DNA of 64,000 nt from Thermococcus indicus. Lineage in GTDB: Archaea; Methanobacteriota_B; Thermococci; Thermococcales; Thermococcaceae. The DNA lies in NCBI RefSeq assembly GCF_006274605.1, contig NZ_CP040846.1, positions 1,991,041 to 2,055,040 of the forward strand, read 5' to 3'. Within the stretch, counting starts at the first letter, position 1, and each line of letters starts with the position of its first letter. The translations under genes were made by a program, and so were the position numbers. This document shows, piece after piece, positions 1 to 64,000 of this stretch. The notes beneath the pieces are model-generated. The model saw only the letters and a program-made list of their open reading frames with translations, was not told the DNA's origin and did no database searches.

Positions 1-218
1 AGGATGACGTCGGCCTTTCCCTCGGGAACCATCGCGCCGTAAACCTCCTCCCCAAAGCGGACGTAGGCGATGACCGAACCAAAGCGCTGGCTCATTCCGT
101 GGACCTCTCCCATCCTGACCTTGTGGCCGGCGCGGAGGGCGGCCCAGCCGAGAAGGTTGGCGGCGGTGAGGATTCCCTGGCCGCCAACTCCGGTGATAAC
201 GATGTTGTACTCCTTCAT
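1..218 (-). CDS. iorB: Indolepyruvate:ferredoxin oxidoreductase beta subunit, N-terminal part
   Basis: The first 72 residues of the beta subunit are present; the gene runs off the left edge. It begins [15 protein letters not shown], the nucleotide-binding-like glycine motif typical of the gamma-type domain of 2-oxoacid:ferredoxin oxidoreductases, and continues with GMSQRFGSV, also typical of IorB. Its ATG overlaps the stop codon of iorA by four bases (ATGA), so the two subunits are translationally coupled. With IorA it converts aryl pyruvates from aromatic amino acids to aryl-acyl-CoA, reducing ferredoxin in the cytoplasm. The assignment is strong; the rest of the gene cannot be seen. Confidence 0.93.
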
Positions 219-2161
219 ATCTCTCCCTCCCTGACCTTCTCAAAGGCGTCGAACGGACAGACCTGCGCACATCCGCCGCAGCCCCAGCACATGAGCTCGT
301 CTATCTTGGCCTTTCCGGTCTCGGCGTCCCAGTAGATTGCCGGACAGCCGTAGGCGTTGATACATATCTTACAGCCGGTACACTTCTCCTCGTTGACCTG
401 GTAGAGCGGCCACTGTATCCTGGCCCTCCTGAGCTCGCCTATCCTGTGGAGGGCACAGACGCGCCTGGTGACGACAACGCTCACTCCTTCGACCTGGAGG
501 GCCCTCTTCATGGTCTCGACGGTCGCCTTGATGTCGTACGGGTCGACGACCTCGACGAAGTCCGCACCGAGGGCCTTCGCAACTTCCTCGATCTTTATCT
601 GCTTGCCGGGTCCGTGCGGTGTATCACCGGTTCCCGGGTTCGGCTGGTCGCCGGTCATTGCAGTGACGAGGTTGTCGACGACGACTATGAGTACGTTGGA
701 GCGGTTGTAGATGGCGTTGGCCAGAGCCGGGAGTCCCGTGTGGAAGAACGTCGAGTCGCCTATCGTTGCCACGATGACCTTCTTCTCCTTGCCGGTCTTT
801 CTCTGCTCCTCCGCAACGGAACCGTTCAGGGCTATGCTGAGGCCGTGGGCAACTCCGATTGAACCGCCCATCGCGACGGTCGTGTCAACGGCCTTGAGCG
901 GCGGGAGGACACCGAGGGTGTAACAGCCTATGTCGCTCGGGAATATGGCGCGCGGCGTGGCGGCCTTCTTTATGGCGTAGAAGGTGTTCCTGTGCGGGCA
1001 GGCCGGACAGAGGCTCGGCGGCCTCGGCGGGACCATCCCCTTGACCTTCTCGTACTTCTCGTCGAGCTCCCCGAAGTCTATCGGGGTCTCAAGGCCGAGG
1101 AACTTTGCTACGGCCTCGACGGCCCTCCTGGTGGTCATCTCGTAAACCCTCGGCACGAGGTCCTTTCCGTGGATCGGGATCTTCAGGCCCCTGTCGTAGG
1201 CCCAGGTCTTGACCTGCTCCTCGACGACCGGCTCGAGCTCCTCAACGATGAGAACCTTCTCGAGACCGTCGAGGAACTTCTCAAGCAGGCCGTACGGGAG
1301 GGGGAACGGGGTTCCGAGCTTGAGGACCTTTACGTTCTCGACGCCGAGCCAGTGGAGGGCCTCCTTCACGTAGGAGTATGCCAGTCCCGGGGCGATGATA
1401 CCGACCTTGGCGCTCTCGTCGCCCTCTATCCAGTTGAACGGGCACTCGTTGAGCTCCTCGCGTATCTTCTCTATCTTCTCTAGTATCTGCGGGTGGAAGC
1501 GCCTCGAGTTGGCGGGTATGTCGACGAACCTGCTCGGGTCCTTCTTGAAGTTTCCGAACTTCCTCTTGCCCTGCTTTATCTCCTCGGGCAGCTCTCCTAG
1601 GATGATGTCTCCCCTGGCGTGCGACGTTCTCGTGGTAGTCCTCAGGATGACGAAGTGCTTGAACTTCTCGCTCAGCTCGAAGGCGTACTTCGTCATCTCC
1701 TTGGCTTCCATCGGGTCGCTGGGTTCGAGAACCGGGACGTTGGCGAACTTCGCGTAAACCCTGGTGTCCTGCTCGTTCTGGCTGCTCCACATGCTCGGGT
1801 CGTCGGCGACCATTATGACGAATCCGCCCTCAACGCCCATTCCGACGGCGCTCATGAAGGTGTCTGCTGCGACGTTCAGTCCAACGTGCTTCATGGCCGT
1901 CATGGCCCTGAGGCCGCTCCATGCCGCCGAAAGGGCGGTTTCAAAGGCGACCTTCTCGTTGGTGGAGTACTCCATGTAAACGCCGGCCTTCTTCGCCACC
2001 ATCGCCATCGTATCAGTGAGCTCTGAACTCGGGGTTCCAGGGTAGGCCGCGTAAACCGCTATGTTGGCCTCCAAAGCGCCACGCGCTATGGCCTGGTTGC
2101 CGAGGAGTATGACCTTCTCCCCGGGCTTGTCCCACAAAACCATGTCCGTAACCTTCGCCAT
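215..2161 (-). CDS. iorA: Indolepyruvate:ferredoxin oxidoreductase alpha subunit
   Basis: A 648-residue protein, the usual length for IorA. The N-terminal half is the pyrimidine-binding domain ([25 protein letters not shown]), the second half holds the thiamine diphosphate motif ([16 protein letters not shown], followed by an NxxxM-type stretch), and the C-terminus carries two ferredoxin-like cysteine clusters ([13 protein letters not shown] and [11 protein letters not shown]) for 4Fe-4S centres. It oxidatively decarboxylates indolepyruvate and related aryl pyruvates to aryl-acyl-CoA with ferredoxin as acceptor. It lies 11 bases after acdA, whose product would conserve the thioester energy as ATP, so operon and pathway agree. 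Confidence 0.96.
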
Positions 2162-2172
2162 CCAAAATCACC

Positions 2173-3549
2173 TCATTCCTCCTTCAAAACTCCCTTAGCC
2201 TTTGCAAACTCAACGAGGGCATAAGCCGCGGCGGCCGCGTCCTCCGGCCTCTCGTAGCTCGGAATGCCTGCCTTTTCGAGGACCTCCTTCGCGGGCTCGC
2301 TCACGTAGCCTGCCATGAACAGGCCGAGAACCGGCTTGCCGTTGTTGACCTCCTTAACCGCCCTCACGACGCCCTCCGCGTGCTCGGTTGGCGTCATACC
2401 CGCGAAGGTCGGAACGACACAGATGCTTATGAGCATGTCAACGTTGGGGTCCTTAAGGAGAAGCTTTGCGGTCTTGTAGTAGTCTTCCCCGCGAGCACTC
2501 GCGATCATGTCAACAGGGTTCTTGACTGCCGCCATCGGCGGAAGGAACGAGCGGAGTCCCTCGATGGTCTCTTCCTCGAGGTTGGCCAGCTTCAGCCCGC
2601 GCTTGTCTATCTCGTCCGCGGTGAGGACTCCCGGTCCACCGGCGTTGGTCATTATGGCGACGCGGGTTCCCTTCGGAAGGGGCTGTGTGAATGCCCTCGC
2701 CATGCTGAGCATGTCGTCTATCGTGTCCGCGACGATTATGCCGCTCTGCTTGAATGCCGCCTCGTATATCTTGTATGAGCCTGCTAGGGAGCCCGTGTGG
2801 CTCGAAGCCGCCCTCGCCCCGCTCTCGCTCTTGCCTGCCTTGAGAACTATGACGGGCTTCTTCTTGGTAACGCGCTTGGCTATCTCCATGAAGGCCCTTC
2901 CGTTCTTCAGACCCTCTATGTAGAGCGCGATTGCCTTGTCCTCCTCGGTGTCTGCCAGGTATTCCATGAACTCGGCGAAGTCCACATCCGCCATGTTACC
3001 GATGCTCACGAACTTGGAGAAGCCTATTCCTTCCTTGACGGTCTTGTAGATTATTCCTGCCCCGAGGGCGCCGCTCTGGCTTATGAAGGCTATATCGCCC
3101 TTCTTCGCGTCCATCACGAAGGTGGCGTTCATGTCGTTGTGGGTGTTCATTATTCCTACGCAGTTGGGGCCGACTATTCTCATACCGTACCTGTGGGCTA
3201 TCTCGACGAGCTCGCGCTCCTCCCTCTTGCCCTCCTCGCCGACCTCACCGAAGCCTGCCGTAATCAGGATTATTCCCTTGACGCCCTTCTCGCCGCAGTC
3301 CACTATGGTGCCCTTGACGAAGCGCTTCGGAACGACGACGACGGCCAGGTCGACCTCGTCCGGGATGTCCTTCACGTTCTTGTAGGCCTTGACGCCCTGA
3401 ACGACCTCGTCCTTGACGTTCACAGGATAAACCTTGCCGTCCTTGTAATCCTTGAGGTTCTTGAAGACCTCATAGCCAAGCTTGAGCGGGTCGTTGGATG
3501 CTCCGATAACCGCTATAGCCTTTGGCTTGAAGAAGTAATCAAACGTCAT
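2173..3549 (-). CDS. acdA: ADP-forming acyl-CoA synthetase, alpha subunit
   Basis: About 458 residues, the size of the separate alpha subunit of archaeal acetyl/acyl-CoA synthetase (ADP-forming). It begins with the CoA-binding Rossmann domain (FFKPKAIAVIGASNDP), followed by succinyl-CoA-ligase-like domains with SGALG and the SSHTGSLAG stretch around the conserved active-site histidine. The reaction is acyl-CoA + ADP + Pi to acid + CoA + ATP, the main substrate-level phosphorylation of Thermococcales peptide fermentation. Start chosen at ATG 3549, just after GGTGATGTG; a GTG at 3552 is the alternative. No beta subunit (ATP-grasp) lies in the window; in this order it is usually encoded elsewhere. 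Confidence 0.94.
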   Translation of the reverse strand: MTFDYFFKPKAIAVIGASNDPLKLGYEVFKNLKDYKDGKVYPVNVKDEVVQGVKAYKNVKDIPDEVDLAVVVVPKRFVKGTIVDCGEKGVKGIILITAGFGEVGEEGKREERELVEIAHRYGMRIVGPNCVGIMNTHNDMNATFVMDAKKGDIAFISQSGALGAGIIYKTVKEGIGFSKFVSIGNMADVDFAEFMEYLADTEEDKAIALYIEGLKNGRAFMEIAKRVTKKKPVIVLKAGKSESGARAASSHTGSLAGSYKIYEAAFKQSGIIVADTIDDMLSMARAFTQPLPKGTRVAIMTNAGGPGVLTADEIDKRGLKLANLEEETIEGLRSFLPPMAAVKNPVDMIASARGEDYYKTAKLLLKDPNVDMLISICVVPTFAGMTPTEHAEGVVRAVKEVNNGKPVLGLFMAGYVSEPAKEVLEKAGIPSYERPEDAAAAAYALVEFAKAKGVLKEE

Positions 3550-3579
3550 CACATCACCGGCCTAAACTCGGCGGAATTC

Positions 3580-3594
3580 TATATAAGCTTTCCT
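3580..3594 (-). promoter_or_regulatory. TATA/BRE promoter of the acdA-iorA-iorB operon
   Basis: On the minus strand an AGGAAA BRE-like stretch is followed by CTTATATAG. The box is centred about 35 bases before the acdA start, which leaves a short leader containing the GGTGAT ribosome site. Confidence 0.7.
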
Positions 3595-3631
3595 AAAAAG
3601 GACAGCGAGGTAAATATGGGCATGGTGGGGG

Positions 3632-3657
3632 AAAAGTAAAGCCCCGATGGGCTAAAA
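3632..3657 (-). terminator. Hairpin/T-rich terminator after the symporter gene
   Basis: Downstream of the symporter stop, the minus strand shows a 5-base stem (AGCCC/GGGCT with a 4-base loop) followed by TTTACTTTT. It separates the symporter from the acdA promoter. Confidence 0.45.
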
Positions 3658-3683
3658 AGGACATCAATGGATAAAAACAAAAC

Positions 3684-5177
3684 TCAGGCGGTGGTGGCTG
3701 CCTCCTTGGGTTTAAGGGCGTAGGTCGCTATCACCGCAACAACCGCCGTCACGATGAAGGTCATGAGCCTTGCCGAGACGACCTTCTCAAGCCCCGAGCT
3801 GATCCAGAAGATTGTGAACAGCAGCCCCGTTACGATGGTCGGCGGGACGGCCCTTCCGTGGAACCTCTTCCAGAACAGCGTCATTATGACTATCACCGAG
3901 AAGGTGTCGCCTATTCCTGCCCAGGTGTAGCCGACGATGGTGTAGATGAGCTTTGACGGCACGAGGTAGGCGGTAACGAGTGCTATGACACCCAGGGCGA
4001 CGGTGGTGATTCTCGAAAGCTTGAGGCTCCTCTTGGGGTCGAATTCCTCCTTGTAGACGAAGGGCTTGAGCAGGTTCTCCGAGAGCTCGGTGGCGGAGAG
4101 TATGAGAAGTGAATCAGCCGTCGAGAGCATGGCCGCTATCGCACCGGTTATGAATATCGCGGCTATGAATGGTGGGAACAGCTTCAGCATAACCTGGGGC
4201 ATCACCGCTTCCTGGTCCTCGAGGCCGGTCGGGCCGAAGATGGCTATTCCAATCCACCCTATGAGGAGGGCACCGATGTATGCCAGTATGGTCCAGCTGA
4301 CGCCGACGTTCCTGGCGAGTTTGGCGTTCTTCTCGTCCTTGATTGCCATGAACCTGATGCTGAGCTGGGGCATTCCACCGAGGTAGCCGAAGAACCAGGA
4401 GAACTCGGCTATGACAAAGACGAACGCCGCACCACCAACGAGGCCGCCGAGGATCGTGGAGTACTCTGGCCCGGACATCTCTAGGGCGCTGGAAACGGAG
4501 TGGGCGAAAACATCCGGGTGGTTGGCGATGTATATGAGACCCACTATCGGGGCTATGGTGAGGGTGAGTATCATGACTATCGCCTGGACGGTGTCGGTGT
4601 AGGCGACGCTCTTGAGGCCTCCGAGGACGGTGTAGGGCAGGATTATCACCGCGGTTATCAGCATTCCTATCTTTGGATCAACGCCGAAGAGGGCGTTCAG
4701 CGTCTTTCCGCCGCCGAGGAACTGGGCACCGACGTAGAAGAAAAAGAAGAACACCACGGTAACGCTGCCGAGGATTCTTATCCACTTCTCGGCGTCGGAG
4801 TGGCGCCTGGCGATGTAGTCGATGAACGTTGTCGCGTCGTACTTCTCGGCCTCCCTCCTGAGCCTTCCGGCGAAGACTGTCCAGGCTACGATGATACCGG
4901 CCACACATCCAACCGCGACCCATATCGCTGAGAGACCGGCGGCGTAGGCGAAGCCGGGAAGTCCCAGGAGAGCCCAAGCGGATTCACCGGTGGCGCGTTC
5001 TGATAGCGCCGCTATCCAGCCCGGAAGCTGCCTGCCTGCGATGGCAAAGTCCTTGCCGCTCTTTGCCTTCCTTCCCTGATAAACTCCGAACCCTATCAAA
5101 AACGAAAGGTACAGAACCAGAACGATCAGTATTTGAGTCTGGCCCTCCACTATTGAATCACCGCTCATATTCAACAC
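3684..5177 (-). CDS. Sodium:solute symporter (SSS family)
   Basis: A roughly 495-residue membrane protein with about 13 hydrophobic segments and SSS-family signatures: GRKAKSGKDFAIAGR near the N-terminus, LPGFAYAAGLSAIW, and GGLKSVAYTDTVQ in the middle. Members (PutP-like) import amino acids, pantothenate or other organic solutes with Na+; the substrate cannot be told here. The frame opens at GTG 5177, but the TATA box at 5186-5194 is so close that transcription should begin near 5165-5168, so the ATG at 5168 (MSGDSIV) as a leaderless start is more likely. Neighbouring amino-acid fermentation genes would fit an amino-acid substrate, but that is only context. Confidence 0.88.
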   Translation of the reverse strand: MLNMSGDSIVEGQTQILIVLVLYLSFLIGFGVYQGRKAKSGKDFAIAGRQLPGWIAALSERATGESAWALLGLPGFAYAAGLSAIWVAVGCVAGIIVAWTVFAGRLRREAEKYDATTFIDYIARRHSDAEKWIRILGSVTVVFFFFFYVGAQFLGGGKTLNALFGVDPKIGMLITAVIILPYTVLGGLKSVAYTDTVQAIVMILTLTIAPIVGLIYIANHPDVFAHSVSSALEMSGPEYSTILGGLVGGAAFVFVIAEFSWFFGYLGGMPQLSIRFMAIKDEKNAKLARNVGVSWTILAYIGALLIGWIGIAIFGPTGLEDQEAVMPQVMLKLFPPFIAAIFITGAIAAMLSTADSLLILSATELSENLLKPFVYKEEFDPKRSLKLSRITTVALGVIALVTAYLVPSKLIYTIVGYTWAGIGDTFSVIVIMTLFWKRFHGRAVPPTIVTGLLFTIFWISSGLEKVVSARLMTFIVTAVVAVIATYALKPKEAATTA

Positions 5178-5185
5178 TGTTCATG

Positions 5186-5194
5186 TTTATAAAC
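5186..5194 (-). promoter_or_regulatory. TATA box of the symporter gene
   Basis: Minus-strand GTTTATAAA, preceded by AAGG, about 22 bases ahead of ATG 5168. The spacing points to a leaderless transcript and argues for ATG 5168 over GTG 5177. Confidence 0.6.
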
Positions 5195-5405
5195 CTTGCC
5201 CTTTTTTGTACAGGAATGCATTTTTATGTCCTATTAAAGCGCGTTCTGTTACATTGTACTTCAGTTACTACCATTACAATTATACTCTCCAGTCCTCGTA
5301 ATTTGAGATGAGGGGGAGTGGTCGTACCGTTTGGTGATGTTTGTTCCGGCCACAACCCGAAAGACTTAAGTTAGTCCGGGTTATTATATCCGCGGGGGTG
5401 GTTTC

Positions 5406-6080
5406 ATGGTGAAGGTGAGGTTTCTGGGCCACGCTGCCTTTCTGATAGAGGGGAGCAAGAGGATTCTGATAGACCCGTTCCTGACGGGCAACCCGAAGGC
5501 CGCGGCGAAGCCGGAAGAGCTTGAGGCGGACCTGATACTCGTGACCCACGCACACGGCGATCACATCGGCGATGCGGCGGCGATAGCCAGGAGAACCGGG
5601 GCGAAGATAGTCGCCATGTACGACATAGCCAACTACCTCGTTGAGAGCGAGAGCGGCATAACGACCATCGGCATGAACTACGGTCCGACGGAGGTTGACG
5701 GGGTCAAGATCGTCCAGGTTCCGGCCTGGCACTCCAGCAGCGACGGCAAATACAGCATAGGAAGCGCTTGCGGTTACATAATAGAGCTCGATGGGGTTAA
5801 GATATACCACGCCGGCGACACATTCGTCTTCAGGGACATGGAGCTCTTCGCCGAGCTCTACGGGCCGATAGACGTTGCCCTGCTTCCCATAGGCGGCCAC
5901 TTCACGATGGGACCGCGCGAGGCGGCTAAGGCGGTGGAGTTCCTGAGGCCGAAGAAGGTCGTGCCGATGCACTACAACACCTGGCCCCCGATTTCAGCCG
6001 ACCCCGAGGAGTTCAGGAGGCTGGTCGGGGACAAAGCGGAGGTCGTAATCCTCGAACCCGGCGAAACCCTGGAGCTTTGA
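5406..6080 (+). CDS. UPF0173 metallo-beta-lactamase-fold hydrolase
   Basis: A 224-residue protein of the UPF0173 family. The metal ligands are plain: THAHGDH (His48, His50, Asp52, His53), HAGDT in the middle and MHYNTWPP near the end. The fold supports phosphodiester or ester hydrolysis, but no physiological substrate is established for this family. A possible TATA (ACTTAAGT at about 5364-5371) and a GGGGGTGG ribosome site precede the ATG. It is transcribed alone, divergently from the symporter. Confidence 0.93.
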   Translation: MVKVRFLGHAAFLIEGSKRILIDPFLTGNPKAAAKPEELEADLILVTHAHGDHIGDAAAIARRTGAKIVAMYDIANYLVESESGITTIGMNYGPTEVDGVKIVQVPAWHSSSDGKYSIGSACGYIIELDGVKIYHAGDTFVFRDMELFAELYGPIDVALLPIGGHFTMGPREAAKAVEFLRPKKVVPMHYNTWPPISADPEEFRRLVGDKAEVVILEPGETLEL

Positions 6081-6125
6081 AAAACCTTTTAAGGGCCTTT
6101 TCCTACCCTTTTTTCAGGTGATGGA

Positions 6126-7130
6126 ATGGTTAAACGGGCCGTTGCTCTGACGCTCATCCTGCTGGTGTTCTCATCCTTCATGCTTCCGCTCTCCTCCGCA
6201 CAGGATACGAAGGAGGGGCCAAAGTACGACCTTATAATAGTGAGAAACGATGATTTAATCGATTATATCATCGCTCTACCCTACGCCAAGATGCTGGACG
6301 TCCCGATACTGCCCGTGAACCGCGAGGAACTCGATCCCGGAACAATCGCCCAGCTCCAGAGCTACGCCCAGTTCGGCTGGAACCACGTCCTTATAATCGG
6401 TGACTCCCAGGCCATCAGCGACAAGGTTCAGGATGAGCTCCTTGAGATGGGCTTCATAGTCGAGAGGATAGGCGGTGCGGTTAGGACTGAAACGGCGGCA
6501 AAGCTGGCGCTGCACTTCTATCCCAACGGACACGACACGGTCGTCGTCGCCAGCTCCAGCGACTACGGCTCCGCTTTGGCGGCCGCGAGGTGGGCCATGA
6601 TATACGGATACCCCTTCCTCCTGACCCAGGAGGATGCCCTCTCTGACTCAACCGCCGACGCCATACGGAAGCTCCACCCGGATCTCGTCGAGCTCATGGG
6701 CGCCGGCATGTCCAAGGACGTCCAGAAGAAGATAGAGGCGATGGGATACCAGACCTACTGGGTCCGTGAGAACCTTGAGATAGAGATACCCGCCCAGCCC
6801 AAGGAGACCAACTGGGTGATGATAGCGGCCGCGGTGCTGCTCTCACTGGCCGTGGCGGTTCCGGTTTCGCTCTACTACGCCAAGAAGAAGTGGTCCGCCA
6901 ACAGGGTGCCCATTGAGGTGCTGACCGAGAAGGAGCGCATAGTCGTGAACGCCATACTCGAGAAGGGCGGTACGGTCAAGCAGGAGGAGCTGCCGGAGCT
7001 GACGGGCTACTCGAGGCCGACGATAAGCAGGATCATCCAGGAGCTGGAGAAAAAGCAGCTGGTCGAGAGGGAGAAGGTGGGGAAGACCTTCATCGTGAAG
7101 CTCACGAAGGAAATAATAATCCGGGATTAG
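6126..7130 (+). CDS. Membrane-anchored regulator: external cell-wall-binding-repeat-like domain, TM, internal winged helix
   Basis: The order of parts is clear. Residues 1-26 are a signal peptide ending near SSAQ. Residues 35-220 resemble cell-wall-binding repeat 2 proteins (FGWNHVLIIGDSQAI, VVVASSSDYGSALAAA, LMGAGMSKDVQKKIEAMGY). Residues 233-256 are a transmembrane helix. Residues 265-334 are a winged helix (LTEKERIVVNAILEKGG, YSRPTISRIIQELEKKQL). The external domain would sense something outside while the HTH reads DNA or another protein inside: a one-component membrane regulator. The ligand and target genes are unknown. A GCGGT hairpin and T run follow the stop. Confidence 0.75.
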   Translation: MVKRAVALTLILLVFSSFMLPLSSAQDTKEGPKYDLIIVRNDDLIDYIIALPYAKMLDVPILPVNREELDPGTIAQLQSYAQFGWNHVLIIGDSQAISDKVQDELLEMGFIVERIGGAVRTETAAKLALHFYPNGHDTVVVASSSDYGSALAAARWAMIYGYPFLLTQEDALSDSTADAIRKLHPDLVELMGAGMSKDVQKKIEAMGYQTYWVRENLEIEIPAQPKETNWVMIAAAVLLSLAVAVPVSLYYAKKKWSANRVPIEVLTEKERIVVNAILEKGGTVKQEELPELTGYSRPTISRIIQELEKKQLVEREKVGKTFIVKLTKEIIIRD

Positions 7131-7163
7131 CGGTCGGAAAGCCCTACCGCTCATCACTTTTTT
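7129..7163 (+). terminator. Hairpin plus T6 terminator
   Basis: Inverted arms AGCGGT and ACCGCT overlap the stop of the membrane regulator and are followed a few bases later by six T residues. Confidence 0.5.
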
Positions 7164-7238
7164 CAGCCCTGGCCGTTCTCCTCATCCCGCGGGATGTTAA
7201 AGAACCGAAACTGGGGAAAATGGCGGGAGAATAGGAGA

Positions 7239-7382
7239 TCACTTCCGGAACAGGTGCCCGTGGGCCCTGTTCACGTGCCTTGTGTAGTCCTTGGATGTTC
7301 TGAAGAGCATTCCACAGCGCGGGCAGCGGTAGTAGCGGGTGCCGTCGCGGTCGTGGAATATAACCGCCTTCAGCTCCGCCAC
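7239..7382 (-). CDS. Small C2H2-like zinc-finger protein (47 aa)
   Basis: The translation is short and very basic. It contains [13 protein letters not shown], then 11 residues on, RHVNRAH: a CxxC...HxxxxH arrangement, i.e. one C2H2-type zinc finger. I take the GTG at 7382 (VAELKAVIF), eight bases after a GGAGG ribosome site; two upstream GTGs overlap that site. A TATA box (AATTTTAAAA, about 7417-7426) stands 37 bases upstream. Single-finger small proteins occur in Thermococcales and probably bind nucleic acid; the role of this one is unknown. Confidence 0.72.
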
Positions 7383-7455
7383 TTCCACCACCTCCAGACC
7401 TAGGTGAGAAAAGTCCTTTTAAAATTTTACGGAGGGATAGGGGAGGAGAGGGGAA

Positions 7456-8277
7456 TCAGACCCATATCCTGTTGCCCTTCACCTTCAGGTAGCCGAGGCT
7501 CTGGAGCTCCTTGAGGAAATCCTCTATGGCATCTTCGTCGAAGTATATGTTCACCCTCTCGCGCTCGCCCTCAACGACTATCGGCTCCCTCTCCATTATG
7601 GCATCCATCAGTTCGTTCTTGCGCCTGTGCCTCTCGGCCAGCTCGAGTATGACGTCCGCCAGAACCGAGCGGGCTATGCCGTCGAACATCGCCTCGACAA
7701 CGCTTTCCTCCGTGGCGTACTCCTCCGCTATCTCAAGCGCCGCCTCGACCAGCTCCCTATCGACCTCAATAACCTCGACGAAGTACCTCTTTTCGAGGGT
7801 GTACTCCGTCACCATGCCCGTTTTGAAGCGCTCCTCGATGTCCTCCAGGTACTCCTCGATATCGTCTATGGGGAAGCGCAGCTCCACCTTGAGGACGTCC
7901 AGGGGCACCGTTTCGTTCAGAACGAGCGTTCCGTCTTCCTCGGCAACGGCCCCGGCTTCCATAAGGGCAGTGACCACTATCAGCTTTCCGAGGTCCGACT
8001 CATCAAAGAGCCTCTCCAGGCTCTTCTTCTCCCCCACATTCCAGTCCCTGGTTATCTCTTCGTACGCGAATCTGAGCTCATCCAGGGCGGCCTCAACGGG
8101 CTCTATCCCCTCCGCTTTCTCAAGGAGCTCGGCGTAGGTTCCCTCTATGACGACGTAGTGTGATATCTGGGGGGAAACCTCCTCCCGGGTTCTGTTCATT
8201 ATTCCCGCCCTGCTCAGCTCCCTGGAGAGGGCGTTCATATCCTCCCTGCTAAGGACTTCCAGCCTCAATCGCCTCAC
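7456..8277 (-). CDS. Conserved hypothetical acidic protein (about 273 aa)
   Basis: I do not recognise a named family. The protein is strongly acidic and alpha-helical, with a helical segment at 130-215 and a C-terminal part (EDAIEDFLKELQSLGYLKVKGNRIWV) that looks like the last helix and wing of a winged-helix domain. The frame starts at GTG 8277; a TTG at 8268 behind GGTGAGG is an alternative, and the TATA box at 8302-8310 favours a very short leader. It has no signal peptide or membrane segment. Confidence 0.6.
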   Translation of the reverse strand: MRRLRLEVLSREDMNALSRELSRAGIMNRTREEVSPQISHYVVIEGTYAELLEKAEGIEPVEAALDELRFAYEEITRDWNVGEKKSLERLFDESDLGKLIVVTALMEAGAVAEEDGTLVLNETVPLDVLKVELRFPIDDIEEYLEDIEERFKTGMVTEYTLEKRYFVEVIEVDRELVEAALEIAEEYATEESVVEAMFDGIARSVLADVILELAERHRRKNELMDAIMEREPIVVEGERERVNIYFDEDAIEDFLKELQSLGYLKVKGNRIWV

Positions 8278-8327
8278 CGGAGGTAAAAACGGTGGAGGAG
8301 GTTATATATTTTCCTCCGAAAAGCCGA

Positions 8328-8975
8328 TTAACTCCCCACCAGCCCCGACAGGAGCGCCCTGAGCGGCCGGTTGTTCAGTCTTTCGAGGGTTTCCCTCACC
8401 TCGTCTTCGAGCTCCGGGGAGTAGTTTGAGTAGAGGTAGAGTGCGTAGGCCATGAGCTTCGGGTCTCCCTCGGCCATCTCCTCCACAGAGCCCGCAAGAA
8501 CCGGGTTGTTCAGTAGCTGCTCGGCTATGGCCCGCATCATCTCCCGATCATCCCTTTCGACGGCCTCCCTCAGCGGCCGGTAGAACAGCGTTAGAACGTC
8601 CCTTGCGAGCCGCTCCCTCTCCTCAAACTCCTCCATCGGGGTTTTCGGCTTCTCCCTCCCGCTCCATAGCAGGTACACCGCGGGCGCGGCCAGGAGGACC
8701 AGGGCGATGACGATGTAGGGGAGCAGGGGGACGTTGAAGTAGTAGGGGAGGCGGTTCCTCATGAGGAGCAGAGCCAGAGTTCCAATGAGCATCCAGACCC
8801 CCATGAAGATAAGGTAGTACACCGTGTAGTCCTTCCTCTGGAGGGCGCGGTACCTCACGGGAGCGCCTATCTCCTCCAGGTATCTAATCCTGTCCTCTGC
8901 CATTTGAATTTCCGCTTCGAGGCGCTTTATGCGCCTGTCTATCTCGGCGAGGACTTCTTCCTTCCCCATTATCAT
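8328..8975 (-). CDS. Hypothetical membrane protein with N-terminal coiled coil
   Basis: Residues 1-40 form a charged coiled coil (EIDRRIKRLEAEIQMAEDRI), residues 52-72 and 84-104 are two transmembrane helices, and the C-terminal 100 residues are helical and cytoplasmic. The ATG at 8975 follows a GGTGGGTGA ribosome site directly after the end of the broken creatininase gene, so both belonged to one operon; ATG 8969 is the alternative start. Insertion of the TnpB element upstream may have separated it from its promoter. No family is recognised. Confidence 0.6.
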   Translation of the reverse strand: MIMGKEEVLAEIDRRIKRLEAEIQMAEDRIRYLEEIGAPVRYRALQRKDYTVYYLIFMGVWMLIGTLALLLMRNRLPYYFNVPLLPYIVIALVLLAAPAVYLLWSGREKPKTPMEEFEERERLARDVLTLFYRPLREAVERDDREMMRAIAEQLLNNPVLAGSVEEMAEGDPKLMAYALYLYSNYSPELEDEVRETLERLNNRPLRALLSGLVGS

Positions 8976-9032
8976 TCACCCACCAGCAGGCGGGCTATCT
9001 TCTCGCTCACCACGCTGAGTATGGCCTCCCGT
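8976..9032 (-). pseudogene. 3' remnant of the split creatininase gene
   Basis: Just outside the TnpB element the minus strand reads REAILSVVSEK in frame, which continues the ATAEKG end of the larger fragment at 10469-11125. Joining base 10469 to base 9032 restores one open frame of 237 residues ending DSPPAGG. With one A fewer in the AAA run at 9000-9002 the end would instead read IARLLVGE, which looks more like a normal creatininase tail, so a secondary frameshift is possible. Confidence 0.7.
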
Positions 9033-9036
9033 TCTG

Positions 9037-9083
9037 GTTATCCGCTACTTTTGGAACTTGCGAACCAATCGTAGCGGATAACC
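9037..9083 (-). repeat. 13-base perfect inverted repeat at the TnpB right end
   Basis: GGTTATCCGCTAC (9037-9049) and GTAGCGGATAACC (9071-9083) are exact inverted copies with a 21-base loop, spanning the last codons and stop of tnpB, four bases inside the inferred element end. This is where right-end hairpins and the TnpB guide-RNA scaffold lie in this superfamily. Confidence 0.75.
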
Positions 9084-10219
9084 TTCCCCACTCCCATCTT
9101 CATCGTGGGGCTTTCGGGGGGAACGGGGACTCCCCACATCTTCAGGGCTCTCAAGCGGATATTCCAAGAGCCGATAACGTCCCTATCGGCCTCAAAACCA
9201 CACTTCGAACACTTCAAAACCCTGCCCCCATTCGGGCTTAACTTACCCCCACATACCGGGCACAGGGAAGAAGTAAAAGCCGGATTAACGAAAACAACCC
9301 TCACACCCCTCAGTTTAGCCCTGTATTCTATAATGCTCTGAAGCTTCCGAAAACTCCAGCGGTGAAGTCTCCCATTCATCTCAGTCGAATACCTGATTGA
9401 CTCCCTGATTTCCGTTAAATCTTCAAGGGCAAGACCACCGTATTTTTCCGCCAGCTCAACGATTTTATTAGCTAATTTGTGATAAAGGTCGTTAAGCCTG
9501 TTCCTCTCACGCCCACCGTATTTTTCGAGAAGTTCTTTTCTCCTCCCTCCAGCCCTAAGTTTCTTCTGGATTTTCCTCCTCTTCACGAAGTATCCAGTCC
9601 TAATCTCCCGCTCGTGGGTAATGATTTGAACGAATTCCCCGTTTGGAAGGGAGAGGGTAACGTTATTCTCGTTCAAATCCACGCCGACGAAGGTTTTAGG
9701 CTCGCCAACTTCAACTTCTCTCGAAAAAACAACGTTGAGGAAAATTCCCTTTGGCGTTCTAACTAACCACGCTTGCCCAACCTTCCAGTCCTTGAACTTC
9801 TCGTGGTATTTGGCCGGGTAAAACTCTAACTGAACTCTTCCTCTAGGAGTGGAGAGTTTTGAGGTTTTGCTCTCCAAATCGAGTTTGAACAGGTGGTCGT
9901 CGAGCATAATGACTTCCTTCTTAAAAACAGGCTTCCCCTTGGCTTTTCCCTTCTTCTTCCGCTTTCTGAAACTTTTGAAGATTGATGTAGCCATCTGGCA
10001 AGCCGTGTAAAGGTAATGGCTTGGCAGTTCTGGATACTCCCTCCGAAGGCTCTTGTAAGTCTCCCTCTTCAGCCGGTAAAAGCTGGTAACGTTGTTCTCG
10101 AAAGCGTAAGTGATGAGGAAGTTCACAATCTCCCGATAAGTGGAGAAAAGGTCGCCTAACCCTTCGGGTGTTTCCTTGAGTTTGAATCTTGCTGTGAGTT
10201 TGATGGTTTCACTCGGCAT
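9038..10219 (-). CDS. tnpB: TnpB RNA-guided endonuclease
   Basis: A 393-residue TnpB counted from MPSETIKLTARF; the frame stays open further upstream but this ATG overlaps the RHH stop codon and matches the usual TnpB start. The RuvC acidic residues are all visible: GVDLNENN, LALEDLTEI and DRDVIGSWNIRL. The zinc ribbon CPVCGG...CSKCG lies between the last two. It looks catalytically intact. Family knowledge: TnpB cuts DNA at a site set by an RNA copied from the element's right end; here the adjoining guide would come from the creatininase remnant. Confidence 0.9.
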   Translation of the reverse strand: MPSETIKLTARFKLKETPEGLGDLFSTYREIVNFLITYAFENNVTSFYRLKRETYKSLRREYPELPSHYLYTACQMATSIFKSFRKRKKKGKAKGKPVFKKEVIMLDDHLFKLDLESKTSKLSTPRGRVQLEFYPAKYHEKFKDWKVGQAWLVRTPKGIFLNVVFSREVEVGEPKTFVGVDLNENNVTLSLPNGEFVQIITHEREIRTGYFVKRRKIQKKLRAGGRRKELLEKYGGRERNRLNDLYHKLANKIVELAEKYGGLALEDLTEIRESIRYSTEMNGRLHRWSFRKLQSIIEYRAKLRGVRVVFVNPAFTSSLCPVCGGKLSPNGGRVLKCSKCGFEADRDVIGSWNIRLRALKMWGVPVPPESPTMKMGVGKVIRYDWFASSKSSG

Positions 10220-10373
10220 TTTCCAGCTCCTTTTTTGTTTTCTTAATCCAATCCTTGATTGCCTCTTCAATTGCAACGCTTAAAACTCCTCTTTTATCCC
10301 CATAACGTTTTTTAGCGAGTTTTTTGAACTCTTCAAGGGTTTCTTCACTTATGACGAAAGTTGCTTTAGGCAT
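10209..10373 (-). CDS. Small ribbon-helix-helix (CopG/Arc-like) protein in the TnpB element
   Basis: A 54-residue ORF reading MPKATFVISEETLEEFKKLA, then ending near ENAE. The beta strand plus two helices pattern is typical of CopG/Arc DNA-binding proteins. Its last 11 bases overlap the start of tnpB, so it is the first gene of the element's operon, with a TATA-like TTTAAATATT at about 10404-10413. It may repress the element or help control tnpB expression; this is inference. Confidence 0.75.
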   Translation of the reverse strand: MPKATFVISEETLEEFKKLAKKRYGDKRGVLSVAIEEAIKDWIKKTKKELENAE

Positions 10374-10450
10374 TACTAACCACCATCAAAGGAATACTAA
10401 GTGAGAATATTTAAACCTTGTGCCAACAAAACCAACAAAAGTTACGAAAG

Positions 10451-11125
10451 TTACCAACTAAGAAACAGCCCCTTCTCGGCGGTGGCGAGGGACGGGTCGT
10501 CGTTCACCCCGTCGGGGAACAGCTCCAGACCGATGTCCCTCTTTATGCGCCTTACCTTTGATTTGCTCTTCCCTCCTGTGGCCCGCTCCATCTTCACGAG
10601 CTCCGGCCTTACCGCCAGGATGACGGAGGTCTCGTCCTGGCCAGCGTGCCCCTGGCTGGAGCATATCGAAAGAACGTCCTCCCTGAAGTCTATCCACCAG
10701 TTGATGAGCCAGACCTCAACATCGGGAAACTCCTCGGCCACCTCCTCCGCCGCCAGAACCAGCGGCGAGTAGTTGCCGCCGTGCCCGTTGAGGAGGACTA
10801 TCCTTCTAAACCCCTCGGCCGCGAACTCGCGCATTATTCCGTGCATGTATGCTTTGAAGGCGTCGCCCCCCACGTTTATCGTTCCGGGGTAAACGTTGAG
10901 AACGAACGTGTGTCCATACCAGACTGGGGGGGCTATCAGAACCTCGCGGCCAAGCTCTCTGACCCTCTCGTCCACGCGCTTCGCTATCTCGAGCGGGGCG
11001 AAGGTGTCGGTCCCCAGAGGGAGGTGTCTCCCGTGGGCTTCAACGCTCCCGACGGGGATAACAACCGTATCAACCCGTCGTTTAACCTCGTCAAAATCCG
11101 GCCAGGTGAGTTCTTCGAGCCTCAT
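10451..11125 (-). pseudogene. Creatininase-family amidohydrolase, C-terminus replaced by insertion
   Basis: Residues 1-219 match the creatininase family: WPDFDEV, PVGSVEAHGRHLPLGTD (metal-binding), LLNGHGGN, and HAGQDETS (metal ligands). After ATAEKG the frame enters the TnpB element at 10468 and stops within six codons (LFLSW). The lost tail is found at 8976-9032. The metal site is complete, so the shortened protein might still fold, but it is best called interrupted. Start at ATG 11125 after AGGGG; the upstream glycosyltransferase ends ten bases before. Family members hydrolyse cyclic amides or formamides of cofactor intermediates. Confidence 0.8.
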
Positions 11126-11134
11126 TTCCATCCC

Positions 11135-12277
11135 CTACAGGTTTTGCATCACGCTCTCATAAGCCTTTTCTATACCCTCGGTGACCCGCTTCCATGAGTA
11201 GCGCTCCTCGACGGCCCTCCTGCCGTTGTTTCCGAGCCATCTTCTGAGGCTTTCGTCAAGGAGGAGCTTTTGAATGGCGTTTCTCAGCTCGAGTTCGTTG
11301 CCGGGGGAAACCAGAAGCCCGCTCTCGCTGTTCCTGATTATCTCCGGGATTCCCCCAACGTCCGTGGCGACCACTGGAACCCCCGCGGCCATGGCCTCCA
11401 GGATGACTATCCCGAAGGCCTCCGCCGTGGTGGAGGGAAGGACGAAAACGTCGGCCATGCCAAAGAGCCTCGGGAGGAGGGAGTCATCGACGTAGCCAAG
11501 GAAGCGAACCCGGTCTTCTATCCCGAGAAACTTCGCCTGCGCCCTCAGGAACGGAAGCATCTCCCCCGAACCCGCCATGACGAGCGTTGCGTCGGTTATC
11601 CCCGAGAAGGCGTTTAGGAGGACGTGGGGGCCCTTTCTCGGCGACATCCTGCTCACGTAGAGGACAACGTCTCCCTCGATGCCGAGCTCCTTCTTAAGGC
11701 ACTCCTTTTCCCCCTCGTTCAGGGGCCTGAAGACGTCATCGTCCACCCCGTTGGGGATGATCCTCACTGGAGCGTCCGTGAAGTGCCTTATGAACGCCTC
11801 CGCCGCCCTGCTGACGGCTATTATCTCGTGGGGATACTTCAGGTACCTGCCGAAGAGGGGGAACGTCAGGCCGAGGGCCTGCCAGAGGCGGGACTCGTGG
11901 GAAAACGAGATGCTGTGCGTAGTTAGAAGGGTCGCCTTCCCCAGCTCCCTGCCGGCTTTGACCGCCTTGAGGGCCAGCGGGGTGAAGGCGTGGTGCGAGT
12001 GGATAACGTCGAAGTCCTCAAGGAACCCGTTGAGCTCCCTGGTGGATTTCAGGCTGTACGAGAGGTTCACCTCAAGGACCGGGCTGATGACCCCAGGGAT
12101 TTTCACGAGTTCGATTCCTTTCTTCTCCAGCTCTTCTTCCTTCCCCGTTTTCCTGTCGTTCGTGACCACGGCAACCTCGTATCCCCTCTCCCTGAGCTTC
12201 AGGGCCAGGTGGTGCATGTGACTCGCAACGCCACCCACCTTCGGGTAGTACCAGTCGCTCACCAGTGCGATACGCAA
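11135..12277 (-). CDS. GT4-family glycosyltransferase
   Basis: A 380-residue GT-B fold enzyme. The N-terminal domain has SDWYYPKVGGVASH and HSHHAFTPLA; the C-terminal domain has RIIPNGVDDDVFRP, VLYVSRMSPRKGPHVLLNAF and the nucleotide-sugar EX7E motif in PSTTAEAFGIVILEAMAAG. It transfers a sugar from a nucleotide-sugar to an acceptor, with phosphatidylinositol-mannosyltransferase-like (PIG-A) enzymes as the closest broad group. The TTG start directly follows the UbiA stop (TGATTG). The next genes upstream are UbiA and SpeE, so a lipid or glycolipid acceptor is possible but not shown. Confidence 0.88.
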   Translation of the reverse strand: MRIALVSDWYYPKVGGVASHMHHLALKLRERGYEVAVVTNDRKTGKEEELEKKGIELVKIPGVISPVLEVNLSYSLKSTRELNGFLEDFDVIHSHHAFTPLALKAVKAGRELGKATLLTTHSISFSHESRLWQALGLTFPLFGRYLKYPHEIIAVSRAAEAFIRHFTDAPVRIIPNGVDDDVFRPLNEGEKECLKKELGIEGDVVLYVSRMSPRKGPHVLLNAFSGITDATLVMAGSGEMLPFLRAQAKFLGIEDRVRFLGYVDDSLLPRLFGMADVFVLPSTTAEAFGIVILEAMAAGVPVVATDVGGIPEIIRNSESGLLVSPGNELELRNAIQKLLLDESLRRWLGNNGRRAVEERYSWKRVTEGIEKAYESVMQNL

Positions 12278-13063
12278 TCACATCACCCCTGATGCCCTGA
12301 GGAGCAGGGTCGTGACCATCGCGGCGTCAATGAGCCGGTAATTGGTGCGGAGGCCGTAGACGGCGATTCCGAGGAGGCCCAGGGAGGGCTGTGCTCCCGC
12401 GAGGACCAGCCCCACCGCCCCAGCCGAGAAGACAAGGACGAGGGTCTCCGAGAGTCCCCTGCCGATGACTATCGGCGTCGTCCTGAGGCCGGCTTTGAGG
12501 TCGCTCTCGTAGTCCTCCAGGTGGTTTCTGAGCTCGAGGGCCAGGGAGTAGAGGAACACCGCGGCGGCGATGCTCCACTCTTCCATTGTGATTGAGCCGT
12601 CAAGATAAGCCCCGTAGAGGAAGGGCAGGGCGCCGAAGAATGCCCCGTGGGAGAGCACGTCAATCACCGGCCGCGCCTTGATCCTCGGCGGGGCCGAGTA
12701 GACGGTCGCCAGCAGGGTCATCGACAGGTACATTACCAGCTCCCCCGTTCCGAGGGTGGCCGCGAGCATCAGCCCCAGCAGTGCCATGGCGAGGGAAGAG
12801 GCAAGCCCTGCCCCAAAGCCCAGCTCACCGCTGGCGACGGGGTTTTTCTTCCTCTTTCTCGGGTTTATCGAGTCGGTATCTGCGTCGAAGCAGTTGTTTA
12901 TCGCGAAGGCATAGGCCACGTAGAGGACGAGTGAAACCAGGAACATGAGCACACGGGTGACATCGGGGATGGTTCCCAAACTGAATGCGAGACCCAGGAG
13001 GCCCATGCCTATGAACGCCCTCCCATCGAGGATTCGAGCGTTTCTGATAACCGCGCGGAGCAT
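12278..13063 (-). CDS. UbiA-family prenyltransferase
   Basis: A 261-residue protein with about eight hydrophobic segments. The first aspartate-rich motif is NNCFDADTDSINPRKRKKNP (NxxxDxxxD) and the second is the HLEDYESDLKAG stretch, both facing the prenyl diphosphate site in this family. It attaches a polyprenyl group to an unknown acceptor in the membrane. The N-terminus does not resemble the lipid-core digeranylgeranylglyceryl phosphate synthase, so it is probably a paralogue with another acceptor. It is coupled to the downstream glycosyltransferase gene. Confidence 0.85.
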   Translation of the reverse strand: MLRAVIRNARILDGRAFIGMGLLGLAFSLGTIPDVTRVLMFLVSLVLYVAYAFAINNCFDADTDSINPRKRKKNPVASGELGFGAGLASSLAMALLGLMLAATLGTGELVMYLSMTLLATVYSAPPRIKARPVIDVLSHGAFFGALPFLYGAYLDGSITMEEWSIAAAVFLYSLALELRNHLEDYESDLKAGLRTTPIVIGRGLSETLVLVFSAGAVGLVLAGAQPSLGLLGIAVYGLRTNYRLIDAAMVTTLLLRASGVM

Positions 13064-13095
13064 GGCGGTACCTCCAAAAAGTTTTAGAAAAGCCG

Positions 13096-13962
13096 TCAGG
13101 CCCTCTCAAGGAGGTCCCTGACGTACTTGGGCATCTGGAAGAGGGTCTCGTGCCTCTCCGGGTCGTAGTAGTAGAGCTCGAGCTCTCTTCCCCTCTCGAC
13201 GTCGACCTTCCTGAAATCGATGTCGCCCTTCACGCCGACCAGGAAGCTCCAGGGCGATGCGTAGCCTATCACCGGGAAGCTGAAGTAGTAAACCCTGTCG
13301 AAGACCTTCTTCATGGCTTTATATGCGTCGAGGAGCTCGTTCGTGAAGAGGTAGACGCTTCCCGCCTGGGTGATGTAGAGGCCCCTCTCGTTGAGCTTCT
13401 CGTAGGCTGAGCGGTAGAATTCCTCGCTGAATAGAAGCTTCGCCGGGCCAACGGGGTCCGTGGAGTCGACTATTATGACGTCGAAGCGCTCGTCGGCTTC
13501 CCTCAGGTACTTAACGCCGTCGCCAATGATGAGCTCCCCCCTGGGCTCCCCCTTCTTTATGAGCCTGTCCAGGAGCTCGGAGGCAACGTCGAGGTAGAGG
13601 TAGGAGGCCTCGACGACGCCCTCGTCTATCTCCACCATCGTGGCCTTTTCAACCGTTTTGTGCCTGAGGACTTCCCTCAACGTGCCGCCGTCGCCTCCTC
13701 CTATGACGAGCACTCTCCTCGGGTTCGGGTGGGCGAGCATGACTGGGTGGACTAGAACCTCGTGGTAGCTCTCCTCACCAACCTCGACGAGCTGAACCGT
13801 CCCGTCGAGGACGAGCAGCTTGCCGAAACCCTCCGTTTCATAAATTTCGAGGCGCTGGTACTCCGTCTGCGTCTCAAAGAGTCTCTCCTTGACCTTGAAG
13901 CCAACGCCGTAACCGCGAGGGTACCATTCGATGAAAGCCCTTTCCTTCTCGTTGTATCCCAT
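13096..13962 (-). CDS. speE: Polyamine aminopropyltransferase (spermidine synthase family)
   Basis: 288 residues from [15 protein letters not shown]. The decarboxylated-SAM site is visible in [15 protein letters not shown], the EIDEGV acid, IIGDGVKYL and the catalytic [12 protein letters not shown] region. Thermococcales enzymes of this type transfer aminopropyl groups to agmatine or other amines. Start chosen at 13962: GGTGAG precedes it and the TATA box is at 13994-14002, inside which the longer frame (13989) could not begin. The pyruvoyl arginine decarboxylase that makes agmatine lies 2 kb away, past the second TnpB element. Confidence 0.94.
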
Positions 13963-13993
13963 GAGTCTCACCGCCCTTAGGTAGGGCACGGGG

Positions 13994-14002
13994 TTTTAAA
14001 GC
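13994..14002 (-). promoter_or_regulatory. TATA box of speE
   Basis: Minus-strand GCTTTAAAA, 36 bases ahead of the speE ATG. It decides the start codon, since the longer frame would begin upstream of any transcript. Confidence 0.65.
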
Positions 14003-14025
14003 TTGAGGTTTTCCCCGCCGAAGAA

Positions 14026-14034
14026 ATTTTTATC
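14026..14034 (+). promoter_or_regulatory. Orphan plus-strand TATA box left of the second TnpB element
   Basis: GAAGAAATTTTTATC looks like a BRE/TATA pair. The only plus-strand genes after it are tnpB and then the hypothetical at 15437, whose own upstream region is only about 30 bases long; the element may have been inserted between this promoter and that gene. Confidence 0.4.
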
Positions 14035-14091
14035 TTATCGGGCGGGAAGACTCCTTCCGGAAGGGAGGGGATGAAAGCCCGAAAGTCTTAA

Positions 14092-15405
14092 ATGCAAGGC
14101 CTATTAAAAAATAATAGGTGGTTTTCAACGTACCTCACCCAGAAGAACCACCTCAGGGTTGACAAGAAGATTTACAAAATCCTTCGGACGCTAACCCACC
14201 TATCCAAAAGCCTCTACAACCTAACTCTCTACGCGGTTAAACAACACTACAAGCTGAACGGCACTTTTCTCCCCTACGCCAAAGCCTACCACCTCGTGAA
14301 GGACAGTGAGCCTTACAAACTCCTGCCGAGTCAGGCGGCACAGCAAACGATGAAAATCGTGGAGAGGAACTTCCGCTCCTTCTTCCACGTCCTCAACGAG
14401 CGGAAAAAAGGCAACTACAACCGCCCGGTAAGACCGCCGAAATACCTCCCCAAGGACGGCCACTTCGTCCTCATCTTCCCATACCAATCCTTCAGGATTA
14501 AAGGAGACAAAATAATCCTGTCCCTCGGCAGGAACTTCGCCAGAAAATACGGGGTTAAACACCTCGAATTCGCCCTCCCAAAGAATGTTAAGGGCCACAG
14601 GATTAAGGAAGTCCGTATCCTGCCGAGATACAATGCGTTATGGTTCGAAATCGAGTACGTTTACGAGGTTGAACCCGAGAAGAGGGAGCTGGACTACTCA
14701 AAATACCTCGCCATCGATTTGGGTGTTAACAACTTTGCCACCTGTGTTTCCACCATCGGGACGGCCTTCATCATCGAAGGCCGGGGGTTGAAGAGCTTTA
14801 ACCGGTGGTGGAACAAGGAGAAAGCCCGCCTCCAGAGTCAATACGACAGGCAGGGCGTAAAGTTCGGAAAGAAGATGGCTTGGCTTTTGAGGAAGAGAAG
14901 GAACGTGGTTAACGACTTTATGGACAAGGCTGTAAGCCACATCGTGAACTACTGCCTCGAAAACGGAATTGGCAACATTGTCATTGGAGAACTGAAGGGG
15001 ATAAAGCAGAACGCCAACCTTGGAGATAAGAACAACCAGAATTTCCAGTACATTCCGTTCGGTCTTTTCAAGCGGAAGCTGAAAGCCAAGTGCGAGCGTT
15101 ACGGGATTAACTACGTTGAGGTTGACGAGGCCTACACGAGTAAGGTTGATGCTCTCGCTTTGGAGCCGATTGAGAAAAGGGGGAAATACCTCGGGAGGCG
15201 GGTGAAGAGAGGGTTGTTCCAGTCCTCGACCGGAGTGCTGATTAACGCTGACGTGAACGGTGCGTTGAATATTTTGAGGAAGGTAGCCGGCGATTCGCCC
15301 GTTCGGGCGATAGCCGGTAGTGGCCGTGTGAACCGGCCCGTGAGGGTGAGGCTACCTTGGGGTGGTCTCACTCCTCACGAAACCCCGTCCGCGAGGGCAG
15401 GGTAG
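14092..15405 (+). CDS. tnpB: TnpB RNA-guided endonuclease, zinc-ribbon-less type
   Basis: A 437-residue OrfB/TnpB. RuvC acids appear in AIDLGVNNFATC, IVIGELKGIK and LINADVNGALNIL. Where most TnpB proteins have a CxxC zinc ribbon, this one reads EAYTSKVDALALEPI and RVKRGLFQSSTG with no cysteine pairs, a variant seen in other archaeal IS605 OrfB proteins. The ATG at 14092 is the only in-frame start, as a stop lies seven bases upstream, and it sits at the foot of the left-end hairpin, so translation could be structure-controlled. Catalytic residues look intact. Confidence 0.88.
   Translation: MQGLLKNNRWFSTYLTQKNHLRVDKKIYKILRTLTHLSKSLYNLTLYAVKQHYKLNGTFLPYAKAYHLVKDSEPYKLLPSQAAQQTMKIVERNFRSFFHVLNERKKGNYNRPVRPPKYLPKDGHFVLIFPYQSFRIKGDKIILSLGRNFARKYGVKHLEFALPKNVKGHRIKEVRILPRYNALWFEIEYVYEVEPEKRELDYSKYLAIDLGVNNFATCVSTIGTAFIIEGRGLKSFNRWWNKEKARLQSQYDRQGVKFGKKMAWLLRKRRNVVNDFMDKAVSHIVNYCLENGIGNIVIGELKGIKQNANLGDKNNQNFQYIPFGLFKRKLKAKCERYGINYVEVDEAYTSKVDALALEPIEKRGKYLGRRVKRGLFQSSTGVLINADVNGALNILRKVAGDSPVRAIAGSGRVNRPVRVRLPWGGLTPHETPSARAG
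15340..15378 (+). repeat. Imperfect long hairpin at the TnpB right end (guide-RNA scaffold candidate)
   Basis: The stretch from 15340 (GTGAGGGTGAGGCTACC) pairs with 15361-15378 (GGTGGTCTCACTCCTCAC) across a TTGG loop, with a few mismatches. It overlaps the last codons of tnpB, where the right-end RNA of this superfamily is made. Confidence 0.5.
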
Positions 15406-15436
15406 TTCACAAGAGCCCACCTGGAGACCACGGGTG

Positions 15437-15943
15437 ATGAATCCGAGAACAAGGCGTGAGCTGGCCCAAAAACTTGAGATGGCGAGGGATGAAATCGAGG
15501 AGGGGTTCAGGTACGGCGTTCCCCACCTGGTGGGTGAGATCAGGGATGCCCGGGATAGCAACGATGGTTCTCCCAGCCTGACTCTCTCCGTGGTGGTCTT
15601 TGAGAACGCGAGGCACAGCTTTGTCATCCGGGAGGATGGAAGCACCTTCTTCATGTATCCCGCCGAAAATTCGAACCACCGGAGGCTGTTCTTCAACATA
15701 TGGCGCTTTCTAGAGGGCAAGGGCCACAGTGAGAGCCACTTTGAGCCGGGGATGCATATTCGGGGAATACTGAGAAGTGCCATCCAGCGAGCGGGGTTCG
15801 AGGTTCTGTGGATGAACGTCCGCCCGGCCGGCAGGGGGGAGTACATCGACGTCTGGGCCACTAAGGATGGTGCCAGGTACAGCATGCTTTTCGAGAAAAT
15901 ATCCTCCGGGGAATACGTTCTCCTGGAAATTGAGAAAGTATGA
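15437..15943 (+). CDS. Hypothetical protein (168 aa)
   Basis: I do not recognise the family. It starts MNPRTRRELAQKLEMAR after a GGGTG ribosome site; the frame is open further left, but that part is the end of the TnpB element. The N-terminal 40 residues are helical, followed by an alternating beta-rich region (LTLSVVVFENARHSFVI, YIDVWATKDGARYSMLF). No signal peptide or membrane segment. Upstream there is room for a ribosome site but not for a normal promoter, so expression probably changed when the element arrived. Confidence 0.6.
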   Translation: MNPRTRRELAQKLEMARDEIEEGFRYGVPHLVGEIRDARDSNDGSPSLTLSVVVFENARHSFVIREDGSTFFMYPAENSNHRRLFFNIWRFLEGKGHSESHFEPGMHIRGILRSAIQRAGFEVLWMNVRPAGRGEYIDVWATKDGARYSMLFEKISSGEYVLLEIEKV

Positions 15944-15950
15944 AAAAAGT

Positions 15951-16424
15951 TCAGTACGGGAACATCACCACGACGGCCAGTGCCGCGGCGGGCTTGTCCT
16001 TGACGGTTATGCTCGCGCTCGCGACCTTGAACTCCGCCAGCTTCCAGCCGCGGACGGCGAAGCCCTCCTCAACCATCTTCCTTACCATCTCTTCGGCCTC
16101 TTCCTTCGTGCAGTAGCCACTGTACTCGTAGATGAGACCGCCCTCGTTGTTCTCGCTGATGCCGATTCCGAGGGCAGCGCTTATGGTCATCCCGGGTTCG
16201 TCGCTCTCGATGTGGGCGTAGACCGTCGGGAGGAGCATGCCTATCGGCACGTCGTGAACCTCGTCGATCCACTCTATGTGCGCCGGAATGACGCTGCTCA
16301 GCCTGACGAGGTTAACGTTCCCTATGCCCAGCTTGAGGAGCGCGTTGTCAAATGCGTTCAGCTTGGTTCCGCCCTCCGCGGCGGCGGCACCTATAAAAGC
16401 CCTCTTGGGGGTTGTCCAGCTCAT
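15951..16424 (-). CDS. pdaD: Pyruvoyl-dependent arginine decarboxylase proenzyme
   Basis: 157 residues, the usual length. The self-cleavage site is VRLSSVIP (Ser43-Ser44); cleavage turns Ser44 into the pyruvoyl cofactor at the head of the alpha chain. The trimer-site residues follow in GGLIYEYSG and the KEEAEEMV stretch. It makes agmatine from arginine, the first step of thermophile polyamine synthesis, feeding the SpeE enzyme encoded nearby. Start at ATG 16424 behind AAAGGAGG; the longer frame adds 16 unlikely residues. Promoter candidates are CATATAAG (about 16449-16456) and a stronger GTTTTTAAG with BRE (about 16509-16518). Confidence 0.95.
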   Translation of the reverse strand: MSWTTPKRAFIGAAAAEGGTKLNAFDNALLKLGIGNVNLVRLSSVIPAHIEWIDEVHDVPIGMLLPTVYAHIESDEPGMTISAALGIGISENNEGGLIYEYSGYCTKEEAEEMVRKMVEEGFAVRGWKLAEFKVASASITVKDKPAAALAVVVMFPY

Positions 16425-16536
16425 CTCAGCTTCCTCCTTTCTTCTCTCACTTATATGGCGATTATACGGCAAAGCAACGGTTCACTTACTCGCTACTCTG
16501 CGGGCGGCTTAAAAACGTTTCGCTATATCTGAAAGG

Positions 16537-16574
16537 ACCTCTGATGGCCCGCCTCGCGGCTAGACCTCAGAGGT
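16537..16574. repeat. Intergenic hairpin between antiporter and pdaD
   Basis: ACCTCTGA (16537-16544) and TCAGAGGT (16567-16574) are exact inverted copies with a 22-base GC-rich loop. It may end transcription of the antiporter gene; no T run follows, and a small RNA is not excluded. Confidence 0.35.
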
Positions 16575-16590
16575 GAAGCAGGATTGAGCA

Positions 16591-17739
16591 CTATGCGGCA
16601 CTGCTGGCCCTCTTTTTCTGGTGGTGGTTCACCGCCCTTCCCAGCGTTGCGGAGGCGAATATGCCAAGCACGCTGGCGAGGGATGCCATGGCGTACATGT
16701 GCTCGCTCAGAACTCCCGAGACGAAGCCAATCTCGCCCATGAGGAGGCCAAGAACGCCGAAGCTCGCTATTCCGGCGCCCCTGACGAGGCTCGTGGGGAT
16801 ACCTTCCTTCCTTACTGCGAGGGCCGAAAGGGCCAGTCTGACGGTGTAGATGATCGCGAAAAACTCTATCACCACCAGAGACAGCTCGGTCTCGAAGTTA
16901 AGCCCGCGCCAGGCGAAGAATATCGGAGCGAAGATTCCATAGGTGACCCCGCTGACTATCGTGGTCAGCCTGTCGTACTGCTTGGTGCCGACGAGGTCGC
17001 TGTGCATCATTAAACCGGCGAGGAAGCCGCCTATGCTGAAGTGCATTCCTATCTCCTCGCTGATGAAGGCGAGTGAGGTCGAGAACACCATGAAAAGGCC
17101 AAACACTGCCTCGTCGCTCCTGAGCCTGCGGAGGAAGCGTATTATGCGGACCTTCTGCTTTATGCCGAGGAGGTAGTTGATGTAGAGCAGGGTCCCCACG
17201 AAGACGAGGTCCTTCAGCACGCTCGACAGTATAGGCCCGTAGTCGCCGGGGCTCTCGTGGAACCTTATGACCATGTAAACGAGGAACAGCCCGAATATCT
17301 CGCTTATCACCGCGTAGGAGAGGGCCACATGGAGGAAGTCGCTCCCGAAGAACCTCTTGAGCCTGAGCACTATCGGGGCCGAGGCCGTCGAGAGTATTGC
17401 CGCGGATATGATGTTGTCCGAGCTAATGATCCAGCCAGTGAAGGGGATGGTGACGAGGAACATAACCCCGTAGGTTAGGATGTACAGGGGCAGGGTTCTC
17501 TTTCCCGCGTAGTGGAGCTCCTCTGGAGTTACCTCCAGGCCCGCGGATATCATGAGGAAGAACAGGCCCAGCTCCGCCAGAAGGGCCATCTGGTCCCTGG
17601 GCATGTCTATCAGGATCGCGCTCAGTATCATTCCCGCGGTGATTTCACCGAGAAAGCCCGGGTAGCCCAGCCTCTCGAATCCCTCGGCCAGAAGCCTCGC
17701 GAAGGCTATGATTACGAAGACGTACCCTATGATTTCCAT
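16591..17739 (-). CDS. Cation:proton antiporter (CPA2/Kef-NapA type)
   Basis: A 382-residue, roughly 12-helix membrane protein. Family features are LGYPGFLGEITAGMILS near the N-terminus, ISAGLEV in the fourth segment and AGLMMHSDL in the middle. It lacks the nucleotide-binding RCK domain of Kef channels, so it is a simple Na+/H+ or K+/H+ exchanger. A TATA-like TTATTAATA lies about 25 bases upstream, pointing to a leaderless message beginning at or next to the ATG. It sits beside a Mrp antiporter operon, so this region is rich in ion homeostasis genes. Confidence 0.9.
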   Translation of the reverse strand: MEIIGYVFVIIAFARLLAEGFERLGYPGFLGEITAGMILSAILIDMPRDQMALLAELGLFFLMISAGLEVTPEELHYAGKRTLPLYILTYGVMFLVTIPFTGWIISSDNIISAAILSTASAPIVLRLKRFFGSDFLHVALSYAVISEIFGLFLVYMVIRFHESPGDYGPILSSVLKDLVFVGTLLYINYLLGIKQKVRIIRFLRRLRSDEAVFGLFMVFSTSLAFISEEIGMHFSIGGFLAGLMMHSDLVGTKQYDRLTTIVSGVTYGIFAPIFFAWRGLNFETELSLVVIEFFAIIYTVRLALSALAVRKEGIPTSLVRGAGIASFGVLGLLMGEIGFVSGVLSEHMYAMASLASVLGIFASATLGRAVNHHQKKRASSAA

Positions 17740-17815
17740 GGGCGTACATTATGCGCCGTGTATTAATAACCTTTCTGCGGGCAACACTTTTATTTCCGCG
17801 CGGGAAGTTTCAATC

Positions 17816-18223
17816 ATGAGACACTACGAGATAGTCAGGATCAGGGAGAACGGCAAGGTGGAGCTGCCCAGGGATTACGCCTACGAGCTTGGCGTGGTGG
17901 AGGGCGCGTATTTCCTCCTCGAGATAGACACTGACCTCAAGGAGGTTCACATGGAAAGGGTGGCCCTGCCCGGAAAGAAGCTCGTAGAGGTTGAGCTCGT
18001 TGTGGAGGACCGCCCGGGGGTTCTGGCCAGGATCAGCGGCCTCTTCGGCAGGCACGGGGTTAATATACTCTTCAGCGAGTCTGAGGAGCTCGGCGCCATC
18101 GGACTGGCTGGCATTGTCGCGGTGGTGGACGTGAGTGGGATGAGCACAACCCTGGACGGCCTGAAAAATGAACTCGCCTCCCTCTCCGAGGTGAAGGAGG
18201 TTCATCTAAACCCCTTGGAGTAG
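17816..18223 (+). CDS. AbrB-like/ACT-domain regulator
   Basis: 135 residues from MRHYEIVRIRENGKVELP. Residues 1-45 look like an AbrB/MazE swapped-hairpin DNA-binding domain; residues 56-135 are an ACT domain (VEVELVVEDRPGVLARISGLF) that binds small ligands such as amino acids. The TATA-like CTTTTATT at about 17787-17794 leaves a very short leader and rejects the longer frame. The gene is divergent from the CPA2 antiporter and its last 18 bases overlap the end of the convergent Mrp operon, so it could regulate either; that is inference. Confidence 0.75.
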   Translation: MRHYEIVRIRENGKVELPRDYAYELGVVEGAYFLLEIDTDLKEVHMERVALPGKKLVEVELVVEDRPGVLARISGLFGRHGVNILFSESEELGAIGLAGIVAVVDVSGMSTTLDGLKNELASLSEVKEVHLNPLE

Positions 18224-19708
18224 AATCATGACTATTGTCACCATCACGAAGACCGCGGTGAGGACGTTCACATCCCTCCCGATTTCCCTGGGGCCGGCCC
18301 TTGGGCTCCAGCCGAGAACCCCGAGCCGCTTCAGGAGCGCAAAGAGGAGGAGCGCGGAGGATAGATACAGGACGTCCCTGGGGTTTACGCCTGCTCCAAG
18401 GTAAACGCCGGTTAAGAGCGCCGCCAGTGCCAGGCCGAGCGACGACAGCTTCCATGCCGCGGGCATTCCCGGGGCCTCACCCCGTTTCAGATGGTGGTTC
18501 AGTTTTGCGAAGGAAGTGAGGGTTCCTATGCTTCCCAACGGGACGGCGAGCTTCCAGGGGCCCGACAGGCTTTCGTAGAGCAGTTCCTTGCCGTATGCCC
18601 CCACCAATGGCCCTATCCCTCCTATCGCGAGGCTGAGGGCGAGGACCGAAAGGGCCATAACGGGCGCGTTGCTATAGCCAAACTCCCCGAGCTTTCTGCT
18701 CTCCCTCCCGAGCGAACCCACCGCAAGGAACAGGCCTCCCTTGAATATGGAGTGTGCCATCGCGTAGTACGCCGCTCCTGTGAAGTTGAGGCTCCCAACG
18801 CCGAGGAGGACGTAGCCCATCTGGGAGATGGTGTGGTATGCGAGCAGCCTCTTTGCATCCCTTTGGAGAAGCGCCCCCGCAATGCCGAAGAATATCGACG
18901 CCACCGCCACCCCCATGGCGGCCGCCCTGAATGTCTCCCCTGAGGGGAGGGCAGAGAGGAGGAGTATCATCCCGTAGGCGGGGGCCTTGACCACTGCACC
19001 GCTCAGAACCGCGCTCACGGGAGTCGGCGCGCTCGAGTGGGCGTCCGGAAGCCAGGAATGGAGCGGGAAGATGCCCGCCTTGAGGAGGAGCGAGGTAAAC
19101 GCCAGTGCCAGGGCGGTGTTGAGTTCCCTGCCCGGAACCGTGTTTTTCCCGATGAGCTCCACGTTGAGATAGCCGGTCTCCATGTAGATTATTCCCATTG
19201 CAAAGACGAAGAGGTACGATGCCAGCAGGGAGAGCATGAGGTACCTGAACGCGGCCCTCTTGGAGCCCTTTTCGTCCGAGAAGGCCACGAGCGCAAAGGC
19301 CGATACCGAGGCGATTTCCATGTAGATGTAGAAGTTGAAGAAATCCCTCGCTATGAACGCCCCCATAAGCCCCGCGTGGAGGAGCAGGAGGAGCGCGAGA
19401 ACCTTCGGCGTCTTCTTGTCCCTGAAATCGAAGTAGTACAGGGAGTACAGGGCGACGAAGATGAAGAGCACGAGCTCACCCGCGATAAAGGGCAGGTTCG
19501 TCCCAGTTAGCGCGACCTCTATCCCCGCTTCCCGCGCCCAGCCCCCGACCACCTCCGAACCGGGCCAGTTTAAGAGGACTACCGGAACCGGCAGGAGGGC
19601 CCCGAGCAGAAAAACTCCTTTGATTGCGGTCCGTTTGACCTTAAGCACATCAAGGAATACCACGAGGAAAGCTGTCAGCAGGGGCAGCGCGGCCATCAGG
19701 GGTATCAT
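18206..19708 (-). CDS. mnhD: Mrp-type Na+/H+ antiporter subunit D
   Basis: A 500-residue, about 14-helix protein of the complex-I ND2/ND4/ND5-like antiporter family. Typical stretches include FFNFYIYMEIASVSAFALVA, SWLPDAHSSAPTPVSAVLSG with the proton-path lysine region, and RDAKRLLAYHTISQMGYVLLG. It forms a proton/cation channel half of the Mrp complex. Its ATG overlaps the stop of the C subunit by four bases. It is the last gene of the operon; no hydrogenase genes follow. Confidence 0.93.
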   Translation of the reverse strand: MIPLMAALPLLTAFLVVFLDVLKVKRTAIKGVFLLGALLPVPVVLLNWPGSEVVGGWAREAGIEVALTGTNLPFIAGELVLFIFVALYSLYYFDFRDKKTPKVLALLLLLHAGLMGAFIARDFFNFYIYMEIASVSAFALVAFSDEKGSKRAAFRYLMLSLLASYLFVFAMGIIYMETGYLNVELIGKNTVPGRELNTALALAFTSLLLKAGIFPLHSWLPDAHSSAPTPVSAVLSGAVVKAPAYGMILLLSALPSGETFRAAAMGVAVASIFFGIAGALLQRDAKRLLAYHTISQMGYVLLGVGSLNFTGAAYYAMAHSIFKGGLFLAVGSLGRESRKLGEFGYSNAPVMALSVLALSLAIGGIGPLVGAYGKELLYESLSGPWKLAVPLGSIGTLTSFAKLNHHLKRGEAPGMPAAWKLSSLGLALAALLTGVYLGAGVNPRDVLYLSSALLLFALLKRLGVLGWSPRAGPREIGRDVNVLTAVFVMVTIVMILLQGV

Positions 19709-19995
19709 TCGCCGTCACCCCCCATCCGCATTATAACCGCGAGGGCGAGGGAGGTTATCGCGACGTCCACGACGAGTGTTGTCAGCATGAGCGTTGCCGG
19801 GAGCGGGTCAACGGGGTCCGCTGGCATTATCGGCACGTCCTTTCCCGGGGAGTAGGCGAGGCCGACGAAGAACAGCACCAAGCCCAGGGAAACCACGTTT
19901 ATGGAGAGCACTAACTTTATCGGCTCCCTCTTGGCCATCAGACCGTAGATTCCAACGAGCATTATCAGGATTCCAGCCTGCTCAGGACTAATCAC
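19705..19995 (-). CDS. mnhC: Mrp-type Na+/H+ antiporter subunit C (NuoK-like)
   Basis: 96 residues and three transmembrane segments, like NuoK/MnhC. It begins at GTG 19995 (MISPEQAGILIMLVGIYG) and ends in the MnhC-type PDPLPATLMLTTLVVDVA-like region, here DPVDPLPATLMLTTLVVDVA. The start overlaps the end of the B subunit by eight bases, and the end overlaps subunit D by four. Confidence 0.92.
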   Translation of the reverse strand: MISPEQAGILIMLVGIYGLMAKREPIKLVLSINVVSLGLVLFFVGLAYSPGKDVPIMPADPVDPLPATLMLTTLVVDVAITSLALAVIMRMGGDGE

Positions 19996-20383
19996 TTTCG
20001 ACCCACCTCAGCAGGATGTAGAAGACGAACGTGAAAGCCGCACCGACCTCCAGGCCCACGATCACGTTGAAAGGCAGGATTATCCCTCCCTCCGTCGGGA
20101 GGAAATTGGAGTAGAACGCCCCGAAGGCCAGCCCTGCGATTCCGAGGAGCACCAGCAGTGCACCGGCTGAACTCTCTATCAAACTCGCCCAGTTGAAGTG
20201 GAACCTCCTCCGGACTTTGCCGTAGCCGTGCGAGGTGATGAGCAGTATCACCGCCACCGCCAGGATAACCCCTCCCTGGAAGCCGCCACCGGGACTTACG
20301 TGGCCGTAGAGCATCAGATAGGCCGCGTAGGTGACGAGGAACGGGCTCACCATTTTGGTCGTCGTCCTCACAACGGTGCTCAT
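19988..20383 (-). CDS. mnhB: Mrp-type Na+/H+ antiporter subunit B
   Basis: 131 residues from MSTVVRTTTKMVSPFLVTY with the MnhB hallmark HVSPGGGFQGGVI in the first third and four hydrophobic segments. The ATG is two bases after the previous stop, behind GAAGTGAAG; the longer frame upstream is a shadow of the E-type subunit. Part of the ion-translocating membrane complex. Confidence 0.92.
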   Translation of the reverse strand: MSTVVRTTTKMVSPFLVTYAAYLMLYGHVSPGGGFQGGVILAVAVILLITSHGYGKVRRRFHFNWASLIESSAGALLVLLGIAGLAFGAFYSNFLPTEGGIILPFNVIVGLEVGAAFTFVFYILLRWVESD

Positions 20384-20385
20384 CT

Positions 20386-20628
20386 TCACTTCTTCTTCCC
20401 CCCGAGGAGGACGTAAAAGCCGATGACGGCCGTGAAGAGCAGGCTCGCCTCGCCGAGGCTGTCGTAGGCCCTCCATCCTGCCAGGATGGCCGACACCAGG
20501 TTGGGGACGTTTATTTCAGTCCAGTGGGTGACGTAGTACGTGTAGCTCCCCCCGTAGGGCGGCGAGTAGCTCAGCGAGAGGAGCAGGGCACCCAGTGCGA
20601 TAGCCAGGAGCAGGGCTATGGCCCTCAC
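20386..20628 (-). CDS. MrpA C-terminal-like subunit (MbhE-type)
   Basis: An 80-residue membrane protein with an N-terminal helix, an external segment (YYVTHWTEINVPNLVSAIL) and a last helix after WRAYDSLGEASLLF. The motif FxxxEINxxNxVxxILxxxRxxDTxGE is that of the C-terminal part of MrpA and of MbhE in archaeal hydrogenases, which supports a separate MrpA-tail subunit. It overlaps the preceding gene by four bases. Confidence 0.85.
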   Translation of the reverse strand: MRAIALLLAIALGALLLSLSYSPPYGGSYTYYVTHWTEINVPNLVSAILAGWRAYDSLGEASLLFTAVIGFYVLLGGKKK

Positions 20629-20855
20629 CGCTTCACCCCCTTTATCGTGAAGAGGAACACCCCTATGACTATCGCCCCCACCACTATTGCCGAGAGTGCC
20701 ACGTCTGGTGCCTTAAGCTCGAAGAGTGCCAGGATGAAGAGCAGGCTGAGGAGGGAGTATTTAACGACCGCGCTAACCAGGTCCCTCTCCTCAACCACTG
20801 CAACGGCAAGGACCACCATCGCCACGAACACCACGTCAAGGATTGTCCCAAGCAT
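20625..20855 (-). CDS. DUF4040 subunit of Mrp complex (MbhD-type)
   Basis: 76 residues from MLGTILDVVFVAMVVLA with three hydrophobic stretches and the DUF4040 motif ELKAPDVALSAIVVGA. This is the other half of the split MrpA C-terminal region. The start ATG lies inside the end of mnhG, 20 bases before that gene's stop; the longer frame is unlikely. Confidence 0.85.
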   Translation of the reverse strand: MLGTILDVVFVAMVVLAVAVVEERDLVSAVVKYSLLSLLFILALFELKAPDVALSAIVVGAIVIGVFLFTIKGVKR

Positions 20856-21150
20856 ACATGTCCACCACGACTCTTGGCTTGACACCGTACTTGTAAGCTC
20901 CCCTCGCGAGGGCGTGGCTCACCATGGGGTTCATCATGGCTATGAGGAACGCCAGCACGAGGAGTTTGGCCCTCACCAGCGCCGGCGCGTCCATGGTGAT
21001 TATTAGGTAGAGGATTATGCTCATCGCCCCGCCGGTGTCGCACTTGCTCGCCGCGTGGAGCCTGGTGTAAACGTCGGGAAACCTGAGTATCCCCAGGGCC
21101 CCGAAGAGCATCACGGCTTCCCCGAAGATGAGGAGCAGAACCTCAAGCAC
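20836..21150 (-). CDS. mnhG: Mrp-type Na+/H+ antiporter subunit G
   Basis: 104 residues with three hydrophobic segments and the MnhG signature GALGILRFPDVYTRLHAASKC, the LHAxxK box being typical. It starts at GTG 21150, overlapping mnhF by eight bases. Part of the small-subunit membrane module. Confidence 0.92.
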   Translation of the reverse strand: MLEVLLLIFGEAVMLFGALGILRFPDVYTRLHAASKCDTGGAMSIILYLIITMDAPALVRAKLLVLAFLIAMMNPMVSHALARGAYKYGVKPRVVVDMYAWDNP

Positions 21151-21391
21151 GGCTCATCCTCTCCATGTACTTCGCCAGGATCAGTCCCCCGACCGAGTTC
21201 ACCATGAGCAGGACTATCGCGAGGTCTATCAGGTAGTACTCGCCCCTCATGACGGAGACGAGCGCTATTATCACCACCACCTTCGTCGTTATGGTGTTCA
21301 GGCCCACTATCCTGTCGGGAAGGGTCGGTCCTCTAAGCACGCGGTATGTTATCAGCACCGCAGTAAAGACGAGCAGGTAGAACGCGCTCAC
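21143..21391 (-). CDS. mnhF: Mrp-type Na+/H+ antiporter subunit F
   Basis: 82 residues from GTG 21391, which overlaps the stop of mnhE as GTGA and has AAGGT upstream; an ATG at 21412 would add seven residues. The MnhF motif LRGPTLPDRIVGLNTITTK is complete, with three transmembrane helices. Confidence 0.9.
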   Translation of the reverse strand: MSAFYLLVFTAVLITYRVLRGPTLPDRIVGLNTITTKVVVIIALVSVMRGEYYLIDLAIVLLMVNSVGGLILAKYMERMSRA

Positions 21392-21993
21392 CAGAAGACC
21401 TTCTTGAGCCATTCCTCTATGTCCCCCTTTATCTTTTCCCCGGCCTTCTCCCGGTTGAGGGTTTCCAGGTCTATCCAGTGAACGTAGAGGTAGGTCTCGT
21501 CGAGCTTTTTCTTAACGTCCAGTGTAAGTGTGCCGGGCGTCAGGGTTATGGAGTTCGCGAGTATAGTCACGCCGGTGTCAGAGTGGAGATCGGTCCTTAT
21601 CTTGACTATTCCCGGGTTGATGTCCATGAAAATAACGTTCTTTGCAACCTTCAGGTTGCTCTCCAGCAGGCGGAAGGCCATTATCACCAGGTACTGGGGC
21701 AGGTAGATGAGGGTGAAGTAGAGGATTTTCTCGACTACGTGGCCGCTCCTTCTCACGTCCCCGGTCAGGAGGTCGCGCATGAAGAGCGACACAAGGAGGG
21801 TAACGGCGGCTCCGGCGATGAGGTCCCTCGGCTCCACGCTGGAGGTTATGACGACCCAGAACGCCATCAGGGCGAGCCAGGTCAGGGCCACCCTTTCCCA
21901 GGGCGGCAGGCCGGACGTCCCCGAGGTTTCGTGGAGAACCCTCTCGTTCAGTCTCTCAAGCCTCTCCTTTAGGTAGAAGGGGACGCGGCTCAT
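21388..21993 (-). CDS. mnhE: Mrp-type Na+/H+ antiporter subunit E
   Basis: About 201 residues. The N-terminal 45 are a charged extension, then three helices and a soluble end with the MnhE motif ANSITLTPGTLTLDV. It is the first gene of the eight-gene operon E-F-G-D'-E'-B-C-D, the same order as the antiporter half of archaeal Mbh hydrogenases. The TATA-like GTTATAAC (22016-22023) is 27 bases ahead of ATG 21993, indicating a leaderless transcript and ruling out the longer frame. Confidence 0.92.
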   Translation of the reverse strand: MSRVPFYLKERLERLNERVLHETSGTSGLPPWERVALTWLALMAFWVVITSSVEPRDLIAGAAVTLLVSLFMRDLLTGDVRRSGHVVEKILYFTLIYLPQYLVIMAFRLLESNLKVAKNVIFMDINPGIVKIRTDLHSDTGVTILANSITLTPGTLTLDVKKKLDETYLYVHWIDLETLNREKAGEKIKGDIEEWLKKVFW

Positions 21994-22015
21994 GTGGTGG
22001 TATAGGGTACGAGGG

Positions 22016-22023
22016 GTTATAAC
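22016..22023 (-). promoter_or_regulatory. TATA box of the Mrp operon
   Basis: Minus-strand GCGTTATAACC, 27 bases before mnhE. It lies between the 3' end of the surface-protein gene and mnhE, so the operon has its own promoter. Confidence 0.55.
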
Positions 22024-22060
22024 GCTTTTGCAGTGAAACAAAAATATTTGGGGAACCGGC

Positions 22061-23944
22061 CTAAAGCCGGCGCCTCAGGGCAATAATGGGTAGCAAAGCG
22101 AGCAGGGCAAAAACCCCAGGACCGCATATGCCACCGGACCCCTTATCTGACTTTTCTTTGTTGGCTCCTCCCGTTTCCGTGCTCGTCGGAGACTTCTGAC
22201 TACTGGTTTCAGTCCGTGTTTTTTCCTCCTCGTAGTGGGCGTAGGCCCTGAAGTAGACGTTGGTTGAAATCCATTCCTTGTCATAACTTCCGAGGAGGGC
22301 GAAGGTCAGGTTCTTAGAGCCGGTCATGGTGAACTTGAATGAGGAGTAGCTATCCTCAACGGCCTCCGCATCTTCCGGAAGTATCAGGTTGCCCCTCGCT
22401 GAGTCCTCCGCAACGGTTCCGACGACGGTGACCTGGCCGGGGTAGTCCGTTTTGAAGTTGCACTTGACAACTATGCCCTCCCTCCACGAGCCGTTGACCT
22501 TTATCTTTGCGTCAAGGTAGTCACAGGAGGTCTCGAATTCGCTATCCATATCCTGCAATGTTCCGGAGCCACCGCTGGATGTTATCATTTCCTCAACTCT
22601 GTACTCGTGGCCCCCAACCTTGGGAACCTCCTTGGGATAGATTACCTCGACTGAGGAAGACACCTTGACGCCTATTGCCTGATACTCCACCTTCTCTTCC
22701 TTGATGTCGGCATCTCTTGCCTCCAACTCCACGTCAGTTGCCTTTACGCCGGCGTCCTTGGCCATGATTTCCCTGCCATCAACGTTGGGGCGGTTTGTCA
22801 AGTCTATTCCGGAGAAGCCACCCTGGGTAGGAATGTAGAGGGTTCCGTCACTTACCCAGCCCCTCCTTGAGTTGTAGCCGGAGGATACGATGCCCTCAGT
22901 CCACTCAACGTTCCCGTTTTCATCCACGCCAACGATTCCCTGGCTCGTCAGGAGAACAGCCCTACCGCCGCTGGCAACGATTCCCCTCGGTTCCACCTCG
23001 AATACGTCATTGTAGTAGAGCTTTGCCCATATCGGGTCAAGCTTCTCGTCGAGCTTAACGAGCACGGTCTTTTCCTCGGAGCTGTACTCACTAACGGAGA
23101 CGGCAAATAACGCGTAGTAGAAGTCCCCCACCTTGACGACTCCCGTCGGGTATGCATAAGCGTAGTCAAAGCCAAAGTCGAACTTGTAGCCCTTGGATGC
23201 CACGACGTTGCCGTCGAGGTCAACCAGTATGAGTCCGGCGAGGCCCAGTTTAAAGAAATCTGCCCCCAGAACAAACCCATCCCCTACGTAAGAAGCGGCA
23301 AGCTTTGACGGGGCCGCAAAAGCTATTCCTGTGTTGTCGGTGAATGTTACAATCTCGGACTCACTCTCGTAGGTCTTGGCCCACAGAACGTTGCCGTCCC
23401 TGTCCAGCATCATAACTCCCGGACGCAGATGGGAATAGGACAATCCGATGCCTCCCAGCACCGCGAGGTTGCCGTTGACGTTTCTGATAAGGGAAGGCGA
23501 TATTGCCATGTTGCCGTAGCCGCTCATCCAGACGACCTTTCCATCCTGCGAGAACTTTGTCAAAATCATCGGCGGTATTGAATATTTCACGTTGCTGAAC
23601 CCCTTTCCGAGGGCGTAGACGTTGCCTTCCTCGTCTTCGGTAACCGAGACGTAGCCTCCAGTTCCGCCGCCTAGTTTCCCTATCAGAACGCCCCATTCGG
23701 GATTGTAGTTCTCGTCGAGCTTCACTATCCAGGGTTTTGCCTTTGTCCCGGAATCGTGGGTTCCTACGAGGACGAAGCCGTCGTTGATTACCATGTCCGT
23801 CGGCTCAAACGTCTGCGAGATGTACCATTGGTCCTCCGGTGTTCCCTTGACTTTGACGGTCCAGTACTGTGGCTCCGCTGAGACGGCCCCGGCAACAAGA
23901 ACTGCCAGGAACACAGCCATTAGAAAGTACATCTTTCTTCTCAT
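22061..23944 (-). CDS. Secreted beta-propeller-like protein with CGP-CTERM anchor
   Basis: 627 residues. A signal peptide covers 1-24 (cut near VSAEP). Residues 25-390 contain repeated blades with a KLDENYNPEWG or LDRDGNVLWAK pattern, at least six copies, suggesting a PQQ-type or WD40-like propeller. Residues 400-585 are beta-rich, then a Thr/Ser/Glu spacer leads to GGICGPGVFALLALLPIIALRR, the CGP-CTERM sorting signal of Thermococcales. It is expected to be lipid-anchored outside the cell. The ligand is unknown. AAGGAGG precedes the ATG and GCTTATATTG (about 23989-23998) is its TATA. Confidence 0.85.
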   Translation of the reverse strand: MRRKMYFLMAVFLAVLVAGAVSAEPQYWTVKVKGTPEDQWYISQTFEPTDMVINDGFVLVGTHDSGTKAKPWIVKLDENYNPEWGVLIGKLGGGTGGYVSVTEDEEGNVYALGKGFSNVKYSIPPMILTKFSQDGKVVWMSGYGNMAISPSLIRNVNGNLAVLGGIGLSYSHLRPGVMMLDRDGNVLWAKTYESESEIVTFTDNTGIAFAAPSKLAASYVGDGFVLGADFFKLGLAGLILVDLDGNVVASKGYKFDFGFDYAYAYPTGVVKVGDFYYALFAVSVSEYSSEEKTVLVKLDEKLDPIWAKLYYNDVFEVEPRGIVASGGRAVLLTSQGIVGVDENGNVEWTEGIVSSGYNSRRGWVSDGTLYIPTQGGFSGIDLTNRPNVDGREIMAKDAGVKATDVELEARDADIKEEKVEYQAIGVKVSSSVEVIYPKEVPKVGGHEYRVEEMITSSGGSGTLQDMDSEFETSCDYLDAKIKVNGSWREGIVVKCNFKTDYPGQVTVVGTVAEDSARGNLILPEDAEAVEDSYSSFKFTMTGSKNLTFALLGSYDKEWISTNVYFRAYAHYEEEKTRTETSSQKSPTSTETGGANKEKSDKGSGGICGPGVFALLALLPIIALRRRL

Positions 23945-24052
23945 CTCAATATTCCTCCTTAATCATAGGTGGGGGTAGTATGAGGGGGGCAATATAAGCG
24001 TTTCGAGAAAAGGTTTAAATGCTCAAACCAGTTACCATGGACGGTGATGTTC

Positions 24053-24457
24053 ATGATTGAAGTCGGAGAATACAGGGTTAAGGAGGGCCTTTACTACACG
24101 AAGGACCACGAGTGGGTCCAGGTTCTTGAGGACGGGACCGTTCTCGTCGGAATAAGCGACTACGCCCAGAAGGAGCTCGGCGACCTGGCCTACGTCGAGC
24201 TTCCGGACGTCGGCTCCGAGCTCAGCAAGGGCGACGTTCTCTGCGAGCTTGAGAGCGTCAAGGCCGTTTCCGAGGTCTATGCCCCGGTGGGCGGCGAGGT
24301 CGTTGAGGTCAACGAGGAGCTCGAGGACAGCCCCGAGGTTCTTAACGAGGACCCCTACGAGAACTGGATAGTCAAGCTCAAGCCGAGCAACCTCGACGAG
24401 GAGCTCAAAGAGCTTATGGACGCCAAGGCCTACGCCGAGTACCTTGAGAGCCTCTGA
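24053..24457 (+). CDS. gcvH: Glycine cleavage system H protein
   Basis: 134 residues from MIEVGEYRVKEGLYYTKDHEW, normal length. The lipoylation site is Lys70 in CELESVKAVSEV. The protein shuttles the aminomethyl group between the P, T and L components; none of those is in the window. Start chosen at ATG 24053, four to five bases after GGTGAT; ATG 24047 overlaps that site. TATA at about 24012-24019 (GGTTTAAAT). Confidence 0.95.
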   Translation: MIEVGEYRVKEGLYYTKDHEWVQVLEDGTVLVGISDYAQKELGDLAYVELPDVGSELSKGDVLCELESVKAVSEVYAPVGGEVVEVNEELEDSPEVLNEDPYENWIVKLKPSNLDEELKELMDAKAYAEYLESL

Positions 24458-24503
24458 GCAAGGCTTTAATACTTTTCTACTCTATTCCCCCTGGTGTTTG
24501 GCC

Positions 24504-24845
24504 ATGAAGGTTCTCAAGGAGTGGGATGTGAAGGTAAAGCTCGTAAGGACGAAGAGGGGCGCTGTTCTGCACATGATCGAGCTTGAGCCGGGCCATTTCT
24601 ACCTCGAGCAGAACCCACTTAAGGACTCGAAATACGGTGTCGCCTACAGGAAGATAAAGGAGAACTTCCCGGAGTTCTACATGTTCTGGGAGATAAAGAA
24701 CAACCGCTATACCGGCAAGCTCCTCGCCGGAGCGATCTTGGAGAAGAAGGAGATAGACGAGTTCGTCACCCTGCTCGCTAAGACGGAGGACTTCAAGAAG
24801 TTTGAGGAGATCCTCGAGGAAATCGAGGAGATGGAGGAGGAGTGA
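24504..24845 (+). CDS. Conserved hypothetical protein (113 aa)
   Basis: I do not recognise a named family. MKVLKEWDVKVKLVRTKRGAVL opens a beta-rich first half, a middle MFWEIKNNRYTGKLLAGAI and a very acidic helical end (EEILEEIEEMEEE). Start at ATG 24504, about 35 bases after a GGCTTTAATA box; the longer frame reaches back into gcvH. No membrane segment. Confidence 0.65.
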   Translation: MKVLKEWDVKVKLVRTKRGAVLHMIELEPGHFYLEQNPLKDSKYGVAYRKIKENFPEFYMFWEIKNNRYTGKLLAGAILEKKEIDEFVTLLAKTEDFKKFEEILEEIEEMEEE

Positions 24846-24915
24846 GCTCAGGCTTTGACCATCATCACCGCTGCGCGAGGCGCAGTCTCAGATACCCTAG
24901 AGGTCTTCATCGCTC
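24844..24915 (-). ncRNA. Candidate C/D-box sRNA
   Basis: On the minus strand a terminal stem GAGC...GCTC encloses GATGA (box C, one base off consensus at its first position), 15 bases, CTGA (D'), a spacer with a perfect hairpin CTGCGC-CTC-GCGCAG, GTGATGA (C'), 10 bases, and CTGA (D). Order and terminal stem fit archaeal 2'-O-methylation guides; the 19-base folded D'-C' spacer is longer than usual. It lies just after the stop of the preceding gene on the opposite strand. Targets were not identified. Confidence 0.45.
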
Positions 24916-25061
24916 GTTCAATGTTTTCCAGGGGAAAGTTAAAAACCCAGCGGCTCGGCCAGTATGCCCCTCGTCACCCTTCGGCTATCGTGAGGCTCCT
25001 CATCGCCGGGAGGATTTTGGTGTCCCCTTTAATAAACCTCTCGAAACCCTTATAACTTCTG

Positions 25062-25083
25062 CCCCAGTAGTTAACTACTGGGG
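25062..25083. promoter_or_regulatory. 22-base perfect palindrome at an ATPase promoter (operator candidate)
   Basis: CCCCAGTAGTTAACTACTGGGG is its own reverse complement over all 22 bases. It lies 3 bases downstream of a TATA-like CCCTTATAACTT (25048-25059) and about 8 bases ahead of the GTG start of the ATPase gene, i.e. over the expected transcription start. A dimeric repressor or an RNA hairpin at the 5' end are both possible. Confidence 0.6.
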
Positions 25084-25091
25084 TGGTAGTT

Positions 25092-26186
25092 GTGTACTTT
25101 GACATCAGACCGAAGAGGAAGCGCGAGGATTTGTACAACCGAGAAGAGGAGCTGAAGGAGTTCGAGAAGTCCTTAAAGTCTGGTAATCCCCTAACGGTTA
25201 TCACTGGTATAAGACGGCTTGGAAAAACTTCCCTTCTTGTGGTGGGCCTCAATGAGCTCGCCGTCCCCTACGTTCTCGTAGATTTCAGAGGTGTAAACCC
25301 CAACTCCCGCATGGACGTTTACAAAAGAATAGAAAGCTCCATCAATGAATTCTTCCGCGAAAACCGTAACCTCTGGGAGGAGATTAAAACCGAACTCAAA
25401 AACATAGTCGGTCTTCGGGTTCTTAGCCTTGGGGTGAGCTTTTCCTGGAGAGAGGAGAGAACAGACCTCATTGCGCTCTTCCGTGAGCTGGAAAAGTACG
25501 ACGTCGTCCTGGCGTTTGATGAGGTCCAGTACCTCCGCGGGCCGGTTGGGAGCGAGTTTGCCGGTTTAATCGCCCACCTCTATGATTACTCCGACCTCAG
25601 AATGGTCATGACGGGTTCGGAGGTTGGCCTGCTTCATGACTATCTGGGAGCTGATGACCCCAAGGCTCCCCTCTACGGCAGGTACTTCCACGAGATTTCC
25701 CTACAAAGATTCACACCCGAACAGAGCAGGGATTTTCTCTATAAGGGCTTTGAACAGGTTGGATTGGCACCCAAAGAGGAGCTCATAAGTCTGGCAGTTG
25801 AGAGACTCGATGGAATAGTGGGCTGGCTCGTTCTCTTCGGCAGGAAGGCTATGGAAAAGGGGCTCTCCGAGAAGCTCATTGACGATGTTTTCGACGAGGC
25901 GAAGGCCCTTGCCATGGATGAATTCGAGAACTTTCTCTCAAAGAGGCCTGCCGCGAGAAATAGATACATCGAGATAATGAGGGCTATCGCCGAGGGCAAG
26001 AGAACATGGGAGGAAATAAAGGAGCACCTTGAGAGAAAGGAGGGAAAAAGTGTAGCGGACAGTGTACTGGCAAGGCTTTTAAAGGCTCTCGTTGATTCAT
26101 CGTTCCTTGAGAAAGTTAAAGAGGGCAGAAACGTCCGCTATCGCATTCCCGACCCCATATTTGAGGCGTGCTTTAAAGAGAAATAA
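25092..26186 (+). CDS. Archaeal ATPase-family (PF01637-type) AAA protein
   Basis: About 364 residues. Walker A is ITGIRRLGKTSLL, Walker B is VVLAFDEVQ, and the arginine-rich sensor region MVMTGSEVGLL follows, all typical of the STAND-like archaeal ATPases. The last 100 residues (IMRAIAEGKRTWEEIKEHL, RLLKALVDSSFLEKV) form a winged helix. GTG 25092 follows GGGTGG with good spacing; GTG 25083 is the alternative. These proteins are abundant in Thermococcales, often mobile, and their cellular role is largely unknown. The promoter carries a 22-base palindrome. Confidence 0.8.
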   Translation: MYFDIRPKRKREDLYNREEELKEFEKSLKSGNPLTVITGIRRLGKTSLLVVGLNELAVPYVLVDFRGVNPNSRMDVYKRIESSINEFFRENRNLWEEIKTELKNIVGLRVLSLGVSFSWREERTDLIALFRELEKYDVVLAFDEVQYLRGPVGSEFAGLIAHLYDYSDLRMVMTGSEVGLLHDYLGADDPKAPLYGRYFHEISLQRFTPEQSRDFLYKGFEQVGLAPKEELISLAVERLDGIVGWLVLFGRKAMEKGLSEKLIDDVFDEAKALAMDEFENFLSKRPAARNRYIEIMRAIAEGKRTWEEIKEHLERKEGKSVADSVLARLLKALVDSSFLEKVKEGRNVRYRIPDPIFEACFKEK

Positions 26187-26193
26187 AGGAAGT

Positions 26194-28508
<2,315 letters not shown>

Positions 28509-28551
28509 AATGAACACCTCCGTACACAGGTTCAAACTTGGTCATCTAAAG

Positions 28552-28588
28552 GTTTGCAACCCGTGGTGTTTATAAAGATGTTGCCAAC
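28552..28588. promoter_or_regulatory. nfn promoter: TATA box between two SurR-type GTTn3AAC boxes
   Basis: GTTTGCAAC (28552-28560) and GTTGCCAAC (28580-28588) both fit GTTn3AAC, the known site of the sulfur-response regulator SurR of Thermococcales. Between them is the minus-strand TATA CTTTATAAAC (28568-28577). The upper box covers the BRE side, the lower the region between TATA and transcription start. The leader to GTG 28508 is about 38 bases. Confidence 0.7.
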
Positions 28589-28674
28589 CAAAGGTTTACG
28601 TCGCGGAAGGATCCTCGGAGCGGGGAGGGAAAGATTAAAAAACGTTCGCAAAAAGGGCCCTTGGGGGTAACGCT

Positions 28675-28899
28675 ATGAAGCGGCTCGTTTATTACGTATC
28701 AATACTGCTGGCGGCGGTTGCGCTCTTCTGGCCGGTGATCTACGGCAACGTTCCGGCCCTGAGGGTGCTCCCGGGGAACCCCGTGGTTCAGGGCATCGTG
28801 GGGCTCGTGCTCTTTGGAGGACTTGCCTACATGACTTTCGACGAGACCGCAGAAGAGGGCAGGGAGATTGGAGAAAAGGAAGAGCTCACAGCTTCCTGA
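28675..28899 (+). CDS. Small two-helix membrane protein (74 aa)
   Basis: MKRLVYYVSILLAAVALFWP is the first helix and VQGIVGLVLFGGLAYMTF the second, followed by an acidic tail. A TATA-like GATTAAAAAAC lies about 40 bases upstream. The gene's last 14 bases overlap the end of the convergent trmI. No family is recognised. Confidence 0.6.
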   Translation: MKRLVYYVSILLAAVALFWPVIYGNVPALRVLPGNPVVQGIVGLVLFGGLAYMTFDETAEEGREIGEKEELTAS

Positions 28900-29656
28900 T
28901 GAAGGTTATGTATCCCGTATGGGCCAGCATGGTCGTCTTCGGCCTCATGCACTCCTTCTTTACCTCCTGCTCCCTGACGAGGACCTCAACGACCCTCGGT
29001 TTGTAGAAGTGCTCCCTGTACTCCTGAAACGCCTGGAAGAAGCGGTGGACCTGGTTCGTGCACGGGGTGTAGGCCACGAAGTAGCCGCCGGGTCTGAGAA
29101 CCTCAACCGCGTGGGGGAGGACGTTCTCTGGCTGGGGCAGGTCTAGGACTATGTGGTCGGCGTACTCTTCATCTATGCCCTCGTAGATGTTCTTGAGCTT
29201 TATGGTTACCCTGTCAGAGAGTCCAGCCAGCTCGATGTTCTTCTGGGCTATCCTCGCGAAGTCCTCGCGGCGTTCGTAGCTGATAACCCTTCCGTTTGGC
29301 CCTACGGCGTTGGCGAGGAATATCGTGAGCGCGCCGCTCCCGACGCCCGCCTCTATCACCGTATCGCCGGGCGAGATCCCTGCGTAGGCGAGGATTATGC
29401 CGGCGTCCTTGGGGTGGACTATCTGCGGTCCGCGCTTCATCTTGGCTATTATGTCGTTTATGTCGGGTTTGAGGACCCTGAACTCCTCGTTTCGGTGGCT
29501 GATTATCGTCTCGCCGTACTCCTTCCCCACGAGCTCGCCGAGCTTGAGTATTCCCAGATCTGTGTGGAACTCCCTCTCCGATACCGTCACCAGGTAGCGC
29601 TTGCCCCTCCTATCGATGAGCAGAACCTTATCCCCTTCCCTGATCAATCGCTCCAC
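28886..29656 (-). CDS. trmI: tRNA (adenine-N1) methyltransferase TrmI
   Basis: 256 residues. The N-terminal beta domain (DKVLLIDRRGKRYLVT) is followed by a Rossmann methyltransferase with IEAGVGSGALTIFLA (SAM site), SYERREDFA and IVLDLPQPENVLPHA (catalytic region). Archaeal TrmI methylates A57 and A58 in the T loop. It overlaps the DUF257 gene by 29 bases. Confidence 0.94.
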   Translation of the reverse strand: MERLIREGDKVLLIDRRGKRYLVTVSEREFHTDLGILKLGELVGKEYGETIISHRNEEFRVLKPDINDIIAKMKRGPQIVHPKDAGIILAYAGISPGDTVIEAGVGSGALTIFLANAVGPNGRVISYERREDFARIAQKNIELAGLSDRVTIKLKNIYEGIDEEYADHIVLDLPQPENVLPHAVEVLRPGGYFVAYTPCTNQVHRFFQAFQEYREHFYKPRVVEVLVREQEVKKECMRPKTTMLAHTGYITFIRKL

Positions 29657-30266
29657 CTTCCTTTTTTACTTTCAGACCGTCCCGTGATACGCAAAACACC
29701 ATCGAGGCGATCTCCTCGAGTATCGCGAGGTGTTCACCTCTCAGAACGCCCGTGTTTATAAAGTGTATCCCCACCCAGTCCTCCAGGGGTATCGTGCTGA
29801 TGCCGGTTAGTATGGCCTTTATCGCCTCGTCCCCACCGAAGTGTATGTAGTGGCCGAGCCCGAAGGTGACGAAGTACTCCGGCTTTGTGGGGGAATGACT
29901 CATCCTGCTGACGATGGCGTAGTAGTTCTTCAGGAACGTGTGCGAATCGTAGGCCGGAACCACCTCCCCGATGACATCGCCGTAGCTGGCGGAGCCGGGG
30001 CCGATCTTCACGACCTTTATTTTTTTAATGAGTTCTATTACCCTCGAGTACTCCCTCCCGGAAACCTTCCGGATGTAGTTCCTGAAGAGAATCCCTCCAA
30101 TGCCGAAGAAATCCGCCACGACGACCCCGTCTCTCTCAAGGAGCGCTGGCATGAGGACTCCCCACGAGAATTCCTCCACAGGATACGTGGGGTCGTACTC
30201 GAGCAGAATAACGTCTCCCCGATTGGCCTTGCCAAAGAGGTACTTCTCGAAGATGGGGGTGTCCAT
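29628..30266 (-). CDS. DUF257-family protein
   Basis: 212 residues from MDTPIFEKYLFGKANRGDVILLEY, behind GGTGAG; the longer frame starts before the likely transcript. The pattern (EYDPTYPVEEFSWGVLMPALLE, FGLGHYIHFGGDE, IHFINTGVL) is that of the Pyrococcus/Thermococcus DUF257 family, RecA-like in outline but with no clear Walker A lysine. Function unknown. It is translationally coupled to trmI. Confidence 0.75.
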   Translation of the reverse strand: MDTPIFEKYLFGKANRGDVILLEYDPTYPVEEFSWGVLMPALLERDGVVVADFFGIGGILFRNYIRKVSGREYSRVIELIKKIKVVKIGPGSASYGDVIGEVVPAYDSHTFLKNYYAIVSRMSHSPTKPEYFVTFGLGHYIHFGGDEAIKAILTGISTIPLEDWVGIHFINTGVLRGEHLAILEEIASMVFCVSRDGLKVKKEGGAIDQGRG

Positions 30267-30323
30267 AGGACTCACCAAAAGGGTTTTTAATGGCACTTCT
30301 TTTAAACCTTGTTAGGTGGGAAG

Positions 30324-30671
30324 ATGAGAAAGTTCGTGGTGTGGCCCAGCGAGCTCGATGCAAGGCTCAGCAGGCGCTACGGAAGGGCCGTGGGCAGGGA
30401 GTTCGCCGTCGATAAGCCAGGGATACATGAGATAGCCGATGCCGCGCTGGCCCTCGGGATGAAGGTAGTGGAGCTCGATGAGGGGAAACTCAACCCCCGG
30501 CTGGCCGCTCTCGACGATGAGTACAGGCTCAGGGGAATGCTCCGAATCGAGAGCAGGCATCCGAAGGGCAAATCCCTGAGGATGCTCGGACAGAAGATCA
30601 GGGAAATCAGAAAGACCCAGGCCAGGTCCCAGGGCAAGAAGAAACGCAAATCCGGGAAGAAAAAGAGGTGA
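30324..30671 (+). CDS. Signal recognition particle protein SRP19
   Basis: 115 residues from MRKFVVWPSELDARLSRRYGR, typical of archaeal SRP19, with the RNA-binding LNPRLAALDDEYRLRGMLRIE region and a lysine/arginine-rich tail (KKKRKSGKKKR). It binds 7S RNA and helps SRP54 assemble. ATG 30324 follows AGGTGGGAAG; TATA-like TTTTAAACC at about 30299-30307. Confidence 0.94.
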   Translation: MRKFVVWPSELDARLSRRYGRAVGREFAVDKPGIHEIADAALALGMKVVELDEGKLNPRLAALDDEYRLRGMLRIESRHPKGKSLRMLGQKIREIRKTQARSQGKKKRKSGKKKR

Positions 30672-30917
30672 TCACTCCTCTTCTTCCATTTCTACGACTA
30701 TGGCGGTAGTGGTATCGATAACGCCGTCGATGTTGTGTATGTCGTGGAGTATCTTCCTGGTGAGCTCGCCGAGGTCCTTCGCCTCGATGTGGACTATAGC
30801 GTCGTAGGGGCCGGTGACGGCGTCGGCCTTGGTAACGCCCGGAATCTGTTTGAGCGCCTCTATGACGCTCTCAACTTTTCCAATCTCAACGGTCAGTAAA
30901 ACGTACGACCTAACCAT
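30672..30917 (-). CDS. Stand-alone Lrp/AsnC ligand-binding (RAM) domain protein
   Basis: 81 residues. The fold signature VRSYVLLTVEIGKVESVIEALK, GVTKADAVTGPYDAIVHI and ELTRKILHDIHNIDGV is the RAM domain of Lrp/AsnC regulators without the HTH part. Such proteins form ring oligomers that bind amino acids or join full regulators. The stop codon directly abuts the SRP19 stop (convergent). TATA-like AAAGCTTAAAT is at about 30968-30978. Confidence 0.88.
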   Translation of the reverse strand: MVRSYVLLTVEIGKVESVIEALKQIPGVTKADAVTGPYDAIVHIEAKDLGELTRKILHDIHNIDGVIDTTTAIVVEMEEEE

Positions 30918-31085
30918 TTTTCATCACCGCGGAAAGGCTTTACGTCTCTATCTAGCCCTCCAACTCATTTAAGCTTTTCGTAGTTTTTTCGGGTATCCCC
31001 GGAAGGTTGCACTCTGAGAACGCTGCTTATAAGTAACCAATAGTGCGCCTAAAGGGCCTTTATGGCACTGGTGGTGGTATCGAAA

Positions 31086-31094
31086 GGTTTATTA
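31086..31094 (+). promoter_or_regulatory. TATA box of the oligopeptide ABC operon
   Basis: CGAAAGGTTTATTA gives a BRE/TATA pair about 54 bases before the binding-protein ATG, with GGGGTGGG as ribosome site. Confidence 0.55.
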
Positions 31095-31143
31095 CCCCAT
31101 CCGTCCTATTGTTCATGCCCTTAATGTACAGGGGTGGGTATTA

Positions 31144-33333
31144 ATGAAGGCCAAAGGTTCAATAGCCCTGTTAGTGGTTTTTTTGGTGGTTTTTTCTGTT
31201 GCAGCCAGCGGCTGTATAGGCGGAAATAAGGGTGAGACGACCACAATTCCGCAGAGCCCCACTACAAGCCCGACGGGTACCCAGACCACGTCTTCTGAGG
31301 CGACTTCCGGCGGTACCACCACGACCTCAAGTCAGTCGGCCACCCAGACGCAGACCCCCGCGGAGGTAAAGCCCGGGATACTGGAGATGGGTGACGTCTA
31401 CGTTGTCGTTACCGACAAGAGCGTCGTGGTCGTCGGCCCGAAGGGTGCCAGCCCGACAGTTGACATCCCGAGCGACAGGAAGGTCATAAAGGTCGAGTAC
31501 GAGGTTGACACCGCCAACACCCCGGACGTCAAGACCCTCATGGAGAAGGGTCAGGGATTCGGTGCCATCGATCCGGCCTTCTTCCGCGATGAGCACGTCG
31601 ATGCCCTCGTTGTGGCCGCCAGGCGCCAGACCGACCCGACCATAAGAACCGAGCTCTTCAAGGCCATCTACATGCTCGGAAACAAGCTTGCCCCCGAGGT
31701 TATCCTCGGCCAGAACAAGCAGCTCCGTGTGTACTGGGACTGGGTTAAGGGACGCTACTACCACCCGACCCTCGCGGAGCGCTATGACCTCCTGAGCGAG
31801 GACCAGAACGCTCCCTCCGTCAAGATCGGTATTAAGGACTACAAGAACGACCCCGAGACCTACACCATAGCTACCATCGGCTGGCCGGAGAGCTTTGACC
31901 CGGCCATGACCTACGAGACCTTCGGATGGGAGATTTGGCACGAGGTCGGTGACACCCTCGTCACCTACTGGAAGGAGGAGACCGAGGAGGTCAGCCCGGA
32001 CCTCGCCGTTGCCTGGGCCCACAACGAGGACGGCACCGAGTGGTACTTCCTCATCCGCGGCGGTGTCCAGGCCTACGACCCGTGGGACGACAAGACCTAC
32101 CCGATCGACGCCACCGACGTTGCCTTCACCTTCCTCCGCGTTGAGAGGCTCGGTCACAGCGTCAGCTGGATGGTTGACAGCTTCATAGACGTTAACAACT
32201 CCGCCGCCATCACCGAGGACGAGTTCGACCAGTACCTCAAGGAGCACCCGCTCATCGCCGAGTTCAACGGCAAGAGCACCGAGGTCAAGAGCCTCGACGA
32301 GCTCAAGCAGTTCTTCGGCTACAGCGGCGACACCGCTGGAGTCTTCAAGCTCGTTCTCCCGGCCCCGTACGCTCCGGTCCTTGGAATACTCGCCGACCCG
32401 TTCCTCAGCGTCGTCCCGATGGAGTACCTCCTCGGCGACAAGTACGAGGAGGCCCTCCAAGCGAGCGACAACGGCCACAACCCGAGCGCCTGGTGGAGCT
32501 ACCTGAGCGAGGGCAAGAGCGACCCGACCCACCAGCTCATGCACAACAAGCCCGTCGGAACCGGACCGTTCTACATTGCCGACTACCAGAAGGACGCCTA
32601 CATAGTCCTCGAGTACAACCCGCACTACTGGAACGCCACCGCCAACCCAGGCCACAAGAGGGTCATCTACGTCATCAACAGCGACGCTATGGCCAGGATC
32701 AACCTGTTCAAGACCGGCACCGCCGATGTCGTTGCCATACCGCCCGAGAAGATGGACACGGTTAAGGGCCTCGAGCTCCAGGGCTTCAAGTCCGTCGTTA
32801 AGACCGACATCCTCCAGCCGATACTGACCTTCCTCGTCTTCAACACCCAGAAGGAGCCCTTCAACGACCCGCTCGTCAGGGAGGCCATGGCCTACGCCGT
32901 TCCGTACGACCAGATCTCCCAGGTCGTTTACCAGGGACTCCTCGCCAGGAACTACGGTCCGATACCGAAGCCGTGGCCGGGCTACACCGAGGAGGGAATA
33001 ACCAAGTACAAATACAACCTCGCCAAGGCCAAGCAGCTCCTCAACCAGGCGGGCGTCGACCCGACCAAGTACAAGATCGAGCTCATCTACAACGAGGGCA
33101 ACAGCGCCCGTGAGAAGATCATGACCCTCCTGCAGAACGTCTGGAGCCAGCTCGGCTTCCAGGTCACCATCAACAGCTACAACTGGCCGACCTACCTCGA
33201 CAAGACCGAGCACGGCGAGTACGACGTTTACGTCGTCGGCTGGGTCCCGGACTACCTCGACTCCGACAACTGGGTTGGCCCGTTCCTCTACGGTGCCACC
33301 GAGTTCACGAGCGTCGAGGTAAGCGTTAGCTGA
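31144..33333 (+). CDS. Peptide ABC transporter substrate-binding lipoprotein, apparently circularly permuted
   Basis: 729 residues with a lipobox (AASGC, Cys24) and a Thr/Ser-rich spacer. It is a family-5 (Dpp/Opp) binding protein, but in an unusual order. Residues about 145-215 (EHVDALVVAARRQTD, NKLAPEVI, WVKGRYYHPT) match the segment that normally closes the protein. The usual opening (IGWPESFDPAMTYET) begins only at residue 243, and the chain ends soon after the PDYLDSDNWVGPFLYG motif at about 700-715, where 80-100 more residues normally follow. A T-rich tract after the stop shows a natural end. It heads a dppBCDF-like operon and would capture peptides outside the cell. Confidence 0.88.
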   Translation: MKAKGSIALLVVFLVVFSVAASGCIGGNKGETTTIPQSPTTSPTGTQTTSSEATSGGTTTTSSQSATQTQTPAEVKPGILEMGDVYVVVTDKSVVVVGPKGASPTVDIPSDRKVIKVEYEVDTANTPDVKTLMEKGQGFGAIDPAFFRDEHVDALVVAARRQTDPTIRTELFKAIYMLGNKLAPEVILGQNKQLRVYWDWVKGRYYHPTLAERYDLLSEDQNAPSVKIGIKDYKNDPETYTIATIGWPESFDPAMTYETFGWEIWHEVGDTLVTYWKEETEEVSPDLAVAWAHNEDGTEWYFLIRGGVQAYDPWDDKTYPIDATDVAFTFLRVERLGHSVSWMVDSFIDVNNSAAITEDEFDQYLKEHPLIAEFNGKSTEVKSLDELKQFFGYSGDTAGVFKLVLPAPYAPVLGILADPFLSVVPMEYLLGDKYEEALQASDNGHNPSAWWSYLSEGKSDPTHQLMHNKPVGTGPFYIADYQKDAYIVLEYNPHYWNATANPGHKRVIYVINSDAMARINLFKTGTADVVAIPPEKMDTVKGLELQGFKSVVKTDILQPILTFLVFNTQKEPFNDPLVREAMAYAVPYDQISQVVYQGLLARNYGPIPKPWPGYTEEGITKYKYNLAKAKQLLNQAGVDPTKYKIELIYNEGNSAREKIMTLLQNVWSQLGFQVTINSYNWPTYLDKTEHGEYDVYVVGWVPDYLDSDNWVGPFLYGATEFTSVEVSVS

Positions 33334-33412
33334 TTCTGATCTTTCTTTTTTTCTGTTCGTGTTTTTGACGGAGATCTAAAGGATAAAGTCAACGGCACAG
33401 GGGGGAATCGGA

Positions 33413-34414
33413 TTGGCAAACCTGAAGAAGTTCCTAATAAGAAGGCTCCTCACGTTTATCCCCACCCTCATCGGAGTCACCCTCATAGTCTTTCTGATCG
33501 CCTACGTCATTCCTGCGGACGTTGCCAGGGCATGGGCTGGCGGTGAGAAGGCGAGTCAGGCGTACATGGAGCAGATAAAGAAGGAGTATCACCTCGACGA
33601 GCCCTGGTACGACCAGTACTGGTTCCTCGTGAGCGGACTGGCGCGGAACAACATAATCGACCCGAGGACGTCCAACTACGTCCTTGATGATATAAGGGAC
33701 CGCTTCCCCGTGACGTTTGAGCTGGCGCTGGTGGCGTTCTTCTTCATCCTGATAATAGGTATTCCCCTCGGTATAATCTCGGCCCTTAAGAGGAACACGT
33801 GGGTAGACACCGTTATCAGGTTCTTCGCCCTCACGGGCGTTTCCATGCCGGTCTTCTGGCTGGGCTACCTTCTCATATACGTGTTCTTCGTCGAGGTTCA
33901 CTGGATAACGCTCGCCGGCTTCCCGGCCCCGCCCGAGCACCAGATAACCCACATCCCGATGATAGACGCCCTCCTCACCGGGGACCTCTCAACCTTCAGC
34001 CAGCACCTCCACAGGCTCTGGCTCCCCGGTTTCACGCTGGGATTCATGGGTGCCGGTGTTCTCGCCAGGTTCGTCAGGAACAGCTTCCTTGAGGCCATAG
34101 GCAGCGACTACGTTGGGTTCCTCAAGGCCAAGGGCGTTCCCAAGAGGGGAATCTACCGCCACGCCCTCAAGAACGCCATGGTTCCGATAGTCACCGTTCT
34201 CGGCCTTCAGTTCGGAGGCCTCCTCGGCGGAACTCCGATCACCGAGACGGTGTTCGGCCTCCCGGGAATGGGTTCCTACGTCATCGACTCAATCAGGAAC
34301 CTCGACTTCCCCGCGGTCGTGGCCATAACCATGATCTTCGCCCTGATATTCCTCATAACGAACCTCGTCGTGGACATACTCTACGCCCTGATAGACCCGA
34401 GGGTGAGGTACTGA
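33413..34414 (+). CDS. Dipeptide/oligopeptide ABC transporter permease (DppB-like)
   Basis: 333 residues starting at TTG 33413 behind GGGGGGAA. It has the DppB layout: a first helix (RRLLTFIPTLIGVTLIVFLIAY), a long external loop, five more helices and the coupling-loop EAA motif (SDYVGFLKAKGVPKRGIYRHALKNA). It forms half of the membrane channel with the next gene product. Confidence 0.93.
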   Translation: MANLKKFLIRRLLTFIPTLIGVTLIVFLIAYVIPADVARAWAGGEKASQAYMEQIKKEYHLDEPWYDQYWFLVSGLARNNIIDPRTSNYVLDDIRDRFPVTFELALVAFFFILIIGIPLGIISALKRNTWVDTVIRFFALTGVSMPVFWLGYLLIYVFFVEVHWITLAGFPAPPEHQITHIPMIDALLTGDLSTFSQHLHRLWLPGFTLGFMGAGVLARFVRNSFLEAIGSDYVGFLKAKGVPKRGIYRHALKNAMVPIVTVLGLQFGGLLGGTPITETVFGLPGMGSYVIDSIRNLDFPAVVAITMIFALIFLITNLVVDILYALIDPRVRY

Positions 34415-34432
34415 GAGCGCAGGGGTGATAAA

Positions 34433-35611
34433 ATGGGCAGGGAAGAGTACAAATCAAACATTCTTGACAAGCTCTCTGACAAGCTCGTCGAGGGATTTGG
34501 AAGCTTCATAAGCCTGTTCAAGAAGGACTGGAAGAAGAAAAACCGCTCCAAGATGGAAGAATGGAAGCTCATGCTCTACGCCCTCAACCGCTCCCCGCCG
34601 GGCCTCATAGGACTGGCGCTCGTGCTGATGTTCGTGCTCCTCGGCATATTCGGCCCCAGCCTCGCCACGTGGAACTACAGGTTCTTCCCGACCAACTACA
34701 ACATGAGCACCTACCTCGCCCCGCCCGGCTCGACGTACTTCCTGAACGTTACCGAGCTCCAGGGGGACAACATCATTCAGTACACCACGAACATCCACTA
34801 CACGCTCGGTGCGGACAACTTCGGTAGGGACCTCGTCAGTCTCATCCTCTACGGAGCCAGGGTCTCCCTGGTGATATCGATAGTCGTCATAGTCCTCGGT
34901 GTGCCCCTGGGCATTATCCTGGGTCTCGTCGCAGGGTACTACGGCGGCAAGGTTGACGAGCTCGTCATGCGTATCACCGATGTGTTCCTGGCCTTCCCGG
35001 CGCTCATCCTCGCCATGGCCTTTTCCGCCGTGCTCCCGCAGAGGCTTCAGAACTTCATCTCCACCCATGAGTCCGTCCAGAGCTTCGTGCTGTGGCTCTT
35101 CGCGCTTGAACCTCAGGACGCCGGCAACCTCGGAAAGCTCCTCGCCGTCATACTCGCCATGATCATAGTCTGGTGGCCGGCCTACGCCAGAATAACACGC
35201 GGTTCGACCCTCACCGAGAGGGAGAGCCTCTACGTTGAAGCCGCCCGCGCCATAGGACTCAGCTCCAGAACGATAATGTTCAGGCACATCCTGCCCAACA
35301 TCATCGGCCCGATACTGGTTTACATAACCCTCGACTTTGGAGGCGTCATCCTCATGGAGGCCGGCCTGAGCTTCCTCGGCCTCGGTGCAACGCCGCCAAT
35401 AGCCGACTGGGGTAGGATAGTCTACGACGGCTCCCAGTACTTCCCGGAGCACTGGTGGCTCGTTACGTTCTCGGGCTTCATGATCATGCTCGTGGCCCTC
35501 GGATGGAACCTCCTCGGTGACACGATGAGGGACATCCTCGACCCGAAGACGAGGAGGAGCATAGAGTTCAAGGTTAAGAAGGCCAAGAAGGAGGGTGAGA
35601 GCAATGCCTGA
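34433..35611 (+). CDS. Dipeptide/oligopeptide ABC transporter permease (DppC-like)
   Basis: 392 residues. An N-terminal cytoplasmic, lysine-rich extension of about 40 residues precedes the first helix (GLIGLALVLMFVLLGIFGP). The DppC-type FGRDLVSLILYGARVSL and the EAA loop (YVEAARAIGLSSRTIMFRHILPN) are present. The end overlaps the dppD start by eight bases. Confidence 0.93.
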   Translation: MGREEYKSNILDKLSDKLVEGFGSFISLFKKDWKKKNRSKMEEWKLMLYALNRSPPGLIGLALVLMFVLLGIFGPSLATWNYRFFPTNYNMSTYLAPPGSTYFLNVTELQGDNIIQYTTNIHYTLGADNFGRDLVSLILYGARVSLVISIVVIVLGVPLGIILGLVAGYYGGKVDELVMRITDVFLAFPALILAMAFSAVLPQRLQNFISTHESVQSFVLWLFALEPQDAGNLGKLLAVILAMIIVWWPAYARITRGSTLTERESLYVEAARAIGLSSRTIMFRHILPNIIGPILVYITLDFGGVILMEAGLSFLGLGATPPIADWGRIVYDGSQYFPEHWWLVTFSGFMIMLVALGWNLLGDTMRDILDPKTRRSIEFKVKKAKKEGESNA

Positions 35612-36584
35612 GCCGATCCTTGAGGTTCGCGACCTGACCGTCCACTTTTACACCTACGCTGGAATAGTCAAGGCCATCGAAAGGGTTTCCTTCGACGTCT
35701 ACAGGGGCGAGACCTTCGCGCTCGTCGGTGAAACCGGCTGTGGAAAGAGCGTCACCTCGCGCGCCCTCACCCAGCTCATCGAGAGCCCCGGAAAGATCGT
35801 GGAGGGCAGCGTGATCTACCACAGAGAGGATGGTTCGACCGTCGATCTCCTCAAGCTGGGCCCCGAGGAGATACGCGATATCCGCGGCAAGGAGATAGCA
35901 TACATCTTCCAGGACCCCCACGCCTCCCTCGACCCGCTCTACACGGTGGGGTATCAGATAGCCGAGGGAATGGTGGTTCACAACACAGTCAAGGACTGGA
36001 AAGAGGGCTTTAAGAAGGCCGTTGATATTCTCCGCCGTGTTCTCATCCCCGACCCGGAGAACAGGGTAAAGAACTACCCCCACGAGATGAGCGGAGGAAT
36101 GAAACAGCGTGTCGTCATCGGAACGGGCGTTGCCAACAACCCCAAGATACTCATCGCCGACGAGCCGACGACCGCCCTCGACGTCACGGTCCAGGCCCAG
36201 ATACTCGAGCTGATGAACAAGCTCAAGCGCGAGTACAACACCACCGTGATACTCCTCACCCACAACATGGGAGTGGTCGCCGAGATGGCCGACCGTGTGG
36301 CGGTCATGTACGCGGGTAAAATAGTCGAGATAGGCTCCGTTGACCAGATATTCAAGAACCCGCTTCACCCGTACACGCAGGGTCTCCTCAGGGCAGTTCC
36401 CAACCCGCTGGCCAAGATAGACCGGCTCGAGACCATCCCGGGAACGGTTCCCAACCTGATAGAGCCGCCCGGGGGATGCCGCTTCCACCCGAGGTGCCCG
36501 AGGGTCATGGGCGTCTGCAAGGATAGGGTCCCCGAGCTGAAGGAGATAGAACCCGGTCACTTCGTGGCGTGCCACCTTTACTGA
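35604..36584 (+). CDS. Oligopeptide ABC transporter ATP-binding protein (DppD-like)
   Basis: 326 residues from ATG 35604 (MPEPILEVRDLTVHF), four bases after GGTGAG. Walker A GETGCGKSV, Q-loop FQDPHASLDP, signature MSGGMKQR, Walker B ILIADEPTTALD. The C-terminus holds the oligopeptide-type cysteine motif ([14 protein letters not shown]), a possible Fe-S or metal site. Confidence 0.94.
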   Translation: MPEPILEVRDLTVHFYTYAGIVKAIERVSFDVYRGETFALVGETGCGKSVTSRALTQLIESPGKIVEGSVIYHREDGSTVDLLKLGPEEIRDIRGKEIAYIFQDPHASLDPLYTVGYQIAEGMVVHNTVKDWKEGFKKAVDILRRVLIPDPENRVKNYPHEMSGGMKQRVVIGTGVANNPKILIADEPTTALDVTVQAQILELMNKLKREYNTTVILLTHNMGVVAEMADRVAVMYAGKIVEIGSVDQIFKNPLHPYTQGLLRAVPNPLAKIDRLETIPGTVPNLIEPPGGCRFHPRCPRVMGVCKDRVPELKEIEPGHFVACHLY

Positions 36585-36593
36585 GGTGATACC

Positions 36594-37574
36594 ATGAGCG
36601 AGCCGATACTCGAAGTTAAAAACCTCAAGAAGTATTTCCCCATTAGGGGCCTTTTCAGAACTGAGGGCTACGTCAAGGCCGTTGACGACGTCAGCTTCAC
36701 GATAAACCGGGGTGAAACCTTCGGTCTCGTCGGAGAGAGCGGCTGTGGAAAAACCACCACCGGAAGGACCATCCTCCGCCTCATCGAACCCACCAGCGGT
36801 CAAATCATCTTCCAGGGCAAGGACGTCACGAAGCTCAAGGGCGAGGAGATGAAGTGGTTCCGCAGGAAGGCCCAGATCATGTTCCAGGATCCCTACTCCT
36901 CACTCAACCCCAGGCAGACGGTCTTCGAGGTCATCATGGAGCCCGTCCGCTTCCACAGGATACCCGTCGATGACCCCGAGGAGTTCGTGATAAAGCTCCT
37001 GGAGAGCGTCGGCCTCAACGAGATGCACCTCTACCGCTATCCCCACGAGTTCAGCGGCGGTCAGAGGCAGAGAATAGCCCTCGCCAGACTGCTGGCCCTC
37101 AGGCCGGAGTTCATAGTCCTCGATGAGCCCACCTCGGCCCTCGACGTTTCGGTTCAGGCCAACATCCTCAACACCCTCAAGGACCTCCAGAGGGAGTTCG
37201 GCTTCACGTACCTGTTCATCAGCCACGACCTTGGCGTCGTCAAGTACATGAGCCACAGGATGGGCGTTATGTACCTTGGAAAGCTCGTTGAGGTCGGGCC
37301 GGCGGAAGAGATCTTCGAAAACCCCCTCCACCCGTACACCAAGTTCCTGCTGTCCGCCATACCCGTTCCCGACCCGGAGCTGTCAAGGGAGCTCAAAGCG
37401 AAGCGCATGAAGGTTGAGGGGGAGCCGCCGAGCCCAATAAACCCGCCCCAGGGATGCCGCTTCCACCCGAGATGTCCGTTTGCCAAGGCAGGACTCTGCG
37501 ACAAGAAAGAGCCCCCGCTGGTGGAGGTCGAGAACGGCCACTACGTCGCCTGCTGGCTCTACGGAAAGGCATGA
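36594..37574 (+). CDS. Oligopeptide ABC transporter ATP-binding protein (DppF-like)
   Basis: 326 residues. Walker [12 protein letters not shown]-loop [10 protein letters not shown], signature FSGGQRQR, Walker [13 protein letters not shown], and again a C-terminal cysteine motif ([15 protein letters not shown]). It pairs with DppD to energise uptake. The gene ends the operon; ATTTTTTATTC follows the stop. Confidence 0.94.
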
Positions 37575-37578
37575 TTTT

Positions 37579-38142
37579 TTATTCTATCTTTTCCGTTCTC
37601 AGCCATTGGAGTGCCATTCCTGCGTTGGAGTCTATTTTGAACAGTTCCCTGTAAACGGGGTCGCCGACTTCCCCGCCGTTCACTTCGAACTCGAGGACTG
37701 CATAGCCCCGGGGTTTTACCACAGTTTCCCCCAGCTCCGCGGGACTCTTTATCCCGAGGACCTTCCTCATTATCGCCAGGGCCAGCAGGGCTTCCCGGTT
37801 CTTCTTGGCCAGCTCCTCGTCCCTGTCCACGTGCCGCTGGTGGCCGGTTGGTATGCCGATGATCCTCCAGATGTTCCAGCGCCTCATGTGCCGTGCCCTC
37901 TCGTTGAACCTCTCGCCGCTGAGGTCGTAGAGGGTCACGAAGAGGGAAGTCAGGTAGTTCCTCAGGGAGCCCTCTTCCAGCAGGGCCCCTTGGGGTCTGG
38001 CCTCGAGCCGCTGGAGGTTTTCGGCCTTTCTTATCAGCGTTGCACGCCTCTCGGGTTTCTCCACCCTCAGCGAAAAGTACGCGTCCACGCCGTATATCCC
38101 GGTCCTTGTCTCGAAGAGCACGTAGGGAACCCTCAGCCTCAT
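37579..38142 (-). CDS. Conserved hypothetical protein (187 aa)
   Basis: I do not recognise the family. MRLRVPYVLFETRTGIYGVDAYF opens a beta-rich part, followed by a basic helical middle (RKAENLQRLEARPQG, RARHMRRWNIWRIIG) and a mixed end. No signal peptide or membrane helix. GGGGGAGAGG precedes the ATG. It is convergent with the peptide-transporter operon and divergent from hel308. Confidence 0.6.
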   Translation of the reverse strand: MRLRVPYVLFETRTGIYGVDAYFSLRVEKPERRATLIRKAENLQRLEARPQGALLEEGSLRNYLTSLFVTLYDLSGERFNERARHMRRWNIWRIIGIPTGHQRHVDRDEELAKKNREALLALAIMRKVLGIKSPAELGETVVKPRGYAVLEFEVNGGEVGDPVYRELFKIDSNAGMALQWLRTEKIE

Positions 38143-38214
38143 GCCTCTCCCCCCGTTGAGTACGTGGGATAAGCATATAAAACCGCCGGAGGAATAGTCC
38201 CGGAGCTGAGGGCT

Positions 38215-41200
38215 ATGAGGGTTGATGAGCTTCCAGTGGACGAGAGGATAAAGAGGATAATCCGTGAGAGGGGAATAGAGGAACTGTACCCGCCGCAGGC
38301 GGAGGCCCTGATGAGCGGCGTCCTAGAGGGAAAAAACCTCGTTTTAGCTATTCCCACGGCGAGCGGAAAGACCCTTGTGAGCGAGATAGTCATGGTCAAC
38401 AGGCTCCTCCGCGATGGGGGTAAGGCGGTCTATCTCGTCCCCCTGAAGGCCCTTGCGGAGGAGAAGTACCGCGAGTTCAAGGAATGGGAGGTTCTGGGTC
38501 TCCGCGTGGCTGCAACGACCGGTGACTACGACTCCACCGATGAGTGGCTCGGGCGTTATGATGTAATCATCGCCACCGCCGAGAAGTTCGACTCCCTCCT
38601 GAGGCACGGCTCCAACTGGATTGAAGACGTCAAACTGGTCGTGGCGGACGAGGTCCACCTCATAGGCTCCTACGACAGGGGGGCCACGCTCGAGATGATA
38701 CTCAGCCACATGCTGGGCAGGGCGCAGATCCTGGCTTTGAGTGCCACCGTTGGAAACGCCGAGGAGCTCGCCGAGTGGCTCGATGCCGCGCTGGTTATGA
38801 GCGACTGGCGCCCGGTTCAGCTCAGGAAGGGGGTATTTCACATCGGGCGGCTCTTCTGGGAGGACGGCAAAATAGACCGCTACCCTGAGAACTGGGAGAG
38901 TCTGGCAATTGACGCGGTCAAGAGGGGCAAGCAGGCGCTGGTGTTCGTCAACACCCGCCGCTCTGCCGAGAAGGAGGCCCTCTCGCTGTCCTCCAAGATA
39001 GCCCGTCTTCTCACGAAGCCGGAGACCAGGCAGCTAGACGAGCTGGTTTCCTCTATCGAGGACAACCCTACGACGGAGAAGCTCAAGAGGGCGCTGCGGG
39101 GCGGTGTCGCCTTCCACCACGCGGGCCTGAGCAGGGCTGAGAGGACCATGATAGAGGACGCCTTCAGGGAGGGGTTGGTTAAGGTAATAACGGCCACCCC
39201 AACGCTGTGCATGCATCCAGAGACCCCGGTAATCACAAAAAACGGCGTTAAAAAAGTAAGCGAGCTTGAAGAAGGGGATGAAGTTCTGACTCACAGCGGC
39301 CATTTTAAGAAAGCCATAACACCGCTAAGAAGGTCCCACAGCGGTAAAATGCTCGTAATCAAAGCGAGGGGAACCGTTCCGGTGAGGGTAACGCCCGAAC
39401 ACATGGTGTGGGTCGTTAAGAGAATCCGCCATAAGTCCCATTACTCGGATGGTAGACAGGTAATCTGGTGGGAGTTCAAAGGACCAGAGTGGATAACCGT
39501 TCAGGAACTCAAGGAACTTGTTGAAACCAATAAGGACGAAAAGGTATCCTATATGCTCCTTCAGCCGATTCCACAGCCAAAAGTTACAGTAGACAGAATC
39601 CCTCTGCGGGAACCAATCTATGTTTCAAATCAGTTCGGAACAACAGATAAATTACACCCCTCTATAAGGAGAACACCAGAATTCTTGCCTCTAAACTTTG
39701 AAACCGCAAGGTTGTTGGGCCTGTGGATTGCTGAGGGGTCTACCTCAAAAACAGGGGCCGTAAACTTCGCCATTGGCTCCCATGAAAACCAGATTACAGA
39801 ATTCCTTGTACAAACTATCAAAAAGTATTTCCCACACGCTAACGTCGTTGTGAAGGACCACGAGCGGAACAGGAGAGTCGTCCGCTTCTGCAACAAGAGA
39901 TTTGCCGAATGGCTCAGAGGGAACATCGGTCACAGGGCATACGAGAAAAGGATTCCCGATGTTCTTCTCTTCAACGAGAACAGGGAAGTCCGGCTTGGAC
40001 TTTTAAGAGGTCTTGTTGAGGGAGATGGTTATATACGAAGAGACAATAGCAGTAGGGCCAACTATGTAAGTTACACCACGGTCTCGCCCACCTTGGCCTA
40101 TCAACTTCAGCTTCTCCTTGGCTCTCTTGGATATGTATCGTCGATTTCGAGAAGCGTGAGGAAGTCTGGAATTGGAAAAAGCAGGAAGCCAATCTACGAA
40201 GTTAAAATCAGCGGACGCTCGTACTATGAGTTGCTCGAAGAACTCGGTCTTAAGGTTCCTCCGAAAGGAAATAGAACCTACAACGTGAACACGATCTGGA
40301 ACGGCTATCTTCTCGTTAAGGTTCGCTCCGTTGAGGAGGAATTCTACGAGGGTGACGTCTATAATCTTGAGGTCGAGGACGACGAGAGTTACAGCGTTGG
40401 CTTCATAGTCCACAACTCGGCTGGTGTGAATTTGCCCTCGTTCAGAGTAATAATCCGCGACACCAAGCGCTACGCCGGCTTCGGCTGGACGGACATACCG
40501 GTTCTCGAGATACAGCAGATGATGGGAAGGGCAGGAAGGCCGAAGTACGACAAAGTCGGAGAGGCGATAATCGTCGCAAGGACGGAGGAACCGAGAAGGC
40601 TGATGGAGAAATACATCCACGGAAAGCCCGAGAAACTGTTCTCGATGCTCGCCAACGAGCAGGCCTTCAGGAGCCAGATTCTGGCGCTCGTGACCAACTT
40701 CGGAATAGGTAACTTCCGTGAGCTGGTTTCTTTCCTTGAGAGGACTTTCTACGCCCACCAGCGCGGGGATATAGCCTCTCTTGAGTACAAGGCCAAGAAC
40801 GTCGTCTACTTCCTCATCGAAAACGGGTTCATCGACATGGACATGAACGACCGCTTCATGCCCCTGCCCTTTGGAAAGCGCACCTCCCAGCTCTACATAG
40901 ACCCCCTCACGGCGAAGAAATTCAAGGACGCCTTTCCGGCAATTGAGAACAACCCCAACCCCTTCGGAATCTTCCAGCTGATGGCATCGACGCCGGACAT
41001 GGGGGTTTTGAACGCCAGGAAAAGGGAGATGGAGGACTACCTCGACCTGGCCTATGAGATGGAGGATAAGCTTTACACGAACATCCCCTACTACGAGGAC
41101 TCGCGCTTCCAGGGCTTTTTGGGCCAGATAAAAACGGCAAAGGTGCTTCTCGACTGGATAAACGAGGTTCCGGAGACGAGGATATACGAGACCTACAACA

Positions 41201-41604
41201 TAGACCCCGGGGACCTCTACAGAATTCTGGAGCTCGCGGACTGGCTGATGTATTCGCTCATCGAACTCTACAAGCTCTTCGAGCCGGAGGAAGAAGTGCT
41301 GAACTACCTGAAAGACCTGCACCTCCGCCTGCGTCATGGCGTTCGCGAGGAGCTCCTCGAGCTGGTTAAGCTCCCCAACATCGGAAGGAAGAGGGCGAGG
41401 GCGCTCTACAACGCCGGCTTCAGGACACAGGAGGATATAATGCGCGCCAAGGTGAGGGACCTCCTGGAGGTCGAGGGCATCGGAATGAAGGTGGTTGAAG
41501 GTTTGTTCCGACACTTCGGCGTGGAGATGCCGAAGGGTGCTAAAAAGGACTCCAAAAAGGCAGAAAAAGCGCGGAAGGGAACCCTCGATGCTTTCCTGAA
41601 GTAG
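38215..41604 (+). CDS. hel308: Hel308 DNA helicase with an in-frame intein
   Basis: 1129 residues: a 726-residue Hel308 plus a 403-residue intein in motif V. Host motifs are AIPTASGKTLV (Walker A), VVADEVHLIG (DEVH), ALSATVGN (III), FHHAGLSRAER (IV), QMMGRAGRP (VI), a winged helix, a ratchet helix and a C-terminal helix-hairpin-helix (LPNIGRKRARALYNAGF). The tail GTLDAFLK resembles a PCNA-interacting peptide. Hel308 unwinds lagging-strand DNA at stalled forks. The TATA-like GCATATAAAA is at about 38174-38183. Confidence 0.95.
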   Translation: MRVDELPVDERIKRIIRERGIEELYPPQAEALMSGVLEGKNLVLAIPTASGKTLVSEIVMVNRLLRDGGKAVYLVPLKALAEEKYREFKEWEVLGLRVAATTGDYDSTDEWLGRYDVIIATAEKFDSLLRHGSNWIEDVKLVVADEVHLIGSYDRGATLEMILSHMLGRAQILALSATVGNAEELAEWLDAALVMSDWRPVQLRKGVFHIGRLFWEDGKIDRYPENWESLAIDAVKRGKQALVFVNTRRSAEKEALSLSSKIARLLTKPETRQLDELVSSIEDNPTTEKLKRALRGGVAFHHAGLSRAERTMIEDAFREGLVKVITATPTLCMHPETPVITKNGVKKVSELEEGDEVLTHSGHFKKAITPLRRSHSGKMLVIKARGTVPVRVTPEHMVWVVKRIRHKSHYSDGRQVIWWEFKGPEWITVQELKELVETNKDEKVSYMLLQPIPQPKVTVDRIPLREPIYVSNQFGTTDKLHPSIRRTPEFLPLNFETARLLGLWIAEGSTSKTGAVNFAIGSHENQITEFLVQTIKKYFPHANVVVKDHERNRRVVRFCNKRFAEWLRGNIGHRAYEKRIPDVLLFNENREVRLGLLRGLVEGDGYIRRDNSSRANYVSYTTVSPTLAYQLQLLLGSLGYVSSISRSVRKSGIGKSRKPIYEVKISGRSYYELLEELGLKVPPKGNRTYNVNTIWNGYLLVKVRSVEEEFYEGDVYNLEVEDDESYSVGFIVHNSAGVNLPSFRVIIRDTKRYAGFGWTDIPVLEIQQMMGRAGRPKYDKVGEAIIVARTEEPRRLMEKYIHGKPEKLFSMLANEQAFRSQILALVTNFGIGNFRELVSFLERTFYAHQRGDIASLEYKAKNVVYFLIENGFIDMDMNDRFMPLPFGKRTSQLYIDPLTAKKFKDAFPAIENNPNPFGIFQLMASTPDMGVLNARKREMEDYLDLAYEMEDKLYTNIPYYEDSRFQGFLGQIKTAKVLLDWINEVPETRIYETYNIDPGDLYRILELADWLMYSLIELYKLFEPEEEVLNYLKDLHLRLRHGVREELLELVKLPNIGRKRARALYNAGFRTQEDIMRAKVRDLLEVEGIGMKVVEGLFRHFGVEMPKGAKKDSKKAEKARKGTLDAFLK
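39208..40416 (+). other. Intein with LAGLIDADG homing endonuclease in Hel308
   Basis: Residues 332-734 of the Hel308 precursor. It begins CMHPETPVITKNG (Cys1) and ends YSVGFIVHN before Ser735; splicing restores ATPTL-SAGVNLP, motif V. Block B is GTVPVRVTPEHMVW. The endonuclease acids sit in LLGLWIAEGS and LLRGLVEGDGYI, so the homing nuclease may be active. Codon use is visibly richer in A/T than the extein, a sign of separate origin. Intein excision is needed for a working helicase. Confidence 0.92.
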
Positions 41605-41649
41605 GGCCAATCTTTTTAAATCCCCCTATTTTACTCGGGCGTGGGCACT

Positions 41650-42207
41650 ATGATAATCATCGTGACTGGAATGCCCGGTTCGGGAAAGAGCAGGATCGTC
41701 AAGGAGTTCGAGAGTAGAGGCTTTCCGAGCGTTTCTATGGGAGACGTCGTGAGGGAGGAGACCGTAAAGCGCGGGCTGGAGCTGACCAAGGAGAACGTCG
41801 CCAAGGTGAGCATAAGGCTGAGGCAGGAGCTGGGCCAGAACGCCGTCGCAAAGCTGACGGTCGAGAAGGTGAGGCGCCTCCTTGAGAACAGCAGGGTCGT
41901 CGTTATAGACGGCGTCCGCTCCCTCGACGAGGTCGGGACCTTCAGGAGCGCTTTTCCAGACGAGGAGATAATAATACTGGCCGTTCACACGCCACCGCAC
42001 ATGCGCTTCGATAGGCTCAAGGCCCGCGGAAGGCACGACGACCCCAAAAGCTGGGAGGACTTTGAGGAGCGCGACTGGAAGGAGCTGAAGTTCGGCATAG
42101 GCAACGTCATCGCGATGGCCGACCACATGATAGTGAACGACTGCAGCAGGGGCGAGTACGAGGAGAGGGTGAGGAAGCTCGTTGACAGGATTCTAGCCGA
42201 GCATTGA
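41650..42207 (+). CDS. UPF0200-family nucleotide kinase-like protein
   Basis: About 185 residues from MIIIVTGMPGSGKSRIVKEF. Walker A is GMPGSGKS; then SMGDVVREE and VVIDGVRSLDEV resemble adenylate/dephospho-CoA kinases, and LKARGRHDDP is the lid. The family is archaeal and its substrate is not established. The frame is open to GTG 41641. A TCTTTTTAAATC box is at about 41610-41621. Its last 15 bases overlap the convergent ZIP gene. Confidence 0.88.
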   Translation: MIIIVTGMPGSGKSRIVKEFESRGFPSVSMGDVVREETVKRGLELTKENVAKVSIRLRQELGQNAVAKLTVEKVRRLLENSRVVVIDGVRSLDEVGTFRSAFPDEEIIILAVHTPPHMRFDRLKARGRHDDPKSWEDFEERDWKELKFGIGNVIAMADHMIVNDCSRGEYEERVRKLVDRILAEH

Positions 42208-43002
42208 GTCGAGGAACAGCATCACGTAGAAGCCCAGGAAAAACCCCAGGGTTATCAGCGTGTCACTGTTTTCTCCCCTGTATATTTCCGGTATCATCTC
42301 CTTCACGGTCACGTAGAGCATCGCCCCGCCGGCCAGACCGAGGCCGTACGGCAGGAGCCAGGCGAAGAGGGTGAAGAAATACGCCCCGAGGAGCACCATG
42401 GCCATCTCCGCGAAGCCGCTCAGCACGCCCATCGCTATCGGCTGGAGGCGCTTCTTCTGTATCGTTGCGAGGGGCAGGGAAACGACGGTTCCCTCGGGAA
42501 AATCCTGGATGCCTATGGCTATGGTGGTGACGAGGCCCACCTCCAGGTTGTAGACGAGCGAGGTTCCAACCGCTAAGCCCTCCGGTAGGTTGTGGATTAT
42601 CACCGCTATGACGAGAAGCCAGACCTTCCTCAGCTTGTCCTTCATGGATTTAGGGCCCTCGTAGCCCTTGACGAGGTGTTCATGTGGGAGGAAGCGGTCT
42701 ATGGCGTAGATGAGCAGCACTCCAAGGGCTATCCCGATTCCGGCCGGTGCGAAGGAGCCGGTGCTCTCTATCGCCGGCAGGATGAGGCTCGTGAAGGCCG
42801 CCACTATCATCACACCGGCGGCGAAGCTGAGGGCAAAATCAACTCCTCCCTCTGGGAGGCTCTTGGCGAATATCGCCACCATGGCACCGAGGGAAGTCAT
42901 GAGAGCGACGAAAAGCCCGGCGTAGAAAGCAACCCACATGATTTCGCCGTTCGAGATGCTCAGTATCCACTCCGCGAGATTGGCCACGAAATTCTCTAAC
43001 AC
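42193..43002 (-). CDS. ZIP-family divalent metal transporter
   Basis: 269 residues and eight predicted helices. The metal-binding motifs of ZIP helices IV and V are [12 protein letters not shown] and [16 protein letters not shown] loop with [12 protein letters not shown] follows helix III. It imports zinc, iron or another divalent ion. It starts at GTG 43002 behind AGGGTGG. Confidence 0.9.
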
Positions 43003-43073
43003 TATTAGGCCACCCTAACTATTTGGGCGGTTGGGTTTATAAGCCTTCCCGCGAGCTTCTTCTGGGTGAGAAG

Positions 43074-43487
43074 ATGGAGCTCTTTGAGGAAGTTGAGGTT
43101 GAGGCTTACGTTTATCCGACCGAGGACATCGAGAAGGTCAAGAGAGCTATGCTGAACCTTGTCCGTGACCTGGAGTTCGAGGCGTTCGATAGGGGCGATT
43201 ACGTCATTCTGACCGGCAAAACGAAGAGCAGAAAAGCCCTTAGCAGGCTCTACGAGCTCTTCCGCGGACAGGCCATACTCGACACCGCGCGCTCCTTCCT
43301 CGAGGAGGGCTACTTCGGCGAGGAGATAATCATCAGGGTCAACAAGCAGGCCGCTTATGCCGGCGTCGTCAACTTCAACGAGGAGTCGCCGCTGGGCCCT
43401 ATAACGATAATCATCAGAACCCGGGACCCGGGGAAGCTAATGAAGTGGCTCGCACCGAGGACAAAGGACGGGGTGCCGATAGAGTAA
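43074..43487 (+). CDS. Predicted RNA-binding protein (PF01877/DUF54-like)
   Basis: 137 residues from [23 protein letters not shown], after GGGTGAGAAG; TATA GTTTATAAGCC at about 43034-43044. The VYPTEDxxKVKRAM opening and the C-terminal [14 protein letters not shown] are typical of a small archaeal family predicted to bind RNA and once linked to the exosome. The related UPF0201 family is a weaker alternative. Confidence 0.7.
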
Positions 43488-43497
43488 AAAGGAAAGC

Positions 43498-44784
43498 TCA
43501 TTCGGCCGCTTTCTTCTTCCTCCTGCCCCAGCTTATCTGGGCCGTCAGGATTCTCTCGGAGGAAAACAGCCTTGCCGTGGCGTAGAGTATAACCACCGCT
43601 ATGGCGGCCAGGTAGATGGCACTGACCGCTATTGCCCTGTAGTTCTCCACCAGCACGTATCTGTAGTCGAGTATCGGATGGGTGAAGGGTATCGCTTTAA
43701 GGACGTACTGAAAGACCACTGGAAGGTCCCCGATGTCGGTGTACATAAGTATGAAAGCCGGAAACGCCAGGGGCAGGATTACCGCGCTGACCAGCGTTGT
43801 CGCGCTCTGGACGTCTTCGGCGAAGGTTGCCACTATCATGGCTAAGCTGAGGGCGATTATTATCGTCAGGAACACCACAAGGGCGAATAAAGCGGCGCCC
43901 GTCGGCGTTACCACGAGGCCGAGGTCCCCAAGACTGACCCCCAGGTCTCCCCCCATGAAGGAGCCCATGTACTGCCGCATTCCTATCATGTACGCCACCG
44001 CCGCGACCAGGCCCATCATGGCGGTTCCGAATATCTTGGCCCCGACTATGTGGGTTCTGGGAACCGGAAGTGTCAGCAACGTTTCCAGCGTTTTGTTTTC
44101 CTTTTCACTCGCTATGGCTCCAGCGGCCATCTGGGAGGTTATCATGACCATAAGGAAGATTATCAGGGGTATCGTGAATGCCTGGGACGCTATTACTCCC
44201 GAGACAACCCCCGGTGGAACATCGACCACCCTGTCGTTTATGTAAGACCTGCTCTGCACGGTTATAGGATGCAGAACCGCGTCCGGATTTTCGGCACCCA
44301 GTGCGGTCACCTTAAGGCGCGCTATCTCCTCGCTCAGTATCCCTATGACGGCACTTATCCTGCCCTCACTGACGCTCTCTTTCATTCCCGTCCCCACGCT
44401 CAGAAAGATGCCGTATATCTCGACCGTGGCCGTTTCGTTCGCCGTCAGCTTGGCGGAGAAGTCCCCGGGGATAACCACAAGAACGTTCTGTTTATTCTCC
44501 ACCGCCCATTGAAGCGCTCCTTCGAGCGTCGTGGCGTTTACAAGGGTTACGCTGGTGTTGGGGGCCGTCTTGAGCGCATCCACGAGAGCCTTTCCGTAAC
44601 GTCCCTCGTCAAAGTTCACTATCGTCACGTGAGTCGTCCCGGTTGCCTGCTCCATTCCCACCTGTATGAACTTCCCCATCATGGGGTAGATTATCAGGGG
44701 AACTATTATGAGGCCGAAGAGCAGCTTTCTGTCCCTGAATAGGTTCTTGAGCTCCTTCTTGGCCATCACCCAGAAGTCGCTCAT
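43498..44784 (-). CDS. ABC-2 type transporter permease (NatB-like)
   Basis: 428 residues: a first helix (KLLFGLIIVPLIIYPMM), a 160-residue external domain, and five or more helices at the C-terminal half, the layout of Na+-export or drug-export permeases of the NatB type. SEKENKTLETLLTLPVPRTHIVGAK is a typical coupling stretch. The start overlaps the ATPase stop by four bases. Confidence 0.88.
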   Translation of the reverse strand: MSDFWVMAKKELKNLFRDRKLLFGLIIVPLIIYPMMGKFIQVGMEQATGTTHVTIVNFDEGRYGKALVDALKTAPNTSVTLVNATTLEGALQWAVENKQNVLVVIPGDFSAKLTANETATVEIYGIFLSVGTGMKESVSEGRISAVIGILSEEIARLKVTALGAENPDAVLHPITVQSRSYINDRVVDVPPGVVSGVIASQAFTIPLIIFLMVMITSQMAAGAIASEKENKTLETLLTLPVPRTHIVGAKIFGTAMMGLVAAVAYMIGMRQYMGSFMGGDLGVSLGDLGLVVTPTGAALFALVVFLTIIIALSLAMIVATFAEDVQSATTLVSAVILPLAFPAFILMYTDIGDLPVVFQYVLKAIPFTHPILDYRYVLVENYRAIAVSAIYLAAIAVVILYATARLFSSERILTAQISWGRRKKKAAE

Positions 44785-45539
44785 GCCCCCTCACCTCCGA
44801 CCGGCTCGTTCGCTTCCGCCCCCACTGCCCTCATGAAGACCTCCTCGAGGTTCTCTGCCCCGTACTTGTCCTTCAGCTCCCCGGGGGTTCCAAGCTCAAC
44901 TATCCTCCCTCCTGCTATCATCGCCACCCTGTCGCAGAGGAACTCCACCTCGAGCATGTTGTGGCTTGAGAGCAGGAACGTGACTCCTTCACTCCTTGCA
45001 AAGCGCCTTATCGTCTGCCGTATTTCGTACGCGTTGACTATGTCCAGCCCGCTCGCCGGTTCGTCCAGTATTGCCAGCTTCGGCTTCACCATGAGCGCCC
45101 TCGCTATGAGGAGCTTCCTCGTCATTCCCTTGGAGTACGTCGACACCTTGTCGTGCAGCCTTTCCCCAAGCCCGCTGAGTTCAACGCCCAGCTCGAGCAT
45201 CTCCCTTGCCCTCTCATCATCTTTGGAGTAGAGCCGCGCCATGAATTGCAGGTATTCATAGCCGGTGAGGTTCTTATAGGCTCCCGCCTCCTCCGGCAGG
45301 TAGCTGATGATCTCCCTGACCCTGTCGGCTTCCCTCACCACGTCGTGGCCGTCTATCTTCGCGCTCCCGCCCGTCGGCTTGAGGAGCGTCGAGAGTATCT
45401 TGAGAGTCGTGCTCTTTCCGGCGCCGTTGGGCCCGATGAGCCCGAAGATTTCACCCTCGTTGATGGAGAAGCTTATCCCCTTGAGGGCCTTCACCTTTCC
45501 GTAGTCCTTCTCCAGATTCAGAACTTCAGCCATGGGCAT
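44781..45539 (-). CDS. ABC transporter ATP-binding protein (NatA-like)
   Basis: 252 residues from ATG 45539 ([14 protein letters not shown]), five bases after GGGGAGGG; the frame continues upstream but lies over the preceding gene. Walker A GPNGAGKST, signature YSKGMTRK, Walker B LAILDEPASGLD, switch SSHN. It drives the adjoining ABC-2 permease. Part of a five-gene operon started by a DUF2178 protein and an HTH repressor. Confidence 0.93.
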   Translation of the reverse strand: MPMAEVLNLEKDYGKVKALKGISFSINEGEIFGLIGPNGAGKSTTLKILSTLLKPTGGSAKIDGHDVVREADRVREIISYLPEEAGAYKNLTGYEYLQFMARLYSKDDERAREMLELGVELSGLGERLHDKVSTYSKGMTRKLLIARALMVKPKLAILDEPASGLDIVNAYEIRQTIRRFARSEGVTFLLSSHNMLEVEFLCDRVAMIAGGRIVELGTPGELKDKYGAENLEEVFMRAVGAEANEPVGGEGA

Positions 45540-45894
45540 GTTTGACCCTCCCCACCTTGTAAACGAGCAGTCCAAGGGTGGCGAGCGAAACTCCAAAGAG
45601 AAAAACCACCCAGATTCCCGAGTATCCCCCGACGAATGCCGTTCCAAGCCCGATAGCAACTCCAAGCCAGCCATTGAGCTCGTGGGGGTTTTTAAACCCG
45701 TGACCGAGCCCCATCAGCAGGGCGCCGGCCATGATAAAGCCAAGCTCGACGGCGAGCAGGGGCATGTTTATTCCCGTGCATGCCTCCCCGCTCGGTATTT
45801 TCATGCACGCCAGCCTTTCAATCGGTGGCCTCAAAAACCCGAGGGCCAGGCCCAGGAGGTATAGGAACCCCCCAAAGGCCTTCTTAACGTTCAT
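45526..45894 (-). CDS. Hypothetical membrane protein (122 aa)
   Basis: Four hydrophobic segments after [20 protein letters not shown] and two cysteines in [13 protein letters not shown] 45894 lies inside the end of the HTH gene, ATG 45900 being the alternative; its end overlaps the ATPase start by 14 bases. Tight coupling suggests an accessory part of the ABC system. No family recognised. Confidence 0.65.
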
Positions 45895-46093
45895 CTCCAT
45901 CACCCCCGTAGATGAAGACATCCTCGATTTTAACGCCGAAGAAGCGGGCTATCTTGAAGGCGAGCCTGAGCGAGGGGTCGTAGCGGCCCTTCTCAATCGC
46001 TATTATCGTCTGCCTGGTCACGCCAAGGGCTTTTGCCAGCTCCTCCTGGGTTATGCCCAGCTCCTCCCTCAGCTCGCGCAGGCGGTTCTTCAT
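45884..46093 (-). CDS. XRE-family HTH repressor (69 aa)
   Basis: [41 protein letters not shown] is a complete XRE helix-turn-helix, of the small type often paired with DUF2178 and ABC-2 membrane proteins. The ATG overlaps the stop of the DUF2178 gene (TGATG). It is the likely binder of the two tandem operators at 46485-46516, giving self-control of the operon. Confidence 0.9.
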
Positions 46094-46473
46094 CACATCA
46101 CCCTCGCGTAATGGTGCTTCAGGCACAGTTTTAGGGCCGAGGTCAGAACCATCAAACTGAGGGCCAGGTAATAGGCACTCCTCAGGTTTGGGTCCTTCTC
46201 GGAGAGAACAGAAAGCACCACGACAGCAAAGGCCAACGCCAGAACCACCACCTGGAGGGTTCTCCGTGAGGCCATTTCCTCGATGCGGAGCGTCCTCTCG
46301 TCGCTTATAATCTCTCCTCGTTTTTTGAGCCAGTCTGCGTAGAGGAACGAAACAGCCACCGTTGCCACCAGAACGCCGAAGGCCAGCGCAACGTTTCCCA
46401 TCCAGAGCGCCACGGCCAGTAAAGAGGCCGCTGTTGCGGGGATTGCGTAACCTAAAATTCTCCACCGTTCCAT
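46093..46473 (-). CDS. DUF2178-family membrane protein
   Basis: 126 residues, four transmembrane helices in two pairs around [20 protein letters not shown], the DUF2178 hallmark. Found beside XRE repressors and export ABC genes in many archaea. Function unknown; an envelope-stress or bacteriocin-like export sensing role is speculation. First gene of the operon. Confidence 0.82.
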
Positions 46474-46484
46474 GCTCCCACCAT

Positions 46485-46516
46485 GTAAAGTTTCCTTTAC
46501 GTAAAGCTTCCTTTAC
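46485..46516 (-). promoter_or_regulatory. Two contiguous GTAAAG-n4-CTTTAC operators
   Basis: GTAAAG-TTTC-CTTTAC (46485-46500) is followed without gap by GTAAAG-CTTC-CTTTAC (46501-46516). They lie between the minus-strand TATA (GGCTTATATG, 46520-46529) and the DUF2178 ATG (46473), covering the expected transcription start near 46500. Two dimers of the XRE protein could bind side by side. Confidence 0.75.
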
Positions 46517-46542
46517 ATCCATATAAGCCTTTCCCCTCAAAG

Positions 46543-46551
46543 TTTTTAAAG
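46543..46551 (+). promoter_or_regulatory. TATA box of tRNA-Leu
   Basis: CAAAGTTTTTAAAGC lies about 28 bases ahead of the mature tRNA 5' end. It stands back to back with the TATA box of the DUF2178 operon. Confidence 0.6.
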
Positions 46552-46574
46552 CGCCGGGGAGAAGTTCAATCCGC

Positions 46575-46662
46575 GCGGGGGTAGCCGAGCCTGGCCAAAG
46601 GCGCGGGATTTAGGGTCCCGTCCCGCAGGGGTTCGCGGGTTCAAATCCCGTCCCCCGCACCA
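46575..46662 (+). tRNA. tRNA-Leu (anticodon UAG)
   Basis: Acceptor GCGGGGG pairs with CCCCCGC, followed by A and an encoded CCA (46660-46662). The anticodon arm CGGGA-TTTAGGG-TCCCG gives UAG, reading CUA. A long variable arm (TCCCGCAGGGGTTCGC region) marks the class II leucine tRNA, and the T loop is GTTCAAATC. No intron is seen. Confidence 0.95.
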
Positions 46663-46813
46663 CAACAGCCATTGCCTGCACAAAGTTTGATCGGAGAGGT
46701 TTAACTGTTCAGAAAGGAGCGGTCAAAAGTGGACATGCTTCTTCAAAACACGCTTTGAATTGCCAGTTTAGAAGTCAAACACCCAAAGAGCCAGCACAAA
46801 AGCATACCAAACT

Positions 46814-47698
46814 TTGATGAAACTTTGCCCAGCAAAGTTTCTGTGGCGGGCCGGGCGGGATTTGAACCCGCGACCTTCGGCTCCGGAGGCTCCTTTTGAT
46901 GATTGTGAGCCTCTCAAGAGGCTGTTTTTGGAAAAAGAACGACTACTATCAAAATGGGCGATTTGGGCAGAAAAGCAGCTCACAAAAAGAGTTGCCAGAG
47001 CGTATTTGAACGCACTCACAAAAGCGCAAACCTTCAATGATTTACTGCAGATGAGAGAAGGCTCCAAAACACAAAGATTGGCTCTCAGAAGCTTCGCAAA
47101 ATACACGTACGAGTCGAGAATCATCACGAAGGAAGAATACGAGGCGATAAAGAGGTGCGTCAAGCTCAAAAGAACGAACAACATCGATACGAGAGTCTAT
47201 AGCGACGAAGACATCACCAACATACTCCGCCAACTCACCAACAAAAAACACCACCTCTTCCTCCGGCTCGTCGTGGAAAGCGGTCTCCGTCGCTCTCACG
47301 CTATTTCAGCATGGAACAAACTCAGAAAAGGAGAATACACAACGATGGGAGAATTTGCGTACACAGAACTCAACATTCGGAACAAGACAAAACAAGCATT
47401 CGTCTGCTTCTGCTCCAAAGAGCTCGCAGATGCCATATACAAGATGAACGAGCCAGTATCCTACAACATCGCAGAAAACGTCGGCAAACGACAGAGAATA
47501 CTCTACAACGGCATACGGAAATGGTGGTACACCACAGCGCTTGACGTGGGAATGGACTCCAACGTTGCCGACTTTCTCCAGGGAAGAGCCCCAACCTCTA
47601 TCGGAGCTCGTCATTACCTCGATGCGCTCAGACTCGCAAAGAAGCAGTATCCCAAGCTTTTACAGGCCATCAAAGAGCGCATTTACTCGAACCTGTAA
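46814..47698 (+). CDS. SSV-type tyrosine integrase, C-terminal fragment Int(C)
   Basis: The reading frame passes through the tRNA-derived att (giving AGRDLNPRPSAPEAPF) into the catalytic region. Active-site residues: first Arg in VVESGLRRSHAISAW, the K/H-x-x-R region in GIRKWWYTTAL, and the Tyr in SIGARHYLDALR. In the free circle the frame would continue into Int(N), which integration moved to the far end. The codons before 46844 are host sequence, so this ORF's ATG is fortuitous. The split normally inactivates the integrase and stabilises the element. Confidence 0.85.
   Translation: MMKLCPAKFLWRAGRDLNPRPSAPEAPFDDCEPLKRLFLEKERLLSKWAIWAEKQLTKRVARAYLNALTKAQTFNDLLQMREGSKTQRLALRSFAKYTYESRIITKEEYEAIKRCVKLKRTNNIDTRVYSDEDITNILRQLTNKKHHLFLRLVVESGLRRSHAISAWNKLRKGEYTTMGEFAYTELNIRNKTKQAFVCFCSKELADAIYKMNEPVSYNIAENVGKRQRILYNGIRKWWYTTALDVGMDSNVADFLQGRAPTSIGARHYLDALRLAKKQYPKLLQAIKERIYSNL
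46819..46841. repeat. 9-bp perfect hairpin next to the att site
   Basis: GAAACTTTG-CCCAG-CAAAGTTTC, a perfect 9-bp stem with a 5-base loop, ends three bases before the tRNA-Arg 3' fragment. CAAAGTTTGAT-like pieces recur at 46679-46690 and 46808-46818. On the chromosome it would lie directly after the tRNA-Arg gene and could end its transcript. Confidence 0.55.
46844..46892 (-). other. attachment site: 3' half of tRNA-Arg(CCG)
   Basis: The minus strand reads CTCCGGA (anticodon loop, CCG), GCCGAAGGTCGCGGG, TTCAAATC (T loop), the acceptor strand and CCA ending at 46844. The 5' half is missing: bases beyond about 46890 belong to the integrase gene. Identity from the anticodon loop to the 3' end is the usual att core for SSV-type integrases. 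The complete tRNA-Arg should stand at the other end of the element, outside the window. Confidence 0.82.
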
Positions 47699-47744
47699 CC
47701 TCCACTCTTTTCAACCTTTATTACTTTTGTAAGTAGTATGAATC

Positions 47745-47760
47745 GGGCCCTTCAGGGCCC
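47745..47760. repeat. GGGCCCT/AGGGCCC hairpin between int(C) and small ORFs
   Basis: A 7-bp perfect stem with a 2-base TC loop, 46 bases after the integrase stop and 33 bases before the next start. It may end the int transcript. Confidence 0.4.
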
Positions 47761-47793
47761 CCGTGAATAACGTATGGTACGGAGGTGAAAAAG

Positions 47794-47952
47794 GTGAACA
47801 CGTGGGAACTCAAAGAACTCATCAAACAGAAAGAGGACGAGCTCTTTTGGAAGCGATTGAACCCAGAAGCCGTACTACGGGGAGAAACGGACAAACTGGA
47901 AGGAGAAATCAAAGTCCTCAAAGAACTGTACTGGGAGATGATTCAAAGATGA
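47794..47952 (+). CDS. Small hypothetical protein of the element (52 aa)
   Basis: Starts at GTG 47794 behind GGAGGTGAAAAAG. It reads MNTWELKELIKQKEDELFWK and then helical charged sequence to EMIQR; a coiled-coil-like small protein. Its stop overlaps the next ATG by four bases, so the two are coupled. Not recognised; typical of small plasmid ORFs. Confidence 0.55.
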   Translation: MNTWELKELIKQKEDELFWKRLNPEAVLRGETDKLEGEIKVLKELYWEMIQR

Positions 47953-48107
47953 GAATACGAACCTCAGACCTCTTCACAATCGCCGACGCACTTGTAGTGC
48001 TCAGGGACCCAGAGATTGACATTACCTACCGCATGAGAATCGCGGACAAACTGGAGAGCCTCTACTGGAGGGCGTTGAAGGCATGGAAAGAGCAACACTC
48101 ATCATAG
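47949..48107 (+). CDS. Small hypothetical protein of the element (52 aa)
   Basis: MRIRTSDLFTIADALVVLRD followed by a basic helix ending KEQHSS. ATGA overlap with the previous gene and a 25-base overlap with the next indicate one operon of three small genes. Function unknown. Confidence 0.5.
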   Translation: MRIRTSDLFTIADALVVLRDPEIDITYRMRIADKLESLYWRALKAWKEQHSS

Positions 48108-48328
48108 AGAAGAGTATCCCTCCAACAGCGAAAGCAGAAGTCAGGGAATTGTTCCAGAACATCGATACCGGACGCTTCAAGTACATAGTGGTTGCATGGC
48201 TCGCATACTGGCATTACAGGAACTACAAACCGCCCCTCGTTCCCCTGAGTGTCAGTCTTGCCGCCGGATTGTTCAAGAAAAGGCCAAAAGAATTCCAAAG
48301 TGATGAATTTGAGGTTTATCCTCCGTGA
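48083..48328 (+). CDS. Small hypothetical protein of the element (81 aa)
   Basis: MERATLIIEKSIPPTAKAEV, then a moderately hydrophobic central stretch (YIVVAWLAYWHYRNY, PLSVSLAAGLF) and an acidic end. Could be membrane-associated. A strong hairpin terminator follows immediately. Confidence 0.5.
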   Translation: MERATLIIEKSIPPTAKAEVRELFQNIDTGRFKYIVVAWLAYWHYRNYKPPLVPLSVSLAAGLFKKRPKEFQSDEFEVYPP

Positions 48329-48331
48329 TTT

Positions 48332-48360
48332 GCCCCGCCAAATGGCGGGGCCATCTTTCT
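48332..48360 (+). terminator. Perfect GC hairpin terminator
   Basis: GCCCCGCCA-AA-TGGCGGGGC is a 9-bp perfect stem with a 2-base loop, followed by CATCTTTCT. It ends the three-gene small-ORF operon and separates it from the convergent resolvase operon. Confidence 0.6.
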
Positions 48361-48423
48361 CCCCCACGAACGAGACCAGCCTTTCAGAGAAAAGACCTTT
48401 GGAACTCAACCCACCTTCCCGTC

Positions 48424-48681
48424 TCACTCTTGCTTTATCTTCCGCTCCAAGCCCTTTATCATGCCATAGAGCTTATTCAGGTACTTACTCTTGTACTGCC
48501 TCCCCTCCTCATCGTAAACGACGTCCAGAATCTTTTCGATTACCTTGATTCTTGCCTCATGATCCTCGAACTGATCCTCAGCCCACTCCATATCCCCCTT
48601 CAAGGAGGCGACATCTCTCCGAAGTTTGGCAATCTCTCGCCTGAGATCCTCGAGTTCTTCACGGATTTCCTCATCCCTCAC
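48424..48681 (-). CDS. Coiled-coil protein coupled to the resolvase (85 aa)
   Basis: MRDEEIREELEDLRREIAKL continues as a heptad-like coiled coil through residue 60, then a basic end. It starts at GTG 48681, inside the last codons of the resolvase gene (11-base overlap), so the two are made together. Its role, perhaps in recombination or partition, is a guess. Confidence 0.55.
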   Translation of the reverse strand: MRDEEIREELEDLRREIAKLRRDVASLKGDMEWAEDQFEDHEARIKVIEKILDVVYDEEGRQYKSKYLNKLYGMIKGLERKIKQE

Positions 48682-49336
48682 CGCCTATCACCTCCTTGAG
48701 CTTTTTCCTGTCAATCCTGACCACCTTGAGCTCACTCAAAGCCCCTGCTTCCCTGAGCCTCCTGAGGGCCCTACTCACTGTACTCGGACTCACATTGAGA
48801 ATACCTGCGATTTTGCGGGCAGAGAATCCCTTCTGATACAGTTCAACCACAGTAACCAGCTTTCCTTCGTCCAACACAGGCGGCCTCCCCAACCGCTTAC
48901 CCTTCCCCCTCGCACGCATCAAGCCCTCCCTTGTCCTCTTCCGGATGAACTCGCGCTCGAGGTCGGCAAAAAGGGCCAACAGAGTCGTCATTATCTTGAA
49001 CTGCATGGCATCGGAAGTACTATCCAGACCCTCCTTGACGGCGACAACGCGAACTCCCTTCTCCGTCAGTTCATTGAGGGTCAATATGACATCGCCGAGC
49101 GAACGTCCCAGCCGAGTCAGCTCGGAAACCACGAGAATATCACCTTCCCGAGCCATTTCCAGTATTTTTGAGAAGCCCGGACGCTTCTTGGCAGGTATAC
49201 CACCAGAAACCCCCTCATCCTTGATGATTTCAAACTCCTCAATCCCCTTCTCAGAAAGCCAGCCCTTTACGCTTTCCATTTGACTGTCTATGTCCTGCTC
49301 GTCCGTGCTCACTCGGAGGTACACGTACACCGTCAT
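48671..49336 (-). CDS. Serine recombinase (resolvase/invertase family)
   Basis: 221 residues from MTVYVYLRVSTDEQDIDSQ, with the nucleophile Ser in RVSTDEQ. Other family motifs: DEGVSGGIPAKKRPGF, LVVSELTRLGRS and FADLEREFIRKRTREGL. The C-terminal HTH (FSARKIAGILNVSPSTVSRALR) binds DNA. Likely resolves multimers of the element or inverts a segment. Start chosen at ATG 49336 because the TATA box is at 49367-49377; the longer frame would include it. Confidence 0.88.
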   Translation of the reverse strand: MTVYVYLRVSTDEQDIDSQMESVKGWLSEKGIEEFEIIKDEGVSGGIPAKKRPGFSKILEMAREGDILVVSELTRLGRSLGDVILTLNELTEKGVRVVAVKEGLDSTSDAMQFKIMTTLLALFADLEREFIRKRTREGLMRARGKGKRLGRPPVLDEGKLVTVVELYQKGFSARKIAGILNVSPSTVSRALRRLREAGALSELKVVRIDRKKLKEVIGGEG

Positions 49337-49366
49337 CTGGCACACCCAAGTATGTATCATAAACAT

Positions 49367-49377
49367 CGATATAAACT
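49367..49377 (-). promoter_or_regulatory. TATA box of the resolvase operon
   Basis: Minus-strand AGTTTATATCG about 36 bases before ATG 49336. The 215-base gap to the helicase start also holds the helicase promoter in the opposite direction. Confidence 0.6.
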
Positions 49378-49509
49378 TTTGCACTATTGTACCAAAAATC
49401 TCAAAATGATAGATTTGACGTTTCAAAAATCTGCGCATCAACAGTTATGAAACATAAAGCCAGAACCGAGCCAATTTGACACAACCGAACCAACAAAGCT
49501 CCCGCAACT

Positions 49510-49518
49510 CTTTTATCC
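49510..49518 (+). promoter_or_regulatory. TATA box of the helicase-methyltransferase operon
   Basis: CAACTCTTTTATCC about 38 bases ahead of ATG 49552, giving a leader of some 14 bases. Confidence 0.5.
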
Positions 49519-49551
49519 ACCCAGATAGAAATCCCCAACAGGTTGGTAGGA

Positions 49552-52500
49552 ATGAACGGGAGGATAAAACCAGGCTACATCCTCAAGAGTACGAAATGGA
49601 AGGAGCCTTTTCTCGTCGAGATTGTGAACGAAAGTGGAGACACAATCATGGTGGGAGGCCACTACCTCAACTCCCGCAAGGCCGACCTCTACATACTGAC
49701 AAAAGCCGACCTTGAGGAGATTGAAATCATCACAAATCCCCTCGACTTCAAAGGAGACCCAGAAGCAGTTGCCCTCGCAATCGAGGGAGAACGGTACCAT
49801 TTCGCCTCACTCTATGACCCAATACTCGCGGTCAGCGTCTCGAAAATAGCACCCCTTCCATTCCAGATCGACGCGGTCTACAACCACATCCTCAGGAACC
49901 CCGAGATACGCTTCCTCCTCGCGGACGACCCCGGTGCCGGAAAAACCATCATGGCGGGCCTTGTGATAAAGGAGCTCAAGCTCAGAGGCTTGGCGGAGAG
50001 AATCCTCATAGTCGTTCCCGGCCATCTCGTACCCCAGTGGAAGAGGGAGATGAAGGAGAAGTTCCAGGAAGAGTTCACTATCGTCAACAGGGAGATTTTC
50101 CGGACGACAACCGACGTTTGGAGACGTGAAAAACAGGTAATTGCCTCAATAGACTTCCTCAAGCGGGAGGACATTCTGAAAAGCCTTGAGAACGTTGATT
50201 GGGACCTCGTGATAGTGGATGAAGCCCACAAGATGGCCGCATACCGCTTCGGGAAGAAGATCTACCGCACGAAGAGGTACAAAGTGGGTGAAGTGCTCTC
50301 AAGGAACTCCACCCACATGCTCTTTCTTACGGCCACACCACACAAGGGAGACCCGGAAAACTTCCGTCTCCTCCTTGACCTCCTTGTTCCGGGCCTTTTC
50401 AGCGACAAAGAGATACTCCTTGAGGCGATAAGAAGAAACGAAAACCCCATATTCCTCAGGAGAATGAAAGAAGACCTTGTAGACTTTGAGGGAAAGAAGA
50501 TATTCAAGCCCAGGTACTCTCACACGGTGAACTTCAACCTCACTGACAAGGAGATCAGGCTCTATAACGACCTATCCCTCTACATCCACGACCAGTACAC
50601 GGTTCTCGAAGGGAGCAGGCGGAGCATAGTCTTCCCGCTCGTGATACTCCAGAGAAGGTTCGCATCGAGCACGTACGCACTTCTCCAGTCCCTCAGGCGC
50701 AGAAAAGCACGCCTCAAGGAGTACCTTGAGAGCGGAGAGCTTGAGAACAAGGGTGTGCAACTCGACTTTGAGGACCTCCTTGAGCTCGAGGATGAGGAAG
50801 AGAGGGAAAGGTGGAAGGCCGAGCTGAGGCTCGAAGGCCTCCCCATAGTGAGAAAGAGGAAGCTCATAGAGGCCGAGATAAAGACTCTCGACAAGCTCAT
50901 AAGGATGAGCGAGGAGCTGATAGCATCGGAGGAAGAGACGAAGCTCAAGAAGCTCAGAGAGACGCTGGACTTCATAGCGAGGGAGCACGGCGAGAAAGAG
51001 AAGATCCTCATCTTCACGGAGTTCAAGGACACCCTTGAGTACCTCGTGAACAAGCTCCAAGAGTGGGGCTACACGGTCACCTTCATCCACGGCGAGATGG
51101 ACATGGAGACGAGGCTCCAACGCGAAAAGGACTTCAGGGAGTGGGCTCAGGTCATGGTGGCCACCGAGGCGGCCGGAGAGGGTATCAACCTCCAGTTCTG
51201 CCACCTGCTCATAAACTACGACATCCCCTGGAACCCCAACCGGCTTGAGCAGAGGATAGGAAGGGTGCACCGCTACGGTCAGAGGTATCCGGTTCACATC
51301 TTCAATTTCGTGGCCAAAAACACAAGAGAAGGCATGGTACTTGAGAGGCTTCTCCACAAGATAGAGGAGATAAGGAAGGCCCTCGGGGATAAGGTCTTCG
51401 ACGTTATCGGAGAACTCCTCGATGGGGAGAACCTGTACACCCTCCTTGCGGAAGTCGCCGTCATGCTCAGAGACCCGGACAGTGTCCTGAAGGAGGAAGA
51501 GCCAAAGCTCCGGCCAGAGGAGATAAGGAAGAAGGCGGAAGAGCTCCTCGGGGAGAGCCTCGCGACGAAGCACATAGACCTGAGCAGGATAATGCAGCTC
51601 CTTGAGAAGGCCGAAGAGAACCGGCTATCGCCGGAGTACCTCGAACTCTTCTTTATCAAGGCCATGAAGCGCCTCAACGCGAGAATACGGGAGAAGGAAC
51701 CACACGTTTACTCGGTTGAGAGAACCCCCAGGGTCCTGAGGGAGATAGCGGAGAGGAAGCAGTACGGCACGGTGGAGCGCTCGTACAAGGCCATAACCTT
51801 TGACAAAGCAATCTCCGAGAAAAGGGACGACGTGGAGTTCGTCTCGTTCGGGCATCCGCTCTTCGAAGCCCTCCGCGAGTGGGTTCAGGAGGGGTACCTC
51901 AAAGAGCTCCAGCGCGGAGCGGTCTTCTACGACCCCAGGAACAGACTCCACGGCACCATCTGGTTCTTCGAGGGTGAAGTTCAGGACGGCTTCAACAAGA
52001 CGGCGGGCAAGACGCTCGTGGCGGTCTACGACGATGGAGAGAGCCTTGAGGTCATAGACCCGAAAATAATATGGGACTTCGAACCGGCCAGAGACTCCCC
52101 CGAGGTGGAGGTTGAGTTCAGCCGGAGAGAGAACGCGATGATCTACGCCATGAAGGTCCTCGAAGAGTACAAGGACAGGCTTCTCAAGGAGAGGAAGAGG
52201 CAGGCGGAGATAAAGGAGAAGTACGGGGTGAAGTCCCTCAAGAAGCTGATAGACGACCTCGACTACAAGCTGGCCGAGTACGAGCTCCTCCCGCCGGAGG
52301 AGAAGAAGAGGTACGCACTCACCATAAGGAACCTTGAGGAGAGGCTGAACCGTTATCGGAAGGCGCTGGAGGAACTTCCGGAAAGGATTGCCAGGGAGAC
52401 GAGCCTCATGGTAAGACCTCCCGTCTTCATTGGGGCCATCTACGTGCTCCCGAGGGGAGAGATGGGCGAAGACCCGACGATAGAGGAGATAGGGATGCAG

Positions 52501-52845
52501 ATAGCTATGGAGTACGAGAGGAGGCAGGGAAGGGAGCCGAGGGACGTGTCAAAGGACAACCTCGGCTACGACATCTACTCCGAGGGGAAGGGTGAGAAGA
52601 GGCACATCGAGGTGAAGGCGAGGGCAAGGCTTGGCAACGTCGAGCTCACGTGGAACGAGTACGTTACCGCGAAGAGGCTCCGCGACAAGTACTGGCTTTA
52701 CGTCGTTGCGTACGCCGCTGAAAAGCCGACCCTCTACATCATCCGCGATCCCGCTCACACGCTCAAGGTCGTGGAGAAGTACGAGATAAGGTTCAAAGTC
52801 CCGGTTGAAGAGTGGAGAGAGAAGGGTAAGAAGGTTGAAGTCTGA
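49552..52845 (+). CDS. SNF2/SF2 helicase with C-terminal DUF3883 nuclease-like domain
   Basis: 1097 residues. Helicase motifs: ADDPGAGKTIMAGLV (Walker A), LVIVDEAHKM (DEAH), MLFLTATPHKG (III), LIFTEFKDTLEYLV (IV), ATEAAGEGINLQFC (V) and QRIGRVHRYGQ (VI). After a long coiled-coil part (residues 690-980) comes DUF3883, with GYDIYSEG...HIEVKAR, an arrangement like PD-(D/E)xK nucleases. Relatives are DrmD of DISARM and BrxHII of BREX. The methyltransferase gene follows after 12 bases, so both form one operon. Probably recognises or translocates on foreign DNA. Confidence 0.88.
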   Translation: MNGRIKPGYILKSTKWKEPFLVEIVNESGDTIMVGGHYLNSRKADLYILTKADLEEIEIITNPLDFKGDPEAVALAIEGERYHFASLYDPILAVSVSKIAPLPFQIDAVYNHILRNPEIRFLLADDPGAGKTIMAGLVIKELKLRGLAERILIVVPGHLVPQWKREMKEKFQEEFTIVNREIFRTTTDVWRREKQVIASIDFLKREDILKSLENVDWDLVIVDEAHKMAAYRFGKKIYRTKRYKVGEVLSRNSTHMLFLTATPHKGDPENFRLLLDLLVPGLFSDKEILLEAIRRNENPIFLRRMKEDLVDFEGKKIFKPRYSHTVNFNLTDKEIRLYNDLSLYIHDQYTVLEGSRRSIVFPLVILQRRFASSTYALLQSLRRRKARLKEYLESGELENKGVQLDFEDLLELEDEEERERWKAELRLEGLPIVRKRKLIEAEIKTLDKLIRMSEELIASEEETKLKKLRETLDFIAREHGEKEKILIFTEFKDTLEYLVNKLQEWGYTVTFIHGEMDMETRLQREKDFREWAQVMVATEAAGEGINLQFCHLLINYDIPWNPNRLEQRIGRVHRYGQRYPVHIFNFVAKNTREGMVLERLLHKIEEIRKALGDKVFDVIGELLDGENLYTLLAEVAVMLRDPDSVLKEEEPKLRPEEIRKKAEELLGESLATKHIDLSRIMQLLEKAEENRLSPEYLELFFIKAMKRLNARIREKEPHVYSVERTPRVLREIAERKQYGTVERSYKAITFDKAISEKRDDVEFVSFGHPLFEALREWVQEGYLKELQRGAVFYDPRNRLHGTIWFFEGEVQDGFNKTAGKTLVAVYDDGESLEVIDPKIIWDFEPARDSPEVEVEFSRRENAMIYAMKVLEEYKDRLLKERKRQAEIKEKYGVKSLKKLIDDLDYKLAEYELLPPEEKKRYALTIRNLEERLNRYRKALEELPERIARETSLMVRPPVFIGAIYVLPRGEMGEDPTIEEIGMQIAMEYERRQGREPRDVSKDNLGYDIYSEGKGEKRHIEVKARARLGNVELTWNEYVTAKRLRDKYWLYVVAYAAEKPTLYIIRDPAHTLKVVEKYEIRFKVPVEEWREKGKKVEV

Positions 52846-52857
52846 GGAGGCGGTAGA

Positions 52858-55629
52858 ATGGAAGACAAACGCTTTATCGAGGTCGCTTTCCCAGTCAAGG
52901 CGGTAAGTGAGGAGTCAGCAAGGGAGAAGAACATAAGGCACGGCCACATCTCAACGCTCCACATCTGGTGGGCGAGGCGCCCGCTGGCTTCTTCCCGCGC
53001 GACCAACTACGCCGCACTCATTCCGGCCACGAACGACGAGCACGAGATTGAGAGGAGGAAGAAGTTCATAGCCGAGCTCTCGAAGTGGGAGAATTCACTC
53101 AACGAGGAAATCATAAGAAGGGCCCGCGAGGACATCATGGAGTACTTCAGGCAGATACGTGATGACCCAAACCAAGAGAGGCCCCGTGTTCTTGACCCCT
53201 TCGCGGGTGGTGGCTCCATACCGCTTGAGGCACTGCGCCTCGGCCTTGAAACGTACGCCCTCGACTACAATCCAGTTGCCGTTCTCATCCTCAAGGCGGT
53301 CCTTGAGTACCCCCAGAAGTACGGGAAGAAGAAAGGAGCGCTCGACGAGTGGATAGCTGGAGGGAAAGGTGAAGGGAAGGACTACGACCTCGTGAGGGAC
53401 GTGAAGAAATGGGGCGAGTGGGTTCTCCAGGAGGCAAAGAAGGAGCTTGAGCGCTTCTATCCCAAAGACGAAGACGGCTACATCCCGGTCGGCTACATCT
53501 GGGCGAGAACGATAAAGTGCCAGAACCCGGCCTGCGGGGCCGAGATACCGCTCATGAGACAGTTCTGGCTGGCGAAGAAGAACAACAAGAAGGTGGCGCT
53601 CTACCCGTACGTTGAGGGGAACGAGGTGAAGTTCAAGATAGTGGGAGACGGCTACGAGCCAATGCCTGCAGACTTTGATCCCTCGAAGGGCACCGTGAAG
53701 GGCGCGAAGGTCACCTGTCCCGTCTGCGGCATGACCCACGACGCGAACACCACGAGAAAGCTCTTCCGCGAGGGGAAGGCCGGCCAGAGGATGGTGGCGG
53801 TTGTTCTCTACCACCCGGAGAAGAGGGGCAAGGTGTACCGCCTGCCAACGGAGAGGGACGTCAAAGCCTACGAGGAGGCGAAGCGCTACCTTGAGGAGAA
53901 GCGGGCGAAGCTGATGGAGGAGTGGGGCATCGACCCGGTGCCGGATGAACCAACGCCGGAAGGCAGGGGCAGAGGGGCCGAGAGGGCATTCTCAGTGAGG
54001 AACTACGGACTGAACACCTGGGGCGACCTCTTCAACGACAGGCAGAAGCTCGCGCTGATAACATTCGCCGAGAAGGTGAGGCAGGCCTACGAGAAGATGC
54101 TTGAGGAGGGCTACGAGGAGGAGTACGCGAAGGCCGTGGTGACGTACTTGGCTTTCACACTCGATAAGTTGGCAGATGCATGTAGTTCAAATGGCAGGTG
54201 GAAGCCAGATACAGTACAACTCATCCCCACCCTCAGTGGACGACAAGCAATCCAGATGATGTGGGATTATTTTGAGCTGAATCCAATTTCAGGGGCCAGT
54301 AGGGAATGGTCAAACACTCTATCCGTTATTCTGAGTAGTTTCAGAATATTTGAACAGATTGAATTTCCAGCCAGAGTCATTCATTCATCAGCTACATCTC
54401 TCCCATTCCCGGACAACTACTTCGACGCCGTCTTTACCGATCCGCCCTATTACGACAACGTGCCTTACTCCTACCTCAGCGACTTCTTCTACGTCTGGCT
54501 GAAGCGTACAGTTGGAGACCTCTATCCTGAGCTGTTCATAACCCCGCTCACGCCGAAGAGCAAGGAGCTCGTGGCTTACACCCAAAACCAGGACTGGGAG
54601 GCGGCGAAGAGGTACTTCGAGGAGGGAATGAAGCAGGCTTTGAAGGAAATCCACCGCGTCCTCAAGCCGAACGGAATCCTCGTGCTCGTCTATGCTCACA
54701 AGACGACAGAGGGCTGGGAGACCCTCATAAACTCGCTCCTCGACTCGGGCCTCGTCCCAACCGCTTCATGGCCAATTCACACGGAGATGGCAAACAGGCT
54801 CAGAGCGAAGGAGTCTGCGGCTCTCGCATCATCAATCTACATCGTCGCCCGCAAGGTGGAGAAGCAGGGCGTCGGCTGGTTCGATGAGGTGAAGCGGGAG
54901 CTCAAGGAGAAGCTTGAGGAGAAGCTCGACCAGCTCTGGAGGGAGGGCATAAGCGGTGCGGACTTCTTCATCTCGGCCATAGGCTCGGCCATTGAGGTCT
55001 TCGGCAAGTACGAGAGGGTTCTCGACTACGAGGGCAACGAGATAAGGGGCGACCGCCTGCTCCAGCTCGTGAGGGACATGGTGAGCGATTACGCCATAAG
55101 GCAGGTTCTCAGGGAGGACATCTCCTCCGAACTTTCTCCGCTCGCGAAGTTCTACGTGCTCTGGCGCTGGACGTACGGCGAGGCGAAGGTTCCATTCGAC
55201 GAGGCGAGGAAGCTGGCAACTTCCGTCGGCCTCGACCTCGAAAAGGAGTGGAACAGGGGCTTCATCGTGAAGGAGAAGGAGTTCATCCGGGTTCTCGGCC
55301 CGCAGGACAGGAAGCTCAAGGAGATAAAGGGCAACGACCTCATCGATGTCCTCCACAAAGCTCTGCTCCTCTGGCAGGCCAACAGGAAGAGGGAGATGGT
55401 CGGCCTGCTCGCCGAGACGGGGTGGGGCGAGAAGGACGTCTTCTACAAGGTGGCCCAGGTCATCAGCGAGGTTCTCCCGAAGGACAGCAAGGAGAAGAAG
55501 CTGCTCGACGGCTTCCTCGCAGGCAGGGAGCACATAAAGCGGGCCATTGAGAAGGGCGATTACTCGGTTTTCAACGGAGAAGAGGAATCAGGAAAGCAGG
55601 AGACGATTGAGCGGTTCATAAAGGGCTGA
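52858..55629 (+). CDS. DUF1156 adenine-specific DNA methyltransferase
   Basis: 923 residues. The N-terminal DUF1156 part begins with the characteristic [24 protein letters not shown] and [15 protein letters not shown]-binding motif [18 protein letters not shown] and catalytic motif TDPPYYDN are far apart, with two cysteine pairs (CQNPACG, CPVCG) as a zinc ribbon between. The type matches PglX-like enzymes of BREX type 3 and related systems. Expected to methylate adenine at host sites for self-marking. A stretch at about 54165-54410 is distinctly A/T-rich compared with the rest. The end is 5 bases from the convergent PIN gene. Confidence 0.9.
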
Positions 55630-55634
55630 GCACT

Positions 55635-56333
55635 CTATTCGGCCCTCTTTTCAATTTCGTCGAGGAGATAAACCACCTGAAGCTTTATCTCCGGGTTCTC
55701 CGCTCTCAGTTCCTCAAGGACTTTCCGGGCGGTTCCCGCAAAGTTTCTATCGAGAGTGTAGAGGGTACACGGCTCGTCTGTCTTGGCCGAGAACATTACC
55801 GCCTCGCTGAAGATGAGGGCATCGTAGTCGTCCTTGAATCTCTCCCTTACCCTGTCGTAGATGTCTATCGCGGATTCAAGCTCTTCAGTTTCAAAGCTTA
55901 CAATCCTGTGGGTACTGCTGAGCCTGTCTATCTTCGACATCTGCTCGATTATGAAGTCGTTCATCTCCTTGAGGAGCTTCACCCGTTTTCTGACGAGAAG
56001 AAGGCCCCTCTCCTCGGCGACTTTTACAATGTACTCGCAGAAGTTGAGGATTTGAGGCTCGGTTTCCCGGCAGATTTGAATAGTGAGCTCTCTGATGGCC
56101 CTTATCTCTTCCTCTTCGCTTGAGAACTCCATTTTGTTCGCTTTGCTTATGGCCTTCTTGAGCTTTGTGAGGGCGCTGAAGGCTTTTTCATAGAAAGTCT
56201 GTCGGAGTTCCTGGTAAACGGACTCCATTATGTCCATTCGACTGTCCTTGAAGAACTCCTCAACGAGCTTGTGGTTGGGGTCAGTGTCTACGACTTTGGC
56301 CACTACGATGTTGGTGTCGACGAAGTTGGCCAT
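55635..56333 (-). CDS. PIN-domain protein (nuclease/toxin-like)
   Basis: 232 residues. MANFVDTNIVVAKVVD carries the first aspartate (Asp6), SVYQELRQTF an acid, DDYDALIFSEAV the third acid and TLYTLDRNFAGT the last, the four-acid PIN layout. A long helical insert (residues 60-150) makes it larger than VapC toxins. It starts 31 bases inside the end of the upstream gene, so a coupled pair. Could be an RNase toxin or the nuclease of the surrounding defence cassette. All predicted catalytic acids are present. Confidence 0.75.
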   Translation of the reverse strand: MANFVDTNIVVAKVVDTDPNHKLVEEFFKDSRMDIMESVYQELRQTFYEKAFSALTKLKKAISKANKMEFSSEEEEIRAIRELTIQICRETEPQILNFCEYIVKVAEERGLLLVRKRVKLLKEMNDFIIEQMSKIDRLSSTHRIVSFETEELESAIDIYDRVRERFKDDYDALIFSEAVMFSAKTDEPCTLYTLDRNFAGTARKVLEELRAENPEIKLQVVYLLDEIEKRAE

Positions 56334-57052
56334 CCCTTCCCCACCAGTTTGATGAGTTCCTCGATTTCCTCCGGGCTGGCTTTTCTTTCAAGCTCGGGAA
56401 CCATCTCGACTATGTCCTTCCTGAGAAGGGGAAGGTGCTCGAGCTTGCCGTTGAGTATCGCAAGTATCCTGAGGCTGAGCATGAGGATGTAGATTGAGAG
56501 CTCCGGGTTCTTCCAGTCCTCCAGCATCTTCTCGTAGAGCTTGATGAGGAGCGCTATTCCCTGGTCGAGTGTCATGTACCTCTCAAACTCTTCATCCGGC
56601 ATCTCCGGATCGGAGGCTATCTCAAGGATGCTCTCCCTCATGGAGTTCAAAAGCCCCATCTGTCTCCTGATGTCGGTTCTTATTGAGTTCTTGAGCTCGT
56701 TCTCGTTGAGGATGTGCATAAGTTCGTCTATCTCGTCCATCACATCGGCGAGCTCTTCCTCGAATATCTTGAGCACTTCGGATTGAGCCTTGAGGTAGTG
56801 CATCCTGCTCGCTTCGCTGGGCAGTACCTCGATTATACGGGAGATGAGAACGTCCTTCTTCTCATCCAGCAGTTCTCTCAGGCGGAGGAGTGCCCTGAAC
56901 CTGTGAGTCTGGTGCTTCTTCCTCACGTAGGGAATGGCAGAGAAGTAGGGGTCTATGGCGTCAAGTACCCCCATAAGCAGGTCATCGCTGTACTTATCGA
57001 TCACAACCTCAGGAAGTGCCCAATGGCCTCTCCCGCTCTGAAGGGATTCCAT
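56303..57052 (-). CDS. Helical partner of the PIN protein (about 249 aa)
   Basis: Not recognised. Almost wholly alpha-helical and acidic: VLDAIDPYFSAIPYVRKKH near the start, then EVLKIFEEELADVMDEIDEL and long helices. ATG 57052 is preceded by CAGTGAG; TATA CATTTATAAGG at about 57085-57095 leaves a short leader. The overlap with the PIN gene and order (partner first) is that of toxin-antitoxin or effector-inhibitor pairs. No HTH or RHH domain is evident. Confidence 0.55.
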   Translation of the reverse strand: MESLQSGRGHWALPEVVIDKYSDDLLMGVLDAIDPYFSAIPYVRKKHQTHRFRALLRLRELLDEKKDVLISRIIEVLPSEASRMHYLKAQSEVLKIFEEELADVMDEIDELMHILNENELKNSIRTDIRRQMGLLNSMRESILEIASDPEMPDEEFERYMTLDQGIALLIKLYEKMLEDWKNPELSIYILMLSLRILAILNGKLEHLPLLRKDIVEMVPELERKASPEEIEELIKLVGKGWPTSSTPTS

Positions 57053-57172
57053 GGTTCTCACTGTTTGCCATTCCGATGCAGTCCCTTATAAATGATTCCA
57101 TCGAGAAACTCTGTCGATGAGGGTATGGGGGAACAGAAAAGCTTTTGTATCTGTGACACCTCGTAACACGAA

Positions 57173-58258
57173 ATGGGTGACTGCCTCCTGAGGGGAATAG
57201 CGGGTCTTGTAGTTGTTGGGTTTATTGTACTGATGTTCTTGGCAACGACTTGGGAGTGGGGACTCGTTCAGCACGGAGCAACATCCGAGGAGAAAGTGGC
57301 AATCCCGCTGAGCTTCTCAAATGATTCCAGCGCCTCGATTCCAGCCAATACAGTGGAGAGTACTTCTCCAAGCGTCTTTTCTGGTGAGTCCAGGGAGCAG
57401 GTCCCTTCAATGTCGGAAGAGCTCAAACCACTCAACCTGAGCCAGGAAGAAGCTCTCCAGCTCAGGACGAGCCTCCAAAACTTCACCCAGAGCCTGTGGG
57501 ATAGCATATCCACGTACGGTTATGACAACGTTACGATTGCTTTGGCGACCTCCATTGCATCCCTTCCCATGCTCCCCGAATGCGAGAACCTCTCAGGATA
57601 CCAGAACCTTACCGCATACAGCGAAGAAGTTTCAAACCTTACGGTGGCCCTCCACAAGTACAAAAATCTTGCAGAGGGCCTATCAAAAGATTACGGGATT
57701 GAACTGCCTTATTTGAACGACAGAGAAATCAGAAAGCTCAAAAACACCCTCAAGCCCTCACAGGTTGAAGACATGTTTATGATGTGCTCGTTTGCCCGTG
57801 ACTACAACAGGCTCATCATAGCAGCCGGGCAAGTGGTTCCAGGAGATAGGGACACCTACTCGGCTTTCTACGAGAGGCTCTTTGTAGTGGGGCTGGAACT
57901 CATCTTCATGAAGGAGAACGTTGCTTACAAGGTTTCGTACAAGCTCGTGGGCAATCTCCTCTGGAAGACCCACCTTTTCCACGTGATATACCGCTATGGG
58001 GGTAGCACCGCTCTCAAGGTCGTCATGAGCACAATGCACTGGGAGATCAGGGGACTTATAAACAGGTACTTTGAGGCCTTTGGAGACAATCCAGAGATGG
58101 TAGAGGAGCTCATTTCAAAGATTGATGATCCGGACTGGGTTCGGGCTCAAGTGAGCTCTCTGGGGGAGCTACTCGGAAACAAGACCAAGGAACTCATAGG
58201 GAACAAAACGGACCTCGTGGATAAACTCAAGGGTCTCTTTGGGTCGGATGGTGGATGA
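57173..58258 (+). CDS. Membrane-anchored external protein of the defence cassette
   Basis: 361 residues. Residues 8-27 (IAGLVVVGFIVLMFLATTWEW) are a single N-terminal membrane anchor; the rest is outside, Ser/Thr-rich at 40-85 with many N-glycosylation sequons (NDSS, NLS, NFT, NVT, NLT, NKT), then helical with WKTHLFHVIYR and ALKVVMSTMHWE. Not recognised. It sits between the PIN pair and the ATPase gene and points the same way as the ATPase. Possibly a surface exclusion or cargo gene. Confidence 0.55.
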   Translation: MGDCLLRGIAGLVVVGFIVLMFLATTWEWGLVQHGATSEEKVAIPLSFSNDSSASIPANTVESTSPSVFSGESREQVPSMSEELKPLNLSQEEALQLRTSLQNFTQSLWDSISTYGYDNVTIALATSIASLPMLPECENLSGYQNLTAYSEEVSNLTVALHKYKNLAEGLSKDYGIELPYLNDREIRKLKNTLKPSQVEDMFMMCSFARDYNRLIIAAGQVVPGDRDTYSAFYERLFVVGLELIFMKENVAYKVSYKLVGNLLWKTHLFHVIYRYGGSTALKVVMSTMHWEIRGLINRYFEAFGDNPEMVEELISKIDDPDWVRAQVSSLGELLGNKTKELIGNKTDLVDKLKGLFGSDGG

Positions 58259-58310
58259 GCAACCGGAAAGCCCAAATACTCCCGAGGGTATATGGTTCGG
58301 AGGTGTAACC

Positions 58311-60962
58311 ATGGAGCTGAAGCCGTTTTACCAGATCGCCATTCCCCACGATGATATAAAGGAAGGGAAGTTCACCCTTGATACCTTCGCCGCTGACCTC
58401 TGGAGCGTGTATCAAGACAGGGGACCTGAGGATTACAGGAACCCTGAGCTCTTCTGGGAGAGAACGTACATAACGAGTGGGTTGAGTGCCCTCCTTGACA
58501 TAGCAAGGAAAAGACTCCTCGAGGGCGTTGGGGACGCGGTGATACAGCTTCAGACTCCCTTTGGCGGGGGTAAGACTCACTCGCTTATAGCCCTCTATCA
58601 CAAGGCCAAGAAGTGGGGCGCGAACGTGGTCGTTCTTGATGGGACTGCCTTTGACGCGAGGGAGGTCATCCTCTGGGAGGAGCTTGAGCGCCAGCTCACG
58701 GGCAGTGTAAGGCGCCTCAAGGGCAACGTCGCCCCGGGAAAGATAAAGCTATCGGAACTCCTTGAGGAGAAGGCTCCAGTGCTGATTCTCGTTGATGAAC
58801 TCCTTGAGTACATGGTAAAGGCCGCTGGGGTTACCGTTGGAGAAACCACCCTCGCCGACCAGACACTGGCCTTCATCCACGAGCTCACTGAAGTCGTGAA
58901 GTCCACCGACAGGGTTCTTCTCGTCATGACCCTTCCGTCCAGCATTCTTGAGCACTACTCGGAGAAGGCCGAGGAGTACTTCCAGAAGCTCCAGAAGATA
59001 GTGGGGCGCTCTCAGAAGGTGTTCACTCCAGTACAGGAGGAGGAAGTCCATGACGTCATCAGAACGAGGCTCTTCAAGAGGATTGATGAGTCCGAGATGG
59101 AGGCCGTTGTGAAGCGTGTGGTAGAGTACCTTGAGAAGGAAGGCCTCATCCCTGAGGGCCTCAACGCCTATCAGTACCGCCAGAGGTTCCTCAGGAGTTA
59201 CCCCTTCCAGCCAGAGGTCATTGACGTTCTCTACCACCGCTGGGGTAGCCTGCCGAAGTTCCAGAGGACGAGGGGCGTGCTGAGGCTCCTCTCCATAGTG
59301 GTCCACTCGCTCATCGGAAGGGATGTGTCCTTCATCAGGCTCTCCGACTTCGACTTGAGTGTCAAAACGCTCAGGGACGAGCTCATAGACATCATCGGGG
59401 AGAGCAGGTACTACTCGGTTCTTGATGCTGACATTCTCTCGCCCAACTCGGGCGCAAAGCGTGTTGACAGGATGGTCGGCGAATCCTACGAACACTATCG
59501 CGTGGGGACGAGGGCGGCAACTGTCATCTTCATGTACTCCTTCTCCGGCGGGGACGTGAGAGGAGCCACCACGAAGGAGATAAAGCTCTCCTGTGCTGAC
59601 ACGAGGTACTCGAGCAGTATAGTGGGGGACGCCATCCTCTACCTCAAAGATAGTCTGCTCTACCTCCACTACCGCGATGGTCGGTACTTCTTCAGCCTTG
59701 AGCCAAGCCTCAACAAGCTCGTCGTGGACGAGATGAACAACGTGAGCGAGGAGCAGATAAGGGACGTTGAACACGAACTGCTGAAGGGCCAGCTCAAGGG
59801 GCGGTACTTCAAGGTCTACCTGTGGCCGAGTAAGCCGGTGGACGTTCCCGATAGTGACCCAAGCTTGAAACTCGTTGTTCTCCCAGAATACGACAAGGAG
59901 AAGGTCCTCCAGATTCTGCAATCTTATGGCGGTAGCGAGAGAGTCCACAAGAACACCCTCATCTTCCTCGTTCCAAGGGAGACTGAGAGGGCCAGTTTCA
60001 ACAGGCTCGTGAGGAGGTATCTTGCATGGAAAATCATCGACGAGAAGGCAAAGAGGGGCTCCCTGGAGCTCACTTCAGAGCAAAAGAATGACGTGAAGGA
60101 GAATTTGAAGCGAGCACGGGAGGACATCGTTCAAAAGATAGCGGAGCTTTACAGGCTGGTTCTCCTGCCCACGCGCGGTGGCTACGAAGAGCTTGACCTC
60201 GGCATGAAGCCTGTGGGCATCAAGAAGACCATCGAGGAGCTCATCTATGAGAAGCTCAGGGAAGAGGGTAAGCTCGTCGAGAAGATGGCCCCAGTGGTCA
60301 TCGAGATGAAGTACCTGGATGGAAAGGAGTACGTTCCAACGAAGGCACTCTACGAGAGCTTCCTCAAGACTCCGGGAATGCCTCTCCTGAAGAGCAAGAG
60401 CGTGCTTATAGACGCGATAAGGCAGGGAGTAAGCGAGGGACGCTTCGGATTGGGATACCTCACCGGGGAGGAGGTAACCTGCGAGTACCTTGGTGAAAAG
60501 CCCACGGTCACTCTCGACGAGAAGGAGGTCATCGTGAACAGGAAGTACTGTGAGGAGCTGAGGACAAGAGCAAAGGCTGAAGCTGAGGCAGAAGCTGAAG
60601 CTCAAGCTATAGCTCAAGAGAAAGCTACAGCTGGGAGCGTAGCTGAAGCTTCCGGGGAAGAGTGGAAGCCTCCCGCAGTCAGAGACAGGCAGGCTGTGCT
60701 TGTGCCCCCGGAAACAGAGGGTAGAGAAGAAGTAGTGGTGGGAAGCCAGGTAGAGTCCATTCACCTGCACCTGACACTGGGACCAGGAACTGGAGGGCTG
60801 AGGGACATATTGAGGGCGTTGAATCTGCTGAAGATCAAGTTTGAGAGGGTTACCATCGAGATAAAGGCAGAGAGGGGGAACATGAGCCAGACGGAGTATG
60901 AGAATCTGCTTGAGACGTTCAGACAGCTCGGGATTGACGTTGAAGAACTTGGGGAGGAATAA
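58311..60962 (+). CDS. DUF499 P-loop ATPase (PglY/BrxC-like)
   Basis: 883 residues from MELKPFYQIAIPHDDI, six bases after GGAGGTG. Walker A is LQTPFGGGKTHSLIALYH, Walker B VLILVDELLEYM, both DUF499 hallmarks; KSTDRVLLVMTLPSS looks like sensor 1. The Ala/Glu-rich repeat (AKAEAEAEAEAQAIAQ) at about 770-785 links to a small C-terminal domain (SIHLHLTLGPGTGG). DUF499 ATPases occur with DUF1156 methyltransferases in BREX-like loci. It probably powers DNA recognition or assembles the restriction complex. Confidence 0.88.
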   Translation: MELKPFYQIAIPHDDIKEGKFTLDTFAADLWSVYQDRGPEDYRNPELFWERTYITSGLSALLDIARKRLLEGVGDAVIQLQTPFGGGKTHSLIALYHKAKKWGANVVVLDGTAFDAREVILWEELERQLTGSVRRLKGNVAPGKIKLSELLEEKAPVLILVDELLEYMVKAAGVTVGETTLADQTLAFIHELTEVVKSTDRVLLVMTLPSSILEHYSEKAEEYFQKLQKIVGRSQKVFTPVQEEEVHDVIRTRLFKRIDESEMEAVVKRVVEYLEKEGLIPEGLNAYQYRQRFLRSYPFQPEVIDVLYHRWGSLPKFQRTRGVLRLLSIVVHSLIGRDVSFIRLSDFDLSVKTLRDELIDIIGESRYYSVLDADILSPNSGAKRVDRMVGESYEHYRVGTRAATVIFMYSFSGGDVRGATTKEIKLSCADTRYSSSIVGDAILYLKDSLLYLHYRDGRYFFSLEPSLNKLVVDEMNNVSEEQIRDVEHELLKGQLKGRYFKVYLWPSKPVDVPDSDPSLKLVVLPEYDKEKVLQILQSYGGSERVHKNTLIFLVPRETERASFNRLVRRYLAWKIIDEKAKRGSLELTSEQKNDVKENLKRAREDIVQKIAELYRLVLLPTRGGYEELDLGMKPVGIKKTIEELIYEKLREEGKLVEKMAPVVIEMKYLDGKEYVPTKALYESFLKTPGMPLLKSKSVLIDAIRQGVSEGRFGLGYLTGEEVTCEYLGEKPTVTLDEKEVIVNRKYCEELRTRAKAEAEAEAEAQAIAQEKATAGSVAEASGEEWKPPAVRDRQAVLVPPETEGREEVVVGSQVESIHLHLTLGPGTGGLRDILRALNLLKIKFERVTIEIKAERGNMSQTEYENLLETFRQLGIDVEELGEE

Positions 60963-61004
60963 CATCCCTTCTTTTGTTCCCTTATAAGTAGCTGTGAGGG
61001 GTTT

Positions 61005-61096
61005 GATTCACGAGTCACGATTCACTACCATATCCAACCATCATGATGAGGACCACCTCACCATACCTCCACCTCGTACATCATGAGTCGTGAATC
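61005..61096. repeat. Inverted-repeat region ahead of the replication genes (origin candidate)
   Basis: GATTCACGAGTCA (61005-61017) and TGAGTCGTGAATC (61084-61096) are inverted copies with one mismatch. GATTCAC recurs at 61019-61025, and CATCATGATG (61029-61038) and ACATCATGAG lie between. The surrounding 263-base gap is A/T-rich, has no gene, and directly precedes the DNA-binding protein and primase genes. It could be the element's replication origin; this is inference. Confidence 0.45.
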
Positions 61097-61183
61097 AGCC
61101 CCATAGTTGCTATTATTTGACCCCCTGTCGTAAGTTTACCCTCGATTTTGATGATATTACCCTTCATTATTGAGGCGAAAAGT

Positions 61184-61206
61184 TTTTATATAGTGTGCGC
61201 ACACAT
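61184..61206 (+). promoter_or_regulatory. Promoter with GTGTGCGCACAC palindrome
   Basis: TATA box GTTTTTATA (61184-61192) is followed at once by the 12-base perfect palindrome GTGTGCGCACAC (61195-61206), which ends six bases before the expected transcription start. GAGGTGA at 61214-61220 is the ribosome site for ATG 61226. The palindrome is well placed for self-repression by the first gene product. Confidence 0.6.
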
Positions 61207-61225
61207 AGTACCGAGGTGAAATCAG

Positions 61226-61684
61226 ATGGGTAGGTATAACCTGTACATACCTGCCTCCACAAAGTACCTTCTCAGAAGGGCTTCAAAGAGACTACACACC
61301 AACCAGATGGATCTGGCCCGTAAAATCGCTGAGGGAAAGGTTGATTTTGACGACATATACACCTGGGGTCTTGATTTGAGGGACAGGGAGAGGATAAGGT
61401 TCCTCTATGAGACCGAGAAGGAATTCGCCTTCAAGGCTGTTTTTCCCGTGCGTACAGAGAATCCCAATGAAGTGAGAAGTAGCATTCTGGCCGTAAGTGA
61501 GATGGTCAGGAGGATTGTAGAGAAGTTTTACCAGAACCATGAAGATCTCTATGAGGCGATAGGGAGTGTCCATACTGCAATTTGGAGAATACAGCACACC
61601 GATGGACTCACAGAGTGGGACAGGAAGCACCTTGCAAGGCATGTAGAAGAGATTCAAAAGCTTCTCAGGGGTGATGAACAATGA
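61226..61684 (+). CDS. Putative DNA-binding protein, first gene of replication operon (152 aa)
   Basis: The N-terminus GRYNLYIPASTKYLLRRASK with following helix TNQMDLARKIAEG could be a ribbon-helix-helix-like domain; the rest is helical (SILAVSEMVRRIVEKFYQNH). I do not recognise a family. Its place before the primase, the palindrome at its promoter, and a stop that overlaps the primase ATG suggest a copy-number or replication regulator. Confidence 0.5.
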   Translation: MGRYNLYIPASTKYLLRRASKRLHTNQMDLARKIAEGKVDFDDIYTWGLDLRDRERIRFLYETEKEFAFKAVFPVRTENPNEVRSSILAVSEMVRRIVEKFYQNHEDLYEAIGSVHTAIWRIQHTDGLTEWDRKHLARHVEEIQKLLRGDEQ

Positions 61685-63690
61685 TGCCAAAGCACGCCAG
61701 TCTTATCAGCGACGAAGATAGGGCAATCCTCGAAAACAGGGATGCTCTTTCTGGCATGATACGGAAGTACCTGGAGTTCCTCTATGAGAACACGAAGCAA
61801 GAGTACTGGTTCGAGGTGAGAATTCTTGGGATGGATGGAAGCGTAAAGCGTAGGTTGTTCAGAATCAAGGACATTGGGAGGGCTACGAGTTACATCATCA
61901 GAGAAATGAACTCGGACAGCAGAATAAAGGGCATATACGTCACTATAAATCCTGCCGGAGGTCAGAAAGAGGGCTCTTTTACGAACGATGACATACTCGA
62001 AGTGATAAACCTGCCAATTGATGTGGACATCTTCCACAACAGAGTTCCATCGGAGGTTGAGATATCGGCTGTGAAGGGAGCGATAAAGGGGGCTGTCCGG
62101 AGGCTGTTTGGGAAGTACAACTTCAGGTACATGATAGTTTTCTCGGGCTTTGGATTCCACGTGTACCTCAAGGTGAACCCTGTGGAAGTTGGGGACAGAA
62201 ACTGGCAGGCGGCTTTCCGGGAGGTTGGAAGAGAACTCGCAGACGAGTTTGAGAGGGTGCTCAAAGAGAGCATAGACCCAAACTATTCATATCTCGTCGA
62301 GGATGCTGTGGATAAGAGCGTGTACAACCCTTCACGCATTATGAGGGTTGCTTGGACTGTGAACAGGCGAAAGATAGGTGGAACAATCTACGAGGCCGTT
62401 TCAAAGATAGTTGAGATTTCCGGAGCGGACAGGCTTGAAATTGACGAACTCGTCAAGAAAAAGCTCCGGGAAGGTATTACAACGCGGGAAGAGCTCCACA
62501 TTGAGAATATGGGTAGCATAAGGCTCAACAGCGAGGAAAAAGACGCCTTGATAGAAGTCCTGAAAAAGTACTACATGCCTGGCAGGAGGCACAACCTCGT
62601 TCTCGGATTTGCCGCCTTTGCTTGGCACAAAGGGATTCGAGTGGAGGACACACTCGAAGTTGTGAGAAGAGTGTACGTTGAGACCCGGGATAGTGACCCT
62701 TGGGATGATCGGGAGAGGGCAGTTCTGGACACGTACTCGGCGACGCTGAAGAACTACAGGAGCTACCTGGGGAAAGGGACTATCTGGGAACTCAACAGGG
62801 CACTCCGCTCATACTACCAGCGGGCAATGACAAAAAAGAAGGAGGAACCAAGTGAGTACTCCGTAACAAGTGCTCAAAGGGTTCTCTCCAATGATTTTGA
62901 CCTTCTTGAGTGGCTTATCGAGCGTACCTCCGATATAATCAAAGAGGTGGACGAAAAGAGTGGCAAGGTAACGTACAAAGTCTCGTTTGTTGTGGAGACA
63001 ACAGGAAAGGTGGAGACAATCGTTCTCAAGAACACGGAGCGGACAGAGAAGGAGAAGATGTTCTATGCTCTCAACGAGGACTTTATGGCCCACTTTGGGG
63101 TTTACATAGTTGACCCGCTTTCAATCAGGAAGCTCAACAGACAGGAAAGGAGTAAGCTCAATGACATTCTCGCCAAGATAATGCTGGATTACTATGCATT
63201 CGTTACAAGAAACGCGAAAGAGATTGTAATAGAGGAGTACGAAGAGGTCAAGAACGTTTTCCTGGATATCATCGAGACCGAGGTCCTTGAGATAGTGAAA
63301 ATTGACGAGTTGAATTCAATAAGCGGAGACCGTGTCGACGAGATGTTCCGGAAAAGGATAATGATCTACGCTGAAAACGAGAACAGAGTCTATTTTGACC
63401 CCCATCTTCTCGAGTATGGGGCTGAGACACGTGGATTCGCCCGAACTCTTGCCAAGTTCCTTCATAGAATAGGGATTATTGACAAGAAAACCTGGAGAGA
63501 AGTCAGGCGGAGCAAGTCTTTGAGAAATGGGGGACACGTATACCTCTATTATCTGATTTCAGACAGATTCTTTGACTTCCTTGAGAAAGAGAACGCCATA
63601 AAGCCTCCAATAAAGACAATCGATGAGTACTTGGATGAACAGGAGTACGTGGATCTTGATGAGATTGCAGAGGAGAGTGTTGTGGCGTGA
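61681..63690 (+). CDS. PrimPol-type (archaeo-eukaryotic primase superfamily) replication protein
   Basis: 669 residues. Motif I is LPIDVDIFHN (two catalytic acids), motif II is VFSGFGFHVYLKV, and motif III is AVDKSVYNPSRIMRVAWTVNRRKIG, the AEP primase-polymerase pattern of archaeal plasmids. A helical bundle follows (YYMPGRRHNLVLGFAAFAWHKG), like the PriCT domain that links primase to helicase, then a 300-residue C-terminal part with no clear Walker motif. The helicase appears to be supplied by the next gene. ATG 61681 overlaps the previous stop; ATG 61684 is possible. Confidence 0.8.
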   Translation: MMPKHASLISDEDRAILENRDALSGMIRKYLEFLYENTKQEYWFEVRILGMDGSVKRRLFRIKDIGRATSYIIREMNSDSRIKGIYVTINPAGGQKEGSFTNDDILEVINLPIDVDIFHNRVPSEVEISAVKGAIKGAVRRLFGKYNFRYMIVFSGFGFHVYLKVNPVEVGDRNWQAAFREVGRELADEFERVLKESIDPNYSYLVEDAVDKSVYNPSRIMRVAWTVNRRKIGGTIYEAVSKIVEISGADRLEIDELVKKKLREGITTREELHIENMGSIRLNSEEKDALIEVLKKYYMPGRRHNLVLGFAAFAWHKGIRVEDTLEVVRRVYVETRDSDPWDDRERAVLDTYSATLKNYRSYLGKGTIWELNRALRSYYQRAMTKKKEEPSEYSVTSAQRVLSNDFDLLEWLIERTSDIIKEVDEKSGKVTYKVSFVVETTGKVETIVLKNTERTEKEKMFYALNEDFMAHFGVYIVDPLSIRKLNRQERSKLNDILAKIMLDYYAFVTRNAKEIVIEEYEEVKNVFLDIIETEVLEIVKIDELNSISGDRVDEMFRKRIMIYAENENRVYFDPHLLEYGAETRGFARTLAKFLHRIGIIDKKTWREVRRSKSLRNGGHVYLYYLISDRFFDFLEKENAIKPPIKTIDEYLDEQEYVDLDEIAEESVVA

Positions 63691-64000
63691 ACGCCCAGAT
63701 AACCATTCTGGGACCTCCAGGGACAGGAAAGACCTCTGCTCTCATCAATCTCTACAAGTACTTTATAGGAGACGCTTCCACGGATGTTACAAGCTTCGTG
63801 CAACGATACAACCTCAATAAGCTCATCATGAGAAGGGATTACACGAGCGACGAGGTGCTCTTTCTCACCTTTACAACTTCTGCAGTCAGGGTTCTGAAAG
63901 AGAGAGGCATTTACAACGCGTACACTCTGCATAGTTATATCACAAGGGTTCTCATGCGGAATAAGCTACTCACGCCGTCGGGATTCATGAAAGAGCCGTT
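63687..64000 (+). CDS. SF1 (UvrD/Rep-like) helicase, N-terminal part
   Basis: The first 104 residues are present; the gene leaves the right edge. GTG 63687 overlaps the primase stop as GTGA. ITILGPPGTGKTSALINL is Walker A with the SF1 form, and LFLTFTTSAVRVLKERG is motif Ia. SF1 helicases beside PrimPol genes are known from Thermococcus plasmids. It would unwind the element's DNA during replication. Confidence 0.75.
   Translation, partial: MNAQITILGPPGTGKTSALINLYKYFIGDASTDVTSFVQRYNLNKLIMRRDYTSDEVLFLTFTTSAVRVLKERGIYNAYTLHSYITRVLMRNKLLTPSGFMKEP

What the first reader, a model, noticed from the sequence alone, without database searches (positions are those of the whole stretch)
46814..47698. 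Integrase gene split at a tRNA-Arg 3' copy marks the left end of an integrated element
A half tRNA(CCG), from anticodon loop to CCA, is fused in frame with the C-terminal catalytic part of a tyrosine integrase. This is the SSV-type arrangement, and it places everything to the right in a mobile element of at least 17 kb. It explains how the defence cassette arrived.
Basis: partly seen in the sequence, partly recalled or inferred. Interest (0 to 1): 0.7.

Follow-up and report, generated by a model that had tools for sequence, protein, structure and literature searches.

The report
Trapped archaeal element carrying Hma defence
A 19-kb plasmid-like DNA element inserted itself into an arginine tRNA gene of a Thermococcus chromosome, cutting its own integrase gene in two as it did so, and brought in an antiviral gene set; the kind of element is known, but this family carries the same defence genes in several relatives.

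Summary
The finding is real and its central prediction holds. The window lies in a 2.23-Mb Thermococcus genome. The 3' part of tRNA-Arg(CCG) (46844-46890, minus strand) runs in frame into the catalytic part of an SSV-type integrase. An intact tRNA-Arg(CCG) lies 18,877 bp to the right, 1.7 kb beyond the window end, directly preceded by Int(N). Joined across the 47-bp att, the halves give a stop-free 332-codon integrase. The cargo is an Hma defence system plus a plasmid-type replication pair. The same element occurs at tRNA-Arg(CCG) in two other genomes (one with empty-site counterparts in relatives) and at tRNA-Ile(GAT) in two more; a related Hma element sits in tRNA-Gly(GCC). All 7 Hma loci found in 61 genomes of the genus lie in such elements, one of them decayed. 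No other SSV-type integrase was detected in the genome, so the element is predicted to be trapped unless integrase is supplied in trans. One correction: the left flank is not the original neighbour of the tRNA-Arg; a ~114-kb inversion has a breakpoint between tRNA-Leu(TAG) and attL. Known kind of element (suicidal integrase); the constant Hma cargo under changing tRNA targets is the notable part.

The parts
46844..46890 (-). attL: 3' part of tRNA-Arg(CCG), 47 bp, anticodon loop to CCA
   Evidence: Identical to window-equivalent 65721-65767, inside the intact tRNA-Arg(CCG) at C1:2056761-2056838
46844..47698 (+). int(C): catalytic part of the split SSV-type tyrosine integrase, read through attL (ORF as called 46814-47698)
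   Evidence: Pfam Phage_integr_3 E 1.2e-25, phrog_5127 E 1.8e-38, SSV1 integrase structures; dN/dS 0.08-0.20. Its partner int(N) is outside the window at window-equivalent 65577-65767 (L018)
48083..48328 (+). 81-aa protein conserved in the element family, function unknown
   Evidence: Conserved in G007, G024, G047, G055, G029 and G037 elements
48424..48681 (-). 85-aa protein behind the resolvase gene
   Evidence: Conserved with the resolvase in related elements
48671..49441 (-). serine resolvase/invertase with HTH
   Evidence: Pfam Resolvase E 2.4e-37
49552..52845 (+). hmaA, SNF2-type helicase with NOV_C domain
   Evidence: PADLOC HmaA E 1.7e-191; Pfam
52858..55629 (+). hmaB, DNA methyltransferase with DUF1156
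   Evidence: PADLOC HmaB E 3.7e-147
55635..56333 (-). PIN-like protein, accessory pair with the next gene
   Evidence: Pfam PIN E 1.4e-4, just below the family cut-off; present in most but not all related elements
56303..57061 (-). DUF155-like protein
   Evidence: Weak Pfam match E 1.8e-4, below cut-off; conserved next to all seven Hma loci
57173..58258 (+). 361-aa protein, no family
   Evidence: No Pfam or PHROG match; in G024 and G047, absent from G007 and G055
58239..60962 (+). hmaC, DUF499 ATPase
   Evidence: PADLOC HmaC E 1.2e-131; Pfam DUF499 E 2.5e-41
61226..61684 (+). 152-aa protein of the replication operon, function unknown
   Evidence: Conserved in the five elements
61681..63690 (+). 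669-aa putative replicase of primase-polymerase type
   Evidence: Weak match to the pIRI48 replicase (30.8% over 148 aa, E 2e-3), stands before the helicase as in pTN2-like plasmids; only in the five elements of this family among 61 genomes. No Pfam or PDB support
63687..64000 (+). SF1 (UvrD-type) helicase, start only; runs to window-equivalent 65342
   Evidence: phrog_1967 DNA helicase E 7.2e-63; 27-30% identical to helicases of pEXT9a, pIRI33, pAMT7

Best explanation
This is an 18.9-kb plasmid-like integrative element with an SSV-type (type I, suicidal) tyrosine integrase. In its circular form the integrase gene was whole (332 codons) and carried attP near its 5' end, as a copy of the 3' half of tRNA-Arg(CCG). 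Recombination with the chromosomal tRNA-Arg(CCG) inserted the element, restored an intact tRNA at the right end and split the gene into int(N) (right) and int(C) (left). With the gene split and no related integrase elsewhere in the genome, the element should be locked in unless an incoming relative supplies integrase in trans. It carries a complete Hma (helicase, methyltransferase, ATPase) defence system and a replicase/SF1-helicase pair of plasmid type. Shown: att copies, split gene, rejoined frame, orthologous elements at two tRNA targets and a related one at a third, empty-site counterparts. Inferred: order of events, trapping, past replication as a plasmid, defence activity.
For: att pair and distance; int(N)+int(C) join to one open frame here and in G007, G024, G055; SSV1 integrase homology and the same layout with a tRNA-Arg(CCG)-type att inside the gene in SSV1; same element in four other genomes at tRNA-Arg(CCG) or tRNA-Ile(GAT) and a related one at tRNA-Gly(GCC); G024 attL flank equals the empty-site flank of G002 and G059; Hma; replication pair; no other SSV-type integrase in the genome; G+C 51.9% against 56.7-57.9% in the flanks.
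Against: No closest-relative empty site with the same left flank, because that flank is rearranged. No free circular form found. The primase-polymerase assignment rests on one weak match. Trapping and defence are not tested.
Confidence: 0.93

Rival explanations
1. The tRNA fragment and int(C) are a remnant of an older unrelated insertion, and the defence genes to the right are ordinary chromosome.
For: tRNA genes collect fragments of many elements; other integrases use the same tRNA in G035 and G010.
Against: int(N) at the far end matches int(C) as one protein in each of four genomes, and the whole stretch is conserved as a unit at different chromosomal sites.
Confidence: 0.02
2. The element is still mobile: int(C) and int(N), or a host recombinase, excise it.
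For: Low dN/dS of int(C); published weak recombination by truncated SSV integrases and excision of TKV4 when integrase is supplied in trans (PMC8371274; PMC5495485).
Against: The gene is split and no other SSV-type integrase was detected in the genome. Low dN/dS can be left over from the time when the gene was whole.
Confidence: 0.1
3. The Hma cassette was in the locus first, or entered on its own, and the integrase element is a later neighbour.
For: The cassette occurs in both orientations relative to the integrase and beside more than one integrase branch, so it has moved between elements.
Against: It lies inside the att pair at the same internal place in five elements at two tRNA genes; the genomes closest by a flanking gene lack it.
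Confidence: 0.04
4. It is a provirus and not a plasmid-like element.
For: SSV-type integrases are typical of fuselloviruses.
Against: No capsid or packaging gene recognised among the ORFs scanned; replication genes resemble plasmids; no relative in viral contigs.
Confidence: 0.05

Closest known systems
SSV1 and its integrase (Fuselloviridae, type I integrase)
   Same: Catalytic domain homology, att inside the integrase gene near its 5' end, tRNA-Arg(CCG)-type att sequence
   Different: About 29% identity; the element here has no recognised virus genes and carries Hma
pT26-2 plasmid family (pT26-2, pGE2, TKV2, TKV3, TGV1) with suicidal integrases in tRNA genes
   Same: Thermococcales, split integrase, some members in tRNA-Arg (PMC6972569)
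   Different: Integrase 27-31% identical and in a separate branch of the tree
pTN2-like plasmids and the integrated element TGV2
   Same: Replicase gene followed by an SF1 helicase gene; TGV2 is described as an integrated element with such a pair (PMC3543421)
   Different: Helicase only 27-30% identical to the plasmid ones; those plasmids carry no Hma in their description
Hma defence system (PADLOC; DUF499-centred BREX-related systems)
   Same: All three proteins with strong profile matches
   Different: An inverted PIN/DUF155-like pair stands between hmaB and hmaC; the carrier is a split-integrase archaeal element
pTN3/TKV4 suicidal elements and integrase-linked inversions (Cossu et al. 2017)
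   Same: Split integrase at a tRNA; chromosomal inversion with breakpoints at tRNA genes (PMC5495485)
   Different: Integrase not similar enough to be found by the searches made; cause of the inversion here not shown

Membership tests
SSV-type (type I, suicidal) integrase element | att site inside the integrase gene, so that integration splits it | tested here: met
   Rejoined frame with att at codons 49-64
SSV-type (type I, suicidal) integrase element | Int(N) and Int(C) at opposite ends, intact tRNA at one end | tested here: met
SSV-type (type I, suicidal) integrase element | Integrase with Phage_integr_3 domain (PF16795) | tested here: met
   E 1.2e-25; the review lists this domain for suicidal integrases (PMC8371274)
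SSV-type (type I, suicidal) integrase element | Integrase recombines its att site | not testable with these tools
   Needs an enzyme assay
Hma defence system | HmaA, HmaB and HmaC together | tested here: met
   hmaC is separated from hmaAB by three genes, which occurs in relatives too
Hma defence system | Protects against viruses | not testable with these tools
   Needs a challenge assay
pT26-2 plasmid family | Integrase of the pT26-2 branch | tested here: not met
   Separate branch, about 31% identity
pT26-2 plasmid family | pT26-2 core genes | not tested
   Core genes were not searched one by one
pTN2-like plasmid replicon | Primase-polymerase replicase before an SF1 helicase | tested here: inconclusive
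   Helicase match clear; replicase match weak, no Pfam or PDB support

The most novel reading that the evidence does not exclude
In Thermococcus the Hma system is not a chromosomal trait but the standing cargo of a family of suicidal-integrase plasmid elements that keep the cargo while changing tRNA target (Arg-CCG, Ile-GAT, Gly-GCC). Such elements give up mobility for permanent residence, which fits a cargo that pays its host: a defence element that locks itself in. Its integrase forms a Thermococcales branch separate from pT26-2.
Probability: 0.55. Interest if true: 0.6.

Novelty: new member of a known kind. Interest (0 to 1): 0.45.

Why it matters
It shows one way a large defence system spreads among hyperthermophilic archaea: on plasmid-like elements whose integrase destroys its own gene. 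Closely related elements in different tRNA genes give a natural series for asking how suicidal integrases change target, and whether benefit to the host from defence cargo helps such self-trapping elements persist.

Tried and rejected
Free relatives were sought: integrase in plasmids at most 33% identical, listed virus hits about 30% or less, none in viral contigs; replicase none in phages or viral contigs. AlphaFold of the 669-aa protein was poor (pLDDT 42.5) and its fold search gave nothing below E 0.001; not used. Pfam and PDB profile searches of that protein gave nothing useful. pTN3 could not be fetched under the accession tried, so it is missing from the tree. Badel et al. 2020 on suicidal integrases is not held, so I could not check whether this element family is listed there. 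Rejected: chance tRNA similarity, chromosomal origin of the cassette, provirus. The tree root is arbitrary and SSV1 is on a long branch, so only well-supported groupings are used.

Full report
OBSERVATION. The window is C1:1991041-2055040 of a two-contig, 2,234,010-base genome; a sister locus of the element is named Thermococcus sp., so the genus is taken to be Thermococcus. At 46844-46890 lies a 47-bp sequence identical to the 3' part of tRNA-Arg(CCG), on the minus strand, and an open frame runs through it into a tyrosine integrase catalytic domain ending at 47698. The domain matches Pfam Phage_integr_3 (E 1.2e-25), phrog_5127 (E 1.8e-38) and the SSV1 integrase structures 3vcf, 4dks and 3uxu, with the stretches GLRR, IRKWW and ARHY where catalytic residues are expected.

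THE OTHER END. A search of the genome with the att region found a second copy at C1:2056752-2056807. The DNA there holds an intact tRNA-Arg(CCG) (C1:2056761-2056838, minus strand; window-equivalent 65721-65798) and, running into it, an N-terminal integrase frame. The two att copies are 47 bp, identical, and 18,877 bp apart. Joining the right side to the left side at att gives one stop-free frame; from the likely TTG start behind GGAGGTGA it has 332 codons, with att at codons 49-64 (and arithmetic on it). SSV1's integrase has 335 aa with its annotated integration site at codons 64-78, and that site too has the CTCCGGAG anticodon loop of tRNA-Arg(CCG).

RELATIVES. Of 61 genomes of the genus, four others carry orthologous integrases at 82-96% identity: G007, G024, G055 and G047. 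The element aligns between them almost from end to end, with local replacements. G007 and G024 are inserted in tRNA-Arg(CCG), G055 and G047 in tRNA-Ile(GAT). Each has its own att pair (45-49 bp), and the rejoined integrase is open in G000, G007, G024 and G055; in G047 the gene is spread over two contigs and was not rejoined. Int(N) is only 53% identical between the Arg and Ile versions while the catalytic parts stay at 83-91%, the pattern expected for a target switch. G029 holds a more distant integrase (39%) of the same supported branch (100/99) at the ends of an element in tRNA-Gly(GCC), with its own att copy and Int(N) and an Hma cassette in the opposite orientation. G037 has another member of this branch and no HmaC.

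EMPTY SITE. G002 and G059 have an uninterrupted tRNA-Arg(CCG), and the sequence directly downstream of it is the same as the chromosomal sequence outside attL in G024. This shows a clean insertion for the orthologous element. In G035 an integrase fragment of a different branch lies at the same tRNA, and the sequence in G010 looks alike, so the site is a shared target.

CARGO. Between the ends lie a serine resolvase, HmaA, HmaB, an inverted PIN/DUF155-like pair, a 361-aa protein, HmaC, a 152-aa protein, a 669-aa protein and an SF1 helicase. The three Hma proteins have strong PADLOC matches. The helicase matches those of pEXT9a, pIRI33 and pAMT7 (28-29% identity over 98%). The 669-aa protein has a weak match to the pIRI48 replicase, described as a protein with a primase-polymerase domain encoded before the helicase; TGV2 is described as an integrated element with such a pair (PMC3543421). 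I read the pair as a plasmid replication module; the primase-polymerase assignment is inference. The G+C content of the element is 51.9%, against 56.7-57.9% for its flanks.

HMA GOES WITH SPLIT INTEGRASES. HmaC is found in 7 of 61 genomes. In five it is in this element, in G029 in the tRNA-Gly element, and in G060 directly beside tRNA-Arg(CCG) with only remnants of an integrase about 10.6 kb away and no second att copy found. The genomes closest to ours by the flanking peptidase gene (G021, G004, G032, G027, G002; 96-97% identity) lack Hma. Synonymous divergence from G024 is 0.16-0.48 for element genes against 1.1-1.7 for three chromosomal genes beside the site, but 0.46 for a glutamate synthase-like gene; this supports transfer without proving it. 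Int(C) has dN/dS 0.08-0.20, so most divergence arose while the gene was functional.

STATE OF THE ELEMENT. The search with Int(C) found no other SSV-type integrase in this genome. From what is published, split halves work poorly or not at all, but a related whole integrase can excise a trapped element (PMC8371274; PMC5495485). I therefore predict that it is trapped but can be rescued in trans. This was not tested.

THE LEFT FLANK. In G021 and G027 the locus of tRNA-Leu(TAG) and that of tRNA-Arg(CCG) are about 116 kb apart, and in most other single-contig relatives about 97-225 kb. In the window they are neighbours. The reciprocal junction was predicted and found: the genes that follow tRNA-Leu and tRNA-Arg in relatives (an MFS protein with a small membrane protein, and a radical SAM protein) are joined to each other at C1:1.9232-1.9236 Mb, about 114 kb to the left. 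So a ~114-kb inversion has one breakpoint in the 181 bp between tRNA-Leu and attL, where a dispersed hairpin repeat lies. The MFS match is only 60%, but the small gene behind it is syntenic. G022 has the same tRNA-Leu/tRNA-Arg neighbourhood without the element, so the arrangement does not depend on this element. Cossu et al. (PMC5495485) described inversions with tRNA pairs at their ends in Thermococcus and proposed integrase as the cause; whether this one was made by an integrase or by recombination between repeats is open.

KNOWN OR NEW. The mechanism is a known kind. The element is a new member: its integrase branch is separate from pT26-2 and has no close relative in the plasmid and virus collections searched. 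I could not check the 2020 catalogue of suicidal integrases or place pTN3 in the tree. The linkage of Hma to these elements and the change of tRNA target under a constant cargo are what I would put before a specialist.

Noticed in passing
46663-46843 (between tRNA-Leu and attL); partner junction at G000 C1:1.9232-1.9236 Mb (L121, L133): A ~114-kb inversion relative to G021/G027: tRNA-Leu(TAG) has become the neighbour of the tRNA-Arg att site, and the former downstream neighbours of both tRNAs are joined to each other.
   Followed up: partly
about 46780-46843; L002 1541-1652; L004, L005, L006; also next to attL in L057 and L059: A dispersed repeat with the hairpin AAACTTTGC...GCAAAGTTT stands directly downstream of several tRNA genes and in many other places of the genome. 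It may serve as terminator or as recombination site at inversion breakpoints.
   Followed up: partly
hmaB, about 54150-54400: A segment of roughly 80 residues in HmaB falls to 22-45% identity among seven loci while the rest stays mostly above 80%; likely the target-recognition part of the methyltransferase.
   Followed up: partly
hmaA-hmaB junction, 52846-52857; G024 (L053/L054), G047 (L056), G055 (L055): In three relatives the hmaA-hmaB junction holds an extra gene of about 155-188 codons: a membrane protein in G024, and in G047/G055 a protein with a nuclease-like stretch (VRFIGTPIDFIAF...VFIEVKSGK). An exchangeable accessory slot.
   Followed up: partly
55635-57061: Inverted PIN/DUF155-like pair between hmaB and hmaC; the DUF155-like gene is beside all seven Hma loci, the PIN-like gene is missing from G007 and G055.
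   Followed up: partly
L020 (G000 contig 2, 7,674 bp): The second contig looks like a small plasmid with a 1,048-aa replication protein; no integrase seen among its larger ORFs.
   Followed up: no
G035 contig 17 (L137, L138): A different integrase branch is split at the same tRNA-Arg(CCG), so this tRNA is a shared target of unrelated elements.
   Followed up: partly
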